In this document: positions 1 to 64,000 of the stretch, one piece after another
How the letters are laid out: the number at the start of each line of letters is the position of its first letter
Numbering within the stretch: the first letter of the stretch is position 1
From: Sunxiuqinia dokdonensis
Lineage (GTDB): Bacteria; Bacteroidota; Bacteroidia; Bacteroidales; Prolixibacteraceae
Direction of reading: 5' to 3'
Assembly: GCF_001270965.1 (NCBI RefSeq)
Contig: NZ_LGIA01000161.1
Location: 62,001-126,000, forward strand
DNA: 64,000 bases
Notes under the pieces: model-generated
Database searches by the model: none
What the model was told of the DNA's origin: nothing
What the model saw: only the letters and a program-made list of their open reading frames with translations
Made by a program: the position numbers and the translations under genes

Positions 1-605
1 TGGTGTTTTTAGACATTGAACTGCCTGATGGAACCGGCTTCGATTTGATTGAAAAATTGCCGGAAGTTAATTTCAAACTGGTTTTCACCACTTCCTACAG
101 CGACTATGCCATTACTGCCTTTAAATATTCCGCGTTCGATTACATCCTGAAACCGGTGCTGGTTGAAAATGTAAAAGCAACCATCCAGCGAATCAGCGAA
201 ATTCCGGTACTCAGCGAAAAACACCGGGTTGAAGTTCTGAAAAACAGCATCGACAACAAGGGTGAAAGTTCGCATGTAACCATTGCCCTGCCTGAAATGA
301 ATGGCTTTGCTATCATTAAAGTGACCAATATCTTACGCTGTGAAGGCGAACGCAACTACACCCGGGTCTTTTATCAGAATGGCACTTCGGTGCTCATTAG
401 CCGCACTTTGCTCGAGTTTGACCAACTGTTGGTACCGCACGGTTTTTGTCGTATTCACCGGTCACACTTGGTCAACCTGAAATCTGTTGAGCGCTACCTG
501 AAGACCGATGGCGGACTGGTTGAACTATCCGATAAATCCAAACTTCCTGTTTCGCCCAAACACAAGGAAGAACTGCTTGATAAACTGCTCCATAACCGAC
601 TTTAA
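1..605 (+). CDS. LytTR-family response regulator, 5'-truncated by window edge
   Basis: This is the C-terminal part of a two-component response regulator; the gene begins upstream of the window. The first visible residues (VFLDIELPDGTG) are the stretch just after the phospho-acceptor aspartate of a receiver domain, and the Lys of 'YILKPV' is the conserved receiver lysine. A LytTR DNA-binding domain follows from about residue 95 to 195, with the typical 'FCRIHRSHLVNL' segment near its end. In Bacteroidota such regulators normally pair with a LytS/YesM-type membrane histidine kinase, which would be expected upstream. The GTG at position 3 is internal, not a start. No clear terminator is visible after the stop. 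Confidence 0.93.
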   Translation, partial: VFLDIELPDGTGFDLIEKLPEVNFKLVFTTSYSDYAITAFKYSAFDYILKPVLVENVKATIQRISEIPVLSEKHRVEVLKNSIDNKGESSHVTIALPEMNGFAIIKVTNILRCEGERNYTRVFYQNGTSVLISRTLLEFDQLLVPHGFCRIHRSHLVNLKSVERYLKTDGGLVELSDKSKLPVSPKHKEELLDKLLHNRL

Positions 606-802
606 ACTGATCGTTTTGTCTGGCTCGGTAGGGAGGTACTCCAGTTTGCTAGTTACTTGCTAGGGTTTGCTCATTTTGCAATTGATTTATGAAAGAATCC
701 TCTATCTTTAACGCCTTGAAATACCTGTGATTGGACTTATATTCATATGGATACGTGAAAGAGGGATTGAAAGTCGCTTATTGAATCATATGAATCAAAC
801 TT
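606..802. other. Intergenic region upstream of surface-protein cluster
   Basis: About 200 bases with no convincing gene. It holds a candidate promoter (listed separately) and short repeats of TTGCTAG near 647-662. No hairpin terminator for the preceding response regulator was recognised. Confidence 0.5.
682..710 (+). promoter_or_regulatory. Candidate Bacteroidota-type promoter
   Basis: A TATCTTTA box at 703-710 matches seven of eight positions of the Bacteroidota -7 consensus TAnnTTTG. A TTG at 682-684 lies 18 bases upstream, as expected for the -33 element. It would transcribe the small ORF and the giant surface gene that follow. This is pattern matching only. Confidence 0.3.
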
Positions 803-1015
803 TTGGGGATGGCAAATTCGATGTGGGATAGTTATACAGCGCTTATTTCTTTATACTCTTCACGAAATCTCTTTGAAATTGAGAGTCGGGATTCATTTCC
901 GTGTCTCCGTTTTGACACATCACGAAATAAGACGAAAGAGGTTGTACTGCAACTGGATGAAGTTTCAGGCGTGAAGGAAATCAAATGTCGTATTCATAAC
1001 CTGGTGAGCCGATGA
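803..1015 (+). CDS. Uncertain small ORF overlapping start of giant surface gene
   Basis: A 70-codon frame opens with TTG at 803 (ATG at 809) and ends in an ATGA overlap with the next start codon at 1012. That junction is typical of translational coupling and is the only argument that the frame is real. The product has no signal peptide, no recognisable domain and a composition unlike its neighbours. It may be a chance frame or the remnant of a lost gene. No function is proposed. Confidence 0.2.
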   Translation: MGMANSMWDSYTALISLYSSRNLFEIESRDSFPCLRFDTSRNKTKEVVLQLDEVSGVKEIKCRIHNLVSR

Positions 1016-4000
1016 ATAGTTGGAGGTTTATCTTGTCAGTTGTTTTTTTAGCTGTCTCAATGGCTGGAAATGCGACGTGGTACAATAGTGTTGGAACTGG
1101 CAATTGGATCAATGATACTTCCTGGAATGGAACTGGTTATCCGGTCAACGGCGATGGCGCAGAAATAAACTCAGGCCACGTAATTACCTATGATGGCAAT
1201 TTAATTTGGACCTCATCCCAAATCTCAGTCGAGTCCGGGGGGAAGCTCATTGTCAATGGTGACCTTACCATTAGCAATTCCGCAAATCTATATATAAAAG
1301 CTGGGGGGGTACTTGAAGTTACCGGCACCGTTTACCTCCAAAACACATCGTTATCAATCGGAGAAAGCAGCCAATTAAGCGTGGAAGGCGATCTTTCTGT
1401 CGCGAAAAATTTGGATGTTGGTTCTTCTGCTATTGTCAATGTGGGCAACTCACTGATTATTGGTGGCAATTTGAATAATAGTGGGGAAGTTGTGGTTGAG
1501 GACGATCTTGATGTTACCGGACAAACAAACAACAAGACTTCCCAAACAATGCTTGATGTCGGTGGGGATTTCCATTCCGGAGGAAATCTTAATAACAGCG
1601 GTACTGTGGTCGTTGACGGCGATTTAACACTAAATACCATAAGCGATGCTGATTTGAATGTGAATTCGGGATTGGTAGTTGTTAATGGAGATCTTACCAA
1701 AAGTGGCAATATTGCTGTCTCTCCAGGTTCCGATATTATTGTTGTCGGCACCTTTTATTCAGAAGGGGGGAATACCTGGATCCAAAATGGTGCTGATTTT
1801 TATGTTTTTGGAACAAGCAATTGCTCAGGTTCCAACTGCTCTTTGATACAAGATTATACAGATTGGGAGAGCGATGGCAACCAGGGCGGGCAATACGTCA
1901 TTTATAGCCCGCCTGCATATTGCTCGGGCAATGCGGTTGCCGTTGTTTCCTTTACTGGTGTGCCAGATTCAGGTGATGCTGTGGGTGCGCCTGACAATAA
2001 TGGATCCCAACTGCATGAAACAAACGACGGGGTCACATTAGACATTGCTGGGGGCAATATTTTACTTGCGGGAGGCACAGTTGATGCCCGATGGCGCAGG
2101 AGTTCAAACAATGCAACTCAAATTCGGGTCGAAATTTCAGTCGATGGATCAGCATGGACTGAAGTTGCTACCTATACAATAAATACTCAAAACACCTGGC
2201 TTACACAAACTATTCCATTAAGTATAGATACCCGATTTATTCAATTTACAAGTGTCAATGGCTGGGACTTGGACCTGGATGCTGTTTCATATAATACTCC
2301 TTGTAGATTAAGTGATCCGCTTGAGATTACGACGACGCATACTGATATTTCCTGCGTGGGTCAAAATGATGGTGAGATTAACGCCTCCGGCTCTGGCGGA
2401 CAATCACCATATCAATACAAACTCAATGCTGGTTCATACCAATCATCAGGAACATTCACAGGTTTGGCTGCCGGAAATTATACTGTCTGGATGAAGGATG
2501 CGTCCGGTACAGAAATATCAACGCTCCTAACAATCAACCTTCCAGCCATTCCTCCCGATGATCAAAACTCAGCCGGCAACGACTCTTGGGTTGGGCATTT
2601 CTACAAGCGAGCTGATGCAACAGCCTCAGCCCCTAGCGATGCCAATGCTTTTGCCAGATACCTTGGAAACAGGACAATGACAGAAACCTTTGACCAGAGT
2701 TTCAATGAGGCAGGCTCTTGTTTCCCCTTAAATTCAAATGGCACTTTTCATTGCAGTGTTTACACAGAGTATTTTGCAGTGAAGTATAGAATGAATTCCA
2801 CCAGAACCGGAATTTATGTAGCCGACATGGGTAGCGATGACGGTATTCGCTTGACCGTGGACAACGTAAAGGTATTTGACAATTGGAAACAGCGAGGTTA
2901 TGTAGTGGATCAGAAAATATTGTTTGAACTGACAGGAAGAAGCAGCCTTTTATATGAGTATTATGAAAGTGGTGGGGGTAACCGGGTTTCTTTTCAAAAT
3001 TTGACCAAAGTACCCAACAACCTGACCAACGGGGTCTCCCAAACCCTATGTCAGGGAGCTTCAACCACTCCAATCACAGCGAATGATTCTTATACGGAGG
3101 CCCCTATTTCCAGCATTGGCAGTTATACCGTCACATACCAATGGCAGCAAGCTTCCTCAGCTGAAGGCCCCTGGACAGATATTGACGGAGCGAACACTCA
3201 AAATTATACGCCTGTCGCTGATTCTCCTGGCACCTTTTATTTCAGGAGAGAACTTACAGTTTCAAAGGCAAACGCGGGTCTCGTCTCCATTCCGGTAACC
3301 GCGACTGATTTTTCGGATATCGCCACCGTAACAGTGAGCCCTCTCCCTGCAGCTGCCGGAACTATTTCCGGCCCATCTTCAGTCAACGATGGGGAAAGTG
3401 GCATCGCTTATTCAGTTCCTGTTGTTACCGGGGCTGATAACTATGCCTGGTCTTATTCGGGAACAGGAGCCACTATTAACGGTACAACAGAAAATATAAC
3501 CATCGATTTTGCTCCAGGTGCCACCTCAGGCATGCTTACGGTTTATGCTACAAACGCTTGCGGAAACGGGGGTGCATCAGCCAATTTTCCGATAACAGTT
3601 AGTTCAGCAACCCCAGGCATTACTGTGTCTCCCATTTCGGGACTAGAAACTACAGAAGCCGGAGGACAAGCCAGCTTTACTGTTGTTTTGGATACACCCC
3701 CAACAAATAATGTATCCATCACAATTGAATCATCAGATATCACTGAAGGCACAACAGACAAATCGGTTCTGAATTTCGACGATTCAAATTGGAATATTCC
3801 GCAAACGGTTACAATAACCGGGGTAGACGACCCTGACGAGGACGGAAATATTTCTTACACTGTGATTCTAAATGCTGCGTCAAGTGATGATTTGAATTAT
3901 CACGGCATTAATCCTGATGACGTTGCCGTAACTAATATCGACGATGAAATTCCGTTGTCAATTACCTGTCCCGAAGATCAAGTTGGCAGTGTAGATGCTA

Positions 4001-7000
4001 GTTGTAATTTTGCCATGCCCGATTTTACCGGCATGGCGGTCATTGAAGGCGGTCAGGGAACGGTTGTCGTAAGCCAGTCCCCCTTGCCGGGAACAAGTAT
4101 CACTGCCAATACAACTTTTACTTTGACTGCTACGGACGAATCAGAAACGTCTGTTTCTTGCTCGGCAGAGCTTACTTTAATTGATGAAATTCTTCCATTG
4201 GTGACCTGTCCTGGAAACCAAAGCATCAATGCCAATGCCAATTGCGAGGCTACCTTGCCTGACTATACAAGTTTGGTAAACGCCACCGACAATTGCGGCC
4301 AACCATTGACCATCATTCAATATCCTGCTCCCGGATCAATTATCTCGGCAACCACTGCCGTTACTATATCTGCTACGGACGATTCAAACAATACCGGCTC
4401 TTGCGAGTTTTCGGTAATTTTAAACGACGTTACTGCCCCTTTAATTAACTGTCCGGCAAACCAGACGATTGAAGCGGACGCTTCATGCGATGCCGTATTG
4501 CCTGACTACAGGAGTCTGGCTGTGGTAACCGACAATTGCGACGATACCCCGACTGTTACACAGGAACCCGCTCCGGGAACAATAATTAGCGGAATCACGA
4601 CTGTCGTTTTAACCGCTACAGACGAAGCAGGAAATTCACCAAGCTGTAGTTTCCAGGTCAGTGTTGCTGATAATGAACCCCCAATAATTGCATGCCCCGA
4701 GCCCATAACCGTCGGCAACGATCCCTATATGTGCTCTGCTGTAATTACCGATTTGGGCACACCTGTCGCAGATGATAACTGCGGGGTGGCCTTCATTACC
4801 AATGACGCGCCTCCGATTTTCAATGTGGGACAAACAACCGTGACCTGGACCGTGACCGACGTCAATGGGAACAGTAATACTTGCGAGCAATTAGTGACGG
4901 TAGTCGATGATGAAGCGCCATTGATCAGTTGCTATGATAATGAGATTGTTTATGTACCTACGTCATTTAATTCCATTGACTATCCTTTTAACGAAACGTT
5001 TTTTGACGACAATTGTGCAGTAACTGATTTTGTTTGGACTATGTCCGGAGCTACCACACGAAGTTCTTCATCCAGTGGAATCAATCCCTTAGGTGAACAA
5101 AGTCTGAATGTGGGGACAACAACCATTCAAATTATGGTTAGAGATGGAGCTGGAAATGAAACGGATTGCTCGTTTAATATTAATGTAGAACAAGTTGACG
5201 ATCCAACTGCAATTTGTCCGGGAGATATTTACCTTGGATGCAATCCTTCAGATTTTCCCGCAAATTTAGGTGAGATGAATTATTATATGGAAGCTGGATG
5301 GGAGCTTTACTCGGAAACATCCGTTTTAGGCAATGAGACGGCTGTTTCCGGGGCAGATTGTGTTTATGAGCGGACCAGGACCTATACCGCTACTTTTCGA
5401 TTTTACTGGTGGATTTTTCACTTGGACACCAAGGTAATAACCTGTACCCGCACCTACACCTACAAAAAGGACACAGAGGCGCCAAGTTTGTCCGGCGTTC
5501 CGCCTGATGCTACGGTAGAATACAACAACATTCCAACAGCTCCAACAGTTACCGTTAGCGACAATTGCGATGCCGGGACAAGCCTGACCTATTCTCAATC
5601 TTCAACACAAAACCCTGATGTCAACCATTCAGGTCATTATAATTACACCATCACGCGGACATGGGAAGCAATTGATGACTGCGAAAATACAACAACCAGC
5701 AGCCAGGTAATTACCGTTCAGGACACACAGGCTCCCCAGATTACTTGTCCCGATAATGTTGAGGAAGCTGCAGGTCCAGGGATTTGTACCCGCCAATTAA
5801 CAATTCCCAACCCAGTGGTTTCGGACAATGGCAAGTTGCAAAGCCTGACCTGGACCATGTCGGGGGCGACGGAAGCAAGCTCCCCGACAACCGGAATAAA
5901 TTATCTAGGTCAACAATTATTCAATCCGGGCGAAACATCAGTTACTTATACGGCAACAGATGTTTCAGGCCGAACGAGCACCTGTTCTTTTACCGTTGCT
6001 ATTCTTGATGAAGAAGCACCTCTGGTGAATTGTCCTGTTGGAGTTACCGCCTCGTGTGTCAAGGATATTCCTCTCCCGGCAACTACCCTAGCCGAATTTA
6101 TTGCGCTGGGCGGAACTGTTTCTGATAATTGCACCACGAATGATAACTTGATATTTTCATGGGAGGACGATGTCACTGACAAGAAGGATGCGATCAACCC
6201 CTGTGAAGTGGTACGAACCTATACCATTACCGATGAATCCGACAATGTGGCAAGCTGCACGCAAACCTTTACCATTTCTGATGCGACTGCACCTGTGATT
6301 GTGGATTGCCCGGACGACATCACCGATTCAGCCGATGAAAATTGCGAAAAAATACTCACCATTGCTGCTCCAACCAACTTTACAGATGGTTGTGGTTTTG
6401 GCGATGTAACGGTTTATCATGCTTACACCATTGATGGAAGTTTGATTGAAGCAGCAGGTGGCATTTTGGACATCGCTTTTCCAAAAGGAACCACCATCAT
6501 CACCTGGAGCTTTGAGGATGAATGTGGAAACACAGGAACATGTGAGCAGGCCATTACTATCGAAGATAACACCGCGCCAACGGCCAGCTGCCCTGTCAGC
6601 CAGCAACTGGATGCTGAAGGTAATTGCTCCGCTTTACTAGTGGACTACACCACTTTATTGATTGGCTTAAACGATAACTGCGACGCCGATCCAACGGTTA
6701 CGCAAAGACCTGTAGTGAATACCGAAGTGTTTGCCGATACCGAAATCTGGCTGATTTATGCCGATGAAGACGGCAACCAAGACTCGTGCAGTTTTATGGT
6801 CAACCTGACCAACCTGGCCCCGCTCGAAATCTCCGAAATGATTTACGACGAGAACCAGTCGGGCGAAGGCGCGGTAGGCTCGGGACAAAAACCGTTTATC
6901 ACCTCCACCCACCCGTACGAAATTGACCGGGATGAAGCCGCCCCCGAGGACTACACTTACACCTGGCTGGTACTCGATCAGTCGGGAACCGATGTTGAGC

Positions 7001-7596
7001 CTGACATCAGCTTCCCGGACAGCAATCCGCGCCATGCGGTTATTCCCTTCTCAGAAAATTACTTTACCGAAGGCGAAACCTACACCATTCGGGTAATCAA
7101 AGAACAGCTCACAGGCAATTGTTCGGCTGTTTTCGAACTGGACATTGAGGTGCAGGAAACCGATTTTAACTCCGGTGTTGAGCCCTTGGGTCCCACCTGT
7201 CAGGATGGGGGAACAGGCGCGCCCACCGTTGTTTTTTGGGATGTGGATTTTACCGGCGGCGTGGAGCCTTACGCCTTTGAGTTTAGCATTTCGGATGACA
7301 TAGATGGCTGCACGGGAAAAGTTTCAAATTTATTTACCAATGATTCAGAATCGATCGTGACCACTGAACATTGTGATGCAACTTATGCCGTGGCCGTTAC
7401 CAAAGAGTCGGGTGCACCGGCCGTGCAGATCGCCTTTACCTTTATCAGCGAAGCCGGAGTGGACAAAGATTTTAACCTGACGATTCAGTCGGCCACCGAC
7501 CATTTTAGCATTACCAAACAAACCATTAATAACGACGAAAGTGACAACGTAACCCTCTGGGGTGTTCCAAACACCTCCGACATTGAAACGGATTAA
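1012..7596 (+). CDS. Giant secreted multi-repeat surface protein (SprB, PA14-like, HYR repeats)
   Basis: A 2194-residue exported protein with an N-terminal signal peptide (cleavage plausible after AGNA). In order there are short beta-helix-like 'GDL...NNSG' repeats (about 20-290), a discoidin-like segment (about 300-425), a SprB-type repeat (about 433-510), a PA14-like domain (about 516-666), Ig/PKD-like domains (about 670-865), a Calx-beta-like segment (about 866-980), then roughly eleven HYR repeats (about 980-1935) with the recurring 'CP...DNC...TATD..GN...C' pattern. The last ~260 residues carry a 'KPFITSTHPY' module shared with the next two genes and end in PNTSDIETD. No T9SS type-A or type-B sorting domain is present, which is unusual for such an adhesin. 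G-tracts of six, seven and six bases lie in the first 760 bases. A role in adhesion or surface assembly is inferred. Confidence 0.9.
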   Translation: MNSWRFILSVVFLAVSMAGNATWYNSVGTGNWINDTSWNGTGYPVNGDGAEINSGHVITYDGNLIWTSSQISVESGGKLIVNGDLTISNSANLYIKAGGVLEVTGTVYLQNTSLSIGESSQLSVEGDLSVAKNLDVGSSAIVNVGNSLIIGGNLNNSGEVVVEDDLDVTGQTNNKTSQTMLDVGGDFHSGGNLNNSGTVVVDGDLTLNTISDADLNVNSGLVVVNGDLTKSGNIAVSPGSDIIVVGTFYSEGGNTWIQNGADFYVFGTSNCSGSNCSLIQDYTDWESDGNQGGQYVIYSPPAYCSGNAVAVVSFTGVPDSGDAVGAPDNNGSQLHETNDGVTLDIAGGNILLAGGTVDARWRRSSNNATQIRVEISVDGSAWTEVATYTINTQNTWLTQTIPLSIDTRFIQFTSVNGWDLDLDAVSYNTPCRLSDPLEITTTHTDISCVGQNDGEINASGSGGQSPYQYKLNAGSYQSSGTFTGLAAGNYTVWMKDASGTEISTLLTINLPAIPPDDQNSAGNDSWVGHFYKRADATASAPSDANAFARYLGNRTMTETFDQSFNEAGSCFPLNSNGTFHCSVYTEYFAVKYRMNSTRTGIYVADMGSDDGIRLTVDNVKVFDNWKQRGYVVDQKILFELTGRSSLLYEYYESGGGNRVSFQNLTKVPNNLTNGVSQTLCQGASTTPITANDSYTEAPISSIGSYTVTYQWQQASSAEGPWTDIDGANTQNYTPVADSPGTFYFRRELTVSKANAGLVSIPVTATDFSDIATVTVSPLPAAAGTISGPSSVNDGESGIAYSVPVVTGADNYAWSYSGTGATINGTTENITIDFAPGATSGMLTVYATNACGNGGASANFPITVSSATPGITVSPISGLETTEAGGQASFTVVLDTPPTNNVSITIESSDITEGTTDKSVLNFDDSNWNIPQTVTITGVDDPDEDGNISYTVILNAASSDDLNYHGINPDDVAVTNIDDEIPLSITCPEDQVGSVDASCNFAMPDFTGMAVIEGGQGTVVVSQSPLPGTSITANTTFTLTATDESETSVSCSAELTLIDEILPLVTCPGNQSINANANCEATLPDYTSLVNATDNCGQPLTIIQYPAPGSIISATTAVTISATDDSNNTGSCEFSVILNDVTAPLINCPANQTIEADASCDAVLPDYRSLAVVTDNCDDTPTVTQEPAPGTIISGITTVVLTATDEAGNSPSCSFQVSVADNEPPIIACPEPITVGNDPYMCSAVITDLGTPVADDNCGVAFITNDAPPIFNVGQTTVTWTVTDVNGNSNTCEQLVTVVDDEAPLISCYDNEIVYVPTSFNSIDYPFNETFFDDNCAVTDFVWTMSGATTRSSSSSGINPLGEQSLNVGTTTIQIMVRDGAGNETDCSFNINVEQVDDPTAICPGDIYLGCNPSDFPANLGEMNYYMEAGWELYSETSVLGNETAVSGADCVYERTRTYTATFRFYWWIFHLDTKVITCTRTYTYKKDTEAPSLSGVPPDATVEYNNIPTAPTVTVSDNCDAGTSLTYSQSSTQNPDVNHSGHYNYTITRTWEAIDDCENTTTSSQVITVQDTQAPQITCPDNVEEAAGPGICTRQLTIPNPVVSDNGKLQSLTWTMSGATEASSPTTGINYLGQQLFNPGETSVTYTATDVSGRTSTCSFTVAILDEEAPLVNCPVGVTASCVKDIPLPATTLAEFIALGGTVSDNCTTNDNLIFSWEDDVTDKKDAINPCEVVRTYTITDESDNVASCTQTFTISDATAPVIVDCPDDITDSADENCEKILTIAAPTNFTDGCGFGDVTVYHAYTIDGSLIEAAGGILDIAFPKGTTIITWSFEDECGNTGTCEQAITIEDNTAPTASCPVSQQLDAEGNCSALLVDYTTLLIGLNDNCDADPTVTQRPVVNTEVFADTEIWLIYADEDGNQDSCSFMVNLTNLAPLEISEMIYDENQSGEGAVGSGQKPFITSTHPYEIDRDEAAPEDYTYTWLVLDQSGTDVEPDISFPDSNPRHAVIPFSENYFTEGETYTIRVIKEQLTGNCSAVFELDIEVQETDFNSGVEPLGPTCQDGGTGAPTVVFWDVDFTGGVEPYAFEFSISDDIDGCTGKVSNLFTNDSESIVTTEHCDATYAVAVTKESGAPAVQIAFTFISEAGVDKDFNLTIQSATDHFSITKQTINNDESDNVTLWGVPNTSDIETD

Positions 7597-7655
7597 TTAA
7601 CAACAAGATAGATGACAAATTAATTTTTAAATTTTAACCTTTAAATTTTTATACA

Positions 7656-8597
7656 ATGAAAAAGTTTTTTACTCTTTTGAGCCTGTTCCTCGTAATGGGC
7701 ATGAGCGCCAATGTGATGGCGCAAACTGATTCTGGTACCACTCCTTTTGTAGGGAGTGAGCATGATTATTCTGTTACTCAGAATGGAACTAATACTTATT
7801 TATGGGATGTTACTAGTGATGTTGCCGGTGAAAATTCTGTAGTACCCTCTGTTGCAACATTGTCAGCGACAACGGGCAATTCTATTTCTATTACATGGGT
7901 AAATCCTGTGGTATCAAGCACTACGACATATTATGTGCATGTGATAGAAAATGACGGAAGTTGTACCAATAGAAAAGTATTAGCTGTTCAGCCTCAAAAT
8001 GCATTTGAGATGGACATTGTTTCAATTGATGGCGATTTGACCCCGCTTATTGTTGGAAATAAGGGAACTTATTGTGCTGCTGACGTAGCTGTTCTAGGCT
8101 GGAATCAAACCAATGCTACCACTTTGTCGGATGCTCAAGATTTCAATTATGATTACGGAACTACCTATCTTTATTATCGGATTGAAGCTAAGGGAATTAA
8201 TTTAGCAACAACCTCTTGGAAGCCCTCATTGCTATTTAGCAATACAAATGTAGCAGGATCTGATATTACTGCAACATGGGGAACAACTGCGCCTTCAGGA
8301 GTAGGACCACAATCAGGCTATACTAGTTTTGCTGTAAGCACATCCACGGCAACTGAAATATCTGTGCCGACTGACAACCAGTATATATACATTGAAGTTG
8401 CTGTTGATAACAATACGACCAATGAGACTGGGAATGAAGGCACATCGGCTCAAAATATTGAAATCAGCTTAACGGGTATGGACGGCAACAACAATGGCGT
8501 TACTCAAATCAATGGTACTAGTGATGTTGATGATGATATAGCAACAAATGACATCAGTGCTCGTCCAAATACAAGCCAAATTACTACAGACAACTAA
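7656..8597 (+). CDS. Secreted 313-residue protein of the surface cluster, unknown function
   Basis: It begins 59 bases after the giant gene, behind a very A/T-rich leader typical of well-expressed Bacteroidota genes. A clear signal peptide (MKKFFTLLSLFL...VMA) precedes a 'TPFVGSEHDYSV...YLWDV' module (about residues 27-110) that is matched at the N-terminus of the next protein and near the C-terminus of the previous one. The middle is a beta-rich stretch with no family I can name. The end, PNTSQITTDN, resembles the end of the giant protein. No T9SS sorting domain is visible. It could be a subunit partnering the two flanking proteins, which is inference from synteny and shared modules. Confidence 0.85.
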   Translation: MKKFFTLLSLFLVMGMSANVMAQTDSGTTPFVGSEHDYSVTQNGTNTYLWDVTSDVAGENSVVPSVATLSATTGNSISITWVNPVVSSTTTYYVHVIENDGSCTNRKVLAVQPQNAFEMDIVSIDGDLTPLIVGNKGTYCAADVAVLGWNQTNATTLSDAQDFNYDYGTTYLYYRIEAKGINLATTSWKPSLLFSNTNVAGSDITATWGTTAPSGVGPQSGYTSFAVSTSTATEISVPTDNQYIYIEVAVDNNTTNETGNEGTSAQNIEISLTGMDGNNNGVTQINGTSDVDDDIATNDISARPNTSQITTDN

Positions 8598-8623
8598 TCA
8601 ACCTTCATAGCAAGATTGGTTAA

Positions 8624-10624
8624 GTGAAAAATAGCATCCTGTTGATAATCTTATCTTTGGCGGTCACCTATGTGGCCGCACAGGATGCTATTTCCCCTTT
8701 TGTGGGGGCCAGTCACAACTACCAGGTCGATGAGCATGCCGGCAACGACTATGAGTGGCAGGTTTATAAAGACCTTGTTCCGCTAACACCGGCCAATCCG
8801 GCCGACTATCAATTTTTAAGTTCAAAAAACTCCTCTTCTGTTGACATTCAATGGCTGTCCGAAGGGGTTTACTTCTTAATGGTGCACGAAAGCGATCCTG
8901 ACGGTTGCAGCAACCTGAAAGCACTTCGTCTCGAAGTCATTTCCGGTGGCCAACGAGGATTCATCGTTTCGAATGCCACCACCAGCCAATGTTACCAGGA
9001 AGGTGCCAATGACTTGACGGTTGACCTTCAGTTTTTTGATGCCCAGGGCGACTTATGGGCTGCCGATCGTTTTCCGGTTACGGTTTCGTTCGCTGTCAAT
9101 GGCAGGCCGCAAGCACCTCAAACCGTCACTTATTTCAACCAGCAAATCCTGATCAGCAACGAAAGTTTTACAGCTGATCCCACCCAAAACACCAGCATCA
9201 CCGTCCAGCTGACGGAAGCGACTGATGCCCAAAATCAGACCATTCAAGCCCGCGAGGGACAAAATATTCAGAGCACAACGATTTTGTCGTTGCCCGAAAT
9301 TTCATTCAACACCAACGAAGCCCAGCTGGCCTTTGGCTCCATTTCAAGCTATTCGGCTCAAGGTCCTTCCAACTACCGCTATCACTGGTCAGTGCTCAGG
9401 CCCGATGGAACCATCCTGGAGCTCAGCTCCGAAACGAGCACCACCGAGTCCATCAACTGGAACCAAGCAGGCGCGCATGTGCTCAGCGTGCAAGCCACCA
9501 ATGCAACAGGATGCCAAACTGCCGTACTATCCAAAACCGTTGTGGTGACACCGCCCGATGACCGGCCGATTGCCCTGATTGTAGAAGAAAGCCTGCAAAC
9601 CGGAAGCTGTGTCCCCATCCAGCTCGATGCCTCGGGCAGCACCGGGCAGGGCGAACTGTCCTTTTCGTGGACACCCACGACTGGCTTGGATGATCCGGCC
9701 AGTCCGCGCCCGACATTCACACCGGGAAGCTCAGCCACCTACACGGTAACAGTAACCGACAGCCAGGGCCAAACAGCCTCGGATGCCGTCCGGGTTGAAG
9801 TGATCGATCCGCCACTGCTTGTTATCAACAAACAAGTGTTTGTCAACAATCCTACCGATGTCATTTTGCTCGATGCCTCGGCCAGCACCGGACAAAACCT
9901 AAGGTTCAACTGGCGTTCCGCAGGCGAGGGTTTAATCATTGCCGGCTCGCAAACCGCCACGCCGCAAGTGTCAGGACTGGGCAAATATTACGTGGAAGCG
10001 ATAGACCAGTTTGGCTGCACCGCGCGCGACTCAGTCACGGTTGGACTGCTGGTGCAGGTAACCGCCATCGACGATGCCATTGGCGTGCGGGTAAACACCT
10101 ATGCCGACATCAACGTGCTGCGAAACGACAAACCGCAAGGGCAGCTCGATCCCGAGTCGGTTAGCATTGTGTCGCCGCCCAGTCATGGTTTTGCCACCAT
10201 CACTTCCGACTCCATCATCACCTACACCCCCGACCAGTTTTATGTGGGGCACGATGAGTTTATTTATGCGGTGTGCGATTATTCCAACCGCTGCGACGAA
10301 GCCACCGTGCTGGTGCGCGTAAGCGACGAGGCCCTGTTTGTGCCCAACGCCTTTTCGCCCAATGGCGATGGACTGAATGACTACTTCGAAATTGTTGGCA
10401 TTGGAAGCTACGAGCGGGTGAGCCTGAAAATCTTTAACCGCTGGGGGAATTTGGTCTACGAATCGGAAAACTACGGGCCCGGAGGCGATGGTTTCTGGGA
10501 TGGAAAAGCTACCCGCGGCATTCGAACCGGCAACGGGGAAATGCCCACCGCAACCTACTACTACACCCTCGACCTGGGCCGGGGCAACGAAAAACTAAGC
10601 GGATTTATTTATTTGGATCGATAG
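8624..10624 (+). CDS. T9SS type-B sorted surface protein (gliding-motility-associated C-terminal domain)
   Basis: A 666-residue protein starting at GTG 8624, 26 bases after the previous stop. It has a signal peptide (cleaved near AAQ), an N-terminal 'SPFVGASHNYQV...YEWQV' module shared with both upstream proteins, Ig-like and two PKD-like domains (about 313-475), and a cadherin-like domain with 'VLRNDKPQG...D.FIYAVCD' (about 478-568). The C-terminal ~95 residues form a type-B T9SS domain (FVPNAFSPNGDGLNDYFEI ... IFNRWGNLVYES ... YYYTLDLG ... GFIYLDR). Known family behaviour: outer-membrane export by the T9SS and surface attachment. The usual PorP/SprF-like partner is not adjacent. Its last ~70 bases plus trailer are duplicated at 11471-11559. 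Confidence 0.93.
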   Translation: MKNSILLIILSLAVTYVAAQDAISPFVGASHNYQVDEHAGNDYEWQVYKDLVPLTPANPADYQFLSSKNSSSVDIQWLSEGVYFLMVHESDPDGCSNLKALRLEVISGGQRGFIVSNATTSQCYQEGANDLTVDLQFFDAQGDLWAADRFPVTVSFAVNGRPQAPQTVTYFNQQILISNESFTADPTQNTSITVQLTEATDAQNQTIQAREGQNIQSTTILSLPEISFNTNEAQLAFGSISSYSAQGPSNYRYHWSVLRPDGTILELSSETSTTESINWNQAGAHVLSVQATNATGCQTAVLSKTVVVTPPDDRPIALIVEESLQTGSCVPIQLDASGSTGQGELSFSWTPTTGLDDPASPRPTFTPGSSATYTVTVTDSQGQTASDAVRVEVIDPPLLVINKQVFVNNPTDVILLDASASTGQNLRFNWRSAGEGLIIAGSQTATPQVSGLGKYYVEAIDQFGCTARDSVTVGLLVQVTAIDDAIGVRVNTYADINVLRNDKPQGQLDPESVSIVSPPSHGFATITSDSIITYTPDQFYVGHDEFIYAVCDYSNRCDEATVLVRVSDEALFVPNAFSPNGDGLNDYFEIVGIGSYERVSLKIFNRWGNLVYESENYGPGGDGFWDGKATRGIRTGNGEMPTATYYYTLDLGRGNEKLSGFIYLDR

Positions 10625-10640
10625 CGGAACTTGCTTTTTG
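10552..10640 (+). repeat. Direct repeat, copy 1 (3' end of type-B T9SS gene)
   Basis: These 89 bases cover the last codons (TYYYTLDLG...YLDR), the stop and a short trailer of the preceding gene. They match 11471-11559 at 86 of 89 positions, with the same stop codon in both. Copy spacing is 919 bases and the mntA-hepT pair lies between. Each copy leads directly into a palindromic element. Confidence 0.95.
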
Positions 10641-10643
10641 TTT

Positions 10644-10687
10644 TTATCCCACGACGCGAAAGGATGCGCGCGGGAGCTGGGGGATAA
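10644..10687. repeat. Palindromic repeat element, copy 1
   Basis: Outer arms TTATCCC (10644-10650) and GGGATAA (10681-10687) pair perfectly and enclose the conserved core CGCGAAAGGATGCGCGCGGG with an inner CGCG/CGCG stem. The element lies 18 bases beyond the hepT stop and 19 beyond the T9SS gene stop, so it could also serve as a bidirectional terminator. Related copies are at about 11570, 12366 and 15793. Confidence 0.85.
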
Positions 10688-10705
10688 GTGTTAACCAGTT
10701 GTTGT

Positions 10706-11038
10706 CTAGTCAAGAAGATTATCAATCTGCAATTTCAAGGTAGGTAAATGTCTCACAATCGTTCCCCAGATAATCTCATTATCAATTTTATCGTAACCAT
10801 GGATCACGCGATTGCGCATACTAATGATCTGTCGCTTACTCGTTATCTCAATACTTGAATCTAATTTTTCTATTCTACTCATTGCCTCTCCAATAATCTC
10901 AAATTCTCTTTCCACCGCTCTTCTTAGCATCTTATCTCCCATGTAAGATTTAAAATCACGTTTATCACCGAGATATTTTTGAATTGAATCAATTGATTCC
11001 TGAATATCAAACAAATATTTTTTGATCTCAACGTCCAT
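10706..11038 (-). CDS. hepT: HepT-like HEPN toxin (DUF86) of MNT-HEPN toxin-antitoxin pair
   Basis: A 110-residue all-helical protein of the HEPN/DUF86 family. The diagnostic Rx4HxY motif is seen as RNRVIHGY near residues 74-81; in characterised HepT toxins the Arg and His form the RNase site and the Tyr is AMPylated by the partner. The start overlaps the end of the nucleotidyltransferase gene by 11 bases, so the two are surely co-transcribed and coupled. The family cleaves RNA when released from its antitoxin. All catalytic residues are intact, so the gene looks functional. Confidence 0.92.
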   Translation of the reverse strand: MDVEIKKYLFDIQESIDSIQKYLGDKRDFKSYMGDKMLRRAVEREFEIIGEAMSRIEKLDSSIEITSKRQIISMRNRVIHGYDKIDNEIIWGTIVRHLPTLKLQIDNLLD

Positions 11039-11333
11039 ATATCAGGGTCTTTGTTTGGTTCACGGTATGAATAAAATAGGGGTTTGATAACGATTTGTCA
11101 GTTACTAAGTCAACAGGGCGTTGAAATAGATTCTCAAATTTATCCGCCAATTCAAAATAGGTGTCAGCATAATCGCCATAATCCATCGGCTTAAACGAGA
11201 CTAGTAAATCAATATCACTTTTGTCGTTAAAATTGCTTGTGCAAACCGAGCCAAAAACAAATAACGACGCTACGTTATGTGTCTCGCACAACGATTTGAT
11301 TCTTTCAATATTATCGGATATTAGACGCTGCAT
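11028..11333 (-). CDS. mntA: MntA-like nucleotidyltransferase antitoxin
   Basis: A minimal nucleotidyltransferase of about 101 residues. The GSx10DxD signature is visible as GSVC...SDIDLL, and a third acidic residue follows in 'RPVDLV'. In studied MntA-HepT pairs this enzyme adds AMP units to the HepT tyrosine and so blocks toxicity. ATG at 11333 is preferred; an in-frame TTG at 11369 would add twelve residues. It is transcribed first, leftward, with hepT overlapping its end. The pair sits between two direct copies of the upstream T9SS gene's tail, consistent with recent acquisition. Confidence 0.9.
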   Translation of the reverse strand: MQRLISDNIERIKSLCETHNVASLFVFGSVCTSNFNDKSDIDLLVSFKPMDYGDYADTYFELADKFENLFQRPVDLVTDKSLSNPYFIHTVNQTKTLIYGR

Positions 11334-11470
11334 ATCAATGTTTTGTACAAATCTAAAATTAAAGTTCAAGATTCACAAGTGCCAGATTACAATTGGTTAT
11401 CACATTTTACGATAGGAAACAGTTGGGTTTTCCGGCTGTATCCTTGTTCGTCGACAAGAAAGTTGGAGCG

Positions 11471-11559
11471 AACCTACTACTACACCCTCGACCTGGGCCG
11501 GGGCAACGAAAAACTAAGCGGATTTGTTTATTTGGATCGCTAGCAGAACTTGCTTTTTG
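11471..11559 (+). pseudogene. Detached copy of a T9SS type-B gene tail (direct repeat, copy 2)
   Basis: This repeats 10552-10640 with three mismatches and still reads TYYYTLDLG...FVYLDR followed by TAG. Upstream of 11471 the similarity stops at once, so only about 23 codons of the sorting domain exist here, with no body. An open frame runs into it from 11343 but the added residues look like random translation. It is a decapitated gene end, or a target duplication made when mntA-hepT entered. Confidence 0.85.
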
Positions 11560-11569
11560 GTTCACTTCC

Positions 11570-11604
11570 GACCACGCGACAGGATTTGAGCGGGAGCTGT
11601 GGTC
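11570..11604. repeat. Palindromic repeat element, copy 2
   Basis: Outer arms GACCAC (11570-11575) and GTGGTC (11599-11604) pair perfectly although their sequence differs from copy 1, so the stem is conserved by paired changes. The core (CGCGACAGGATTTGAGCGGG) is a diverged form of the shared core. It lies 26 bases beyond the leftward vapC-like stop. TTGCTTTTTGG precedes it, as in copy 1. Confidence 0.8.
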
Positions 11605-11630
11605 TACGCGATTGTAGCCTGTGGTGATTT

Positions 11631-12044
11631 TCACTCAATGATATCACCAGGAGTCATTCTGTCAATGCCCTCAATATTGAAATCCTTATCAAACGTTACG
11701 ATGGCCATCTCATATTTTTGAGAAATAGTCAATTGATAAGCATCATCAAAATCAAGTTCATATTTTTCTATATTTGAAATTATATCGACAAAATCATGCG
11801 GGTCAAGTGATATTTGCTCGATCAATCCATTAAAGAACAAGTCATTTACAAATTGATCAAGTGTGTCGAGTTTTTTTAGTCTAGACAATATTACTCCGAT
11901 CGAGTGTAATGCAAAATCACTTATAAAAATTTGGTCAAGGGGAACGGTATCAAGGAATTTAGAAACGATATCTGATTTGTCTTGATCTAATAATCTCTCA
12001 AGCCAGATATTTGTGTCAACAAGGTATCTTACTTTTGTCTCCAA
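11631..12044 (-). CDS. VapC-like PIN-domain ribonuclease toxin
   Basis: A 137-residue PIN-domain protein. The conserved acidic residues are visible: the Asp of 'YLVDTNIWLE' near the N-terminus, the Asp pair of 'LDFDDAYQ' and the Asp of 'VTFDKDF' near the C-terminus. PIN toxins of toxin-antitoxin systems are Mg-dependent endoribonucleases acting on tRNA or rRNA. The start appears to be TTG at 12044 inside the end of the upstream antitoxin gene (16-base overlap), which implies translational coupling. Base composition is clearly more AT-rich than the glycogen genes. Confidence 0.85.
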   Translation of the reverse strand: METKVRYLVDTNIWLERLLDQDKSDIVSKFLDTVPLDQIFISDFALHSIGVILSRLKKLDTLDQFVNDLFFNGLIEQISLDPHDFVDIISNIEKYELDFDDAYQLTISQKYEMAIVTFDKDFNIEGIDRMTPGDIIE

Positions 12045-12238
12045 TCAAGTGCTTTTTTTTGTAATTCAATCGAATTGTAACTCTCTCCTTTTAATCCGCC
12101 AGCCCAATTTTGAGTTAATTTCCTTGACTTCTTAGCCACCCTTTTATTGATCAAATAGTCTAAATAATGGTCTAATTCGTCAATCAAATCAGGGGTTAAT
12201 TGATTTATCTTTGTTTCTATTTTTTTTATCGTCGTCAT
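12029..12238 (-). CDS. VapB-like antitoxin (DUF2281-like)
   Basis: A short protein of about 69 residues from ATG 12238, directly upstream of and overlapping the PIN toxin. The N-terminal helical part (LTPDLIDELDHYLDYLI) is followed by a basic linker and the tail 'NWAGGLKG...ELQKKALDW', typical of DUF2281-type antitoxins paired with PIN proteins. It presumably binds the toxin through its C-terminus. No DNA-binding AbrB or RHH fold is obvious, so autoregulation cannot be inferred. Confidence 0.78.
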   Translation of the reverse strand: MTTIKKIETKINQLTPDLIDELDHYLDYLINKRVAKKSRKLTQNWAGGLKGESYNSIELQKKALDWRQK

Positions 12239-12365
12239 ATCACAAATGTACAAAAAATCAAAAATCTATCAAGTGCTCATATTTTTTGAAAACGAATGTT
12301 TCTTGCCGCTGCCATGCGATTGCATCGTGTGCTGCTTCGATTTGCAAGTACTTTGCTTATTAATC

Positions 12366-12399
12366 CCACCACGCGAAAGGATGTGCGCGGGAGCGGTGG
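12366..12399. repeat. Palindromic repeat element, copy 3 (with partial second copy)
   Basis: Arms CCACC (12366-12370) and GGTGG (12395-12399) pair and enclose ACGCGAAAGGATGTGCGCGG. The bases just to the right (12401-12424, AAGGACTCGCGTTGGAGCTG...) look like a second degenerate core. It lies 26 bases beyond the leftward stop at 12426. TTGCT at 12353 precedes it, as in the other copies. Confidence 0.8.
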
Positions 12400-12425
12400 A
12401 AAGGACTCGCGTTGGAGCTGAGGCA

Positions 12426-12626
12426 TTATTTCTCTGCCGAAATAGTTTTTTCCTCTAAAATATCTGTTGAGAATAAAAGAGTATCATATTTAACTATGAT
12501 GCCATTTTCCATTAAATCAGGAAAGCTTAATGGACTTGAAGATGTCTTGAATGAACTGTAATTTATAGAATTAGAGCATTTTTGCTCATAGTTCGTTAAT
12601 CTTCCAATGTTGCTGTTGTCATTCAT
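12426..12626 (-). CDS. Small hypothetical protein, last gene of the SDH_sah module
   Basis: A 66-codon frame beginning 12 bases after the protease stop and in the same direction, so it may be the final cistron of that operon. The sequence is rich in Ser and Asn and shows no family I recognise, no signal peptide and no membrane segment. It could be a real small protein or a chance frame in AT-rich DNA. It is bounded downstream by palindromic copy 3. Confidence 0.35.
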   Translation of the reverse strand: MNDNSNIGRLTNYEQKCSNSINYSSFKTSSSPLSFPDLMENGIIVKYDTLLFSTDILEEKTISAEK

Positions 12627-12638
12627 CTTAGTGCAAAT

Positions 12639-13673
12639 TTAGTTGTTTTCTTCATATTTCCAACTTTCAAAATTCATCTGATTCTCTATTGTTGAACGTA
12701 CAATAGGAGGCAAGGGAGGATGTTGGTTAATTGTTTGTGTTGTTTTTGTCAGTTCACCTTCTGATAAATAAACATGTGTGCCACCTTCTATACTTTCAAT
12801 TAATACTCGTCTGCATGAATATTTAACTTTTACTTCATTTCCTAGCTCTATATTTACATTAAAAGGAGATAATAGTTTCAGTTCATTTCTAATATCTTCA
12901 AAAATCTCCTTTAATTTTTGATATTGCTCATCATTGGGTTTTTCTACAGTTAAACCTAATTCATCTCTTGCTTCATTTCTATAAATTGCATAATCATGAC
13001 TGCCGGAATCACTACATAAGAACGCAACAATTTTATCAATTTTCTCTTTTTGGTCTGCTCCAAGTTGCTTTTGTAATAATTTTCTTGCAACCATTTGAAT
13101 TTGAGTTCTCGAACGATAGACATTTCCCAAAACTAGAGGATGGACTTTTTCTGATAAACTAAGTAAAACATCCTTAAGATTATCTTCATTTTTTAATTTA
13201 AGTTCTTGCTTTGCAAGTTCAAAAAAACCTTGAATTGACTCAACGCTGACAGGAATTCTCGCTTGAGGATTTTGAGGAACTTGCGGGTTTTGGGGATTTA
13301 ACGGACTATTTAGAGATGGATCAATTGGACCAAGTGTAGCTTGCTTGGTCATCATTATTTTATCAGCACCTAAACTTATGATTGTACCAGAGCTTCTTGC
13401 TTTTGACGGAATTATAACTTCAAATTCATCACAAAATTGTCGAATAAGATTTACTAAACTCCACGCAGCCATTGTATCTCCTCCACGAGTATAAAGCAAT
13501 AAACTAATTTTGGGGACTTTATTAATTTTGTCGAGATGTTCCGAAAAATAATCTAAAACATCTGTAGCAATTTGTGTTTCCATTCCTGGCCTATCGCCAG
13601 TTATGTAAACCATCAGTTTCGATTGGCGATCTTCTTCCAACCATTTGTAATTTTCGATTCTTTCTTTCAGCAT
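12639..13673 (-). CDS. SDH_sah family ClpP-like serine protease
   Basis: A 344-residue protein resembling the serine dehydrogenase proteinase family (SDH_sah, PF01972), which has the ClpP/SppA-like crotonase fold. The N-terminal half has the expected 'LLLYTRGGDTMAAWSLVNLI' strand-turn-helix and the segment 'ARSSGTIISLGADKIMM', whose Ser is the probable nucleophile, then 'LGPIDPSL'. A Pro/Asn/Gln-rich linker (about residues 125-145) separates a helical and a beta-rich C-terminal part that I cannot assign. No signal peptide is seen, so it acts in the cytosol or at the membrane face. It follows a zinc-ribbon gene and a two-TM gene in one direction. The substrate is unknown. Confidence 0.82.
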   Translation of the reverse strand: MLKERIENYKWLEEDRQSKLMVYITGDRPGMETQIATDVLDYFSEHLDKINKVPKISLLLYTRGGDTMAAWSLVNLIRQFCDEFEVIIPSKARSSGTIISLGADKIMMTKQATLGPIDPSLNSPLNPQNPQVPQNPQARIPVSVESIQGFFELAKQELKLKNEDNLKDVLLSLSEKVHPLVLGNVYRSRTQIQMVARKLLQKQLGADQKEKIDKIVAFLCSDSGSHDYAIYRNEARDELGLTVEKPNDEQYQKLKEIFEDIRNELKLLSPFNVNIELGNEVKVKYSCRRVLIESIEGGTHVYLSEGELTKTTQTINQHPPLPPIVRSTIENQMNFESWKYEENN

Positions 13674-13733
13674 AGTGTTTTTATTAGGTTAATTCGTAAT
13701 GCCCCACAACGTTCCGCTTTTTATCTCCCGAAT

Positions 13734-14114
13734 TTATACTTCATTTTTAAATCTGTTTTCAATTAAATTCATTTGGTCAGTTATCTCGCTTGGCTTAGTA
13801 TTTTCTTGTTTTCTTTTTGAATGTCCAAAAAACAACGATAGTATTCCCGCTAAAATAAAAATTGTAAAAAATCCCCAAATTGATATTTTATAGATGTCCT
13901 TTGTAAAATCAGAGGTTAATCCTGTTACCAAACAAGAAATCCCTGCTCCGATTAAAAGAAATCCAATAGAGTCAAACCATTGAAAACTAATCTCAATATT
14001 TGATACTTTATCTTTGATAAAATTCCATTCGTGGACAAAAATTGGGTATGCTTTACTTTTTTCTGGTGGAATTAATTCGTATTCCTGAGATATTTGAAAA
14101 TTACCACTACTCAT
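13734..14114 (-). CDS. Small membrane protein with two predicted TM helices
   Basis: About 126 residues from ATG 14114, chosen because AGGAGG lies six bases upstream; an in-frame ATG at 14132 is possible but less well placed. A soluble N-terminal part is followed by two hydrophobic helices (roughly residues 50-70 and 80-100) and a basic, charged C-terminal tail, suggesting both ends face the cytosol. No named family was recognised. It overlaps the zinc-ribbon gene by 8 bases and precedes the ClpP-like protease by 60, so it may anchor or regulate that protease. Confidence 0.75.
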   Translation of the reverse strand: MSSGNFQISQEYELIPPEKSKAYPIFVHEWNFIKDKVSNIEISFQWFDSIGFLLIGAGISCLVTGLTSDFTKDIYKISIWGFFTIFILAGILSLFFGHSKRKQENTKPSEITDQMNLIENRFKNEV

Positions 14115-14406
14115 CACCGCCCTCCTTTTCATTTTCGTTTACTTTCTTCGGTTGAGTAACGGCTCCTGATAACAACGCATTCACTAAAACTGTGTTTCCA
14201 CAATTCATACAAGTAACAGGGACGACTGGAACAATAGGAACATTACCAATCACCATATTTCCGTCATTATATTCTCTCAATTCATATACTGTATCAGAAA
14301 TATTCCACTGTCCGTGATTACAAAGTGGGCATTTCACTTGTCCCCATTTTCCATTAAGGTGATTAATTAATTTTTGAGTGTCAATTTTCTTTTTTTCCAT
14401 ATGCAT
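14107..14406 (-). CDS. Zinc-ribbon protein, first gene of the SDH_sah module
   Basis: A 99-residue protein with two CxxC knuckles: 'KCPLCNHGQW' near residue 25 and 'TCMNCGNT' near residue 66, giving a four-cysteine zinc ribbon. Between them is a hydrophobic 'PIVPVVPV' strand and the tail is acidic. The start is ATG 14406 or 14400. It heads a leftward operon with a two-TM protein and a ClpP-like protease. Zinc ribbons of this kind can bind proteins or nucleic acid; here the target is unknown. Confidence 0.78.
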   Translation of the reverse strand: MHMEKKKIDTQKLINHLNGKWGQVKCPLCNHGQWNISDTVYELREYNDGNMVIGNVPIVPVVPVTCMNCGNTVLVNALLSGAVTQPKKVNENEKEGGDE

Positions 14407-14550
14407 ATTGTCCTAAACTTATTTTCTTTCAACTCGCTTCTATCTCCACCAAACCTATCTTACATCTCCATCTCAGGTGTGGTTTGTAACTTTCCGACCT
14501 GATATCCCCCATTCCAAACCAAATTCTCCGGCTTACTTTCCAAGCATTAA

Positions 14551-14582
14551 ATAAGGGTCCGAGCTTATTGCCGGACCCTTAT
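14551..14582 (-). terminator. Strong hairpin terminator for the leftward coiled-coil gene
   Basis: An 11-bp perfect stem (ATAAGGGTCCG / CGGACCCTTAT) with a 10-base loop lies 40 bases beyond the stop of the gene ending at 14623. On the minus strand the stem is followed by TTTAATG, a modest T-run. Confidence 0.7.
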
Positions 14583-14622
14583 CGACTAGTAAATAGAACA
14601 GGATATGTTCTTCCCCATTATT

Positions 14623-15270
14623 TTAGTTATCCACAATCACCCGGGCGGCCAGGTAGCCGTTGTAAAAGTTGGGATCGCGGCGTTTAAAGATTTTCATCAC
14701 CTTGTCCAGCTTGTTGTTGAGGATGTCGCTGGCTTCGGAAAAAAGTTGTTCCAGGCTTTGGGTGGCCTGCGCCGACTCAATCTGGTAGGCCCGGGGCATT
14801 CCGTTCAACTGCAGAAAGTTATCCAGGTCTGCTTTCAAATCGTCAACTTGCTCCACCGTGACACCGTACTCAGCCTGCAACACGTCCAGGTGCGCTTCGG
14901 CTTCCCTGATGATCTCCTGGTTTTTGGGAATAAACTCAAGGTTGGTCAGCCGGTGAATATCCGAGAAAGAATCTTTCATTCGGCTCTCCAGTGCCAAATC
15001 TCCGGATACGGCCCCCATCGATTCCAGGGCATCGTTTAAAATATCGCCCTTGAGGGCAATGGCGTACTTCAATTCTTTTTTGCTTTTGCCGAGAAACACC
15101 TGGGCGGCTTGCTGCGCCTCCTGAGATTGCTCAATTTGCTGGTTAACGGTGTCGAGTTGATTTTTAAACTCACCGACTTTGGGGATCGCAGTCCATTTGT
15201 CAACATTTCGGTCCAAAAAGTTGATCACCGAGTCCTGCATTTCCTTGTGGTTGATCTGTCTTTTATTCAT
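14623..15270 (-). CDS. Helical coiled-coil hypothetical protein
   Basis: A 215-residue soluble protein that is predicted almost wholly helical, with Gln/Glu/Asp-rich heptad stretches (for example 'QIEQSQEAQQAAQVF' and 'LDVLQAEYGVTVEQVDDL'). It has no signal peptide and no membrane segment. I do not recognise a named family, though similar uncharacterised proteins are common in Bacteroidota. It stands alone with its own terminator. GC content is closer to the core genome than the AT-rich genes to its left, so it may mark the right edge of the AT-rich island. Confidence 0.75.
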   Translation of the reverse strand: MNKRQINHKEMQDSVINFLDRNVDKWTAIPKVGEFKNQLDTVNQQIEQSQEAQQAAQVFLGKSKKELKYAIALKGDILNDALESMGAVSGDLALESRMKDSFSDIHRLTNLEFIPKNQEIIREAEAHLDVLQAEYGVTVEQVDDLKADLDNFLQLNGMPRAYQIESAQATQSLEQLFSEASDILNNKLDKVMKIFKRRDPNFYNGYLAARVIVDN

Positions 15271-15465
15271 GGTAGTTTGGGTTAATTGATTATGCTAGTT
15301 ACGAAAAATAAATTTAGATGGCAAACATTGGTTTATTTAAAGAAAACATCAAACTGTAATTTAAATTCATTCTAATTAACTGGAGGGGTTTCGTTTCAGT
15401 AAACAGTTACGGTGCCTATCGATGAGTATTCATTTGTGTGCTGCGGGTTTGCCGGATATTCAACG

Positions 15466-15717
15466 GTTGTTGCAGTGCAGTCAGGGGCTGTTGCAGTTCT
15501 GTCAGCAGCTATTGTTGTGTCGTTAGGACTTGTTGCAACGCTGTCAGGGGTTGTTGCAGGACTGTCAGCGGTTGTTGCAATACAGTCTGTGCTTATTGCA
15601 GTACTGCTAGGGGCTGTTGCAGTGCTGTCAGGGGTTGTTGCAATGCTGTCAGGGGTTGTTGCAGTACTGTCAGGGGTTGTTGCAATGCTGTCAGCGGTTG
15701 TTGCAGCTCAGCATGAT
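15466..15717. repeat. Tandem array of 12 x 21-bp imperfect repeats
   Basis: The motif GTTGTTGCA (with variants) begins at 15466, 15487, 15508, 15529, 15550, 15571, 15592, 15613, 15634, 15655, 15676 and 15697, an exact 21-base period without indels. The consensus is close to GTTGTTGCAATGCTGTCAGG plus one base. One plus-strand frame stays open through it (15412-15849) as seven-residue repeats such as AVLSGVV, but it lacks a credible start, so I treat the array as non-coding. Confidence 0.92.
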
Positions 15718-15792
15718 GCACTCGTTCCGAATTGCCCCGCTGCCGCGCCATGGCACCGTTTGCAACAACGATGGGTAAGCGTTTTGCTATTC

Positions 15793-15833
15793 ATCCCAAC
15801 AACGCGAAAGGATTCGCGCGGGGGCTGTGCTGG
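15793..15833. repeat. Palindromic repeat element, copy 4
   Basis: A perfect inner hairpin CGCGAA (15803-15808) / TTCGCG (15813-15818) with an AGGA loop lies in the shared core ACGCGAAAGGATTCGCGCGG. The outer pairing is weaker (CCA/TGG). It ends 5 bases from the stop of the leftward DUF1593 gene. TTTTGCTAT precedes it, comparable with the other copies. Confidence 0.8.
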
Positions 15834-15837
15834 CAAC

Positions 15838-17238
15838 TTATTTTTTTGAATGAACAATGATCCTCCGGTAGCTTGTGAGCTTAGGCTCTCCATTGTCCGT
15901 TACTTCACAAATCACGTGAAAATTTTTCCCTGCTGAATCAGCAGGTAGTTTAATTGTGATTTCGGGTGAATTGTTACCAGGAATTGTCAGCGCTTTCTGA
16001 TAAGTTCCGGCCTCCGTCAATACCCACCATTTAAAGCTTAATTGATCATTTTCGGGGTCGAATGAATTTGAAGCATCCAGGACAATCGATTTCCCTTCTT
16101 TCTTTTCAACCGACAGGGACTCAAGGCCACGATTTCCGTTAACGACGACAAGCGGGTTGCGATTTCCCCGACCTTCGGCAGCCCAATCCATCCGGGAGGC
16201 AAAATTATTGAAGGTAGCCGGATAAAAATAGGCTTCATACTTGGCACAAATCTGGTTTGCTTTTCCTTCGTGATTGGTGTAAGCAAAAGTAGCGTTGTCG
16301 GGTCCCTGGCCCCATTCGAAATAACCACCCCAGCCAACCTGATCAGGAATAAGCGGGTTATTTAGCCCGTTAGGCATGACATGCAGAAATGAAGGCGTGT
16401 CGCCCTCAACACCAAACTTATACTTTGGATAGACCTTTCCGAGGTTTCCATGAGTTTGAATGTGGCGGGCATATTCATCCCAATTCTTTTTGCCGGTGCC
16501 GTTTTGATATTTCCAGGCACATTCATCCCAAAGAAACATCAGGTCTTTTTCAAACGCGCTGCGCATCCACTGGTGAGCGCTAATGTCATAGGGCGTTCCT
16601 TCTTTATACGACCGATCCTGGTCGGTAATGGCGTAGGTTGGTATTTTGTGCAAAAACGTATTTAGTTCCGTTTCCGTTCGTTCTTGCTGAACCTGCCAGA
16701 TAGCTTGTGCCAAGGTATTTCCACCACCCCAAAGCAGGACCCACACCGGGCGTTCATCGTCTTCATCAGCCAATTGAACAATCAAATTACTTCCGTCTGA
16801 ACGATTGTCGTTGCCAATTTGATCCATCCCTCTTTTATTACTGCCAAACATGGTTTGTTTTCGCAAATAGTCGGGGCTGGGCCAATATCCAATCGTCTGT
16901 TTGGATTCATCTTCCGCGAAGCTAAGCTGCTCCGATCGCTTCATAAGGTTTGGCAAATCTTTTTCATAGGCATCAATGGCATCGTGAATTAACTGAAAAA
17001 AGTCATCGCGGGTTTCATCAAGGCTCCAGCCTGTTGTAAAAATCAATCCTTCAATTTCCAGCATATCAGCGTGAACAAGAAGTCGCACCAACGATTCGCT
17101 ATCATCGGTTTCCCATGTTGAAACATCGGTAAGCACAACAATGCGTGGTTTTAAAGTTTCCTTTTCCTTCGGATGATGACCAAAAATCTGCAGTGCAATA
17201 AATGGGAGAATGAGTGACAATAGGTACTTCAGTTTCAT
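15838..17238 (-). CDS. Secreted DUF1593 / Sde182-like nucleoside-hydrolase-like protein
   Basis: A 466-residue protein with a signal peptide (about residues 1-20). The N-terminal domain is the Sde182-type nucleoside-hydrolase-like fold (PF07632, formerly DUF1593): 'VVLTDVSTWETDDSESLVRLL' resembles the metal-binding aspartate cluster of nucleoside hydrolases, and 'VWVLLWGGGNTLAQAIW' fits the same fold. The C-terminal ~90 residues are a beta-sandwich with 'DASNSFDPENDQLSFKWWV'. Members occur beside carbohydrate-degradation genes, and one was described as cellulose-binding. The enzymatic activity is not established. It is monocistronic, with palindromic copy 4 at its 3' end. Confidence 0.88.
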   Translation of the reverse strand: MKLKYLLSLILPFIALQIFGHHPKEKETLKPRIVVLTDVSTWETDDSESLVRLLVHADMLEIEGLIFTTGWSLDETRDDFFQLIHDAIDAYEKDLPNLMKRSEQLSFAEDESKQTIGYWPSPDYLRKQTMFGSNKRGMDQIGNDNRSDGSNLIVQLADEDDERPVWVLLWGGGNTLAQAIWQVQQERTETELNTFLHKIPTYAITDQDRSYKEGTPYDISAHQWMRSAFEKDLMFLWDECAWKYQNGTGKKNWDEYARHIQTHGNLGKVYPKYKFGVEGDTPSFLHVMPNGLNNPLIPDQVGWGGYFEWGQGPDNATFAYTNHEGKANQICAKYEAYFYPATFNNFASRMDWAAEGRGNRNPLVVVNGNRGLESLSVEKKEGKSIVLDASNSFDPENDQLSFKWWVLTEAGTYQKALTIPGNNSPEITIKLPADSAGKNFHVICEVTDNGEPKLTSYRRIIVHSKK

Positions 17239-17438
17239 GATTGTTTGTTTAGTAAATCTGACAACAAATGTAAAATCTTTTAAAGCAAAAAAGAATTGAA
17301 CTTACATTTCAAACCCTCCCTGTTGTTTTACGGAGTGGGAACCAAGGGTGAGCCCTGCATTTGCAAGTCGGGTTCAGCAATCCGCCTGCTATGAAACTGC
17401 CACCAAAGAGCATGGCTGACCTGCAGCGCCTGTGCCTG

Positions 17439-18749
17439 TCATTCCGACACCAATTTTTTTGATCGTTCCATCAGGTCTTTCAAGTCATTTTCTTCGCTTA
17501 TTGATGCCTTGCCCAGGTTTAATACCATTCTCGCATGGCGAATAATCGCGTTTCTATTCCTTGTGCTTTTTGTGAATTGACTAATTGTGATCAGCGCTTC
17601 CATCAACCTGATGATAACAGCTGTACTCCCGGCCGAAAATTGGCGTATTTGATTAAATGCAGCATCCAAAACACCCTCAAAACTCAAGGTAACAGCAATG
17701 ACCCTTAGGTCTTCTTCGCTATCAAACTGAAAGGCTGATGGAAACTTGACCTGAGCAAGATAAGACATTGTAGCTGTCAGGTTGTCAATGCAGGCTATTG
17801 CGGTATAGGGGTCATTTACTCCCGGAGAAAGCGCCCGCGCTGCGATTTCAACCATTTGATGGATGGAGAACTCAAAGTCTTGTTGTGAGGTTCTTGTTGT
17901 TCCGATAATAAATTGACTCCTGACTTTTGCAAAGTCATTTTCATTTTTCTTTCCACTGCGGTATATTTTCCCTATTTCAATATTTTCCACGAGGTAATCA
18001 CCTGGTTTGACCTTTAAGTCGAAAAGCGAATTATCAGCAGTCATCATGCTTAACAATGCGTCACGATCAATATACTGAAGATAGCCGCTCTTTGGCGATT
18101 TCACAGAAATGATCGTATCGTATTGAGACTTCACCTTAGCCACTCGAACGCCATTTTCAGCAGCTGATTCCTCCCCCAACTTATCAGGAAAAAGCGTTTT
18201 TACTTGTGATGTGATAAATACATGAATATCAGAAATCACTTTATCGGCCTGAATACTGATGGCAATCTGATGGATAAATACAATCAGCAGTATAATGTTA
18301 ACAACGGCGATGATTATCGCCAAAAAAATAGAAATTGACGGTATGAACGTAAAACCTTCACTTTCTTTTATGGCATTCAGTACGACAAGGCAATACAAAT
18401 ATGTTGATACGTATGCGCCTAACACGACTTGATTCAGACGTATGTACATAAAGTTTTTGATCAATCGTGGACCAAGCTGCGAAGAGGCCAAGGTCAAAGC
18501 CACAAGGGTAACTGAAAACACAGTCCCGGCAACTCCAATCATGGCGCCGGATATGGTTGACAAGATACTCCGGGCAGAATCAGCACTGCTCACAAAAAAT
18601 AACCGCTGAAGACCATCCTGTGATATACTCGTCAACCCGTCCAAATACACAAACCCAATGGCCATAGGGACCGACAGTGTAATGATTAGCACAGGGATAA
18701 ACCAAAACGAAGCTTTCAGTTCATTCCAAAAAAATTGAATTTTTTTCAT
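17439..18749 (-). CDS. DUF2254 membrane protein
   Basis: A 436-residue membrane protein from ATG 18749. An in-frame extension to 18935 is rejected because it would run through the phosphorylase terminator and the end of that gene. Four hydrophobic segments lie in the first ~160 residues (including 'WFIPVLIITLSVPMAIGFVYL' and a 'GVAGTVFSVTLVALTLASSQLGPR' block characteristic of DUF2254). A soluble part follows with 'SPGVNDPYTAIACIDNL', also a family hallmark. The function is unknown; it is predicted to sit in the inner membrane. It follows the glycogen block but is separated from it by a terminator. Confidence 0.88.
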   Translation of the reverse strand: MKKIQFFWNELKASFWFIPVLIITLSVPMAIGFVYLDGLTSISQDGLQRLFFVSSADSARSILSTISGAMIGVAGTVFSVTLVALTLASSQLGPRLIKNFMYIRLNQVVLGAYVSTYLYCLVVLNAIKESEGFTFIPSISIFLAIIIAVVNIILLIVFIHQIAISIQADKVISDIHVFITSQVKTLFPDKLGEESAAENGVRVAKVKSQYDTIISVKSPKSGYLQYIDRDALLSMMTADNSLFDLKVKPGDYLVENIEIGKIYRSGKKNENDFAKVRSQFIIGTTRTSQQDFEFSIHQMVEIAARALSPGVNDPYTAIACIDNLTATMSYLAQVKFPSAFQFDSEEDLRVIAVTLSFEGVLDAAFNQIRQFSAGSTAVIIRLMEALITISQFTKSTRNRNAIIRHARMVLNLGKASISEENDLKDLMERSKKLVSE

Positions 18750-18812
18750 ATCAACAGACGAGTTTAAAGCAAAAATAAGGAATGTTATCAAACGAAACTT
18801 CAGAACAAATAG

Positions 18813-18840
18813 AAAAGGCAAGCTTTTCAGCCTGCCTTTT
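18813..18840 (-). terminator. Hairpin terminator after glycogen phosphorylase
   Basis: Stem AAAAGGCA / TGCCTTTT lies 22 bases beyond the stop of the leftward phosphorylase gene, with a 12-base loop. On the minus strand the right arm ends in TTTTCTATTT, a good T-tract. It marks the 3' end of the glycogen gene block. Confidence 0.75.
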
Positions 18841-18861
18841 CCTATTTCTTTTTTTTGATTG

Positions 18862-21447
18862 CTACAACCAACGTAAGTACCCGAAATCTTGCCGGTGTGG
18901 CAGGTTCTCGTTTTTGGGGAACATGCGGATGGCATAGTTGTATGCTCCCGGATGTGTAAGGTGAAGGTTGAGTTTGTAGGTGGTCAGTCCATCTTGGCTA
19001 CCAACCACATCAAACGTTTTGCATTCAATCAGCTCCGGGTCATCACCTCCGCCGTTTTCGGTCATCACAATTTCAACCCCAACTTCATCGGCCGACAAAC
19101 CTTTCAGGTCGAGCACCACACGTGCCGGGTATTCCTCGCCAATGCGGATGGCATTGGTAATTCCATCAGCAATTTCAAATTCCTTGACTTCAATGTCGTC
19201 CCATTTTTCAGCAAGCTTGCTTTTCCAGCCTACAATTTCGCGGGCCAATTTAAAGTCATCGGCTGTTAACCGTGCGCCACGCTCGGCCTGGGGCGCGTAA
19301 AAGCGCTCCTGGTAATCGCGTATCATGCGGGTTGTGGTAAAGTTCGGGGCCACCTGGGCCTGCGTTTTCTTGATGTATCCCACCCATTCTTCCGGCACAT
19401 CATTGGCATTGCGGTCGTAAAAGGCCGGTACAATTTCGTCTTCAAACAGGTTGTAAATGGTTTGTGCGTCCAGCTCGTCCTGAAAGTCCTGCACATCGTA
19501 GGAACGCTCCAGGGGCAAAGCCCAGCCGGCACCTTCCTTATAACCTTCCACCCACCATCCGTCCAACACGGAGAAATGCAGGGTTCCGTTCATCACGCCT
19601 TTTTCGCCACTGGTGCCCGAAGCTTCCAGCGGGCGGGTTGGTGTATTCAGCCAAATATCAACGCCCTGAAGCAGTTGCTTGGCCAGGTTCATGTCGTAAT
19701 TCTGCAGGAAGAGGATTTTTCCTAAGAATTCGGGGCGCTTGGAAATTTCAACAATGTACTTAATCAGGTCCTGCCCGGCTTTGTCGGCCGGATGCGCTTT
19801 ACCCGCAAAGATAAACTGCACCGGACGTTCGGGATTGTTGACAATCTTGGCCAGGCGGTCGAGGTTGCGGAACAACAGGTGGGCCCGCTTATAGGTTGCA
19901 AAGCGTCTGGCAAAACCAATGGTCAGCGCGTTCGGATTCAACGAACTCAACACTTCGCTGATCAATTTGGGGCTTTCGTTGCGTTTCACCCAGTTATCGG
20001 CAAAGCGTGCCTTGATGTAATCAATCAGTTTTGATCGAAGATCTTGTTTCAGATCCCAGATTTCCTGATCAGGCACCTTATAAATCTTGTCCCACAAGTC
20101 AAAATCCAACTGGTTATTGGTAAAATCTTTTCCGAAGTATTTCAGGTGAATGGCTTTCCATTCTTTGGCCGTCCAAGTCGCATAATGTACCCCGTTGGTC
20201 ACATAGCCAATATTCAATTCTTCGGATAAATACCCTTGAAACAGGGGTTTTAGAATGTGCTTCGACACGTCGCCGTGCAGCATGCTTACCCCGTTGATTC
20301 CCTGCGACAGGTTGGCAGCCAAAAAGCTCATATTGAAATGGTCTTCATGTGGCGCCACTTTTCCCAACATGATAAATTCGTCCCAACTCAGGTTAATCTT
20401 GGCCGGATAATCTTTCATATACATGGCAAACAAATCCTGGTGAAAAGCATCGTGCCCGGCAGGTACCGGGGTGTGCGTGGTAAACAAGGTTGATGCCCGC
20501 ACCACTTCTTTGGCTTCGGCATAAGTCAGCTTACTGTCCACCACCAAATTGTGAATTCGTTCCAGCCCAATCATGGCGGCGTGGCCTTCATTACAATGGT
20601 AGATATCGGCATCGGCATGGCCCAGCTTGTTTAGGGCGCGAATTCCACCCAAGCCAAGCAGCATTTCCTGTTTCAGCCGGTTTTCGTTGTCGCCGCCATA
20701 CAAGTGATGGGTGACAAAACGGTCGTTTTCGTTGTTGTCGTCAATATCGGCATCAAGCAAATAAAGGCTGACGGATCCGATCTTCACTTCCCAAACCTGG
20801 GCATGCAGGGTACGTCCGGGATATTCAACTTCAATACGCACCCAGTTGCCATCCTTGTCGAATGCCGGCTGCACCGGTATTTTCGAGAATTGCTGGGCTT
20901 CGTAATTGGCCATCTGATCGCCCTGCAACGAAATAACCTGCTTGAAATAACCGTAGCGATAGAGGAGTCCCACGGCTACCAGGTCGGCTTTCGAATCGCT
21001 GGCTTCTTTCAGGTAGTCGCCCGCCAGAATTCCGAGGCCGCCGGAGAAAATCTTCAGGCTATCGTGCAGCCCATATTCCATACTAAAATAAGCGATTTTG
21101 GGGCCTATTTTCTGCTCCCGCTCTTGCTGATATTTTTGAAAACGCTCGTAGATGCTGTCCATTTCCTGAATAAACGACTCGTCGTTTTCCAGTTCTTTAA
21201 ATCGCTGGTAGCTTACCTGCTCCAGCAAAACGATCGGATTATGGACAGATTCTTCCCATATTTCCTGGTCTATTTTGGCAAATAGCTCACGTGTTTCCGT
21301 GTTCCAAACCCACCACAGGTTTTTGCTCAACTCTTTTAGAGGAGCTAGTTTTTCAGGAATGTTTGATTCAACAAACAATTTTTTCCAATTTGGCATATCC
21401 ACAACAGGTCCTTTTATAAATCTTACACCTTCTGTATTCATCTCCAT
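18862..21447 (-). CDS. glgP: Alpha-glucan (glycogen) phosphorylase with DUF3417 N-terminal domain
   Basis: An enzyme of about 861 residues that releases glucose-1-phosphate from alpha-1,4-glucan ends. The N-terminal DUF3417 region (about 30-120, 'KNLWWVWNTETRELF') marks the short alpha-glucan phosphorylase subfamily. The PLP-binding region near the C-terminal third reads 'EASGTSGEKGVMNGTL', with the Schiff-base Lys in 'GEKG'. A ~90-residue C-terminal beta domain ('RVVLDLKGLSADEVGVEIV') follows. ATG 21447 is taken as start; a TTG at 21450 and an ATG at 21441 are also in frame. It lies 138 bases downstream of the GH57 gene and is the last glycogen gene. Confidence 0.94.
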   Translation of the reverse strand: MEMNTEGVRFIKGPVVDMPNWKKLFVESNIPEKLAPLKELSKNLWWVWNTETRELFAKIDQEIWEESVHNPIVLLEQVSYQRFKELENDESFIQEMDSIYERFQKYQQEREQKIGPKIAYFSMEYGLHDSLKIFSGGLGILAGDYLKEASDSKADLVAVGLLYRYGYFKQVISLQGDQMANYEAQQFSKIPVQPAFDKDGNWVRIEVEYPGRTLHAQVWEVKIGSVSLYLLDADIDDNNENDRFVTHHLYGGDNENRLKQEMLLGLGGIRALNKLGHADADIYHCNEGHAAMIGLERIHNLVVDSKLTYAEAKEVVRASTLFTTHTPVPAGHDAFHQDLFAMYMKDYPAKINLSWDEFIMLGKVAPHEDHFNMSFLAANLSQGINGVSMLHGDVSKHILKPLFQGYLSEELNIGYVTNGVHYATWTAKEWKAIHLKYFGKDFTNNQLDFDLWDKIYKVPDQEIWDLKQDLRSKLIDYIKARFADNWVKRNESPKLISEVLSSLNPNALTIGFARRFATYKRAHLLFRNLDRLAKIVNNPERPVQFIFAGKAHPADKAGQDLIKYIVEISKRPEFLGKILFLQNYDMNLAKQLLQGVDIWLNTPTRPLEASGTSGEKGVMNGTLHFSVLDGWWVEGYKEGAGWALPLERSYDVQDFQDELDAQTIYNLFEDEIVPAFYDRNANDVPEEWVGYIKKTQAQVAPNFTTTRMIRDYQERFYAPQAERGARLTADDFKLAREIVGWKSKLAEKWDDIEVKEFEIADGITNAIRIGEEYPARVVLDLKGLSADEVGVEIVMTENGGGDDPELIECKTFDVVGSQDGLTTYKLNLHLTHPGAYNYAIRMFPKNENLPHRQDFGYLRWL

Positions 21448-21585
21448 CAAAATAAATTAAATTACTATAAAAACCAGTTTAGTTTCAACATGAGACATGC
21501 TGATTTGAAAAGAGATGCAAAAGTATAAAAATCTTTCAATCAAAGACTTTTATCTCTTCCAAGATGTTCAAGATTCTGGTTAAAC

Positions 21586-22941
21586 TTACTTTTTACGCTT
21601 TGCTTCAGTTGAAGCGGGTTTCGGTTTGGTCGTTGTTTTTTTCGGTTTCTTTTTGGTTTGCAGCTGGGCAATTTCAAGTTCGTACTTCTTCAGTTTCTCT
21701 TCTTTTTCAAGCAGTGCTTTATTCAGAACAGCCAACTTGACCTCCAGTTCACTTTCAGGAACAAACGTATTCAATCTTAGTTTAAAGTCGCCGAATACGT
21801 TCATGAAGTTGATGAATGCTTCGTAGGGGCTCTCGTAGGGGTTGAAGTAGTTGTGCACTTCTCCATCGGAGAAAAACTTGGTACTCATGTAATAAAAATG
21901 ATCGCTAACCTGAAGGTAGTTCCAATCTTTGTTCAGTGCTTCGTCGTCAACTTTGGCCATTCGGTCTTTCAGCTCGTACACTTTGTCGAAAGCCTCCTGT
22001 TGCATTTCATTGCCGAGCCAGGCGGTCAAGTCGCGTTCTTCATCGGCCCAGGAAATGGTGTTCGGCACACTTACGGCCGATACCGGCTGAAAGTCGTCGG
22101 CGATTTCAGAAGGCGTTGCAAAGCGGAAAGCCGATTGTTTAAAAACCGTGTCCGGTAAATGCTCCATAAACCGGAAGATGCCGGTTTCTTCGGCTTGGTG
22201 CTCTCCAAAGGTTTCGTAATCCATAAAAAGATTGATAATCTCGTCTTTGGGATCATGACTAATCCAACGCACGAATTTTTCAGTCGTAAGCGGATACTCG
22301 CTCCATCCTTGATTGGAGAACCGGAAGGAGATGTCGTCACTCAGCTTAAAGTTGCGCATCAATACTTTGAGCCGCGGATTGATGGCGTTGCAGTATAAAA
22401 AGTTCGGCGATTTCCAGCCTAATACGTGCTTGGCCCCTTCGGTTAAAACTGCCTTAAAGCCCATGTCGGCAACTGCCACACCAATTTCGTCGGAATAAAC
22501 CATCTCGGTATTTCGAAACACGGTAGGCCGCTGTCCGAAATAGCGCTCCATGGCATCGCTGTGTTTATCGACCTGCTCTTTAAACAGCTCTTTGCTTTTC
22601 AAAGCCACCAGCGAATGCGAATAGGTTTCGGCTAAAAATTCAACTTGGCCGGTTTTTGCCAATTCCTGAAACGATTCCAACACTTCAGGAGCATACAGTT
22701 CGAACTGTTCCAGGGCTGTTCCGGTAATGGAAAAGGCGATTTTAAATTTCCCCTTGTGCTTCTTGATTAAGTCAAGCATCAGTTTATTGGCTGGCAAATA
22801 GCAATGGTCGGCAATCTTTCTCAGAATGGTTTCATTCGCATAATCATCGTAGTAATAATGATCGTTGCCAATGTCGAAGAAACGGTAGCGACGATAACGA
22901 AACGGCTGATGCACTTGAAAATATAAACAGATGGCTTTCAT
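21586..22941 (-). CDS. Glycoside hydrolase family 57 alpha-amylase-like enzyme
   Basis: A GH57 protein of about 451 residues. The family motifs are visible: 'YFQVHQPFRYRRY' at the N-terminus, 'ETYSHSLVAL', 'RNTEMVYSDEI' holding the probable catalytic Glu (about residue 150), and 'LFMDYETFGEH' holding the probable catalytic Asp. The C-terminal ~70 residues form a coiled coil and a Lys/Pro-rich tail. ATG 22941 is preferred to a TTG at 22962. The gene follows the GT4 synthase by 13 bases. In Bacteroides-type genomes the GT4-GH57 pair accompanies glycogen debranching enzyme; it likely trims or remodels cytosolic glycogen. Confidence 0.92.
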   Translation of the reverse strand: MKAICLYFQVHQPFRYRRYRFFDIGNDHYYYDDYANETILRKIADHCYLPANKLMLDLIKKHKGKFKIAFSITGTALEQFELYAPEVLESFQELAKTGQVEFLAETYSHSLVALKSKELFKEQVDKHSDAMERYFGQRPTVFRNTEMVYSDEIGVAVADMGFKAVLTEGAKHVLGWKSPNFLYCNAINPRLKVLMRNFKLSDDISFRFSNQGWSEYPLTTEKFVRWISHDPKDEIINLFMDYETFGEHQAEETGIFRFMEHLPDTVFKQSAFRFATPSEIADDFQPVSAVSVPNTISWADEERDLTAWLGNEMQQEAFDKVYELKDRMAKVDDEALNKDWNYLQVSDHFYYMSTKFFSDGEVHNYFNPYESPYEAFINFMNVFGDFKLRLNTFVPESELEVKLAVLNKALLEKEEKLKKYELEIAQLQTKKKPKKTTTKPKPASTEAKRKK

Positions 22942-22954
22942 ATCTTTTGTTTTT

Positions 22955-24247
22955 TTATTCAATTTTTAAAGCTTCATAATAAACATCGCGAACATTCCGG
23001 GCTGAGTTTTTCCATTGCAGCATGTCCACTTCCTTTTTTCCATGTTTCATAAACATATTCCACATGCCGGGATAATTCAGCAAGCCGTAAATGGCATCGG
23101 CCATGGCATGCACATCCCAATAGTCGGTTTTTACGGCATATTTCAATATTTCGGCAACGCCCGATTGATTGGAAATAATCACCGGGACATTGGTTTGCAT
23201 GGCTTCCAACGGAACAATTCCAAAGGGCTCGGAAACCGAGGGCATGACAAATACATCACTCATGCGAAACATGTCGAAAACATCGTCACCTTTCAAAAAC
23301 CCGGTGAAGTGAAAATTGTCCGAGATCTTCAGTTCGGCAGCGCGCTTCACCATGCGATTCATCATGTCGCCGCTACCTGCCATGACAAAGCGGACGTTTT
23401 TCATTCGTTTGAGCACCAGGTTGGCAGCCTCAACAAAATACTCGGGCCCTTTTTGCATGGTGATTCGTCCCAAAAACGTGACGATTTTATCCTCAACACC
23501 TTTCTTCAACCGAACTTTCTCTTCGCGGCTAATGGGTTCAACAGCGTTGTACACGGTGGTGATCTTCGCCGGATCGATCCCATATTTCTCAATAACAATC
23601 CGTCGGGTCATGTTGCTCACGGTGATGATTTTATCGGCAGCACGCATACCTCGCTGCTCAATATCGAACACCTGCGGATTAACACTACCTCCACTGCGGT
23701 CAAAATCGGTGGCGTGTACATGAATCACCAGGGGTTTTCCGCTGGCTTCCTTGGCGGCTATTCCGGCAGGATAGGCCAGCCAGTCGTGGGCATGAATCAG
23801 GTCAAATTCCTGATCGCGTGCAATGACTTCGGCTACCAGGGAGTATTTGTAAATCTCATGCAGCAGGTCATTACCATAGGTGCCGCTAAATTCAAGCCGG
23901 CCATCTTCATCGGTTTCCACAAAGCGGGTTTTCTCAGAATACTTTTTGCTGCTCAGCTTCCAGAATTCCTCCGGATCCATGTAAGGCACCATGCCGGACT
24001 CCACTTCATAGTAATCGATTTTCTTCTGAAGATCACGAAATTGCACCTTTTTTCGGGTGATGGGAATTTCGTTGGCACCTAACAGTTTCATGCTTGATTG
24101 ATCCTCGTCACCATGAGCCTTGGGAACGACAAAAATGACCTCAACATCTTTGTATTCAGCTAAGCCTTTCGTTAATCCGTAACAAGCTGTTCCTAATCCT
24201 CCGGATATATGTGGAGGGAACTCCCAACCAAACATTAATACTTTCAT
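22955..24247 (-). CDS. GT4 family glycosyltransferase, glycogen synthase-like
   Basis: A 430-residue retaining glycosyltransferase of the GT-B fold. The N-terminus 'MKVLMFGWEFPPHISGGLGTACYGL' contains the GGLG loop typical of glycogen/starch synthase-like enzymes. The C-terminal half has 'FLGRITMQKGPEYFVEAA' and the 'SVSEPFGIVPLEAM' motif, whose Glu residues contact the sugar nucleotide. Its position between GH57 and debranching enzyme supports a role in glycogen chain elongation. Whether the donor is UDP- or ADP-glucose cannot be read from the sequence. It starts 20 bases after the debranching enzyme stop. Confidence 0.9.
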   Translation of the reverse strand: MKVLMFGWEFPPHISGGLGTACYGLTKGLAEYKDVEVIFVVPKAHGDEDQSSMKLLGANEIPITRKKVQFRDLQKKIDYYEVESGMVPYMDPEEFWKLSSKKYSEKTRFVETDEDGRLEFSGTYGNDLLHEIYKYSLVAEVIARDQEFDLIHAHDWLAYPAGIAAKEASGKPLVIHVHATDFDRSGGSVNPQVFDIEQRGMRAADKIITVSNMTRRIVIEKYGIDPAKITTVYNAVEPISREEKVRLKKGVEDKIVTFLGRITMQKGPEYFVEAANLVLKRMKNVRFVMAGSGDMMNRMVKRAAELKISDNFHFTGFLKGDDVFDMFRMSDVFVMPSVSEPFGIVPLEAMQTNVPVIISNQSGVAEILKYAVKTDYWDVHAMADAIYGLLNYPGMWNMFMKHGKKEVDMLQWKNSARNVRDVYYEALKIE

Positions 24248-24267
24248 GCGTATTCAGTTTAAAACAA

Positions 24268-26214
24268 TTATTCTAAAAAATTTACTGCCAGTTTGTTTGC
24301 TCTGATCAGTGCGGCAACACTCCAGGCTTGCGATATGGCTCCCTTGCCCTGGTGAGGTGGATTTCCGTTGTAATTCTCCGGAATGGTGCCAATGCAATGT
24401 TCTGTCATTTCTTCTTCAAAACCTTCAATCAGTTTTTTCACGAAGGGTAATCCGCCGCGTTTGTGAATTTTCAAATATCCTTCAACAAAAAACATCAATA
24501 ACCACGGCCAAACCGTTCCTTGGTGAAGTGTCTTTTCGCGCTCGGAAATGCTTCCTACGCAAACTCCTTCATAATGAGCATTCCGAGGCGACAAGGTCCT
24601 TAACCCCCTGGGGGTAAGCAGTTGTTGCTTGGCGGCACTGAGTACTTGCTTTTGTTTTTCCCGATCGAGCGGGCTGTAATCCAAAGCTGCTGCTATCACC
24701 ATATTGGGCCTGACCGACCAGTCTTTGACGTCATCTTTCACGCAGTCGGCCAAATAGCCATGTTCTTCGCACCAAAACTGACGCATAAACGAATCGGCAA
24801 TTTGCTTGGGCAAAGCCTCCCATTCCTTGGTAAACCCCTTATCACCGACGGCCTCGGCCAGCTCGAGCGCAAAACAAATGGCGTTGTACCAAAGGGCATT
24901 GACTTCCACCGGCATTCCGGCCCGCTGAACAACTGGCTTGCCATTCACATACGAATCCATCCAGGTAAGTGCCAGGTTGTCATCTTCACCCTCAATGAGG
25001 CCGAGCTCATTCATTTTTATATTGAAATCGGTTCCTTTTAGGTAGGCGTTCAGAATCTGCTTCATAACCTCCCCATATTTCTCCCAGATATGTTTCCAAT
25101 TTTTTGTTTCGTTCGCATATTGCTGCAAGGCCCAAAAAAACCATAGCGGCGTATCGATATTATTATAGGCTGGCTGTCGCTGTCCGTTAACATTCGGGAA
25201 AAGGCCGTTTTTCATATTTTTCAGCTGGGTGTCAACGACAGCTTCAAACAGATCGGGTTCATCCTGATCAAGCGTGAGCGCTGGCAGCGCAACAAAAGTT
25301 TGGCGTGGTATCGATCCATACCAGGGAAACCCAGCGACAAGATCGTGATCTTCACCCCGCTTGATAAAAAATTGCTGTCCGGCATTGACCAAAAAACTTC
25401 TAAAGGTATCACGCGGCGGCCTTTTGTTCAGCTCTCGCGTAAATTTTGCTTTGATGGTATCGGGGTTCGCTTCTTTGACAGATGCTGAAAACACGATACT
25501 TTCCCCTTTTTTAATCGGCAACTCAAAATACCCCGGAACAAACAGGTCTTCGCGATAGTCGTAGCCCCGGTTCTTTTCCTTCAGGTACTCAATATTGTTG
25601 TACCAACCCGGCACGGCAATAAACTCGGCAGGTTTGGAAAACTGCATGTGTAAAAACGGATAGCCTTCATAAAGCTTCATTTTAATACCGTTTGGCGCTT
25701 TCTTGTATTTGGTGTTGGCATACAAGTTCGCCTTACTAAGCTCGTGCACGTTCCGAAAAGCCAAAAATGGTTTGAATTTGAGCGTTGTTGGCGAATTGGC
25801 TTCCACCAGCGTATAGCGGGTCAACACCTGCTGCTCATTCTCAACCAATATCCGTTCCTTCGACAGCACAACTCCGCCAACCCGAAAGGTTGTCTTCGGA
25901 ATCTGGTCCACTTCGAAGTCGCGAATGTATTTATGCCCTTTGGGTTCATAAAAATCGTTTTCATATTTATGAATGCCCAAATTAAACTCGGCGCCATGCT
26001 GAACGACGGTCTCGTCAAAAGAGGATAGCAAAACGTGTTTGCCTCCATCCAGCTCATCGAGCTGACAGATTAGCAATCCGTGATACTTTCGGGTGTTGCA
26101 TCCGGAAATTGTGGTACTGATGTATGAACCTGCCCGGTTTGACCGGAGAACTTCCCGCGAAAGGGAGTATTCCAGATTAACTAAACGACTTTTATCAAAT
26201 TTTAGGTAGCTCAT
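24268..26214 (-). CDS. Glycogen debranching enzyme (amylo-alpha-1,6-glucosidase, GDE type)
   Basis: About 648 residues from ATG 26214; the longer frame to 26238 starts with a non-ATG codon. The N-terminal domain (about 1-270) is the GDE_N type ('RSNRAGSYISTTISGCNTRKYHGLLI'). The C-terminal (alpha/alpha)6 barrel has 'GFPWYGSIPRQTFVALPAL', 'DNLALTWMDS' with a probable catalytic Asp, and 'EKTLHQGTVWPWLLMFF'. The enzyme removes alpha-1,6 branch stubs from glycogen. It forms one leftward unit with the GT4 and GH57 genes. Confidence 0.93.
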   Translation of the reverse strand: MSYLKFDKSRLVNLEYSLSREVLRSNRAGSYISTTISGCNTRKYHGLLICQLDELDGGKHVLLSSFDETVVQHGAEFNLGIHKYENDFYEPKGHKYIRDFEVDQIPKTTFRVGGVVLSKERILVENEQQVLTRYTLVEANSPTTLKFKPFLAFRNVHELSKANLYANTKYKKAPNGIKMKLYEGYPFLHMQFSKPAEFIAVPGWYNNIEYLKEKNRGYDYREDLFVPGYFELPIKKGESIVFSASVKEANPDTIKAKFTRELNKRPPRDTFRSFLVNAGQQFFIKRGEDHDLVAGFPWYGSIPRQTFVALPALTLDQDEPDLFEAVVDTQLKNMKNGLFPNVNGQRQPAYNNIDTPLWFFWALQQYANETKNWKHIWEKYGEVMKQILNAYLKGTDFNIKMNELGLIEGEDDNLALTWMDSYVNGKPVVQRAGMPVEVNALWYNAICFALELAEAVGDKGFTKEWEALPKQIADSFMRQFWCEEHGYLADCVKDDVKDWSVRPNMVIAAALDYSPLDREKQKQVLSAAKQQLLTPRGLRTLSPRNAHYEGVCVGSISEREKTLHQGTVWPWLLMFFVEGYLKIHKRGGLPFVKKLIEGFEEEMTEHCIGTIPENYNGNPPHQGKGAISQAWSVAALIRANKLAVNFLE

Positions 26215-26316
26215 AATTCCAGACGTTGGCTTAATCAAATTAGTAAATAAATTTTTATAAAACAGGCAATCAGTTTGAGATGGCGGTTCTGTACAAATGT
26301 ACGCAAAGGAATCCGT

Positions 26317-27333
26317 TCATTTCACGCTTCCCTGCTGATAACCATTCAATTCCAGTTCAAAATACTTCTTTTCATTTCCTAAATTAAGAAAAGGAAAAGT
26401 TTTCAATAAATTATTGATCTCTTTTAGGTTGTATAACAGAAAACTTTCATAGGCTTTGGACTGCTTTCGAACAGGACGGTGCTCCATGCCTTTGACGATT
26501 TTCAAAACCTGATCTGTTAGCTTCAGGCTTTCTTCGGCCATCAGTTTTGAACTGAATTTATGCCAGATATGATCAACAGCCTGCTCGCTAATATGCAACA
26601 TGTCAGGCGCATAAAACCGATAGTCGCGCAGTTCGTCCATCACAATTTCGTAGGATGGGAAGTAGGCGCATTGCTCTTCGCCGAAGCCTGTAATCAGCCG
26701 ATCAACGGCCAATAACAGCGTCGATTTACTGAGCTGATTTTCAACAGCACCATCTTTCCAATGGCGTATAGGGCTGACTGTGAACAGGATCTTTAACTTT
26801 GGGTTAAATCTCCAAAGTGCCAAAATCAGCTCCCGGTAATCTTCCACAATTTCACCGGGCGTCAAGCGAAGTCGTTTAAACTCAGCAGCCGGCAGCTTGT
26901 GGCAGTTTGAAACGATTTGTCCGGTTCTTTTCAGCTCAAAAATCCAGGCTGTGCCCAGCGACAGCATCAAAAACTCACTTTCTTTTAAATGTGCTGCCGA
27001 AAGGATCAGTTGCTCATTGATTCCATCCAGCACCTGCTGCTGGTTGGTTGACGAAAACCGGCTGTGATGGTCGAAACTGTGCCAAACCCCGTCGTGTTCA
27101 AACAAATCAGCTTCAGAATACGCTTTCCCTTCCACGAGCAAACGCAGACTTTTGGAAATCGACTGCGGATTATACAAAATGCCGAAGGGGTTTACGTCAA
27201 CCTGAAACTTCAGCCGTTGCATTCGCTGCCCAATATTCTCGGCAAAACACGAACCCAGCAGCATCAATTTTGAATGGTAGTCAATCTTCCATCCCAGATC
27301 CTTTATATTCACTTCGGTGTAATACTGGTTCAT
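26317..27333 (-). CDS. GSCFA domain protein
   Basis: A 338-residue protein with the family-defining GSCFA motif at residues 27-31 ('LLGSCFAENIGQRM'), plus 'NPFGILYNPQSI', 'LSLGTAWIFE' and 'TVSPIRHWKDGAV'. The family (PF08885) resembles SGNH/GDSL esterases, with the Ser of GSC as likely nucleophile, but no substrate is established. Its ATG abuts the branching enzyme stop with no gap, so the two are translationally coupled. This suggests a role linked to glucan metabolism or just convenient co-expression. Confidence 0.92.
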   Translation of the reverse strand: MNQYYTEVNIKDLGWKIDYHSKLMLLGSCFAENIGQRMQRLKFQVDVNPFGILYNPQSISKSLRLLVEGKAYSEADLFEHDGVWHSFDHHSRFSSTNQQQVLDGINEQLILSAAHLKESEFLMLSLGTAWIFELKRTGQIVSNCHKLPAAEFKRLRLTPGEIVEDYRELILALWRFNPKLKILFTVSPIRHWKDGAVENQLSKSTLLLAVDRLITGFGEEQCAYFPSYEIVMDELRDYRFYAPDMLHISEQAVDHIWHKFSSKLMAEESLKLTDQVLKIVKGMEHRPVRKQSKAYESFLLYNLKEINNLLKTFPFLNLGNEKKYFELELNGYQQGSVK

Positions 27334-29346
27334 TTATCTTACCCTTTTAAAAGCTTCTCTTTTCAACACAATGGCGGTTCGGGCGGGCAAATACAGATGC
27401 AGGTAATGCTGGCTTGTTAAGCCCGCCGATGGCCTTGTGTAGTAAGTCATTCGTTTGTCGATCCGTTCCTGTCCTCCAAAGCGCCCTTCATCAGTATTAA
27501 AAAGGATTTTAAACTTGGAAGGTTCAACCGGAATCCCATAATCTGTATAAGATTGTGTGGGATTAAAATTAAACACCATCAGGAATTCGCCGCGCTGGTA
27601 ACTCAGTACCTTATCGCCGTTGTTGTCGTATCGCCAGACCACCTCCGGGGTTTCAAGCAAGCCAACCTGGCGAATCCACTGCATCATTTGCTGATCAAAA
27701 TCAGAGAGTAAATGGTAACGCAGCTCTTTGTTTTCGGCCAAACTCCATATTCGTTTGGCATGTTTATACGACCAGTTATTTCCTTCCCTTGGAAAGTCAA
27801 TCCATTCGGGATGGCCAAATTCATTGCCCATAAAGTTGAGATAGGCTCCGCCAGCGCAGGTGACGGTAGCCAGGCGGATCATCTTATGCAAAGCCATTCC
27901 GCGGTCAACCAACAAGTTGGGCTGGTCTTTCCGCATGCTAAAATACATTTCCTTGTCCATGAGCCTGAAGATGATGGTCTTGTCGCCCACCAGCGCCTGG
28001 TCATGCGATTCGGCATAGCTCACCACTTTTTCATCCAAACGCTTCGACGTCAGCTCATGAAAAATCTGGCCCATGTCCCAATTGTCATCCGGGATTTCCT
28101 TGATCAGCTTAATCCAGAAATCGGGCACGCCCATGGCCATTCGGTAATCAAAGCCATACCCTCCTCCTTCAATTGGGGTGGCCAGCCCCGGCATGCCACT
28201 CACCTCTTCGGCAATGGACAGGGCGTTGGGATCTACCTCGTGAATAAGCTTGCTGGCCAGGTAAAAATAGCTGACGGCTTCCTGATCTACTCCTCCATCG
28301 TAATAATCGTCGTATTTCGTAAAGGCTTTCCCCAATCCGTGGTCGAAATAAAGCATGCTGGTCACGCCGTCGAACCGAAAACCATCAAACTTAAAATCTT
28401 CGAGCCAGTACCGAATATTGGACAGTAAAAAGTGCAGGACTTCATTTTTGCCATAATTGAAACAGTAGGAATCCCAGGCCGGATGTTCGCCTTTTGCACC
28501 CGAATGAAAAAACTGGTAGCGGGTGCCATCGTAATTTCCCAATCCCTCCACTTCATTTTTCACCGCATGCGAATGTACCAGGTCAATAATCACCGCCAGT
28601 CCCATTCCGTGGGCTTCATCGATTAACTGCTTGAGTTCTTCGGGCGTTCCGAAACGCGATGAAGGCGCAAAAAAACTGGACACGTGATAGCCAAAACTTC
28701 CGTAGTAGGGATGCTCCGGAATAGCCATCAGCTGCACAGTGTTGTAGCCGGCTGCCTTGATACGCGGTAAAATTTGCTCGCGAAATTCATTGTAAGTATG
28801 CACCCGCTCTTCTTCGCCCGCCATGCCAACATGGCTTTCGTAAATCAGCGGCGCTTCTTCGGCCCGCATGTAATTGGGATGTTTCCACTCAAAATCTTTT
28901 TCCTGAATCCACACCTGGGCATTGAAAAGTTTGGTTTCTTCATCCTGAACCACGCGCTTACACCAGGCAGGTATTCGCTTGCCGTTACCACCATTCCAGT
29001 GCATCGAAAAGGCATACAGTTGTCCATGCACCAATTTGTCTTCGGGCAGGGAAAGCTCCCAGTGCCCATCGCCAATGGCCTGTAAGCGATAATCATCCCG
29101 CTCCTGCCAGTCGTTGAAATCGCCGATCATGAAGATTTGGGTCGCGTTTGGCGCCCAGTCGCGGATGACCCAGCCTGTGCTGGTTTTGTGCAAGCCAAAC
29201 CAATGATGTCCGCTTGCAAAATCTTTTAACGAGCCATTTTGTGTCAGCTCCTGTTCTTTGGCTTTGGCTTGATTTATACGATCGATAATCACTGCAGCAT
29301 GTGGTTCAAGGTATCGATCGTTTTGTACGAGTTGAGGTATTTCCAT
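27334..29346 (-). CDS. glgB: 1,4-alpha-glucan branching enzyme
   Basis: A 670-residue GH13 branching enzyme of the eukaryote-like type. An N-terminal CBM48-like domain ('VIRDWAPNATQIFMIGDFNDW', about 60-150) precedes the TIM barrel. The barrel motifs are all present: 'VIIDLVHSHA', 'FDGFRFDGVTSML' with the nucleophile Asp, 'IAEEVSG' with the acid/base Glu, and 'YAESHDQAL' with the transition-state Asp. It introduces alpha-1,6 branches into glycogen. It is the first gene of the leftward glycogen block, facing a divergent GH3 gene across 192 bases. Confidence 0.96.
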   Translation of the reverse strand: MEIPQLVQNDRYLEPHAAVIIDRINQAKAKEQELTQNGSLKDFASGHHWFGLHKTSTGWVIRDWAPNATQIFMIGDFNDWQERDDYRLQAIGDGHWELSLPEDKLVHGQLYAFSMHWNGGNGKRIPAWCKRVVQDEETKLFNAQVWIQEKDFEWKHPNYMRAEEAPLIYESHVGMAGEEERVHTYNEFREQILPRIKAAGYNTVQLMAIPEHPYYGSFGYHVSSFFAPSSRFGTPEELKQLIDEAHGMGLAVIIDLVHSHAVKNEVEGLGNYDGTRYQFFHSGAKGEHPAWDSYCFNYGKNEVLHFLLSNIRYWLEDFKFDGFRFDGVTSMLYFDHGLGKAFTKYDDYYDGGVDQEAVSYFYLASKLIHEVDPNALSIAEEVSGMPGLATPIEGGGYGFDYRMAMGVPDFWIKLIKEIPDDNWDMGQIFHELTSKRLDEKVVSYAESHDQALVGDKTIIFRLMDKEMYFSMRKDQPNLLVDRGMALHKMIRLATVTCAGGAYLNFMGNEFGHPEWIDFPREGNNWSYKHAKRIWSLAENKELRYHLLSDFDQQMMQWIRQVGLLETPEVVWRYDNNGDKVLSYQRGEFLMVFNFNPTQSYTDYGIPVEPSKFKILFNTDEGRFGGQERIDKRMTYYTRPSAGLTSQHYLHLYLPARTAIVLKREAFKRVR

Positions 29347-29432
29347 AGGTGAATGCTTTCCCTAAAGATAGGAAAATGCCTGATAGAATGCCACGGATCG
29401 GAGTTTAAATCAACAATAATTTGTTACCTGTT

Positions 29433-29466
29433 TTTGTTGAAAAGAATTAATCAAAACATATTATTG
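29433..29466 (+). promoter_or_regulatory. Candidate promoter of the GH3 gene
   Basis: A TATTATTG box (29459-29466) matches seven of eight positions of TAnnTTTG. TTTG (29433-29436) and TTG (29437-29439) lie 22 and 19 bases upstream, suitable for a -33 element. It sits about 73 bases before the ATG. This is pattern matching only. Confidence 0.35.
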
Positions 29467-29538
29467 AACACGCCTTAAAATTTCGCAAAAAGCTTTATTC
29501 GGCTTATCTTTTCGTTCAAAACCTGAAACTGAATCGAG

Positions 29539-31497
29539 ATGAAAAAACTATTCAAAGTCATCCTCTATTTTCTCCTCATTGCCGTGGGAATTGTTCTGGT
29601 TGCCACCCTCGCTTTTAATACCTACTACTCCATATTAAACAAAAAGGCCGAAAAGGAACTTCAAGATGTTCAGCTGTTAACCATCGATGGACTCCGGTTT
29701 CGGGACTTGAATAAGAATGAACGGCTGGATCCATACGAAGACGCGCGTCAGCCAGTTGATGTTCGGGTGGAAGACATCCTCTCACAAATGACACTGGAAG
29801 AAAAAATCGGGCTCATGTGGCATCCACCCATTGGTGTTGGCGACAAGGGAGAACTTCAAACCAAGCCCGGCATTTATAGTGCAGTATCTACCTACGATGC
29901 CGTCATTCACAAAAAGCTCAATCATTTCAACTTGTTCGCCGTACCGGAAGCAAAACACCTCGCAAACTGGTCAAACCGGTTACAGCAGCTGGCTGAGAAA
30001 ACGCGCCTGGGAATCCCGGTCAGTATCAGTACTGACCCCCGGCATGGGCTTTCCAACTTCATTGGCATGGATCTGCTGGGCGGTGAGTGGTCGCGCTGGC
30101 CGGAGCCTGTTGGGCTGGCAGCCATTGGCGACTCATCGCTGGTGGTTGAGTTTGGAGAAATCGCGCGGCAGGAGTATCGTGCCGTGGGCATCCACACCGC
30201 GCTTCACCCGATGGCTGATTTGGCCACTGACCCCCGCTGGGCCCGAATTAACGGCACGTTTGGCGAGGATGCCAGGCTCTCGGCAAAACTGACCGCCGCC
30301 TATATTTACGGATTTCAGGGCGACTCGCTGGACAGCAACAGCGTGGCCTGCATGACCAAACACTGGCCTGGCGGCGGCCCGCAAGAGGCCGGCGAAGATG
30401 CTCACTTTCATTACGGGAAAAATCAGGTTTACCCGGGTAATAACTTCAAATACCATCTGATTCCTTTTGAAGCGGCACTTGCAGCCAACACCGCGATGAT
30501 GATGCCCTATTATGGCATTGCCGTTGACCAAACCACCGAAAACGTGGGGATGAGCTTCAACAAGGAAATTATTACCAAACTGCTGCGCGAGGAATACGGC
30601 TATGATGGCGTGGTTTGCACCGACTGGGGTATTATTGAAGGATTCTCATTTCTGGGTTACGAACTGGTGGAGGCCAAAAACTGGGGCGTTGAAAATTTAT
30701 CGGTTGACGATCGGATTGCTAAAGTAATTGACGCCGGAGTTGACCAGTTTGGAGGAAACATGCACACCCGCCAGCTGCTTCGGTTGGTAAGAAAAGGCGA
30801 GGTGTCGGAAGATCGGATTGACGAGTCGGCGCGCCGCTTGCTACGGGTTAAATTTGAACTTGGCTTGTTCGACAATCCGTTTGTTGATCCGGAACAGGCT
30901 GTTGAAATTGTGAATCAAAAAACATCCAAAGAAAAGGGACAAATGGCCCAGCGAAAGTCGATCGTGTTGTTAAAAAACGGAGCCGATGGCCACCGTCAGA
31001 ACGTCCTTCCATTAAAAAAAGAAATAAAAATATACACGGAGAACATCAATCCTGAAGTGGCATCAAACTATGCGACGGTCGTCGCGAAACTTGAGGAGGC
31101 CGACTTCGCGATACTGCGGCTCACAACGCCATTTGAAAATCGTACCGATGACTTCATTGAGCGGATGTTCCACCAAGGCGATTTGAATTTTCCTGAGCCG
31201 GAACTTTCACGACTGCTCAACATCATGCATAAAAAACCTACCATCGTTTGCATCTACCTGGATCGTGCGGCAGTCATTCCCGAAATCGCCCAACAAAGTA
31301 AAGGCCTGCTGGCCGACTTTGGCGCTGAAGATGAGGCCGTACTGGATGTTATTTTTGGAGATTTTAAGCCGCAAGCCAAACTTCCCTTCGAACTGCCTTC
31401 GTCAATGGAGGCTGTGGAAACCCAAAAGGAAGATGTGCCCTACGATTCGAAAAATCCTTTGTATCCGTTTGGCTTTGGGCTGACTTATGACGAGTAA
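29539..31497 (+). CDS. Glycoside hydrolase family 3 beta-glucosidase-like protein, membrane-anchored
   Basis: A 652-residue GH3 enzyme. A hydrophobic N-terminal helix (about residues 4-28) without a lipobox suggests a signal anchor or a cleaved signal. The catalytic (beta/alpha)8 domain spans about 85-450 with 'KHWPGGGPQEAGEDAHFHYG' and 'YDGVVCTDWGIIEG', whose Asp is the family nucleophile. The alpha/beta sandwich domain follows and ends near 'YPFGFGLTYDE'; no fibronectin-III-like domain is present, so it is shorter than BglX. The substrate (a beta-glucoside or related glycan in the periplasm) is inferred. It is transcribed away from the glycogen genes. Confidence 0.92.
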   Translation: MKKLFKVILYFLLIAVGIVLVATLAFNTYYSILNKKAEKELQDVQLLTIDGLRFRDLNKNERLDPYEDARQPVDVRVEDILSQMTLEEKIGLMWHPPIGVGDKGELQTKPGIYSAVSTYDAVIHKKLNHFNLFAVPEAKHLANWSNRLQQLAEKTRLGIPVSISTDPRHGLSNFIGMDLLGGEWSRWPEPVGLAAIGDSSLVVEFGEIARQEYRAVGIHTALHPMADLATDPRWARINGTFGEDARLSAKLTAAYIYGFQGDSLDSNSVACMTKHWPGGGPQEAGEDAHFHYGKNQVYPGNNFKYHLIPFEAALAANTAMMMPYYGIAVDQTTENVGMSFNKEIITKLLREEYGYDGVVCTDWGIIEGFSFLGYELVEAKNWGVENLSVDDRIAKVIDAGVDQFGGNMHTRQLLRLVRKGEVSEDRIDESARRLLRVKFELGLFDNPFVDPEQAVEIVNQKTSKEKGQMAQRKSIVLLKNGADGHRQNVLPLKKEIKIYTENINPEVASNYATVVAKLEEADFAILRLTTPFENRTDDFIERMFHQGDLNFPEPELSRLLNIMHKKPTIVCIYLDRAAVIPEIAQQSKGLLADFGAEDEAVLDVIFGDFKPQAKLPFELPSSMEAVETQKEDVPYDSKNPLYPFGFGLTYDE

Positions 31498-31564
31498 GTG
31501 AACCAACTCGCCTTCGGATTTCTCTCCAGTGTCTCTAAGCTTAAACCAATCGTTTCGCATAAAT

Positions 31565-31949
31565 TAAAACCAACTGTTCATTTTCCAAAATCAGAATAGC
31601 CTAAACTAAAACAAGCTTCTCAGACTACAAAACTATGACCTCTTCTGATAAAACTTGTGCGTCGTTAATTCACACTTGCACCCTCTCCAATAAAACTTGA
31701 ACTTCATTTTACAAAAGTCTTACCTTTTCTGACAAAAGTACTACCTCTTTTTTTAAAAGTTGAACTTCATTACTTAAAAGTGGTACTTCATCTGGCAAAA
31801 GTATTACTTCATCTGGCAAAAGCCGTAGATCATCTAGCCAAAGTAATACATCTCTTAGCAAAAGTAATACATCATTTTACAACAATAGAACCGCATTTGT
31901 TAAAACTGAAACTGATTATTTCAAAACTAAAAGCATTTTTTTCAAAATC
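31565..31949. repeat. Array of ~18 x 21-bp phased A-tract repeats
   Basis: A YAAAA start recurs at 31565, 31586, 31607, 31628, 31649, (31670), 31691, 31712, 31733, 31754, 31775, 31796, 31817, (31838), 31859, (31880), 31901, 31922 and 31943, an exact 21-base register; bracketed units have a broken A-tract. Central units approach CAAAAGTATTACTTCATCTGG. Sequence diverges strongly between units while spacing never shifts. One frame stays open from 31669 to 31983 with seven-residue repeats but has no credible start. Confidence 0.9.
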
Positions 31950-32001
31950 TTTTGCACCAACGGATATCAATTCCCATCGGTGAACAGGGGGCCTATCCAT
32001 C

Positions 32002-32041
32002 AAACGGGGTGACCTGCTGCCAAGTCACCCCGTTTCTGTTT
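32002..32041 (+). terminator. Strong terminator after the 21-bp array, convergent with katG
   Basis: A 12-bp perfect stem AAACGGGGTGAC / GTCACCCCGTTT with a 10-base loop is followed on the plus strand by CTGTTTTTT. The T-run is on the plus side, so it best terminates rightward transcription that would include the array; it may also stop leftward katG transcription, though its minus-side T-run is short. Confidence 0.75.
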
Positions 32042-32076
32042 TTTAAGCAAACCTGCTTTTACAGGTTCTGCTATGT

Positions 32077-34338
<2,262 letters not shown>

Positions 34339-34412
34339 TTAATTTTTCTTGTTATGACCTACAATTTACGAAAAGCCTATCGATATTTTTTATCTATTGT
34401 TTCTATCCAGAC

Positions 34413-34427
34413 ATAGATGAAAACTAT
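34413..34427. promoter_or_regulatory. OxyR-like half-operator upstream of katG
   Basis: ATAGATGAAAACTAT fits ATAG-N7-CTAT, half of the tetrameric OxyR recognition pattern. A further CTAT at 34403 is one base off the ideal register. It lies 81-95 bases upstream of the katG start. OxyR control of peroxidase genes is known in Bacteroides; here it is inferred. Confidence 0.35.
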
Positions 34428-34724
34428 AACTTCGATTTTTATTTTGCTATGATCAATTTCGATTCACTTTGTGGCCGCTATTCTGCCCACAAAACGGGCT
34501 CAGCAAGCCAACAAATTACCAATGCCTCATCATTGAAAAAACATGGTCCTCAGTGAATTGTTTACCGATTTGACCTGCCCGACAACAGGTCAACAAACAA
34601 AAAAAAAAAGAAATGAAGCTGCCATGAATCGAGGGATCCCATTGGGAAGGCCAGCAGAAGCAGAAAGCTTGATTTGAAACCACCGGGAAGGCTGGTTGGT
34701 AAACGGTTTTTTCATGAAAAAGAA

Positions 34725-34754
34725 AGCCGCTCCGGAATATCTTCCGAAACGGCT
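34725..34754 (-). terminator. Hairpin terminator after lpdA
   Basis: An imperfect stem (AGCCGCTCCGGAA / TTCCGAAACGGCT) lies about 30 bases beyond the leftward lpdA stop. The minus-strand continuation is TTCTTTTTC, a good T-tract. Confidence 0.75.
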
Positions 34755-34785
34755 CTCAGCATGTCAACCTTTAAACTTTATTGTA

Positions 34786-36177
34786 CTATAAATGGATTAC
34801 TTCATCGTAAGCAGCAGCAGCAGCTTCCATGATCGCCTCGCTCATGGTGGGGTGCGGGTGAATGGATTTAATCAACTCGTGCCCGGTAATTTCCAGTTTT
34901 TTGGCGACCACCAGCTCGGCAATCATTTCGGTCACGTTTCCGCCAATCATGTGGGCACCCAGCAATTCGCCGTACTTGGCATCGAAAATCAGCTTCACAA
35001 AGCCATCTTTTTGCCCGGCTGCACTTGCTTTCCCACTGGCTGAGTAAGGGAACTTACCGACTTTAATTTCGTAGCCGGCTTCTTTGGCCTTTTTCTCCGT
35101 CATGCCAACTGACGACACTTCGGGGCTGGTGTAGGTACATCCCGGGATGTTCCCGTAATCCACCGGATCCGGGTTCTTTCCGGCAATTTTTTCCACGCAG
35201 GTAATTCCTTCAGCTGAGGCCACGTGCGCCAAGGCAGGTCCGTGAACAATATCGCCAATCGCGTAAACGCCTTCTACATTGGTGCGGTAGAAATCATCCA
35301 CTTTGATCTTACCATTTTCCAGTTCAATGCCCAGGTCTTCCAAGCCAATATTCTCAATGTTCGGAGCAATTCCAACTGCCGAAAGAACAATTTCGGCTTC
35401 CAAGGTTTCTTCGCCTTTTTTGGTTTTCACAACCACCTTGCAAAGCTTTCCTTTCGTGTCAACCGATTCGACCGAAGCATTGGTCATTATTTTCATTTTA
35501 TCTTTTTTGAAAGAGCGCTCCAGGGTTTTGGCTACTTCCTCATCTTCGTTGGGAACCAAAGTTGGCATGTATTCCACCAAAGTCACTTCGGTGCCAATGG
35601 CGTGGTAGAAGTTGGCAAACTCGCTGCCAATGGCGCCCGATCCAACAACCACCATCGATTTGGGCTGCTTGTCCAGGGTCATGGCTTCGCGGTAGCCAAT
35701 AATTTTCTTACCGTCCTGCTCCAGGTTTGGCAATTGACGTGAACGCGCACCGGTAGCCAGAATGATGTGTTTGGCTGAAACTGTAGTTTTCTTTCCTTTT
35801 TCATCTTCTACCTCAACGGTGCCTTTATCTTTTAAGCGACCATAACCATTGATCACTTCAATCTTGTTCTTTTTAAAAAGGAACTGCACACCTTTGCTCA
35901 TGCCGCCAGCCACGTCGCGACTGCGCTTAACCATGGCCCCAAAGTCGGCCTTCACTTCGCCCGAGATGCTCACGCCATAATCGGCTGCATGCTTGGCATA
36001 TTCAAAAGCCTGCATGCTTTTCAGCAAGGACTTGGTTGGGATACATCCCCAGTTGAGACACACGCCTCCAATATTTTCTTTTTCAACAACGCCTACTTTA
36101 AAACCCAACTGAGAAGCCCGGATTGCGGCAACATAACCGCCAGGCCCGCTTCCTATAACTAATACATCGTAACTCAT
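34786..36177 (-). CDS. lpdA: Dihydrolipoyl dehydrogenase
   Basis: A 463-residue FAD flavoprotein, the E3 component of 2-oxo-acid dehydrogenase or glycine-cleavage complexes. The FAD-binding 'VIGSGPGGYVAAIRA' is at the N-terminus, the redox-active disulfide at 'GGVCLNWGCIPTKSLL' (about residues 38-53), the NAD-binding 'VVVGSGAIGSEFANFY' in the middle, and the active-site His in 'SIHPHPTMSEAIMEA' near the C-terminus. It stands as a single gene here, so its E1/E2 partners are elsewhere and it may serve several complexes. Confidence 0.97.
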   Translation of the reverse strand: MSYDVLVIGSGPGGYVAAIRASQLGFKVGVVEKENIGGVCLNWGCIPTKSLLKSMQAFEYAKHAADYGVSISGEVKADFGAMVKRSRDVAGGMSKGVQFLFKKNKIEVINGYGRLKDKGTVEVEDEKGKKTTVSAKHIILATGARSRQLPNLEQDGKKIIGYREAMTLDKQPKSMVVVGSGAIGSEFANFYHAIGTEVTLVEYMPTLVPNEDEEVAKTLERSFKKDKMKIMTNASVESVDTKGKLCKVVVKTKKGEETLEAEIVLSAVGIAPNIENIGLEDLGIELENGKIKVDDFYRTNVEGVYAIGDIVHGPALAHVASAEGITCVEKIAGKNPDPVDYGNIPGCTYTSPEVSSVGMTEKKAKEAGYEIKVGKFPYSASGKASAAGQKDGFVKLIFDAKYGELLGAHMIGGNVTEMIAELVVAKKLEITGHELIKSIHPHPTMSEAIMEAAAAAYDEVIHL

Positions 36178-36288
36178 AATGATTGATTAACTGAATTTGA
36201 TTGATCGCTTTAAAAAACAGTTTAAGTTGCAAAAAGTTTTCCAAAGGACCGAATACCAGCCGCCAGATTGACAAGCGAAGGCCAATGA

Positions 36289-36318
36289 AAAAGCCGGTTC
36301 CTTTTGGGACCGGCTTTT
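36289..36318 (-). terminator. Hairpin terminator after the TlpA-like gene
   Basis: Stem AAAAGCCGGTTCC / GGGACCGGCTTTT (one mispair) with a TTTT loop lies 21 bases beyond the leftward stop at 36339. On the minus strand the stem is preceded by AAAA and ends in TTTTCATT, so it is a symmetric, possibly bidirectional terminator. Confidence 0.75.
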
Positions 36319-36338
36319 CTTATGATTGTCATGTCTTT

Positions 36339-37436
36339 CTAATTCAAGAGCTCAGCTAACTTCTCGTGCAACTCCTGCCCGCGCAGGTTTTTGGCAACAA
36401 TCACGCCCTGGGGATCGAGCAAGACAGAATGCGGAATGGAGTTTACCCCATACATTTGGGCCACTTCGTTTTGCCAGTATTTCAAATCCGAAACCTGGGT
36501 CCAGGCCAGGTTGTCGTCTTCAATAGCTTTTAACCAGGCCGCTTTGTCGCGGTCGAGCGAAATTCCGAGAATATCGAAACCTTTATCTTTAAACGCATTG
36601 TAAGCACTTACGATATTGGGGTTTTCCTGGCGGCAGGGGCCACACCAAGCTGCCCAAAAATCGAGCAACACATATTTCCCGCGGAAGGAAGCCAGGCTAA
36701 CCGGATTTCCTTCGGGATCGTTCATCGTAAATTCAGGAGCTTGGGTACCAATAGCCGTACGGCCTTTTTGCTCAACAAATTCTTTTAGCTGCTTCGTGTA
36801 GACCGACGAATCCAATTCTGCCGGGAACAAGTCAACCAACTCTTTCAATTCGTTGTATTCCAATTGCTGAGCCAGCTGGGTGAGCGTAATAAACGGAGCA
36901 ACAATGGAGCTGCTGTGTTCCTTGACGAAGTTTTTGGCGTAAACCCGCATATTATCATTGGTGGCTTCGGCATCGATGCGAATTCGGTCCATTTCATCCT
37001 GATTACCGGAAGCTGCTGCCGCTGAATACTGTTGCTGGTATTCGTTGACCTTCTCATTCATCAACTGCACTTCATCCAGATACTCATTAAACGTGTCGGT
37101 CAATGGCGAACCGGTTACGGTCGTATTCCGCAAGCTATCTTTGTTGGCCGCCACTTCGATGTTTGCATTTTCGAGGAAAAACTGAGCAAAATACTGCCGG
37201 TCGCCCAAGCGCAGGTAATGCAGCTCAGGAACGTCGATGCTTCCTTCAAATTTAAATTTTCCTTGCACCAGTTCGGTCGTGTCCGTGGTTACAGCCTGCC
37301 CTTCTTCTGCCTTTACCAGATAAACAATGGCCGAATCGAGCCCGGCAACCGTGCCGCTAATCTGATATTTTGCTGAATTGCTCTGGCAGCCAGCAATAAA
37401 AAGCAATGCAAGAATGAATAGTCCTAAATTTCTCAT
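36339..37436 (-). CDS. TlpA-like thioredoxin lipoprotein with DUF4369 N-terminal domain
   Basis: A 365-residue lipoprotein: the N-terminus ends in the lipobox LFIAGC (Cys about 17). Residues about 23-120 form a DUF4369 domain ('ISGTVAGLDSAIVYLVKAEEG'). A helical linker follows, then an AhpC/TSA-type thioredoxin fold with 'PEFTMNDPEGNPVSLASFRG' and the redox motif 'WAAWCGPCRQE'. Such proteins act in the periplasm as disulfide reductases or in cytochrome and oxidative-stress functions; the partner is unknown. Its ATG overlaps the meaB stop by four bases, so it is translated from the same message. Confidence 0.92.
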   Translation of the reverse strand: MRNLGLFILALLFIAGCQSNSAKYQISGTVAGLDSAIVYLVKAEEGQAVTTDTTELVQGKFKFEGSIDVPELHYLRLGDRQYFAQFFLENANIEVAANKDSLRNTTVTGSPLTDTFNEYLDEVQLMNEKVNEYQQQYSAAAASGNQDEMDRIRIDAEATNDNMRVYAKNFVKEHSSSIVAPFITLTQLAQQLEYNELKELVDLFPAELDSSVYTKQLKEFVEQKGRTAIGTQAPEFTMNDPEGNPVSLASFRGKYVLLDFWAAWCGPCRQENPNIVSAYNAFKDKGFDILGISLDRDKAAWLKAIEDDNLAWTQVSDLKYWQNEVAQMYGVNSIPHSVLLDPQGVIVAKNLRGQELHEKLAELLN

Positions 37437-38563
37437 TTGTTCGATTTTTTAAATTGATAATAGTTTTCCAATAATTCGCGAGCAGCGACAAACGAACTCA
37501 TCTCCTGCCCGAGCACCTTCTGTTCAAAGGCTGCCGTCATTTCCTTTAACTCGTTATTCTGGTAAAAATCAGACTTTAAGCGGTCGTTGATGGTTTCATA
37601 CATCCAATACCTGGATTGCTCATTTCGCCGGTGCTGAAAATAACCATTTTTTTTCACTAATTCGACATAGGCTTCAATGGTCTCCCAAATTTTATCGATG
37701 CCCAGGTGATGAAAGGCAGAGCAAGTCAACACCTTCGGCGTCCAGCCCGAATCGGTTGGCGGAAACAGGTGTAAGGCATTGAGGTACTGCACGCGGGCCA
37801 TCTCTGCTTTTTCAATGTTGTTGCCATCGGCTTTGTTGATGGTAATGGCATCGGCCATTTCCATAATTCCCCGTTTGATCCCCTGCAACTCATCGCCGGC
37901 ACCAGCTAGCATCAGCAGCAAAAAGAAATCGACCATGGAGTGAACCATGGTTTCGCTTTGTCCCACGCCGACGGTTTCAATAAAAATGGTGTCGAATCCG
38001 GCAGCCTCGCAAAGCACGATCGTTTCGCGGGTTTTCCGGGCCACACCACCCAGCGAACCTGCTGAGGGCGAAGGACGGATGTAGGCATTCGGATCAGACG
38101 ATAGTTCTTCCATCCGGGTTTTGTCACCCAAAATACTTCCTTTGGAACGCTCGCTGCTGGGATCGATTGCCAGCACGGCCAGTTTACCGCCACGCCGGGT
38201 TATAAACTTGCCCATCGACTCAATAAAGGTGCTTTTCCCAACGCCCGGCACACCCGTAATGCCAATGCGCAGCGACTTACCACTGTAGGGCAGGCATCGG
38301 GTTATAATTTCGCTGGCAATTTCCTGGTGTTCTCTTTTCGAACTTTCAACCAAGGTTACCGCCTGGCTCAGCATGGTAATATTCCCGGCCAGGATCCCTT
38401 CGACATAAGTATCGGCGGTCATCACTTTCTTGCGCTTGTGCTTCAAAAAGCGCTTGATCGAATCTTCATTAAACGTCTGCGGTTGATCCACTCCTTTGTT
38501 CACGTTCAGTCCTTTATATTGGTCATCATTTTCGATATGATGGAAATCGCGATCTGCTGCCAT
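37433..38563 (-). CDS. meaB: Methylmalonyl-CoA mutase-associated GTPase
   Basis: A SIMIBI-class GTPase of about 376 residues (MeaB/ArgK family) that protects and reloads the B12-dependent methylmalonyl-CoA mutase. Walker A is 'GITGVPGVGKSTFIESMG'; other family motifs are 'LAIDPSSERSKGSILGDKTRM', 'ETVGVGQSE' and the guanine-binding 'INKADGNN' (NKAD). ATG 38563 is preferred since homologues begin near 'YKGLNVNKGV'; ATG 38593 would add ten residues. The mutase subunits are not in this window. Propionate/succinate metabolism is implied. Confidence 0.93.
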   Translation of the reverse strand: MAADRDFHHIENDDQYKGLNVNKGVDQPQTFNEDSIKRFLKHKRKKVMTADTYVEGILAGNITMLSQAVTLVESSKREHQEIASEIITRCLPYSGKSLRIGITGVPGVGKSTFIESMGKFITRRGGKLAVLAIDPSSERSKGSILGDKTRMEELSSDPNAYIRPSPSAGSLGGVARKTRETIVLCEAAGFDTIFIETVGVGQSETMVHSMVDFFLLLMLAGAGDELQGIKRGIMEMADAITINKADGNNIEKAEMARVQYLNALHLFPPTDSGWTPKVLTCSAFHHLGIDKIWETIEAYVELVKKNGYFQHRRNEQSRYWMYETINDRLKSDFYQNNELKEMTAAFEQKVLGQEMSSFVAARELLENYYQFKKSNK

Positions 38564-38611
38564 TGAAAAAAATTTTTTACGAAGGTAAAACATCGGTGAC
38601 TAGAAAAAAAT

Positions 38612-38638
38612 AAGCCGCTCCAAAAAATGAAGCGGCTT
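38612..38638 (-). terminator. Hairpin terminator after the DUF1573 gene
   Basis: Stem AAGCCGCT / AGCGGCTT with an 11-base loop lies 22 bases beyond the leftward stop at 38660. The minus-strand tail is ATTTTTTTC, a strong T-run. Confidence 0.8.
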
Positions 38639-38659
38639 TCAATTCTTATCGTTTTGTTG

Positions 38660-39751
38660 TTATCCGGCGGTTTTAATATTGGTTGAAACCCTTAAAATGG
38701 TCGTTGGGTTTTTGGGGTCGTTGGTGATGACTGTGATCGACTTGTTTTGGCGTCCGCGCTTACCTTTTGAGTCAAATTTAACTTTTAGCGGCACCACTTC
38801 GTTTTGCGAAATAATTTTTTTCTCAGGCGTTACTGCTGTACAACCGCACGAAGTTTTTACATTGCGAATAATCAAATCGCGCTTGCCTTCATTTTTAATG
38901 GTGAAGGTGTATTCCACGGCATCGCCCTGGTTAATGTCTCCAAAATCGTGCGCTTTTTCGTTGAAAGATACCACCGGTGCACTGGCCAGTTCTTCGGGCG
39001 ACAGCGCCGAAAAATCTTCTTCAATGGTAGCCGACACCCCTATGGAATTGCGGTAGTTCGACTCGCCATTGATATTCAGATAAATCCGGTGCATCATGAA
39101 ACCATAGGTGTTGAGTTGCTTGGCATCGTAGGTTACCACAACCTTTCCCTTGCCTTTGGCCGGAATGGTTTCCGGAACCGCTTTCACCGCTAAATGCGAC
39201 GGAGGCGTTTTAAATTCAATTTTTACCGGCTGATCGGTGTCATTCACCAGTTCCAGCTCCTCGGTTTTCACTTCGTTTTCATTAATCTTGACAAACGACA
39301 GCTGGTTGGTTTTTGCACGCAGCGGCCCAATTTCGCGCGGATATTGTTCGGCCAGCGTTCTTTCGCGTTGCTCAACGGCTCCTTTTATTCTTAAAACGGT
39401 GGTCGCATTCTCGGCGTTCGACGAAACGGTAACCGTTTTATTAAATGGGCCCGGCCGGTTTCGTGGGTCGTAACTCACTTTAATAAAACCTTCACGCCCC
39501 GGAGCAATTGGCTCCTTGGTCCACTGCGGCGTTGTACAACCACACGAGGCCCGAACGTTGTTCAAGATCAGTGGCGATGCACCATTATTTACAAACTTAA
39601 AGCTGTAGGTTTGTGCCCCGGCTTCTTCTTTAAAAGTGCCAAAGTCATGTTCCAGCGTTTCAAAATCAATTTTAGCTTTTACTGTTTGTCCCACGCCAGC
39701 CGTAGCAAAAGCAAAGGACACCAAGACTAAAAGAAAGAGCATATTTTTCAT
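38660..39751 (-). CDS. Secreted DUF1573 protein (ASPM-SPD-2-Hydin-like repeats)
   Basis: About 363 residues from ATG 39751, chosen because a signal peptide starts there (MKNMLFLLVLVSFAFATAG). Two clear DUF1573 units are seen, each with the 'HDFG...F.N.G..PL...NV..SCGCT' pattern (about residues 30-130 and 265-360), and a related central unit ('LELVNDTDQPVKIEF'). The family is common in the periplasm or cell surface of Bacteroidota and resembles Ig-like MSP/ASH domains. No biochemical role is established. It is monocistronic, with its own terminator. Confidence 0.9.
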   Translation of the reverse strand: MKNMLFLLVLVSFAFATAGVGQTVKAKIDFETLEHDFGTFKEEAGAQTYSFKFVNNGASPLILNNVRASCGCTTPQWTKEPIAPGREGFIKVSYDPRNRPGPFNKTVTVSSNAENATTVLRIKGAVEQRERTLAEQYPREIGPLRAKTNQLSFVKINENEVKTEELELVNDTDQPVKIEFKTPPSHLAVKAVPETIPAKGKGKVVVTYDAKQLNTYGFMMHRIYLNINGESNYRNSIGVSATIEEDFSALSPEELASAPVVSFNEKAHDFGDINQGDAVEYTFTIKNEGKRDLIIRNVKTSCGCTAVTPEKKIISQNEVVPLKVKFDSKGKRGRQNKSITVITNDPKNPTTILRVSTNIKTAG

Positions 39752-39955
39752 AGACAATAATTTAAATTGAGGCATTGAATTCACGATCAAAGATAACAAT
39801 CCCTGGCAAATTAACCAGACAGCAACAAATCTATAAAAGCTTCACCCTCATCGCTGTTAATGCATCACTAACTTTTGTTAATGAAGTGTTAACAGGCCAT
39901 GCTATTTGAAAAGATTCCGTAGTTTCGTGGTTGTCAATTGCGTAAGCGAAAAGGA

Positions 39956-41320
39956 ATGGGAAGAAACACGATAAGATACGTCATCATACTGGCAACATTC
40001 TCGGTTTTGGGCATTATTCTGATTCAGTTTTTCTTTCTTCGGAATACCGTTAATTTAAACGAAAGAAAGTTTCACGAATCTACCACTCAAGCCTTAAATG
40101 TTGTCGCTCAAAGACTGGTCTCGTACAACCAAAAAGTAAAGGGAAGGGAGGCGAAAGCAGATCTGCCCAACGCGGTCGATCAAATCTCGAACAACTACTA
40201 TGTGGTCAATGTCAACGAAGATATTCACCCGGGTTTGCTGGAGCACTTTCTGATTGAAGAGTTTAAAAATCACAATCTGAAAGTTGATTTTGAATTTGCC
40301 ATTTACGATTGTGAGAACGAAAAGATGGTGTACGGCAAACACCTGATGGAAAAAAATGACAGCCTCACAAGCACGCTGCTGGTCAGTAACCAGTCGGACG
40401 AGTGCGATGCCGAGGATGCGCTTTTTGAACAGCACTACAACACACAAGCCGCAAAAAAAGAATGCGGCCTGCCCACCTGCGAAAAGTACACCTATTATTT
40501 TGGGGTATCGTTCCCAAACCGATCCAAATATTACAGCAGTCAGGTGCATGGCTGGTACGTGGTCAATGGGTTCTTGCTCATTGTTATTTTGTTTTTTGGA
40601 TACACCCTGCTCGTCATCTTCAAGCAGCGGCGGCTCAGCGAAATTCAAAAGAACTTTATCAACAACCTGACCCACGAATTTCGCACCCCCATCGCCTCGA
40701 TCGATCTCTCGTCGAAGGTGATTGCCGACCCTCGAATTCTGGACCATCCCAACCGGCTAAGGGAATACTCCAACATTATCAGCGAACAAACCCAACGCTT
40801 GTCGGCCCAGGTTGATAAGGTTCTGCAAATGGCCAGCATCGAAAAGCAGCGACTCGAGCTCGACCTGACCATGATTGAGCTGAACCAGTTTGTACAAAAG
40901 AGCATTTCCGATTTTAAAACCAGCCAGAACGGGAATCAATACGCCATAAATTTTACGAGTGAAGTGGACGACTGGCGAATTCAGGCCGACTCGCTGCACT
41001 TTTCCAACGTCATTTTCAATATTCTTGACAACGCCATTAAATACTGCGACGAATCGCCAATAGTCGATGTGAGGCTCAGCCAAACAAAAAAGAGCATCCT
41101 CCTCCAATTTGCCGACAATGGCATTGGCATTCCCAAAGAATACCGCAAAAAAATATTTGGCCGCTTTTTCCGGGTTCCAACCGGCGATATTCACAATGTC
41201 AAAGGCTTTGGCCTGGGGCTCGATTATGTCTTGAAAATTATTGAACGGCACAACTGGGAAATTGATGTTTCTGATAATTCGCCAAAAGGAAGTATATTTA
41301 CGATTGTCATTCCGAAATAA
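39956..41320 (+). CDS. Membrane sensor histidine kinase (RprX-like architecture)
   Basis: About 454 residues from ATG 39956; an in-frame TTG at 39938 is less likely. TM1 lies at about 10-30, a periplasmic sensor of ~170 residues with six cysteines follows, and TM2 lies at about 205-225. The HisKA H-box is 'NNLTHEFRTPIASIDLS', followed by N-box 'NILDNAIKY', G1 'DNGIGIP' and G2 'GFGLGLDYVL'. It should phosphorylate the OmpR-type regulator 75 bases downstream. The layout resembles the Bacteroides RprX/RprY pair, but I leave the symbol blank as orthology is not proven. The input signal is unknown. Confidence 0.93.
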   Translation: MGRNTIRYVIILATFSVLGIILIQFFFLRNTVNLNERKFHESTTQALNVVAQRLVSYNQKVKGREAKADLPNAVDQISNNYYVVNVNEDIHPGLLEHFLIEEFKNHNLKVDFEFAIYDCENEKMVYGKHLMEKNDSLTSTLLVSNQSDECDAEDALFEQHYNTQAAKKECGLPTCEKYTYYFGVSFPNRSKYYSSQVHGWYVVNGFLLIVILFFGYTLLVIFKQRRLSEIQKNFINNLTHEFRTPIASIDLSSKVIADPRILDHPNRLREYSNIISEQTQRLSAQVDKVLQMASIEKQRLELDLTMIELNQFVQKSISDFKTSQNGNQYAINFTSEVDDWRIQADSLHFSNVIFNILDNAIKYCDESPIVDVRLSQTKKSILLQFADNGIGIPKEYRKKIFGRFFRVPTGDIHNVKGFGLGLDYVLKIIERHNWEIDVSDNSPKGSIFTIVIPK

Positions 41321-41395
41321 AGTCAACAATCGGGTGACGATTTCCTGATCGCCTCGATCTGGAAAAACCTTGAACTCGAAACAAGATAATTAGCT

Positions 41396-42106
41396 ATGGA
41401 ACTGACTGGTAAAAAGATTCTTTTGGTTGAAGACGACAAGACCCTCAACTTTATTATCCGTGACTATTTGGAAGAAGCGGGCTACGATGTAAAAGCAGCC
41501 GACGACGGCCAGGAAGGCTACGAGATCTTCGATAAAAATCCGTTCGACCTGTGCCTGCTCGACGTGATGCTCCCCAAAATGGATGGCTTTTCGCTGGCCA
41601 AAAAAATCAGGGAGAAAGACCAGTCCATTCCCATCTTGTTTTTAACGGCCAAAGCCATGACCGAAGACAAAATCAAAGGCTTCACCATTGGTGGCGACGA
41701 CTACATTACCAAGCCGTTCAGCATGGAAGAGTTGCTGCTTCGCATCAAAGTATTTTTAAAACGAAGCCATACCGACGAGCTTGAACCGGAAGAGCTAAGC
41801 AGTTGCAAAGTAGGCCACTTCGACTTTTTGTTCGACAACCTGACCCTGCAACATGGCGAGGAAAAACGCACCCTCACCTACAAGGAAGCTGAGTTGTTAC
41901 GCTATTTCTGCGAACATTCCAACGCGGTATTGAGCCGCTCCGAAATTTTGAAAAACGTGTGGGGATCGAACGACTACTACCTGGGCCGAAGCCTCGATGT
42001 TTTTATTTCGCGCTTACGCAAATACCTGAAAAGCGACCCAAACATCAAAATCATTAACCTGCACGGCATCGGCTTTAGGTTTAATGCACCCATTGAGAAA
42101 AGGTAA
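41396..42106 (+). CDS. OmpR/PhoB-family response regulator (RprY-like)
   Basis: A 236-residue regulator. The receiver domain (about 1-120) shows the acidic pair 'VEDDK', the phospho-acceptor Asp in 'LCLLDVMLPKMDG', Thr in 'FLTAKA' and Lys in 'YITKPF'. The C-terminal winged-helix Trans_reg_C domain (about 135-235) ends with 'RSLDVFISRLRKYL' and 'INLHGIGFRF'. It is co-oriented with the kinase just upstream and is its evident partner. Confidence 0.95.
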   Translation: MELTGKKILLVEDDKTLNFIIRDYLEEAGYDVKAADDGQEGYEIFDKNPFDLCLLDVMLPKMDGFSLAKKIREKDQSIPILFLTAKAMTEDKIKGFTIGGDDYITKPFSMEELLLRIKVFLKRSHTDELEPEELSSCKVGHFDFLFDNLTLQHGEEKRTLTYKEAELLRYFCEHSNAVLSRSEILKNVWGSNDYYLGRSLDVFISRLRKYLKSDPNIKIINLHGIGFRFNAPIEKR

Positions 42107-42409
42107 GGGCCAAGGCTTATCAAGTCTTTGCCTTTCACGCCGGAACCATCCCGCCAAACCAGCCGCAGGCCGATCGATCCATCGAAAAACAGCCAAGCCC
42201 CGGATTCCAGTTCCATGCAAATGAACTACAATCCCGACAAATTTATATTTGTATTGAAATGACAGGTATGCTTCCTAAAAGCAAATAAGCGTTTTAATCC
42301 GGCAGCTTGTTTCAGCTTTGAAAATTAAGAAACACCGCACGGCCAAAAACCAGGAACTACAAGCAAGTGAATGTATTTCTGCAATATTGTACGGATGAAA
42401 AAGCCCCAA
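42107..42409. other. Intergenic region between convergent genes
   Basis: About 300 bases between the response regulator and the convergent AraC-type regulator. I see no gene and no hairpin with a T-run that would be a convincing terminator. Confidence 0.5.
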
Positions 42410-44467
42410 CTAAATCAATCCTTTTTCGTCCAACAGCTTTTCCAGCTGATTGTGGCTATCCCAGAAGCGTTTCTCTATTTTTTGCATGATGCCATCAAAC
42501 TCCGGACGCTTTTTCAGGGGCTTTATCAGCGGATCCAGTTCCATAAATAACACAATCCAATACTGGTAATTGTCTTGTGTGGCAAAAACTTTGAGTTGAT
42601 CGATCGCCGCGTCTACCTTTCCCTCATAGGCGTACTTTACAGCTGTGCTGGCGCTTTTGTAGATGGATTGATCCGTTTCGCAATAGTCGGCATAGGCATT
42701 GAAAAATTTGCGAGCCTGGTCAGTCCTTCCTTGTTGCTGATAAACCCAGGCAATTTTCACATCTTCCTGCGGATAAATATCCAGACCATCCTTCTCCCGG
42801 GCCTCAACAAATATTTCATAGTAATGGAAAGCGCTATCAAAATCTTCCTGATAATAGTAGATTTTGGCCACTTCCTGCAAGATGTCGAGGCGCGTTGTAT
42901 CCTTTCGCCATTCAGCGATCAGCAGTCTTTTGGTTAGATCAATGTTGCCATCTTTCGCATATTGAATAAAAGCTTTCAACAGGGGCGCATAATAATTCTC
43001 CGGACTGTATTCGAGCGATTTGTTGATATAAGTGACGGCCTCGTCGGCAAAACCATTTTGGACGAGCGCGTTGCTCAGGTGCAAATAGTTATAGCTTCTG
43101 GCGATGGAGTCATCAGCAGCAATATCAAGTTGAATGCCTTTCAATGCATACTCCAGGTATTTACCTGTATTGGGGATGACGCGGGCATAAATGTCGGCCA
43201 ACATTTGGACCACTGCAGCAGAATTGGGATTGTACTCCAGGGCTTTCTCCAGATGCGGAACCGCCAATGGATATTCGCCGATTTGTATGTAGTAAAGTGC
43301 TTTAGCGATCAGGCTTTCCGCCAATTTCGAATCGTAAAGCAACGCTTTGTCTGCAAACTTGTTGATTTGTTCGGTATAATGTTTTTCTTTCTGATAAGCA
43401 TCGAGAAAATAGTATGATATGGCCACATTGGCATAAGCCAGGGCAAACTGCTCATCGTTTTCTATGGCCTTTTCAAACAGGGGAATCGCCTTTTCCAGGC
43501 CTTCCCTTGTTCTGGTGTAATACGGATCGAGTGCCTGAAGATAATAATCGTAGGCCACCAGGTTTTCGGTGGGTATTTTCTCGATCTGATTCATTTCGGC
43601 CGGCGTAACGATAGCTTCGATTGCATCGGCAATTTTTCGGGCCACTTCGTTTTGAAGCGCAAAAACATCACCCACTTCGCGGTTGTATTGCTCGCCCCAA
43701 ATGGGCTGGTCGGTGGCAGCTTCAATCAACTGAATATTGAGTAAAACCTGGTCACCCACGCGTTGGCCGCTGCCCTCCACCAAATAATTCACCTGGAGCT
43801 CTTCGGCGATTTCGGGAATGCTCCTGTTCGTCTCCCGGTATTTTTCCACCGAAGTTCTGCTGATCACACGCAAATCACCAATTTTTTGCAAGTTGTTCAG
43901 CGTCGATTCCATCAATCCGTTTACAAAATAGAGGTTCAGCGTGTCGCTGCTTTCATTTTTGAAGGGCAAGACGGCAATTGATTTTTCCAGTTGATTTTTA
44001 ACCCGAACGGAACTTTCTTTTCGGAGAAGCACAACAGTACCAATCAGTACGATCAGCACGACGATTGTTAAAATGTGCCATTTATACCGATTGAGCAAGC
44101 TCGTTTGATCCACCTTATTTTCATCGGCCGGGCTTCTTTTTCCCAGTTCGCCGGGCGAAAAGCCGTACTGTTCGCGGAAGCATTTGATAAAATATGACGT
44201 ATTTCCAAAGCCAACCTGGTACGACACCTCCGAAACCGTGAGCGTATTCTGTTTAAGCAGCTCCATACTCCTGACAAGCCGAACCTGCCGGATAAACTGG
44301 CTTGCAGAAAGCTGGGTATCCTTTTTTATTTTCCGCAGCAAATTGGAGCGACTCATATTCATCGCTTCCGCCAGTTCAGAAACGCCGAATTGCTCTTCTG
44401 AAATATGTTCCAGAATCATGGCTTCTGCCTTCTCAATGAAATCTGTTCTGCTAATGGATGGGTTCAA
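42410..44467 (-). CDS. AraC-type HTH regulator fused to membrane helix, TolB-like and TPR domains
   Basis: A 685-residue one-component regulator. Residues about 10-112 are an AraC/XylS double HTH ('FGVSELAEAMNMSRSNLLRKIK', 'VSEVSYQVGFGNTSYFIKCF'). One TM helix lies at about 128-150. A TolB-N-like segment follows ('IAVLPFKNESSDT', about 165-295), then TPR-like helices (about 300-640). Known family members with this order have cytoplasmic DNA-binding and a periplasmic sensing part. It is divergent from the ankyrin/acyltransferase/serine-hydrolase genes, and a direct repeat in the shared upstream region is a likely operator. Confidence 0.9.
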   Translation of the reverse strand: MNPSISRTDFIEKAEAMILEHISEEQFGVSELAEAMNMSRSNLLRKIKKDTQLSASQFIRQVRLVRSMELLKQNTLTVSEVSYQVGFGNTSYFIKCFREQYGFSPGELGKRSPADENKVDQTSLLNRYKWHILTIVVLIVLIGTVVLLRKESSVRVKNQLEKSIAVLPFKNESSDTLNLYFVNGLMESTLNNLQKIGDLRVISRTSVEKYRETNRSIPEIAEELQVNYLVEGSGQRVGDQVLLNIQLIEAATDQPIWGEQYNREVGDVFALQNEVARKIADAIEAIVTPAEMNQIEKIPTENLVAYDYYLQALDPYYTRTREGLEKAIPLFEKAIENDEQFALAYANVAISYYFLDAYQKEKHYTEQINKFADKALLYDSKLAESLIAKALYYIQIGEYPLAVPHLEKALEYNPNSAAVVQMLADIYARVIPNTGKYLEYALKGIQLDIAADDSIARSYNYLHLSNALVQNGFADEAVTYINKSLEYSPENYYAPLLKAFIQYAKDGNIDLTKRLLIAEWRKDTTRLDILQEVAKIYYYQEDFDSAFHYYEIFVEAREKDGLDIYPQEDVKIAWVYQQQGRTDQARKFFNAYADYCETDQSIYKSASTAVKYAYEGKVDAAIDQLKVFATQDNYQYWIVLFMELDPLIKPLKKRPEFDGIMQKIEKRFWDSHNQLEKLLDEKGLI

Positions 44468-44555
44468 ACTGCATTCTTTTTGATCAAACGAAAGTAGAGA
44501 ATTTTGTGCACATGCCCATCAAAAAGTAATTCGACGAGGACCTGAAAACAGCCTT

Positions 44556-44589
44556 TTGCGTCATAGTTTATATCGTTGCGTCATAGTTT
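44556..44589. promoter_or_regulatory. Direct-repeat operator candidate for the AraC-type regulator
   Basis: TTGCGTCATAGTTT occurs at 44556-44569 and again at 44576-44589, a 20-base spacing or about two helical turns, as AraC-family proteins often require. It lies between the divergent regulator and the ankyrin-led gene set, 89 bases upstream of the regulator start. Confidence 0.55.
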
Positions 44590-44740
44590 TTATGCTTTAC
44601 CCATAGGTGATACACTTGGCTGCATGGCTTTTATGACTTGCGTTTGCGAATGTTTCATCTTTGTAACACAGATTTTCAAAGTCAAATTTCTAAAATTCAA
44701 CATCATGAAAAAAGTATCTAAAAATTTCAATTCAAAAAAG

Positions 44741-45340
44741 ATGAAAACACAAAAATCCAATGCTGTCAAAATGCTAATAAGCTTTTCGTTCGTTCTCCTT
44801 TTACTATTCAATGCCTGTGGCAGGTCGGGCGATGCCCCTAACAAACACGCAGCAGATGAACCAAAGGCAGCATCGAAAGTTGAGAAACCTAAAATGGACC
44901 TTCAAGCGGCCATCTTGTCGGACAATCTCGAAATCGTGAAACAACACCTGGAAGCCGGAACTGATATCAATGTACAAGAGCAGATGAGTGGCTCAACCCC
45001 CTTAATTACTGCGGTAACCTTTGGAAAAACAGCTATTGCCAAAGCCTTAATCGATGCCCATGCCGATTTAAGCATTAAGAATAACGAAGGAGCGACTGCC
45101 TTACATGTTGCCGCATTCTTTTGCCGGATTGAAATGGTGCAGATGCTGATTGACGCCAAGGCAGATAAAACCGTGAAAAATAATTTTGGCGCCACTCCCC
45201 GGGAAACCGTGATGACTCCATTCGCGGAAATGAAGCCCATTTATGGCATGATTCAGCAGCAGTTGGAACCACTTGGTTTGAAATTGGACATGAACGAAGT
45301 CGAGAAAAACCGCCCGGTCATTGCCATGATGCTGCAATAA
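44741..45340 (+). CDS. Ankyrin-repeat lipoprotein
   Basis: About 199 residues from ATG 44741, selected because a lipoprotein signal follows directly (SFVLLLLFNAC, lipid Cys about residue 27). An ATG at 44705 would add a basic stretch. After a Lys/Ala-rich linker there are three to four ankyrin repeats (about 55-165), including 'GSTPLITAVTFGKTAIAKALID' and 'GATALHVAAFFCRIEMVQMLI'. It is a protein-binding scaffold anchored in the periplasm or outer membrane. It heads a gene set divergent from the AraC-type regulator. Confidence 0.85.
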   Translation: MKTQKSNAVKMLISFSFVLLLLFNACGRSGDAPNKHAADEPKAASKVEKPKMDLQAAILSDNLEIVKQHLEAGTDINVQEQMSGSTPLITAVTFGKTAIAKALIDAHADLSIKNNEGATALHVAAFFCRIEMVQMLIDAKADKTVKNNFGATPRETVMTPFAEMKPIYGMIQQQLEPLGLKLDMNEVEKNRPVIAMMLQ

Positions 45341-45349
45341 TCAACTCAA

Positions 45350-46456
45350 ATGGAAACCACGATGACTACAGAAAGAAGATACGACATTGATTGGCTGCGG
45401 GTGCTGGCGATCGGGCTTTTGCTCATCTATCACATAGCCATTGTATTTCAGCCGTGGGCCATGTTCATCGGCTTCATCAAAAACGACGAGACCATGGAAG
45501 GCCTGTGGAAACCGATGACCATGCTGAATGTGTGGCGGATTCCATTCTTGTTCTACGTGTCGGGCATGGGCTTATACTTTGCCATGCGGAAACGAAATTT
45601 CCGACAGTTGATTACAGAACGAACCAAACGAATTTTGCTCCCCCTGCTTTTTGGAATTGTGGCGATTGCCCCACTGCACTTTCTGATTTTTCAGAAATAC
45701 TATCAGCTGCCGCTGGGCTATTATCCGCACGCCGGGCATTTGTGGTTCCTCGGGAACATTTTTGTCTACGTACTGCTGCTCGCTCCGCTTTTGCTTTTTC
45801 TGAAGAAAAGGGAAGACGGAAAATTCAAAAAGGGACTTTCCAGCTTGATGACCCATCCGCTGGGTCCCTTATCCATATCCGTTTTCTTTGTTGCCGAAGC
45901 CATCATGGTCAAACCCCAGCTGTTTACCTTATATGCCCAAACTTTGCATGGGTTCTTCCTGGGATTGCTGGCTTTCTTTTTTGGATTTCTGTTTGTTTAC
46001 AGCGGAAAACCGTTCTGGCAAACTGTCTCGAAATGGAAATGGCTGTACGTTGGTCTGGCAACTGTTTTGTACACCATTCGGTTACTGGTATTTGAAACGA
46101 ATTCACCGGGCTACCTGATGGCCATCGAATCAAACTGCTGGATATTCGGAGTTTTTGGTTTTGGTTACCAGTATCTGAACAAGCCTGGAAAAACCTTGAG
46201 CTACTTAAGTCAGGCAGCTTATCCGGTTTATATCGTTCATATGTTCGCCCTCTATGCAGGTGCCCTGGTGATCCTACCGCTGGACATGCCAGCTTTTATG
46301 AAATTCATCCTCATCACAACTTTTACGTTTGTGTTATGTTTTCTCATTTATGAATTTATGATCCGAAGGATCGGTTTTATGCGTCCGCTATTTGGGCTCA
46401 AGTGGGATCGCAAGAAAATAATACCGCAAAAAATTCGACTGAAGCTGGGCTTATAA
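45350..46456 (+). CDS. Acyltransferase-3 family membrane protein
   Basis: A 368-residue protein with about ten membrane helices. The N-terminal 'RRYDIDWLRVLAIGLLLIYH' carries the conserved Arg-Asp and His typical of acyltransferase family 3 (PF01757), and 'WRIPFLFYVSGMGLYFAMRKR' is a second hallmark. Members O-acylate sugars or other exported molecules with cytosolic acyl donors. It begins 9 bases after the ankyrin gene. The substrate is unknown. Confidence 0.88.
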   Translation: METTMTTERRYDIDWLRVLAIGLLLIYHIAIVFQPWAMFIGFIKNDETMEGLWKPMTMLNVWRIPFLFYVSGMGLYFAMRKRNFRQLITERTKRILLPLLFGIVAIAPLHFLIFQKYYQLPLGYYPHAGHLWFLGNIFVYVLLLAPLLLFLKKREDGKFKKGLSSLMTHPLGPLSISVFFVAEAIMVKPQLFTLYAQTLHGFFLGLLAFFFGFLFVYSGKPFWQTVSKWKWLYVGLATVLYTIRLLVFETNSPGYLMAIESNCWIFGVFGFGYQYLNKPGKTLSYLSQAAYPVYIVHMFALYAGALVILPLDMPAFMKFILITTFTFVLCFLIYEFMIRRIGFMRPLFGLKWDRKKIIPQKIRLKLGL

Positions 46457-46524
46457 ACCCCATTGTTGGTAAATTACAAGTTATTAGCAACTCATTTAAA
46501 CTAAAGCAACTTAATAACCGCGTC

Positions 46525-47580
46525 ATGACCAAAAGACAAACGAAACGAATAATTAGAATCGCATTGGCTGCCGGAACCATCATCTCCATGTTTTTTGTCC
46601 CGTGGACCATACTAAGAGCCATGTTAACGCCACTGCCAGCTACCGTGCAGCAGCAACTGGATCAAGCTATTGAATATGGATTTGACGGGATGATTGTGTA
46701 CGTTGACCAGGGCGGAGCAGCGCCGGAGTTCTACGCTGCTGGATGGAAAAACAGGGAGAATAAGATTCCTGCAGATCCGCACGCCCTGTTCAAGATCGCC
46801 AGCATTGGCAAGTTATATGATGCTGTGGCCATCACCAAACTGGTACACGATGGTCGTCTGTCCTTGGATAAAACGCTGGCCGATTACTTTCCGGACTTAA
46901 AGGGGCGAATTGAGCATGCGGACAAAATTACCTTGAGCATGATGGTGCAGCACCGGAGTGGGATTCCAAATCTGACCAATACGCCGGACTTTTGGATCAA
47001 CCCGCCTCAAAACAGCCAGGAAGCGCTTGAACGCGTACTTGATTTGCCCGCAAACTTTGAACCCGGCCAAGACTATGAATACTCCAACACCAATTATTTG
47101 CTGATCTCCCTGCTTATTGAAAAAGTAACGGGTGCCGGAAAATTCGAATTCATCAAAGAAGAAATCCTGAATCCTCTCGGACTAAAAAATACGTTCGGAT
47201 CGATTCACGACGTGAATATGGATGAGGTCATGAGCGGCTATTATGTTGGCGTGGAAGAAGACATCAAAACAACGGATTATGGCTCCATGCTGGCTACAGC
47301 CGAAGATGTGGGAATATTTTTGCGTGCACTCAATGATGGCTCCCTGTTTGAAGAAGGCGAGCAGGAAATTTATTCCTCCATCTACACATTCAACCACACC
47401 GGCTTAATTCCCGGTTACCAAAGCATTGCCAAATACCACAAAGACTTGGATCTGGTGGTGATCCAGTTTGTAAACACAACTAATTTTGACGGATACGACT
47501 GGAGTTTGGCGGAAATCGCCTATAAGCGGATTGTGAAAATCATTGGCAAGCGAAAAGCAAACAAGCTTGAACCGAACTAA
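46525..47580 (+). CDS. Serine hydrolase (beta-lactamase/PBP-like, class C fold)
   Basis: About 351 residues from ATG 46525; the longer frame from 46402 overlaps the acyltransferase and is rejected. An N-terminal hydrophobic helix exports or anchors it. The active-site SxxK is in 'FKIASIGKLYDAVAI' and the YxN-type motif in 'YEYSNTNYLLISL'. The family includes D-aminopeptidases, esterases and beta-lactam-binding enzymes that act in the periplasm. The exact substrate is unknown. It is the first of two such hydrolases in this set. Confidence 0.88.
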   Translation: MTKRQTKRIIRIALAAGTIISMFFVPWTILRAMLTPLPATVQQQLDQAIEYGFDGMIVYVDQGGAAPEFYAAGWKNRENKIPADPHALFKIASIGKLYDAVAITKLVHDGRLSLDKTLADYFPDLKGRIEHADKITLSMMVQHRSGIPNLTNTPDFWINPPQNSQEALERVLDLPANFEPGQDYEYSNTNYLLISLLIEKVTGAGKFEFIKEEILNPLGLKNTFGSIHDVNMDEVMSGYYVGVEEDIKTTDYGSMLATAEDVGIFLRALNDGSLFEEGEQEIYSSIYTFNHTGLIPGYQSIAKYHKDLDLVVIQFVNTTNFDGYDWSLAEIAYKRIVKIIGKRKANKLEPN

Positions 47581-47636
47581 AATATTGCAGATGCTTCTAA
47601 AACAACTTGTATTTTAATACAACCATCTTAAAACCC

Positions 47637-48326
47637 ATGCAAATGAACCGAAGAGAAAAAAAACAGGGAATCGTTGCTGGAATTTCACTGATTTTCATGG
47701 CTATTGCAGCAGGATTCGCCTATGGATATGCCCACAGCAATTTAGTGGCCGGCTCCCCGGAAATCACCCTGCAAAACCTGATTGCAAATAAATCACTATT
47801 CCTGGCTGAGTTGGCCGGATGGAGTATCATTTTTATAACCGACCTGGTAGTTGCCATCGCGCTGTACTTGTTTTTTCGCAGTACATCAAAGCAAACAGCT
47901 GCCTTAACTGCTTTTATAAGAATCATTTACACCCTGCTTTTAGGAATTGCCATTTATCAGTTATATCGAATTGTTCCTGTTCTGTCTTCCTTGAATCCTG
48001 ACGCTTTTGAGATTTCAACTCATTTGCACATGTTTGAAAAGCTATGGTCGCTTGGCCTGGTTGTGTTTGGACTACATTTGATTGGTCTGGGCTACTTATC
48101 GGTTCAGTCCACATCCGTTCCCAAACTGTTGGGCTATTTACTGTACTTCGGCGGCACTTGCTATACGGTATTGCACGGAGCTCGGCATTTGAGTTTATTC
48201 GACGAACAGCTGCTGGTCTCCGTTGAAAAATTTCTTGCGCTACCCATGGCACTTGCAGAAATTTTGCTGGCTTTCTGGCTCATTTACTTTGGATCCCGAA
48301 ATTCCAACTCCAAAACCCGTACTTGA
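47637..48326 (+). CDS. DUF4386 membrane protein
   Basis: About 229 residues from ATG 47637 (alternatives at 47607 and 47643). It has six predicted membrane helices and the DUF4386 pattern ('KKQGIVAGISLIFMAIAAGFAYGY', 'LGLVVFGLHLIGLGYL', 'PKLLGYLLYFGGTCY'). The function is unknown; members are frequent beside regulators and hydrolases. It lies between two serine hydrolases, 3 bases before the second, which implies co-transcription. Confidence 0.85.
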   Translation: MQMNRREKKQGIVAGISLIFMAIAAGFAYGYAHSNLVAGSPEITLQNLIANKSLFLAELAGWSIIFITDLVVAIALYLFFRSTSKQTAALTAFIRIIYTLLLGIAIYQLYRIVPVLSSLNPDAFEISTHLHMFEKLWSLGLVVFGLHLIGLGYLSVQSTSVPKLLGYLLYFGGTCYTVLHGARHLSLFDEQLLVSVEKFLALPMALAEILLAFWLIYFGSRNSNSKTRT

Positions 48327-48329
48327 AAA

Positions 48330-49541
48330 ATGAAAAAAGCAATTAAAATTATTCTGCTCACCCCAATTATACTTCTGGTTTTCATTTTGCTTGTGTTATC
48401 TGTAAAATACTCGCCTGTATATGTTTACCGCTTAATCACGCAAAATGTGGCCGATGTTTATGATTATCAATTGTATGAAAACAGAACGATAGAAGGTGCT
48501 GAAAATGCCTTTCAGTTTGCTGAAAGCCAAAACAAGGAATATGTTGAAGCTTTGTTCAGCGAAAGGGTGGCACAATCGGGATTTAAAACGTTTGACGAAT
48601 GGGCAGAAAAATCGCAAACAACCGCGCTGATTTTCATTCGAAAAGACACGGTCTTGTATGAAGCCTATTTCAACGGATTCTCCAGGGATTCCTATTTTCA
48701 TTCGCAGTCTATGGCCAAATCGTTTATCTCATTTTTAATTGGTGCCGCCATTGACGATGGGTTGATTTCCGGCATCAATGACCCGATGACAAAGTATGTT
48801 CCGGAACTGCTAACCAGGGATCCCAACTTCAGTAAGATCACCATTCAGCATTTGCTGGAAATGCGCTCAGGGCTTGCGTACAATACGAGCTACCTTCCGG
48901 GAACCTACATTCATGCACCGTGGCACGATGAGGCTGTTGGATACTACCATCCCAACGTTCGGAAACTGCTCCTGCAAAAAGTACACATTGCCCGCGAACC
49001 GGGAGAAACATTTCAATACAACAATTACAACACAAGCTACCTGGGATTAATTATTGAGAGGGCTGCTGAAAAAACGGTATCTAAATATCTGGAGGAAAAA
49101 CTATGGTCGAAAACCATGGCGTACGATGCCTTGTTTTCCATCGACAGTAAAAAATCTGGCTTCGAATACATGCCCAGCCGCTTAATCGCCAGAGCGATTG
49201 ATTACGCCCGATTTGGTCGCCTTTTCCTGAACGAGGGCAACTGGAATGGAAATCAAATCATCTCCAAAAACTGGGTCCTGGAATCGACGCGCGAAGACAA
49301 AAGCATCGCCCGCGACAGTTATCCCGATTGGTTTGGAGAGGATTGCAAACACGTGTATTACAAGTACCAGTGGTGGGGCCATGCCAACTGCGACTCCACC
49401 TTTCAGTTTGCCGCTTCAGGGAATCTGGGACAAAACATTTATGTCATTCCCGACAAGGAAATCGTCATCGTTCATTGTGGAAACTCTTTGGAGCATTACG
49501 GCGACTTTGATTTGTGGACTATTGCTGAACAATTGCCATAA
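48330..49541 (+). CDS. Second serine hydrolase (beta-lactamase/PBP-like fold)
   Basis: A 403-residue exported or membrane-anchored protein (hydrophobic residues about 5-25). SxxK is in 'FHSQSMAKSFISFLIG', the YxN-type motif in 'FQYNNYNTSYLGLI', and an HxG-type triad element in 'IVIVHCGNS' near the C-terminus, so all three catalytic elements of the class C/6-aminohexanoate-hydrolase-like group are visible. It differs clearly from the first hydrolase of the set. It starts 3 bases after DUF4386. Substrate unknown; esterase, amidase or peptidase action are all possible. Confidence 0.88.
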   Translation: MKKAIKIILLTPIILLVFILLVLSVKYSPVYVYRLITQNVADVYDYQLYENRTIEGAENAFQFAESQNKEYVEALFSERVAQSGFKTFDEWAEKSQTTALIFIRKDTVLYEAYFNGFSRDSYFHSQSMAKSFISFLIGAAIDDGLISGINDPMTKYVPELLTRDPNFSKITIQHLLEMRSGLAYNTSYLPGTYIHAPWHDEAVGYYHPNVRKLLLQKVHIAREPGETFQYNNYNTSYLGLIIERAAEKTVSKYLEEKLWSKTMAYDALFSIDSKKSGFEYMPSRLIARAIDYARFGRLFLNEGNWNGNQIISKNWVLESTREDKSIARDSYPDWFGEDCKHVYYKYQWWGHANCDSTFQFAASGNLGQNIYVIPDKEIVIVHCGNSLEHYGDFDLWTIAEQLP

Positions 49542-49745
49542 GCATGGAACCAGATCCGCTGATGATTATTTGGAGGAGGCCGATTGAAACCATCTTTCAA
49601 TCGAATCGATGCATATGTTACAAAAAGTACAATCAAATGACATCAGGGACTATTTATTTTCAAATTGTAAACTGAATTGATGTCGATAGTCGCACCGCTT
49701 CAAGTGTTTGATCCTGGTTTTGCTCAACGTTCGCTTAGACCAACG

Positions 49746-49778
49746 AAAAAAGCACCTCATTTTCATGAAGTGCTTTTT
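49746..49778 (-). terminator. Terminator of the tRNA cluster
   Basis: Stem AAAAAGCACCTCAT / ATGAAGTGCTTTTT (one mispair, TTTC loop) lies directly beyond the last leftward tRNA. The minus-strand side ends in a run of six T. Confidence 0.85.
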
Positions 49779-49782
49779 ATTG

Positions 49783-49855
<73 letters not shown>

Positions 49856-49866
49856 TTGTTTTTTTT

Positions 49867-49933
49867 CCTTGTTACCGCGACTCCGATCCGTCAGTTGCCG
49901 GATCGCGCTCACTACCAACTGAGCTACTCTCGC
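49867..49933 (-). pseudogene. Decayed tRNA-Gly-like sequence 1
   Basis: It starts like the neighbouring tRNA-Gly (GCGAGAGTAGCTCAGTTGGTAG) but then changes: the anticodon arm is an ATCCG/CGGAT stem with an 8-base loop, and after GAGTCGCGG the T-loop and 3' acceptor strand are missing. It cannot fold as a tRNA. A relative lies at 50139-50203. Confidence 0.75.
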
Positions 49934-49950
49934 CATAAAACTGTAAATGG

Positions 49951-50034
49951 TACCCGGGGCGGGACTTGAACCCGCACGATCATAATGATCATTGGATTTT
50001 AAGTCCAACGTGTCTACCATTCCACCACCCGGGC
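49951..50034 (-). tRNA. tRNA-Leu (UAA)
   Basis: An 84-base class II tRNA on the minus strand. The anticodon arm is TTGGACTTAAAATCCAA (anticodon TAA) and the variable arm TGATCATTATGATCG forms the expected hairpin. T-loop GGTTCAAGTCC is canonical. Acceptor GCCCGGG pairs with CCCGGGT with a G-U first pair. Confidence 0.94.
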
Positions 50035-50047
50035 ATCCTTAAAATGG

Positions 50048-50120
<73 letters not shown>

Positions 50121-50138
50121 ATGTTTTATTCTGGTTTC

Positions 50139-50203
50139 CCTTGTCACCGCGACCCCGATCCGTCAATTGCCGGATGATGCTCTTCCAAATGAGCCTGGCT
50201 CGC
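50139..50203 (-). pseudogene. Decayed tRNA-like sequence 2
   Basis: It resembles sequence 1: a tRNA-like 5' end with GAGCC..GGCTC, an ATCCG/CGGAT stem with the loop GCAATTGA, then GGGGTCGCGGTGACAAGG where the T-arm should be. The 3' acceptor strand is absent. It lies upstream of the second tRNA-Gly, as sequence 1 lies upstream of the first. Confidence 0.7.
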
Positions 50204-50331
50204 AAGTGTTTTTTTAAAGAACGTGCTGCTTTCGGCTTCCGAAAACAGCGATGCAAATATATCGCTAATTTTTCTTTCTCCAAAAAGAATATTTAAAAAA
50301 ACCGGAGAAATTAAGGCTTTGGGCCGCATTC

Positions 50332-52950
50332 CTATTTCAGACCCGAAAGCTTCTTGATTCCGTGCAATTTGTTTAGTGCTTCCAGCGGTGTCAGATTGTC
50401 GATGTTCAGGTTCTTAATTTCATCGCGAATCTGCTTTAATACCGGGTCGTCGAGCTGGAAGAAGCTGAGCTGAAAGCCCTCGCGCTGTTCGGCCATCCCT
50501 TCCAGAGGCTTGGCCAGGCTGTCTTTCCGGTTGGCCGACTCCAGTTGTCCCAGTATTTCGTTGGCCCGGTTAACCACCGAAGGCGGCATGCCGGCCATTT
50601 TAGCCACATGAATCCCGAAGCTGTGATTGCTTCCGCCGCGCACGAGTTTACGCAGGAAAATGACCTTATTACCTACTTCCTTGATGGTCACATTGTAGTT
50701 CTTCACCCGTCCAAATGACTTTTCCATCTCATTCAGCTCGTGGTAGTGCGTGGCAAACAAGGTTTTCGCCTTGGCTTTCGGATGCTCGTGAATGTATTCC
50801 ACAATCGACCAGGCGATGGAAATCCCATCATAGGTGGACGTTCCACGCCCCAGCTCGTCCAGCAAAATCAGGCTGCGATCCGACAGGTTATTCAAAATGC
50901 TGGCGGCCTCGTTCATTTCAACCATAAAGGTGGACTCGCCCAGCGAAATATTGTCCGACGCTCCCACCCGCGTAAAGATCTTATCGACATAGCCAATTTT
51001 GGCGGCTTTGGCAGGAACAAAAGATCCGATCTGGGCCATCAAGACAATCAGTGCGGTTTGTCGCAGCAAGGCTGATTTACCCGCCATGTTGGGCCCGGTA
51101 ATGATGATCACCTGCTGATCGTCCTGATCCAGCAGCACATCGTTGCTGATGTAACTTTCGCCGATGGGCAACTGCTGTTCAATGACCGGATGCCGGCCGT
51201 CCTTAATTTCGATCTTCACCGAATCGTTGATCTCGGGCCGGTTGTATTGGCATTCGACCGCCGAAGTAGCGAACGACAGCAGGCAGTCGAGTCGTGCAAT
51301 CACCGCCGCATTCAGCTGGATAGCCTGAATGTACTCCGATAAAGCCACCACCAGCTCGTTAAACAAGCGGGCTTCGAGCGCCAAAATTTTTTCCTCGGCG
51401 CCCAAAATCTTGCTTTCGTATTCTTTCAGTTCCTCGGTAATGTAGCGCTCGGCGTTTACCAGGGTTTGCTTCCTGATCCACTCTTCAGGAACCTTATCTT
51501 TATGCGAATTTCGAACTTCGATGTAATAGCCAAACACATTATTAAAGGCGATTTTCAGGGAAGTGATCCCGGTGCGTTTCGATTCGCGCTCCTGCATTTG
51601 CGCCAGGTAATCTTTGCCCGAGTATGCCAGCTTGCGCAATTCATCCAACTCGTCCGAAACGCCAGGCTGAATCACGTTGCCCCGGTGAACCTGCACTGGC
51701 GGATCGTTTGTAATTTCACGCTCCATGCGTTCGCGAATGGATTTGCAGGGATTCAGCTGTTCGGCCATGCGGTTAAGTACCGGCTGGTCAACACTGGCCG
51801 CATATTCCTTGATCGGCTCAATGGCACGCAAAGCACTGCGCAACTGCACCACTTCGCGCGGGTTGATGCGCCCAACTGCCACTTTGGAAATAATCCGCTC
51901 CAAATCACCGATCTGCCGGATATGATCGGAAAGCTCGTCTTTCTGGCTTTGATGTTGGGTGAAGTATTCCACCACCGAAAGCCGGTCGTTGATGGCCGAA
52001 ATCTCTTTCAGCGGCAGCGCGATCCAGCGTTTCAACATGCGTGAGCCCATGGGTGAAATGGTCTTGTCCAACACCTGAGCCAGGGTCATGGCCCCTTCGT
52101 TGATCACCCCAAAAAGCTCCAGGTTCCGAATGGTAAAGCGGTCGAGCCAAACGTACTTGTCTTCTTCAATCCGCGAAAGCGATGAGATATGTTGTACCTG
52201 GTGATGCTGGGTCAGGTCAAGGTAGTGCAAAATGGCACCTGCCGCCATCACCCCATAATTCAAATCCTGAACTCCGAATCCTTTCAACGATTTGGTTTCG
52301 AAGTGGCGCAACAAGCGGTCCATGGCCGCGTCCTCAGTATAAACCCAGTCATCGAGTGTGTAGGTGTAAAATTTCCCGCCAAAAAGCGCGATAAAATCAT
52401 TGCCTTTGCCCCGTTGAAACAAGACTTCTTTCGGTTTGAAAGAATTCAAGAGCTTGTCTATGTACTCAAAACTGCCTTCAGCCGTCAGAAATTCGCCGGT
52501 TGAAATATCGAGGAACGCCACGCCGGCCATCTTCTTGTCGAAATGCACGGAAGCCAGGAAGTTGTTTTCCCGGTGCTCCAGAATATTGTCGTTGATGGAA
52601 AGCCCGGGCGTGATCAGCTCGGTGATTCCGCGTTTGACGATTTTCTTCGTCATTTTGGGATCTTCCAGCTGCTCGCAAATGGCTACCCGTTGCCCGGCCC
52701 GAACCAGCTTGGGCAGGTAAGTATCCAGGGCATGATGGGGAAATCCGGCCAACTCCACATAACTGGCGGCACCATTGGCCCGCCGGGTCAGAGTTATCCC
52801 AAGGATTTCAGCCGCTTTAATGGCATCTTCGCCAAAGGTTTCGTAAAAGTCGCCTACACGAAAGAGCAACACCGCATCCGGATGTTTGTCCTTGATGGCG
52901 TAATACTGCTTCATCAAAGGCGTCTCAACATATTTTTTTGATTGTGACAA
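50332..52950 (-). CDS. mutS: DNA mismatch repair protein MutS
   Basis: An 872-residue mismatch-recognition ATPase. The mismatch-contacting Phe-x-Glu is in '[13 protein letters not shown]' near the N-terminus. Walker A is '[15 protein letters not shown]', Walker B '[16 protein letters not shown]', and the ABC-signature region '[15 protein letters not shown]' lies between. The start is TTG 52950: no in-frame ATG exists between it and the upstream stop, and the next ATG would remove the conserved '[10 protein letters not shown]' start. It is monocistronic, following the tRNA cluster in the opposite sense of reading order. Confidence 0.97.
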
Positions 52951-53069
52951 ATCGATTGGATTTAATTTTCAACGATCAACAAAGATATAAGATGTGCTTA
53001 CAAGAAAGCAAAAGCGCCCGCCATTGTTCATCGAAACTTTTCAACAAATTGTGATCCGCCAGATTGGAA

Positions 53070-54254
53070 TTAAAGCTGCCTGCGTCGTAACGACGGGAAA
53101 CTATGCAGCAAGGCCCGGCACAGCAGCATAATTGTAAGCAGATAGAATCCCAGTGGAAAGGCTTGCGGGATGAAAAAATTGAACAGAAAAAACAAGACCA
53201 GCCAAACCGCCAAAGCTCTCCAATACCAGAGCAGTGCGGGACGCCATTTTTTCACCATCCACAAAAACATAAAAGGCAGGTTGGCAGGAACCGCCCACCA
53301 CAAATTGTAATTGGCTTGCATGGCCGGATGTTCGGAAACGGTGACAAACCATAGCAAAACCAAGCCAATCAATCCGGTTAGGAACAGCAAAGCATAATCG
53401 AGCCAATCGCTCTCCTGCCTGCTTTGAAACTGGCGGTAACTCACAAGCACCACCCCCAACAGTAAAACAAAGAGCACCATGCCCGGTGACAGTGGATTCC
53501 ATCCGGCGGCTTCTTTTTCCGGCTTGTACAGCGAGCGGGTTTCTTTCACCAAAGGGCGACTCACATCGCCTTTCTGAATTTGGGCAGTAGCAAAATGTTT
53601 CAGAATAAAATCGGGCAAAAACATTTCTTCCCAGGCTGTTGCGGTTTTATCTGCCGGGCTGCCCAAAGTGAGGTGAATGCCAAAATTAATCCAGGGCAGC
53701 ACTTTTTGATATTCGTCCACATGCTTTCGGAAAGTCCATCCGAGTCCGGCTCCTTCCGGAAAAACAAGCCTTCCCTCCAAGTGCTTCTCAACCACATCGC
53801 GCACGCGGGTGGCACAATTATCAAAGAAAAAATTGTATCGGTATTCGCGGTTTTCCGGCTTGGCATTCCAAATCAAAAAGTCGAGCAGCTGCTGTTTTTC
53901 GGTCGGCTTCAGGTTTAGAACCTGCTCATCAATGCTCCGGCCACTTCGCTTGTAAGCATTCAGGAAATCGTCAAACCGTTCGTTGGCGAGCAGGTAATCG
54001 GTTTTTCCCTTGGCGAAGCGGTACACAAAATTTGGCGCGTTAAAGCTGAATACTCCGTAATTAAAAACGACATCCAGCGATTGCTGCCGATCCCTGACGC
54101 GGATGGCCGTGTGCCCGTACAAAGCGTGCACCTGCTTACTGGGGCCACAGGTTAATACGCTGATCTCGGCAGATTCACTCAAATGAACAGCACTCCCTTG
54201 AAACGAGAAAGCCAGGAGAAAAATGAGGAAAAACAGAAGTACAATCTTTTTCAC
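53070..54254 (-). CDS. DUF4105 (Lnb N-terminal-like) membrane protein
   Basis: A 394-residue protein starting at GTG 54254 with a signal peptide. The periplasmic N-terminal domain (about 25-200) is DUF4105/Lnb_N: 'LTCGPSKQVHALYGHTAIRVRD' and 'YNFFFDNCATRVRDVVE' carry a conserved His and Cys-Asn pair suggestive of an NlpC/P60-like papain fold. The C-terminal part has about four to five membrane helices. It is common in Bacteroidota, and function there is unknown; the domain occurs in bifidobacterial lacto-N-biosidase LnbX. Divergent from ricT across 164 bases. Confidence 0.88.
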   Translation of the reverse strand: MKKIVLLFFLIFLLAFSFQGSAVHLSESAEISVLTCGPSKQVHALYGHTAIRVRDRQQSLDVVFNYGVFSFNAPNFVYRFAKGKTDYLLANERFDDFLNAYKRSGRSIDEQVLNLKPTEKQQLLDFLIWNAKPENREYRYNFFFDNCATRVRDVVEKHLEGRLVFPEGAGLGWTFRKHVDEYQKVLPWINFGIHLTLGSPADKTATAWEEMFLPDFILKHFATAQIQKGDVSRPLVKETRSLYKPEKEAAGWNPLSPGMVLFVLLLGVVLVSYRQFQSRQESDWLDYALLFLTGLIGLVLLWFVTVSEHPAMQANYNLWWAVPANLPFMFLWMVKKWRPALLWYWRALAVWLVLFFLFNFFIPQAFPLGFYLLTIMLLCRALLHSFPSLRRRQL

Positions 54255-54384
54255 GACTTTTTTTATTCAAAAAAAACAAAAAAGCAGCTCTAAACCTGCT
54301 TTATATCGAAAATCTTTTCCCGATCGCATTTCTTCAGCTTCTTATTTAGATTGATTTAAAATAGCATTTGCATTTAATTTTAGA

Positions 54385-54392
54385 TATTTTTG
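54385..54392 (+). promoter_or_regulatory. TAnnTTTG -7 box upstream of ricT
   Basis: TATTTTTG matches the Bacteroidota -7 consensus TAnnTTTG exactly, 27 bases before the ATG. A TTTG at 54367-54370 is closer than the usual -33 spacing, so the -33 element is uncertain. Confidence 0.35.
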
Positions 54393-54418
54393 TCTGAAAT
54401 TATAAAAATACGAAGCAT

Positions 54419-55534
54419 ATGGGATGTAGTGGATGTAGTATGAATACGACTGGTGACCGCCCCGAAATGCTAGGCACCTACGATTGGCTCAATGACTTAC
54501 CAGATACAACACATTTATCAGATATTGTTGAAGTTCGTTTTAAAGGAACGCGCAAAGAATTTTTCAGAAATGAAGAAGGACTTCCGCTCAAAGTAGGTGA
54601 CCTGGTGGTTGTGGCCACCACGCCCGGGCACGATGTTGGAACAGTGACCCTGACCGGCACGCTGGCTGAAAAACAATTTGCAAGAAAAATCAGAAAGCCC
54701 GATCGCTATCAATGGAATAAAATTTACCGAAAGGCCACCACGGCTGACAAGGAAAAGTCGGAGATCGCCCGCAAACGCGAATATCCGGTGATGGTGCGGG
54801 CACGCCAACTGGCCAACGAACTGAATCTGGACATGAAAATTGGCGATGTTGAATTCCGGGGTGATAACTCCAAAGCCATTTTCTATTATTTAGCCGAAGG
54901 GCGGGTCGATTTCAGGGAATTGATCCGAATGTATGCCCGCGAATTCAGAATCAAAGTTGAAATGAAGCAAATCGGGGCACGGCAGGAGGCTGGCCGAATT
55001 GGAGGCATTGGATCGTGTGGTCGTGAGCTGTGCTGCTCAACCTGGCGGACTGACTTCGACAGCGTGACATCGGATGCGGCGCACCAACAAGGTTTGTCGC
55101 CCAACGCGGAAAAGATGGCCGGCAAATGTGGCAAGCTGAAGTGCTGCCTGATGTACGAACTGGATACTTACCTGGAAGCCCAGGAAGATTTTCCGAATGA
55201 ACTGCTGGCACTGGAAACCGAAAAAGGTTTGGCCCGTCATTTCAAAACCGAAATTCTCAATAAAAAAATCTGGTACACCCTGGAAGAAGCCTACGGAACA
55301 AAGCCCCTGGTGCTGGACCTGGAAGATGTGAAAAAGATTATCCAGCTGAACAAACGCGGGAAAAGACCACCGATCGAGCAGTACCTGACGCCTGAAGTGA
55401 AAGTTGAAAATAAGATGAGTGTCGGCTCAGTAAACGAAGACTTTCTTGAAAAACAAACCACGAAAAAAAGAAGAAAAAAGAAGTTCAAGAAACGCCCGGC
55501 GCAGAACAAAGCCAAGCTGAATACCAAGTCATAA
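54419..55534 (+). CDS. ricT: PSP1 domain protein RicT (YaaT-like)
   Basis: A 371-residue protein with the PSP1/YaaT core (about 35-270). Cysteines cluster as in the family: 'MGCSGCSM' at the start, 'GIGSCGRELCCSTW', and 'GKCGKLKCCLMYEL'. In Bacillus, RicT joins RicA and RicF in a complex that binds [4Fe-4S] clusters and modulates RNase Y processing; the Cys pattern here would permit cluster binding. The last ~80 residues are a Lys-rich tail ('KKRRKKKFKKRP') that may bind nucleic acid. It is monocistronic with its own terminator. Confidence 0.92.
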   Translation: MGCSGCSMNTTGDRPEMLGTYDWLNDLPDTTHLSDIVEVRFKGTRKEFFRNEEGLPLKVGDLVVVATTPGHDVGTVTLTGTLAEKQFARKIRKPDRYQWNKIYRKATTADKEKSEIARKREYPVMVRARQLANELNLDMKIGDVEFRGDNSKAIFYYLAEGRVDFRELIRMYAREFRIKVEMKQIGARQEAGRIGGIGSCGRELCCSTWRTDFDSVTSDAAHQQGLSPNAEKMAGKCGKLKCCLMYELDTYLEAQEDFPNELLALETEKGLARHFKTEILNKKIWYTLEEAYGTKPLVLDLEDVKKIIQLNKRGKRPPIEQYLTPEVKVENKMSVGSVNEDFLEKQTTKKRRKKKFKKRPAQNKAKLNTKS

Positions 55535-55539
55535 CAGAG

Positions 55540-55575
55540 AGCCTCGAGGTTAAAAAACCTTGAGGCTTTTTTTAT
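55540..55575 (+). terminator. Rho-independent terminator after ricT
   Basis: Stem AGCCTCGAGGTT / AACCTTGAGGCT with an AAAA loop is followed by TTTTTTT. It begins six bases after the stop codon and is the best terminator in the window. Confidence 0.92.
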
Positions 55576-55606
55576 CTTCGCCGGAAAAATTTTAAAGGTC
55601 GTGGTT

Positions 55607-58600
55607 TCAATTGCCGGAAAAAGTACCTGAGGGATTGGTAGCTGGCAAGGTAAAATAAAAGCTGCTGCCTTTGCCGGGTTCGCTCACAACCCAGATGTCA
55701 CCTCCATGACGCGAAACAAACTCTTTAACTAGAATGAGACCCAAGCCTGAACCTTCTTCATTGGCCGTTCCCCGCAAGGTATGGTTGGAGTCGATCTCAA
55801 AAAGCTTTTCCTTCACTTCAGGAGACATGCCAACGCCATTGTCTGAAACGTTTATCTGTACAAACTCCCCACTAGCTTCAGCCTGAACCTGAACACGTCC
55901 ACCCGTATTGGTGAATTTCAATGCGTTGCTGATCAGATTTCGCAGAATAACATCCAACATCTGCATGTCGGCGCCAACCGACAAGCCCTTTGGCACCTGA
56001 ACCTCAAATTCAATCTTCTTGGTTTCGGCAGAGCCATTCATCAACGCAATGACATCGGCAATCGCTCCATGCAACTCAATGTTTTCGGGATTAAATTCAA
56101 TGACTCCTCGCTGCGAGCGCGACCATTTCAGCAAGTTGTCGAGCAATTGATAAACACTTTGAGATGAGGTGTTGATCATATCAACGATCTCAAGCCTCGC
56201 TTCCTCGTCCAGTTCCTCGTAATTTGCCTTCAACATTTCGGCAAGCCCTAAAATGGCGGAAAACGGATTTTTAATGTCGTGAGCAATAATCGAAAAGAAT
56301 TTATCCTTGGTTGCATTCAGATTCTGTAGCTCTTTGTTCATTTGCACCAGCGAATCCTTTTGACCAGTCAACTCCCTTTGTTGCTCCCTGATTTGGGCCT
56401 GTCTCTCTTCCAAAACCGCATTCGTTTGATTTAAAGACTTCGCCTGTTCCCTTAGCCGGGCATTCATTTGTTGTAATTCAGCCGTTTTCTCGGAAACTAA
56501 TTTTTCGAGCAGGAGTTGCAGCCTTTTAAAACGACGAACTCGCAAAAAATAAAGGTAGGTGAACAAAAAAATGATCAACATAGCTACGGCCAGACGGAAC
56601 AACCATGTTCCCCACCAAGGAGGCGTAATAATTACTTTCAACATGACGCCCTGCTCATTCCAAACCCCATCACTATTTGCTGCTTTAAGCCGAAAAACGT
56701 ACTCGCCGGGATCAAGATTGGTATAATTGGCAGCTCGCCGGGTGCCCGCCTCAACCCATCCCTTATCAACGCCCTCCATCACGTAGGCAAAACTATTTTT
56801 TGCTGGTGTAGTATAATCCAAAGCAGCAAACTCCAGGGTGAAATAGTTCTCTTTATAGCTAAGCACCAACTCATCTGTTTCACTGATGTCGCTCGACAAA
56901 ATTACTTTGCCGTTAATCTGTTCATCAATGCCAACGGGTTCGTTGTAGATTCTCAGCCTGGTTATCACAACTGGTGGCACATGCTGGTTTCTGTGTCGAA
57001 TTTGTTCCGGATAGAAAGAATTAAAGCCCGTAGCGCCGCCAAAAAACATCTCCCCCCAACTGGTTTTAATGGCTTTGCCCTTCAGGTTATTGCTTTGTAA
57101 ACCATCCGCTTTTGTAAATACGTCAACAGCTTCTGTTTCAGGATTAAACCGGGCCAATCCCTTGCTGGTTGCCAGCCACAAATTATTCAGACTGTCAACC
57201 AAGATAGCGCCTACCGAGTTCCCCGGAAGTCCATTTTCTGTTGAATAATTGGTAAAACGACCAGTTGTCAAATCCAATTTATCGATTCCGGATCCGGCTG
57301 TTCCAAACCATAAATTCCCTTTATTATCTTCTTGCACACAGACAATGTCATTGCTGCTAAGACTGTTTTCCGTTTCAGAAAACGACAGGTTTTTAAACTT
57401 TAAGCGGGGCGGCTTCTCTGAAAAGTCTTGTTCCTTCAGATCAAGAATGCTTACACCCCGATTTCCGACGATGTATAGCTTCTGCCGGCTGTCTTCAAAT
57501 ATTTGAAGCGGAGAATTATTCGCCAGACTTGACGGGTCACCTTCGTCCCTGCTGTAATGATAAAACCGGTTCATCTTCCTGTCGAACAATTCGATCCCGC
57601 TATCCAGCGTGGCGAGCCAGAGGTTTCGCTGGCTGTCTTCAAAAACATACCAGATATTTCGGTTCGAAATCGCGTACGGATCATCGGGATCAGGAAGAAA
57701 AGCACTGAACTTTCCATCTTCGAAGCGGGCCAGGCCACCATGAAATGTTCCCATCCAAACCACGCCTTCATGATCTTCAAAGACAGAAATAATGCTGTTG
57801 CTGCTCAATGATTCCGGATCGTCAGGGTCATGCTTGTACCACGAAAACTTGCCGGTTTCATAGTTCAGCTTATTCAGCCCGCCACCATCTGTTCCGATCC
57901 AGATATCGCCGGTTTTACTTTCCGAAAAACAAAGGACATTATTAAAACTCAATCGGTCGGGAAGAACAGGGCTGCTGTAATAACGCTTAAACTTTTGCTT
58001 GCCGGGGCTGTGTTTGTCAATCCCGGTGATGGTTCCCACCCACATGGTACCCGCCTGACCACGGTAAATCGCATTGATTTTATTGGTGTTGAGCGAATAT
58101 GAATCCAACTCCTGAGACTGACAATAACTGAATGTTCTTGTTTTCTTACGAAAAATACTGACTCCTTCCGCGTTTCGATCGCCAACCCAAATATCGCCAT
58201 TGGCATCTTCTTCAATCGCGAACAACACATCGCCCCTAGGGCCTGTCTCCGGCTTGCCAGGCTTGTGCAAAGTATACTGACCCGTGGCGCGATTCCATTC
58301 CATCAGTCCATTTCGCTCTATGCTGATAAAAAAAACACCATCACTACTTTCAAGCATGTTTTTCCGATTGTTGCTAAAGCGATCAGCTTCAGGATGGTCC
58401 ATTGGGTGAGCTATAAACTGACCTTGCTGCTGGTCAAAGCGAAAGAGATTTTTACTGTTGCTTGCGGCCCATATTACGCCAAACTGATCTTCAACAAACG
58501 AAAAAATCTTACTCTTATTTATTTCCGAAACGTCATCCTCGGTCACACGAAAACGCTTAGCGCCCAAAACACGACTGGCTTGAGATTCATTGGTTGAAAT

Positions 58601-59056
58601 ATCGACACCATACGCTCCATGCTCAGAGCTAATCCACAGAAAATCACTACGGTCAATAAAACTGGTAATCAAATAGGTGTCTTTAATAACCTCTCCGTCA
58701 ACAGCAATATTTTTCCTTATAAAACTATCCTTTTCGCGATTGAAACGGCACAAACCGCTGGCAGTCGTAATCCAAATATTGCCACGCGAGTCCTCATTAA
58801 GCGAGGTAATCCAGGTTCCAGGAATTGAAGTGCTGTCGTTCGGATCGAAAGCGTACGTTATAAATGAAATACCATCGAAGCGGTTGAGTCCATTCCCCGT
58901 TCCAAACCACATGAAGCCTCTGCTATCCTGCAAAATTGAAGTAACATAGCTATTTGACAGACCATCGTCAGTTGAGTAATGGTCAAATTCAATGCTATTC
59001 GACTGACCAAACGAAAGCATGGTCACCAAAATCATTAAAGCACAAAAAAACAGCAT
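55607..59056 (-). CDS. Two-component-propeller sensor histidine kinase without receiver/HTH
   Basis: About 1149 residues from ATG 59056, preferred over 59143 because GAGGTGAG lies just upstream and a signal peptide (MLFFCALMILVTMLSFGQS) follows at once. The periplasmic part is a reg_prop beta-propeller with repeats such as 'ILQDSRGFMWFGTGNGLNRFDG' (about 25-700), then a Y_Y_Y domain (about 740-805) and a TM helix (about 815-838). A coiled coil (about 850-920) leads to HisKA ('FFSIIAHDIKNPFSAILGL') and HATPase ('DNGVGMS', 'GSGLGLILVKEF'). Unlike classical hybrid systems it stops there, so it needs a separate regulator. The ligand may be a glycan, by analogy only. Confidence 0.92.
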   Translation of the reverse strand: MLFFCALMILVTMLSFGQSNSIEFDHYSTDDGLSNSYVTSILQDSRGFMWFGTGNGLNRFDGISFITYAFDPNDSTSIPGTWITSLNEDSRGNIWITTASGLCRFNREKDSFIRKNIAVDGEVIKDTYLITSFIDRSDFLWISSEHGAYGVDISTNESQASRVLGAKRFRVTEDDVSEINKSKIFSFVEDQFGVIWAASNSKNLFRFDQQQGQFIAHPMDHPEADRFSNNRKNMLESSDGVFFISIERNGLMEWNRATGQYTLHKPGKPETGPRGDVLFAIEEDANGDIWVGDRNAEGVSIFRKKTRTFSYCQSQELDSYSLNTNKINAIYRGQAGTMWVGTITGIDKHSPGKQKFKRYYSSPVLPDRLSFNNVLCFSESKTGDIWIGTDGGGLNKLNYETGKFSWYKHDPDDPESLSSNSIISVFEDHEGVVWMGTFHGGLARFEDGKFSAFLPDPDDPYAISNRNIWYVFEDSQRNLWLATLDSGIELFDRKMNRFYHYSRDEGDPSSLANNSPLQIFEDSRQKLYIVGNRGVSILDLKEQDFSEKPPRLKFKNLSFSETENSLSSNDIVCVQEDNKGNLWFGTAGSGIDKLDLTTGRFTNYSTENGLPGNSVGAILVDSLNNLWLATSKGLARFNPETEAVDVFTKADGLQSNNLKGKAIKTSWGEMFFGGATGFNSFYPEQIRHRNQHVPPVVITRLRIYNEPVGIDEQINGKVILSSDISETDELVLSYKENYFTLEFAALDYTTPAKNSFAYVMEGVDKGWVEAGTRRAANYTNLDPGEYVFRLKAANSDGVWNEQGVMLKVIITPPWWGTWLFRLAVAMLIIFLFTYLYFLRVRRFKRLQLLLEKLVSEKTAELQQMNARLREQAKSLNQTNAVLEERQAQIREQQRELTGQKDSLVQMNKELQNLNATKDKFFSIIAHDIKNPFSAILGLAEMLKANYEELDEEARLEIVDMINTSSQSVYQLLDNLLKWSRSQRGVIEFNPENIELHGAIADVIALMNGSAETKKIEFEVQVPKGLSVGADMQMLDVILRNLISNALKFTNTGGRVQVQAEASGEFVQINVSDNGVGMSPEVKEKLFEIDSNHTLRGTANEEGSGLGLILVKEFVSRHGGDIWVVSEPGKGSSFYFTLPATNPSGTFSGN

Positions 59057-59327
59057 TCTACTCACCTCATCTCCCCCTTGCTTTTTTGTATTCAAATCCG
59101 TCAAAAACGATCCAATGAGTTCTTTTCGTAAATTATTTTTCACAGGACATTCAAAAACACCGGCACAAGATAATCAAACATTACAAAATACAAAACCACT
59201 CAAGAACAATGATTTGCATCCACCGAACTCCGGATTTAAGAAAACTGAACAATAGCGCCTGTTTTGTTTAAAATATGCCAAACAGCATATTATTTTCAAA
59301 ATTCAAGATTAGCGTGAGGCAATCGGC

Positions 59328-60239
59328 TTAAAAAACTTTAATGCGATTTATTTCAGCCGGAAGTTGAACATCCCCGGGCACAAAGGCCAGTAAAAATCCA
59401 CCACCGCCCGACCCCAGCAATTTCACCAGGATGCCGGAGGCCAGCATTTCGTTGTACAATGGGCGAAAATGGGCCGGGATCATTTCTTGCAAGTGCTCGA
59501 TCTGAAATTTAGAAATAATTGCAAGTTGCCTGAAAAGATCCTGAACTCGACCTTCCAGAAATGCCTGAACCGCCAAGTCATTCGCCGGTAAAAATTCTTT
59601 TCGAAAGCTGTTCTCGAAATCTTCATCATCCAGCTTATTCATAAACAGGCGCACGAGTGGTGCCGTTGCACTTTTCACCTCGGTATCGATTAAAAAAACC
59701 GCATAGTCCGGCGTTTCCAGCGATGCAGAAGGCAGGTCAATCTGCTGCTTTTCCAATAAAACAGGTCGGTTGATAAAGGAAACCAATGGATCGAAGCCGG
59801 AACTCTGTCCATGAAAATAAGACTCCATCAACGAAAAATCCTGCTTCAAAACCGACAACAGATTCTTTTTATCCTTCAGCTCGTTCAAGTCGAGCTGATA
59901 ATTGCCGTACTGCTCATAAATCGCAGCGCACAAAGCTCCCGAACTACCCACACCATATTGCAGCGGGATATCCGATTCAAAATACATTCCCTTTTCCAAA
60001 TCACTTTTCATTTCCTCCAGGCGAAGGGGAAAATTCATGTTCGCGTTTATTTGGTGGTGTTGAAAATAGGATACGAAACGATCGAGCTCAAGCCGGCTAT
60101 CTTTAAAGTTGCCGGGCGTTTCGCCATCCGAAAACTCCAGACCTCCTTTAAACCGGGGGAAAGGAACAGCTAAGGCCTTTGCACCAACCAGCAATCCATA
60201 TTCCCCAAACAACAATAACTTGGCATTAAATTTTTTCAT
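59328..60239 (-). CDS. Mevalonate kinase-like GHMP kinase
   Basis: A 303-residue GHMP kinase. Motif 1 is 'AKLLLFGEYGLLVGAKALAVP', the phosphate-loop motif 2 'LQYGVGSSGALCAAIYEQY' and motif 3 'KLLGSGGGGFLLAF'. It is the last gene of an operon with diphosphomevalonate decarboxylase and HMG-CoA reductase, so mevalonate kinase is the likely role; phosphomevalonate kinase is the alternative, since a second GHMP kinase lies two genes upstream. The ATG overlaps the mvaD stop by four bases. Confidence 0.85.
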   Translation of the reverse strand: MKKFNAKLLLFGEYGLLVGAKALAVPFPRFKGGLEFSDGETPGNFKDSRLELDRFVSYFQHHQINANMNFPLRLEEMKSDLEKGMYFESDIPLQYGVGSSGALCAAIYEQYGNYQLDLNELKDKKNLLSVLKQDFSLMESYFHGQSSGFDPLVSFINRPVLLEKQQIDLPSASLETPDYAVFLIDTEVKSATAPLVRLFMNKLDDEDFENSFRKEFLPANDLAVQAFLEGRVQDLFRQLAIISKFQIEHLQEMIPAHFRPLYNEMLASGILVKLLGSGGGGFLLAFVPGDVQLPAEINRIKVF

Positions 60240-61279
60240 TCACTCAGCTTCCTTGGCCCGTTTCCGATGCAGTCGTCCAGCCATTGTCCGTCTTCGGTCA
60301 AAGGCAACAGTTCATCCTGAATAAACCGATGCACCTGTTGCTTGTCCTGCTCAAAATAGATCAAGTGGATGTTCGGGCCTGCATCAATTGTAAAACCAAC
60401 AGCTAAACTGGTTTGTTGCCGAAAGGCCCTAATTTTTGCGATGACCGACAGACTGTTTGGATGCAACAAAACAAAGGAAGGATCGGAAGTCATCATGAGC
60501 GCATGCAAGCTGAGTGCTTCTTTTTCAATCAATTGAAAGAATCGCACATGATCTCCAATGCGCATGGCCTCAAGCACCTGGCTGAGATGCTTGTTGGCTT
60601 GCGAAATTCGAACGTCCTTAAAATCATGATCATTCATGAGCTCGTGTCCCGCCGAGCTGGAAACCTGCTTTTTGGATGAATCGACCAGCAAAACGGCGTC
60701 GCGCAACGATTGGTATGCCGGATGAAACTTGTCTGTAAGAGGAATGGCGTTGCAGTCGGTCGAATTGGGAACATCGTCCAGCCGCCCCCACAGAGCAAAC
60801 GATGGAAACACTGATCGGCAGGCACTTCCGCTACCCAGGCGCGCCCAGCGCGAAGCTTTTTGGAAAAATTGCTGGGGTGTAAATGTCTTCTTGGTCACCT
60901 GCTGTTTCAAATCAACCAGACAAAGTGCCAGCGCTCCAAAGGCCGATGCTGACGAAGCGATTCCGGTGGAATGCGGAAAGGTATTTTCGCTCTCAATATA
61001 GAAAGCATAATTATTCAGCCATTCATGTTCAAGCGACATGGCCGCCAGGTATTTTTCCACCCGCCCGGTAAAGGCCGAAGGCTTTCCTTCAAACAAAAAT
61101 TCCACCTTGCGACAACTGGCAGGTTCAATGCGAATGCGCGTTTTGGTTTGGGCCTTCTTCAAGCTAAAACTTAACGAGGGATTCATGGGCAACTGTCCCG
61201 GTTTCTTGCCCCAATATTTCACCAGCGCAATATTTGACGGGCATTCCCACGAAGCTTCATATGATTTTTTATCCATCAT
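60236..61279 (-). CDS. mvaD: Diphosphomevalonate decarboxylase
   Basis: A 347-residue enzyme of the GHMP superfamily that makes isopentenyl diphosphate. Family signatures are 'CPSNIALVKYWGKKPG', 'HSTGIASSASAFGALALCL' and 'ARLGSGSACRSVFPSFALWG'. A catalytic Asp is expected in the 'TIDAGPNIHLIYF' segment, which is present. It overlaps the following kinase by four bases and follows the preceding one by nine. Specificity for the di- or mono-phosphate cannot be read directly. Confidence 0.93.
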   Translation of the reverse strand: MMDKKSYEASWECPSNIALVKYWGKKPGQLPMNPSLSFSLKKAQTKTRIRIEPASCRKVEFLFEGKPSAFTGRVEKYLAAMSLEHEWLNNYAFYIESENTFPHSTGIASSASAFGALALCLVDLKQQVTKKTFTPQQFFQKASRWARLGSGSACRSVFPSFALWGRLDDVPNSTDCNAIPLTDKFHPAYQSLRDAVLLVDSSKKQVSSSAGHELMNDHDFKDVRISQANKHLSQVLEAMRIGDHVRFFQLIEKEALSLHALMMTSDPSFVLLHPNSLSVIAKIRAFRQQTSLAVGFTIDAGPNIHLIYFEQDKQQVHRFIQDELLPLTEDGQWLDDCIGNGPRKLSE

Positions 61280-61288
61280 AATTCCAGA

Positions 61289-62209
61289 TCAACGATTATT
61301 TAACACCAGTGATTTCCAAGGAAAAACAACCTGCAATCCTTTTCCCGCGAAGTACTGCAAAACACGTTCCTTGTCTATGGCTGTGGCCGCCAGGTAAAAA
61401 TCGCCACCCCACGCCCCCAACGATTTGATTTCGCCATCGAAGTCGCTAAAATAAGCGGACTTAACCGTTGGAAGATCCAACAGCTTTGAAACCAACGTTT
61501 CATGAGCCACCATCAACTGCTGAAAATCACTCAATGAATCGGCGCGGCTGAACTGCTCCGAAATGGAATTCATTTCATCCAGCTGTGCGGGGCTCAGGGT
61601 TTCTTTCTTCAGAAAGCTACGAACTTCGCTGCGGGTACTTTTTTTGGCACCTGAATAGACAAAATAAAGCGCATCAAGAAACGGATAATCCAAATCCACC
61701 GGCTCAGGTTTTTTATTTATCTGGTAGAAAATCGGTCCGTCTGCCGAAGCACAGGCGATATCGAAGCCCGAACCATTAAAAATTTCTTCATTGAGCTTGA
61801 ATGGATCCACTTTGGCCCAAGCCGCCAGGTTGGCAATCATGGTACTGCTGCTTCCCATTCCCCACTGGTTGTGAAAATCAATTTTGGTGTGAATCTCCAA
61901 ACCGCCATTGAGCTCAACATGCGGATTCATCTTTAGCGCTGTGGTGAGCGCCTTTTGCAAATTCAGCGCCTTTTCCGAATCCGAACTTGCGACAATTTTT
62001 AAATCCGGCAACTTCAAGTCACAGGCAAACCACAAGCCCTCTTTGCCAAAGGCTTTCCAGCGTAAAACCCCCGGGCGGCCTTCAAGAATATCCATTTGCT
62101 GGCCATATTGCAGGGGCAACGCAAGCGCTTTAGAGCCACGCAAAACAAAGTACTCGCCGGTGAGCAACAGTTTTCCGTTGGCATAATACGATTGTTTAAC
62201 TTCAGGCAT
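61289..62209 (-). CDS. GHMP kinase (GYDIA-type), probable mevalonate-pathway kinase
   Basis: About 306 residues from ATG 62209; GTG 62215 is in frame just upstream. Motif 1 is 'ANGKLLLTGEYFVLRGSKALALP', the glycine-rich loop is 'NQWGMGSSSTMIANLAAW', and 'GSGFDIACASADGPIFY' matches the GYDIA-type GHMP group seen in Bacteroidota isoprenoid clusters. It sits between HMG-CoA reductase and mvaD, so it should phosphorylate mevalonate or phosphomevalonate. Which of the two kinases does which step is not decidable here. Confidence 0.85.
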   Translation of the reverse strand: MPEVKQSYYANGKLLLTGEYFVLRGSKALALPLQYGQQMDILEGRPGVLRWKAFGKEGLWFACDLKLPDLKIVASSDSEKALNLQKALTTALKMNPHVELNGGLEIHTKIDFHNQWGMGSSSTMIANLAAWAKVDPFKLNEEIFNGSGFDIACASADGPIFYQINKKPEPVDLDYPFLDALYFVYSGAKKSTRSEVRSFLKKETLSPAQLDEMNSISEQFSRADSLSDFQQLMVAHETLVSKLLDLPTVKSAYFSDFDGEIKSLGAWGGDFYLAATAIDKERVLQYFAGKGLQVVFPWKSLVLNNR

Positions 62210-63515
62210 GTTCACTCAAATATTTTTGTACTTCGGAAAAGGAAACTTCCCGATCTTGAAAGTAAAGCCTGGCCGCCTGTTTTTGTTCATCCGAAAGGCT
62301 AAAACTGCATAAAATATTGCTTAAATGCATTTTCATGTGTCCCTGCTGAATGCCGGTTGTTACCAACGCTTTCACTGCCGACCAGTTGGAAGCCAGGCCC
62401 GCAACCGCCAAATAGCTCATCAGTTGCCGGGCAGAAGGATGCCCCAGAATTTTCATCGCCACTTTCGCCAGCGGATGCAAGCGTGTGACGCCTCCAAGCA
62501 CACCAACGGCCAGCGGCATTTCCAGGCTAAACCAAAACTTCCCGTCCAAAATTCCGGCCTCGCTAAGTCCGCTGTAACTGCCATTTCGGGCGGCATACGC
62601 GTGAGCACCCGATTCAATGGCCCGAAAATCATTTCCTGTGGCAATCGCCAGCGCGTCAACCCCATTAAAAATACCTTTGTTATGCGTCACCGCCCGCGAA
62701 ACATCGCGTTGTGAAATTTGCACGGCCTGCACCAGTTTCTCCGCCAATTGCCGGGCTTGCATCGGATCAGTTTCCAGCTCTTCAAGCGAACACTCCACCA
62801 AAACCTTAACCCGACTGTTGGGGACATAGTTGGACAAAATGGCCATGATGATTTCCACCTGCTTTTCTTCAGCCTGAAAAGCTTCGTTATTCTGTGCCCA
62901 GTTTTTCAAGCTGCGTCCAAATTGTTCCAAACACGAATTGATGAAGTTGGCCCCCATCGCATCGCAGGTTTCAAACGAAACATCGACTTGGAAATAATTC
63001 GGTAAAACTTCGGGTAAATATTTTAGTTCGATTGCTGTCATTCCGCCGCCACGCCGTTCCATGTTTTTCGTGAGTGGCGCCACTTCATCCAACAGTTGCT
63101 TTTTGATTTGCGGAAACAGGCCAACCAGCTTTTCGGGCGCTCCTTTCCAGCAAAAATGAAGCTGCCCTTTCTTTTCGGTGCCAATGATCTCCGTGTGAAA
63201 ACCGCCCCGTTTTGCCCAAAAACCGGCAGCCTTGGCCAGTGCAGCAACCACCGAACTTTCTTCGGTCACCAAAGGAAAAGTCATCAACTGCCCATCGACT
63301 AAAAAGTTGGGAGCCACAGAAAAAGGCAAATGAAAATTGGACAGGTGATTTTCGCTTAAATCAGCAATAACAGCTTGCAATTCTTTATCGGACAATTCGA
63401 AAGACTTGAAAAAGTCCGCCGTCGACCGGTCAAGATTCATGGTTTCAACAAGCCACTGAATTTTTTGTCCGCTATCCAATTTCGAAAATCCGCTGATGAG
63501 TTTAGGCGCTGTCAT
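62202..63515 (-). CDS. mvaA: Class II-type 3-hydroxy-3-methylglutaryl-CoA reductase
   Basis: A 437-residue HMG-CoA reductase of the bacterial class II ('degradative-type') family. Visible signatures are 'RRGGGMTAIELKYL', the catalytic Lys/Asp segment 'VTHNKGIFNGVDALAIATGNDFRAIESG', and the C-terminal 'GIQQGHMKMHLSNI', whose His belongs to the mobile flap. In this operon it should make mevalonate, not degrade it. It overlaps fni by 14 bases upstream and touches the GHMP kinase downstream. Cofactor preference is not evident. Confidence 0.93.
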   Translation of the reverse strand: MTAPKLISGFSKLDSGQKIQWLVETMNLDRSTADFFKSFELSDKELQAVIADLSENHLSNFHLPFSVAPNFLVDGQLMTFPLVTEESSVVAALAKAAGFWAKRGGFHTEIIGTEKKGQLHFCWKGAPEKLVGLFPQIKKQLLDEVAPLTKNMERRGGGMTAIELKYLPEVLPNYFQVDVSFETCDAMGANFINSCLEQFGRSLKNWAQNNEAFQAEEKQVEIIMAILSNYVPNSRVKVLVECSLEELETDPMQARQLAEKLVQAVQISQRDVSRAVTHNKGIFNGVDALAIATGNDFRAIESGAHAYAARNGSYSGLSEAGILDGKFWFSLEMPLAVGVLGGVTRLHPLAKVAMKILGHPSARQLMSYLAVAGLASNWSAVKALVTTGIQQGHMKMHLSNILCSFSLSDEQKQAARLYFQDREVSFSEVQKYLSEHA

Positions 63516-64000
63516 AGTCGGGATTTATTGTCAAAAATTGCTGCGCTAAACGGTAAGCTTTCAGTTGGTTTCCAACATAGGTCTTCAGTTCATGATAGTC
63601 GCCCGTAGCATGCTTCAAAACGGAAGAAGCCATGCCATAAATGGCGGGCAACTGGCTTAATGAAACCAAATGGTAGCCATCGAGGTAGTTCTTAATTCCC
63701 CCTGAAATAATGAGCTGGCGACACTGCGGCTCTTCCACTTCCTGCAAAAGCAGGTTGACGCTTTTCACCATCTGATGGGCCGTTTGTCCCACGAAAGCAA
63801 AAGGCTCATACATCTCCTGAACAGCCGGATTTTCGCGCATCAGTTCGAGCTTGGAGAAATTGGTACCCCCGAATGCCGCAAATTCGATGGCAGCCAGCGG
63901 AAGTTTCAGCAAGCGCTTCAAACTTGCGGGCCCCATACCCTGCCCCACTTCTTTTACAATGATCGGAAGATGAATACGCGACATCAGGTGTTCGATCGTT
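63502..64000 (-). CDS. fni: Type 2 isopentenyl-diphosphate isomerase, 5'-truncated by window edge
   Basis: The last ~166 codons of an FMN-dependent type 2 IPP isomerase. 'LPIIVKEVGQGMGPASLKRLL' contains the conserved KEVG segment, 'AAFGGTNFSKLE' follows, and 'QLIISGGIKNYLDG' is the FMN-phosphate loop. The frame stays open through the window edge, so the ATG at 63984 is internal. It is the upstream-most visible gene of the mevalonate operon. Confidence 0.92.
   Translation of the reverse strand, partial: TIEHLMSRIHLPIIVKEVGQGMGPASLKRLLKLPLAAIEFAAFGGTNFSKLELMRENPAVQEMYEPFAFVGQTAHQMVKSVNLLLQEVEEPQCRQLIISGGIKNYLDGYHLVSLSQLPAIYGMASSVLKHATGDYHELKTYVGNQLKAYRLAQQFLTINPDYDSA

What the first reader, a model, noticed from the sequence alone, without database searches (positions are those of the whole stretch)
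31565..31949. Eighteen A-tracts phased at exactly 21 bp between a GH3 gene and katG
A YAAAA motif recurs every 21 bases for 18 units without a single register slip, while the rest of each unit is very diverged. A-tracts in phase with two helical turns are expected to bend DNA in one direction. Conservation of phase over sequence argues for a structural role: a curved-DNA site for a nucleoid protein, or chromosome-domain or insulator function. This is a second, unrelated-sequence array with the same period as the one at 15.5 kb.
Basis: partly seen in the sequence, partly recalled or inferred. Interest (0 to 1): 0.62.

Follow-up and report, generated by a model that had tools for sequence, protein, structure and literature searches.

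The report
Dispersed intergenic arrays, two-helical-turn repeat unit
Between two ordinary metabolic genes of a marine bacterium lies a 21-base repeat that proves to be one of many mostly unrelated repeats in this genus that keep the same two-turn spacing and seem to spread as small non-coding elements, so the spacing and not the sequence is what needs explaining.

Summary
Window 31565-31949 is an 18-unit array in strict 21-bp register, not matched by 1000 shuffles; YAAAA is exact in 15 of 18 units and a second block (about TACnTCAT) is conserved too. It lies between convergent GH3 and katG genes of a Sunxiuqinia genome. It is not alone: 25 of 40 periodic-repeat hits in 1.27 Mb of this genome have periods of 21, 22, 41 or 42 bp. 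Their sequences are mostly unrelated, but six unit families recur at two or more loci. Of four junctions followed into relatives, three lack the array in the nearest relative between the same two genes (the fourth could not be judged). Unit order is collinear between copies in some families, not in others, including this one. Positions favour convergent gene ends (10 of 22). The array has stops in all six frames and is not palindromic; an intact hairpin lies beside it. Curvature is model-dependent for this array and not common to the class. Best reading: a dispersed, probably non-autonomous BOX/BIME-like intergenic element whose body is a phased array. Why unrelated families keep a two-turn period is unexplained and is the interesting part.

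The parts
31565..31949 (.). 18-unit direct array, unit about CAAAAGTnnTACnTCATCTGG, strict 21-bp register (family A)
29539..31497 (+). glycoside hydrolase family 3 gene, convergent left neighbour
   Evidence: Pfam PF00933/PF01915
32077..34332 (-). katG-type peroxidase gene, convergent right neighbour
   Evidence: Pfam PF00141; matches at 74-80% in four of the six other genus genomes
32002..32035 (.). strong hairpin between array and katG, followed by a T-run on the + strand: probable terminator, outside the array
   Evidence: -21.3 and -27.7 kcal/mol on the two strands, z -5.3 and -8.4; not reported by the consensus scan (0 terminator-like sites)
15460..15706 (.). second array of the window, 11.8 units of 21 bp, unrelated sequence (family F; further copies on contigs C148 and C205)

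Best explanation
The array is one copy of a class of small dispersed non-coding elements in Sunxiuqinia. Each element's body is a head-to-tail array of about 5 to 18 diverged units of two helical turns (21 or 22 bp, or 41/42 bp when two alternating units make the period). Elements of one family recur at unlinked loci, some stand at gene junctions that are empty in relatives, and they lie more often than expected at convergent gene ends. They therefore behave like non-autonomous mobile or otherwise dispersed intergenic repeats of the BOX/BIME kind. Shown: dispersal, empty sites at three junctions, 3' bias, shared period. Inferred: that they move by a trans-acting enzyme (a candidate is the Y1 REP-type transposase found in all seven genus genomes), and that the unit length is fixed because successive units must face the same side of the helix for a protein that loads along the array. 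For the window array itself the dispersal evidence is one further locus with the same unit; its copying is inferred from the class.
For: Period: 25 of 40 detector hits in 1.273 Mb of the own genome have p = 21, 22, 41 or 42; the rest are 10 at p14, 2 at p8 and one each at p9, p10 and p24. Codon-block-shuffled DNA gives none in 0.70 Mb. Dispersal: family A at two loci (E 1.3e-11); B at three loci, of 8.8-8.9 units each; C: L084 and L219 are 92% identical over about 485 bp including flanks, with relatives in G004, G003 and G001; D: four loci; E: copies in own, G003 and G001; F: three loci. Collinear unit order for C within the genome (0 of 500 unit-order shuffles reach it), C against L318 (2), D against L329 (1) and L330 (0), F against L351 (6), D against L331 (20). 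Empty sites: G004 has a short spacer without array at the L079 junction (about 73 bp against 372), the L008 junction (about 96 against 376) and the L227 junction (about 23 against 604); G003 lacks the last two (about 112 and 129 bp) and G001 the L227 array (about 32 bp). A segment of about 305 bp at 91% is shared by G001 and G003 with no homologous neighbouring gene found; both copies lie near contig ends, so essentially one side was testable. Location: 10 of 22 classified arrays between convergent genes against 49 of 304 gaps (p 0.001), 2 divergent against 86 of 304 (p 0.03).
Against: Families A and B show no collinearity beyond shared units (55 of 500 for A; 204-354 of 500 for B); C against L316 (252) and L317 (94) and F against L352 (335) also fail. 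No terminal inverted repeats or target duplications were seen. No transposase is tied to any family by a test. The core motifs of B, and nearly all matches of A (one loose match, L087), lie inside arrays in the sample, unlike single REPs. In G002 (100 kb), G017 (100 kb) and G035 (40 kb) no two-turn array was found, and in G006 (200 kb) two weak ones. The window site could not be shown empty in the nearest relative. The same-face-protein idea has no direct evidence, and one protein cannot recognise unrelated families by sequence.
Confidence: 0.5

Rival explanations
1. Locally born minisatellites: polymerase slippage and unequal exchange make tandem copies in slack 3' spacers, which then decay by substitution.
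For: Arrays are commonest where constraint is weakest; families A and B share units but not unit order, as independent expansion would give.
Against: 25 of 40 periodic hits fall at 21/22/41/42; 1279 mismatches against 19 indel positions in 25 own arrays; collinear copies at unlinked loci in C, D and F; equal unit counts among family B copies.
Confidence: 0.17
2. Curved DNA or nucleoid-protein site: phased A-tracts bend the DNA in one direction and organise the chromosome or block supercoil diffusion between convergent genes.
For: Strict 21-bp phase; the A-tract-only model puts the window array above all 25 shuffles (1.98 against a maximum of 1.91), and 7 of 18 arrays in all, the 15.5-kb one narrowly (1.16 against 1.13); the 16-wedge model puts 4 of 18 above all shuffles. 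Convergent position.
Against: The 16-wedge model does not lift the window array (1.31 against 1.22 +/- 0.19), its family A sister L014 exceeds the shuffle maximum in neither model, the 15.5-kb array (1.02) and family B (1.01-1.02) are straight in it, and 22-bp arrays are out of phase with 10.5 bp per turn (parameters recalled).
Confidence: 0.13
3. Transcription-ending or RNA-level element: arrays form serial hairpins that stop or buffer convergent transcription.
For: 10 of 24 arrays are palindromic beyond column-permuted controls (p < 0.05), and 5 of the 6 22-bp arrays are, with RNA folding z down to -6.7. At the der junction, G004 and G003 carry a hairpin with a T-run, and the own genome has the array instead (sequences, read by eye, not folded).
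Against: The window array is not palindromic (p 0.15), folds no better than controls (z -0.2 and -0.6) and lies beside an intact hairpin.
Confidence: 0.1
4. Remnant or live coding heptad repeat (21 bp = 7 codons).
For: Some 21-bp arrays have an open frame; the 15.5-kb one is open in three frames.
Against: At least 3 stops in every frame of the window array, no significant codon-position pattern of conservation in any of 19 arrays (smallest p 0.16), and 22-bp arrays exist.
Confidence: 0.02

Closest known systems
Pneumococcal BOX elements (boxA-(boxB)n-boxC)
   Same: Small dispersed intergenic elements with a tandem module array, over-represented between convergent genes (PMC3049150, passages seen)
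   Different: One sequence family with boxA and boxC end modules; here there are many unrelated families, one shared unit length, and no shared ends found for family A
REP/BIME elements linked to RAYT (Y1) transposases
   Same: Extragenic dispersed units, clusters of regularly spaced repeats, transposase family present; a rolling-circle amplification model was proposed for BIMEs (PMC2817692, passages seen)
   Different: The window unit is not palindromic and is in direct, not alternating, orientation; exact core matches of family A lie inside its arrays in the sample
Phased A-tract curved DNA
   Same: A-tracts in helical phase
   Different: One A4 tract per two turns; the class includes arrays straight by the wedge model and 22-bp periods
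Bacterial minisatellites (VNTR)
   Same: Head-to-tail repeats in spacers
   Different: Highly diverged units, one period class across unrelated sequences, collinear copies at other loci in some families

Membership tests
BOX-like dispersed repeat element | recurs at unlinked intergenic loci | tested here: met
   Family A two loci, B three, D four, F three; one F copy falls inside a called ORF
BOX-like dispersed repeat element | over-represented between convergent genes | tested here: met
   10 of 22 against 49 of 304 gaps, p 0.001
BOX-like dispersed repeat element | conserved end modules around the tandem module | tested here: not met
   A 2.4-kb query around the other family A array matches the window only inside the array; C and the G003 leader family do share flanks, and E seems to
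REP/BIME | palindromic unit | tested here: not met
   Window array p 0.15
REP/BIME | REPs in alternating orientation | tested here: not met
   18 units head to tail
REP/BIME | RAYT-type Y1 transposase in the genome | tested here: met
   PF01797 in 7 of 7 genus genomes, 3 matches in own (one with an internal stop); that they are RAYTs and not other Y1 transposases was not tested
Curved-DNA site | predicted curvature above composition-matched DNA | tested here: inconclusive
   One model yes, one no
MITE | terminal inverted repeats and target-site duplication | tested here: inconclusive
   None seen by eye at three junctions or in aligned copies; spacers too diverged for base-level ends
Intrinsic terminator | GC hairpin followed by T-run inside the array | tested here: not met
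   hairpin lies outside at 32002-32035
Protein-coding repeat | open frame through the array | tested here: not met
   At least 3 stops in each of six frames

The most novel reading that the evidence does not exclude
In this genus a kind of genetic element is defined by geometry and not by sequence: unrelated repeat families are each held at two helical turns per unit (20.5-22 bp). Either selection acts on same-face spacing at gene 3' ends (a protein filament or a sink for the supercoils between convergent genes), or one enzyme whose copying step is set by two turns of DNA makes them all.
Probability: 0.25. Interest if true: 0.78.

Novelty: new variant of a known kind. Interest (0 to 1): 0.52.

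Why it matters
Bacterial spacer repeats are usually defined by their sequence. A genus in which many unrelated repeat families share one unit length, and are present or absent at conserved gene junctions, separates two questions that are usually confounded: how tandem arrays are made, and what the helix imposes on them. It can be tested in cultured species such as Sunxiuqinia elliptica.

Tried and rejected
Coding heptad repeat: rejected for the window array. Curvature as the shared function: not supported for the class, open for this array. Hairpin or terminator function of this array: not supported. Simple REP family: exact core matches of families A and B fall inside arrays in the sample, save one loose family A match in L087. 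Rfam: only three tRNAs in the window at gathering thresholds. Phage and plasmid collections: no match to the array; viral contigs: no exact match to a two-unit pattern of it. Literature: eight searches listed nothing that I recognised as describing such a two-turn class in Bacteroidota; I judged by titles and abstract starts, and most subscription papers are not in that library. PMC9426551 (passages) mentions intergenic tandem repeats only in passing; PMC7537859 (abstract and outline) concerns genome-wide 10-11-bp dinucleotide periodicity. The E. coli K-12 control (200 kb) gave three hits, p21, p12 and p49; the p21 one lies in the coding gene gfcA.

Weak points: gene contexts come from a mechanical longest-ORF caller. 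Part of the sampled own contigs was chosen because of array hits (contigs, and C214); leaving out that first batch and L229, 16 of the 25 arrays remain in about 0.84 Mb (counted). Curvature parameters were recalled. Minus-strand loci from the genome search are not turned: L351 and L331 were first compared in the wrong orientation, and some checks returned nothing for that reason; L351, L331 and most junction checks were redone, the remaining loci were not. Indel counts depend on a gap penalty of 3 against 1 for a mismatch. At the L227 junction G002 and G006 hold about 5 and 1.5 kb of other DNA, which I did not examine.

Full report
What was checked. The array at 31565-31949 is real. Eighteen units keep a 21-bp register with no slip, and no dinucleotide shuffle in 1000 comes near its periodicity. 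YAAAA is exact in 15 of 18 units. The remainder is not random: columns 11-17 (about TACnTCAT) form a second conserved block roughly half a unit away. The array lies in the spacer between GH3 (+) and a katG-type peroxidase gene (-). Between array and katG is a strong hairpin, followed by a T-run on the + strand, at 32002-32035, so the probable terminator is separate.

Where it is. A protein search of named genomes places the window in Sunxiuqinia (nearest listed record Sunxiuqinia sp. LH_M90 at 94% for a neighbouring gene; an uncultured Sunxiuqinia 87%, S. indica 84%, S. elliptica 82%).

It belongs to a class. A period detector (mean identity at lags p, 2p, 3p in 126-bp windows, p 8-80, threshold 0.45) was run over 1.273 Mb of the own genome. 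It gave 40 hits: 21 bp (10), 22 bp (6), 41 bp (3), 42 bp (6), 14 bp (10, a different heptamer-type repeat), 8 bp (2), and one each at 9, 10 and 24. Codon-block-shuffled sequence gave none in 0.70 Mb. In 77 loci of named relatives (1.43 Mb; the loci of LH_M90, of G003 and of S. elliptica were left out, one S. indica locus without arrays was kept) four of 26 hits were at 21, 41 or 42, with clear examples in Mangrovibacterium marinum, a Mariniphaga and Prolixibacter bellariivorans. In the genus, two-turn hits were 6 in 214 kb of G003, 3 in 215 kb of G001, 2 weak ones in 200 kb of G006 and 0 in 100 kb of G002; family members G017 (100 kb) and G035 (40 kb) gave 0. Array sequences are mostly unrelated to each other. 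By wraparound alignment the 25 own arrays hold 1279 mismatches and 19 indel positions (summed); 34 arrays including G003 and G001 hold 1848 and 44.

It is dispersed. Families with two or more loci: A (window and contig C23), B (C18, C23, C214), C (C24 and C22, 92% over about 485 bp, plus relatives in G004, G003 and G001), D (C161, C41, C206, C209), E (C27, C173, C75 and sisters), F (the 15.5-kb array, C148, C205). Unit order is collinear between copies for C within the genome, C against L318, D, and F against L351, but not for A, B, C against L316 or L317, or F against L352. In G003 a leader of about 150 bp (94% between two loci) stands beside different 21-bp arrays, and one G003 array is 91% identical to one of G001 with no homologous neighbouring gene found, essentially one side being testable because both lie near contig ends.

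It is present or absent at the same junction. Four own junctions were followed through the genus. At three, the nearest relative G004 has both flanking genes, a short spacer and no array: about 73 against 372 bp (L079), 96 against 376 bp (L008) and 23 against 604 bp (L227). G003 lacks the arrays at the second and third junctions and G001 at the third. At the second, G003 and G004 have a hairpin with a T-run where the own genome has the array (by eye). The fourth, the MscS-type gene of L014 (name recalled from its sequence), had no match in G004; its four sister loci carry no detected array. The GH3-katG neighbourhood itself was seen only in the own genome: GH3 was found in four of seven genus genomes and katG in five, and where both occur elsewhere (G001, G003) they lie on different contigs. 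In G003 GH3 is followed by another gene and then an array of other sequence; in G001 no array was detected there. None of the four sister katG loci carries a two-turn array within 1.5 kb.

What it is not. Coding is excluded for this array. Palindromic structure is found in 10 of 24 arrays, among them 5 of 6 with a 22-bp period, but not in this one. Predicted curvature is model-dependent for this array; over 18 arrays 4 exceed all shuffles in the wedge model and 7 in the A-tract-only model (parameters recalled), so it is neither absent nor general.

Mechanism. Dispersal, empty sites and 3' bias fit non-autonomous dispersed elements; the pneumococcal BOX elements show the same convergent bias, which their authors read as suggestive of parasitic, non-autonomous mobility (PMC3049150, passages). 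A rolling-circle amplification by RAYT transposases was proposed for BIMEs (PMC2817692, passages). Such a step could make tandem units here, and Y1 transposases are present in all seven genus genomes, but no link to any family was shown. The common two-turn unit is explained by neither; my inference is that successive units must present the same face of the helix to a protein. This is untested.

Verdict. A real and well-delimited class, most likely a new variant of dispersed intergenic repeat, with an unexplained constancy of period.

Noticed in passing
L285:816-2270 (- strand) and loci L257-L286 of G003: A tyrosine recombinase (PF00589 plus PF13495) stands beside a short palindromic site that recurs upstream of diverse accessory genes and at several contig ends; it may be an integron or gene-cassette system in a Sunxiuqinia relative. 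Not tested as such.
   Followed up: partly
L041:5664-9744 and 14645-14812; L085:43-1155; L219:4894-5061; L221:7358-7525; L223:11187-11354: A second kind of spacer repeat in the own genome with 14-bp period, in L041 and L085 built of heptamers such as GATGCTT.
   Followed up: no
L008:11936-12287 (own) against L320 (G004) and L326 (G003): At the der junction two relatives have a hairpin with T-run; the own genome has a palindromic 22-bp array and no such hairpin visible.
   Followed up: partly
L299:3063-3687 and L306:1900-3775: Y1 transposase genes in the own genome and G006 lie next to REP-like hairpins (CCCCTCGTT...AACGAGGGG type); the tail of the family C element carries a similar stretch.
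   Followed up: partly
L087:11371-11640: A 42-bp array whose consensus is close to a palindrome (36 of 42 positions), made of alternating inverted 21-bp units.
   Followed up: no
window 49783-50120: Cluster of three tRNA genes on the minus strand.
   Followed up: no
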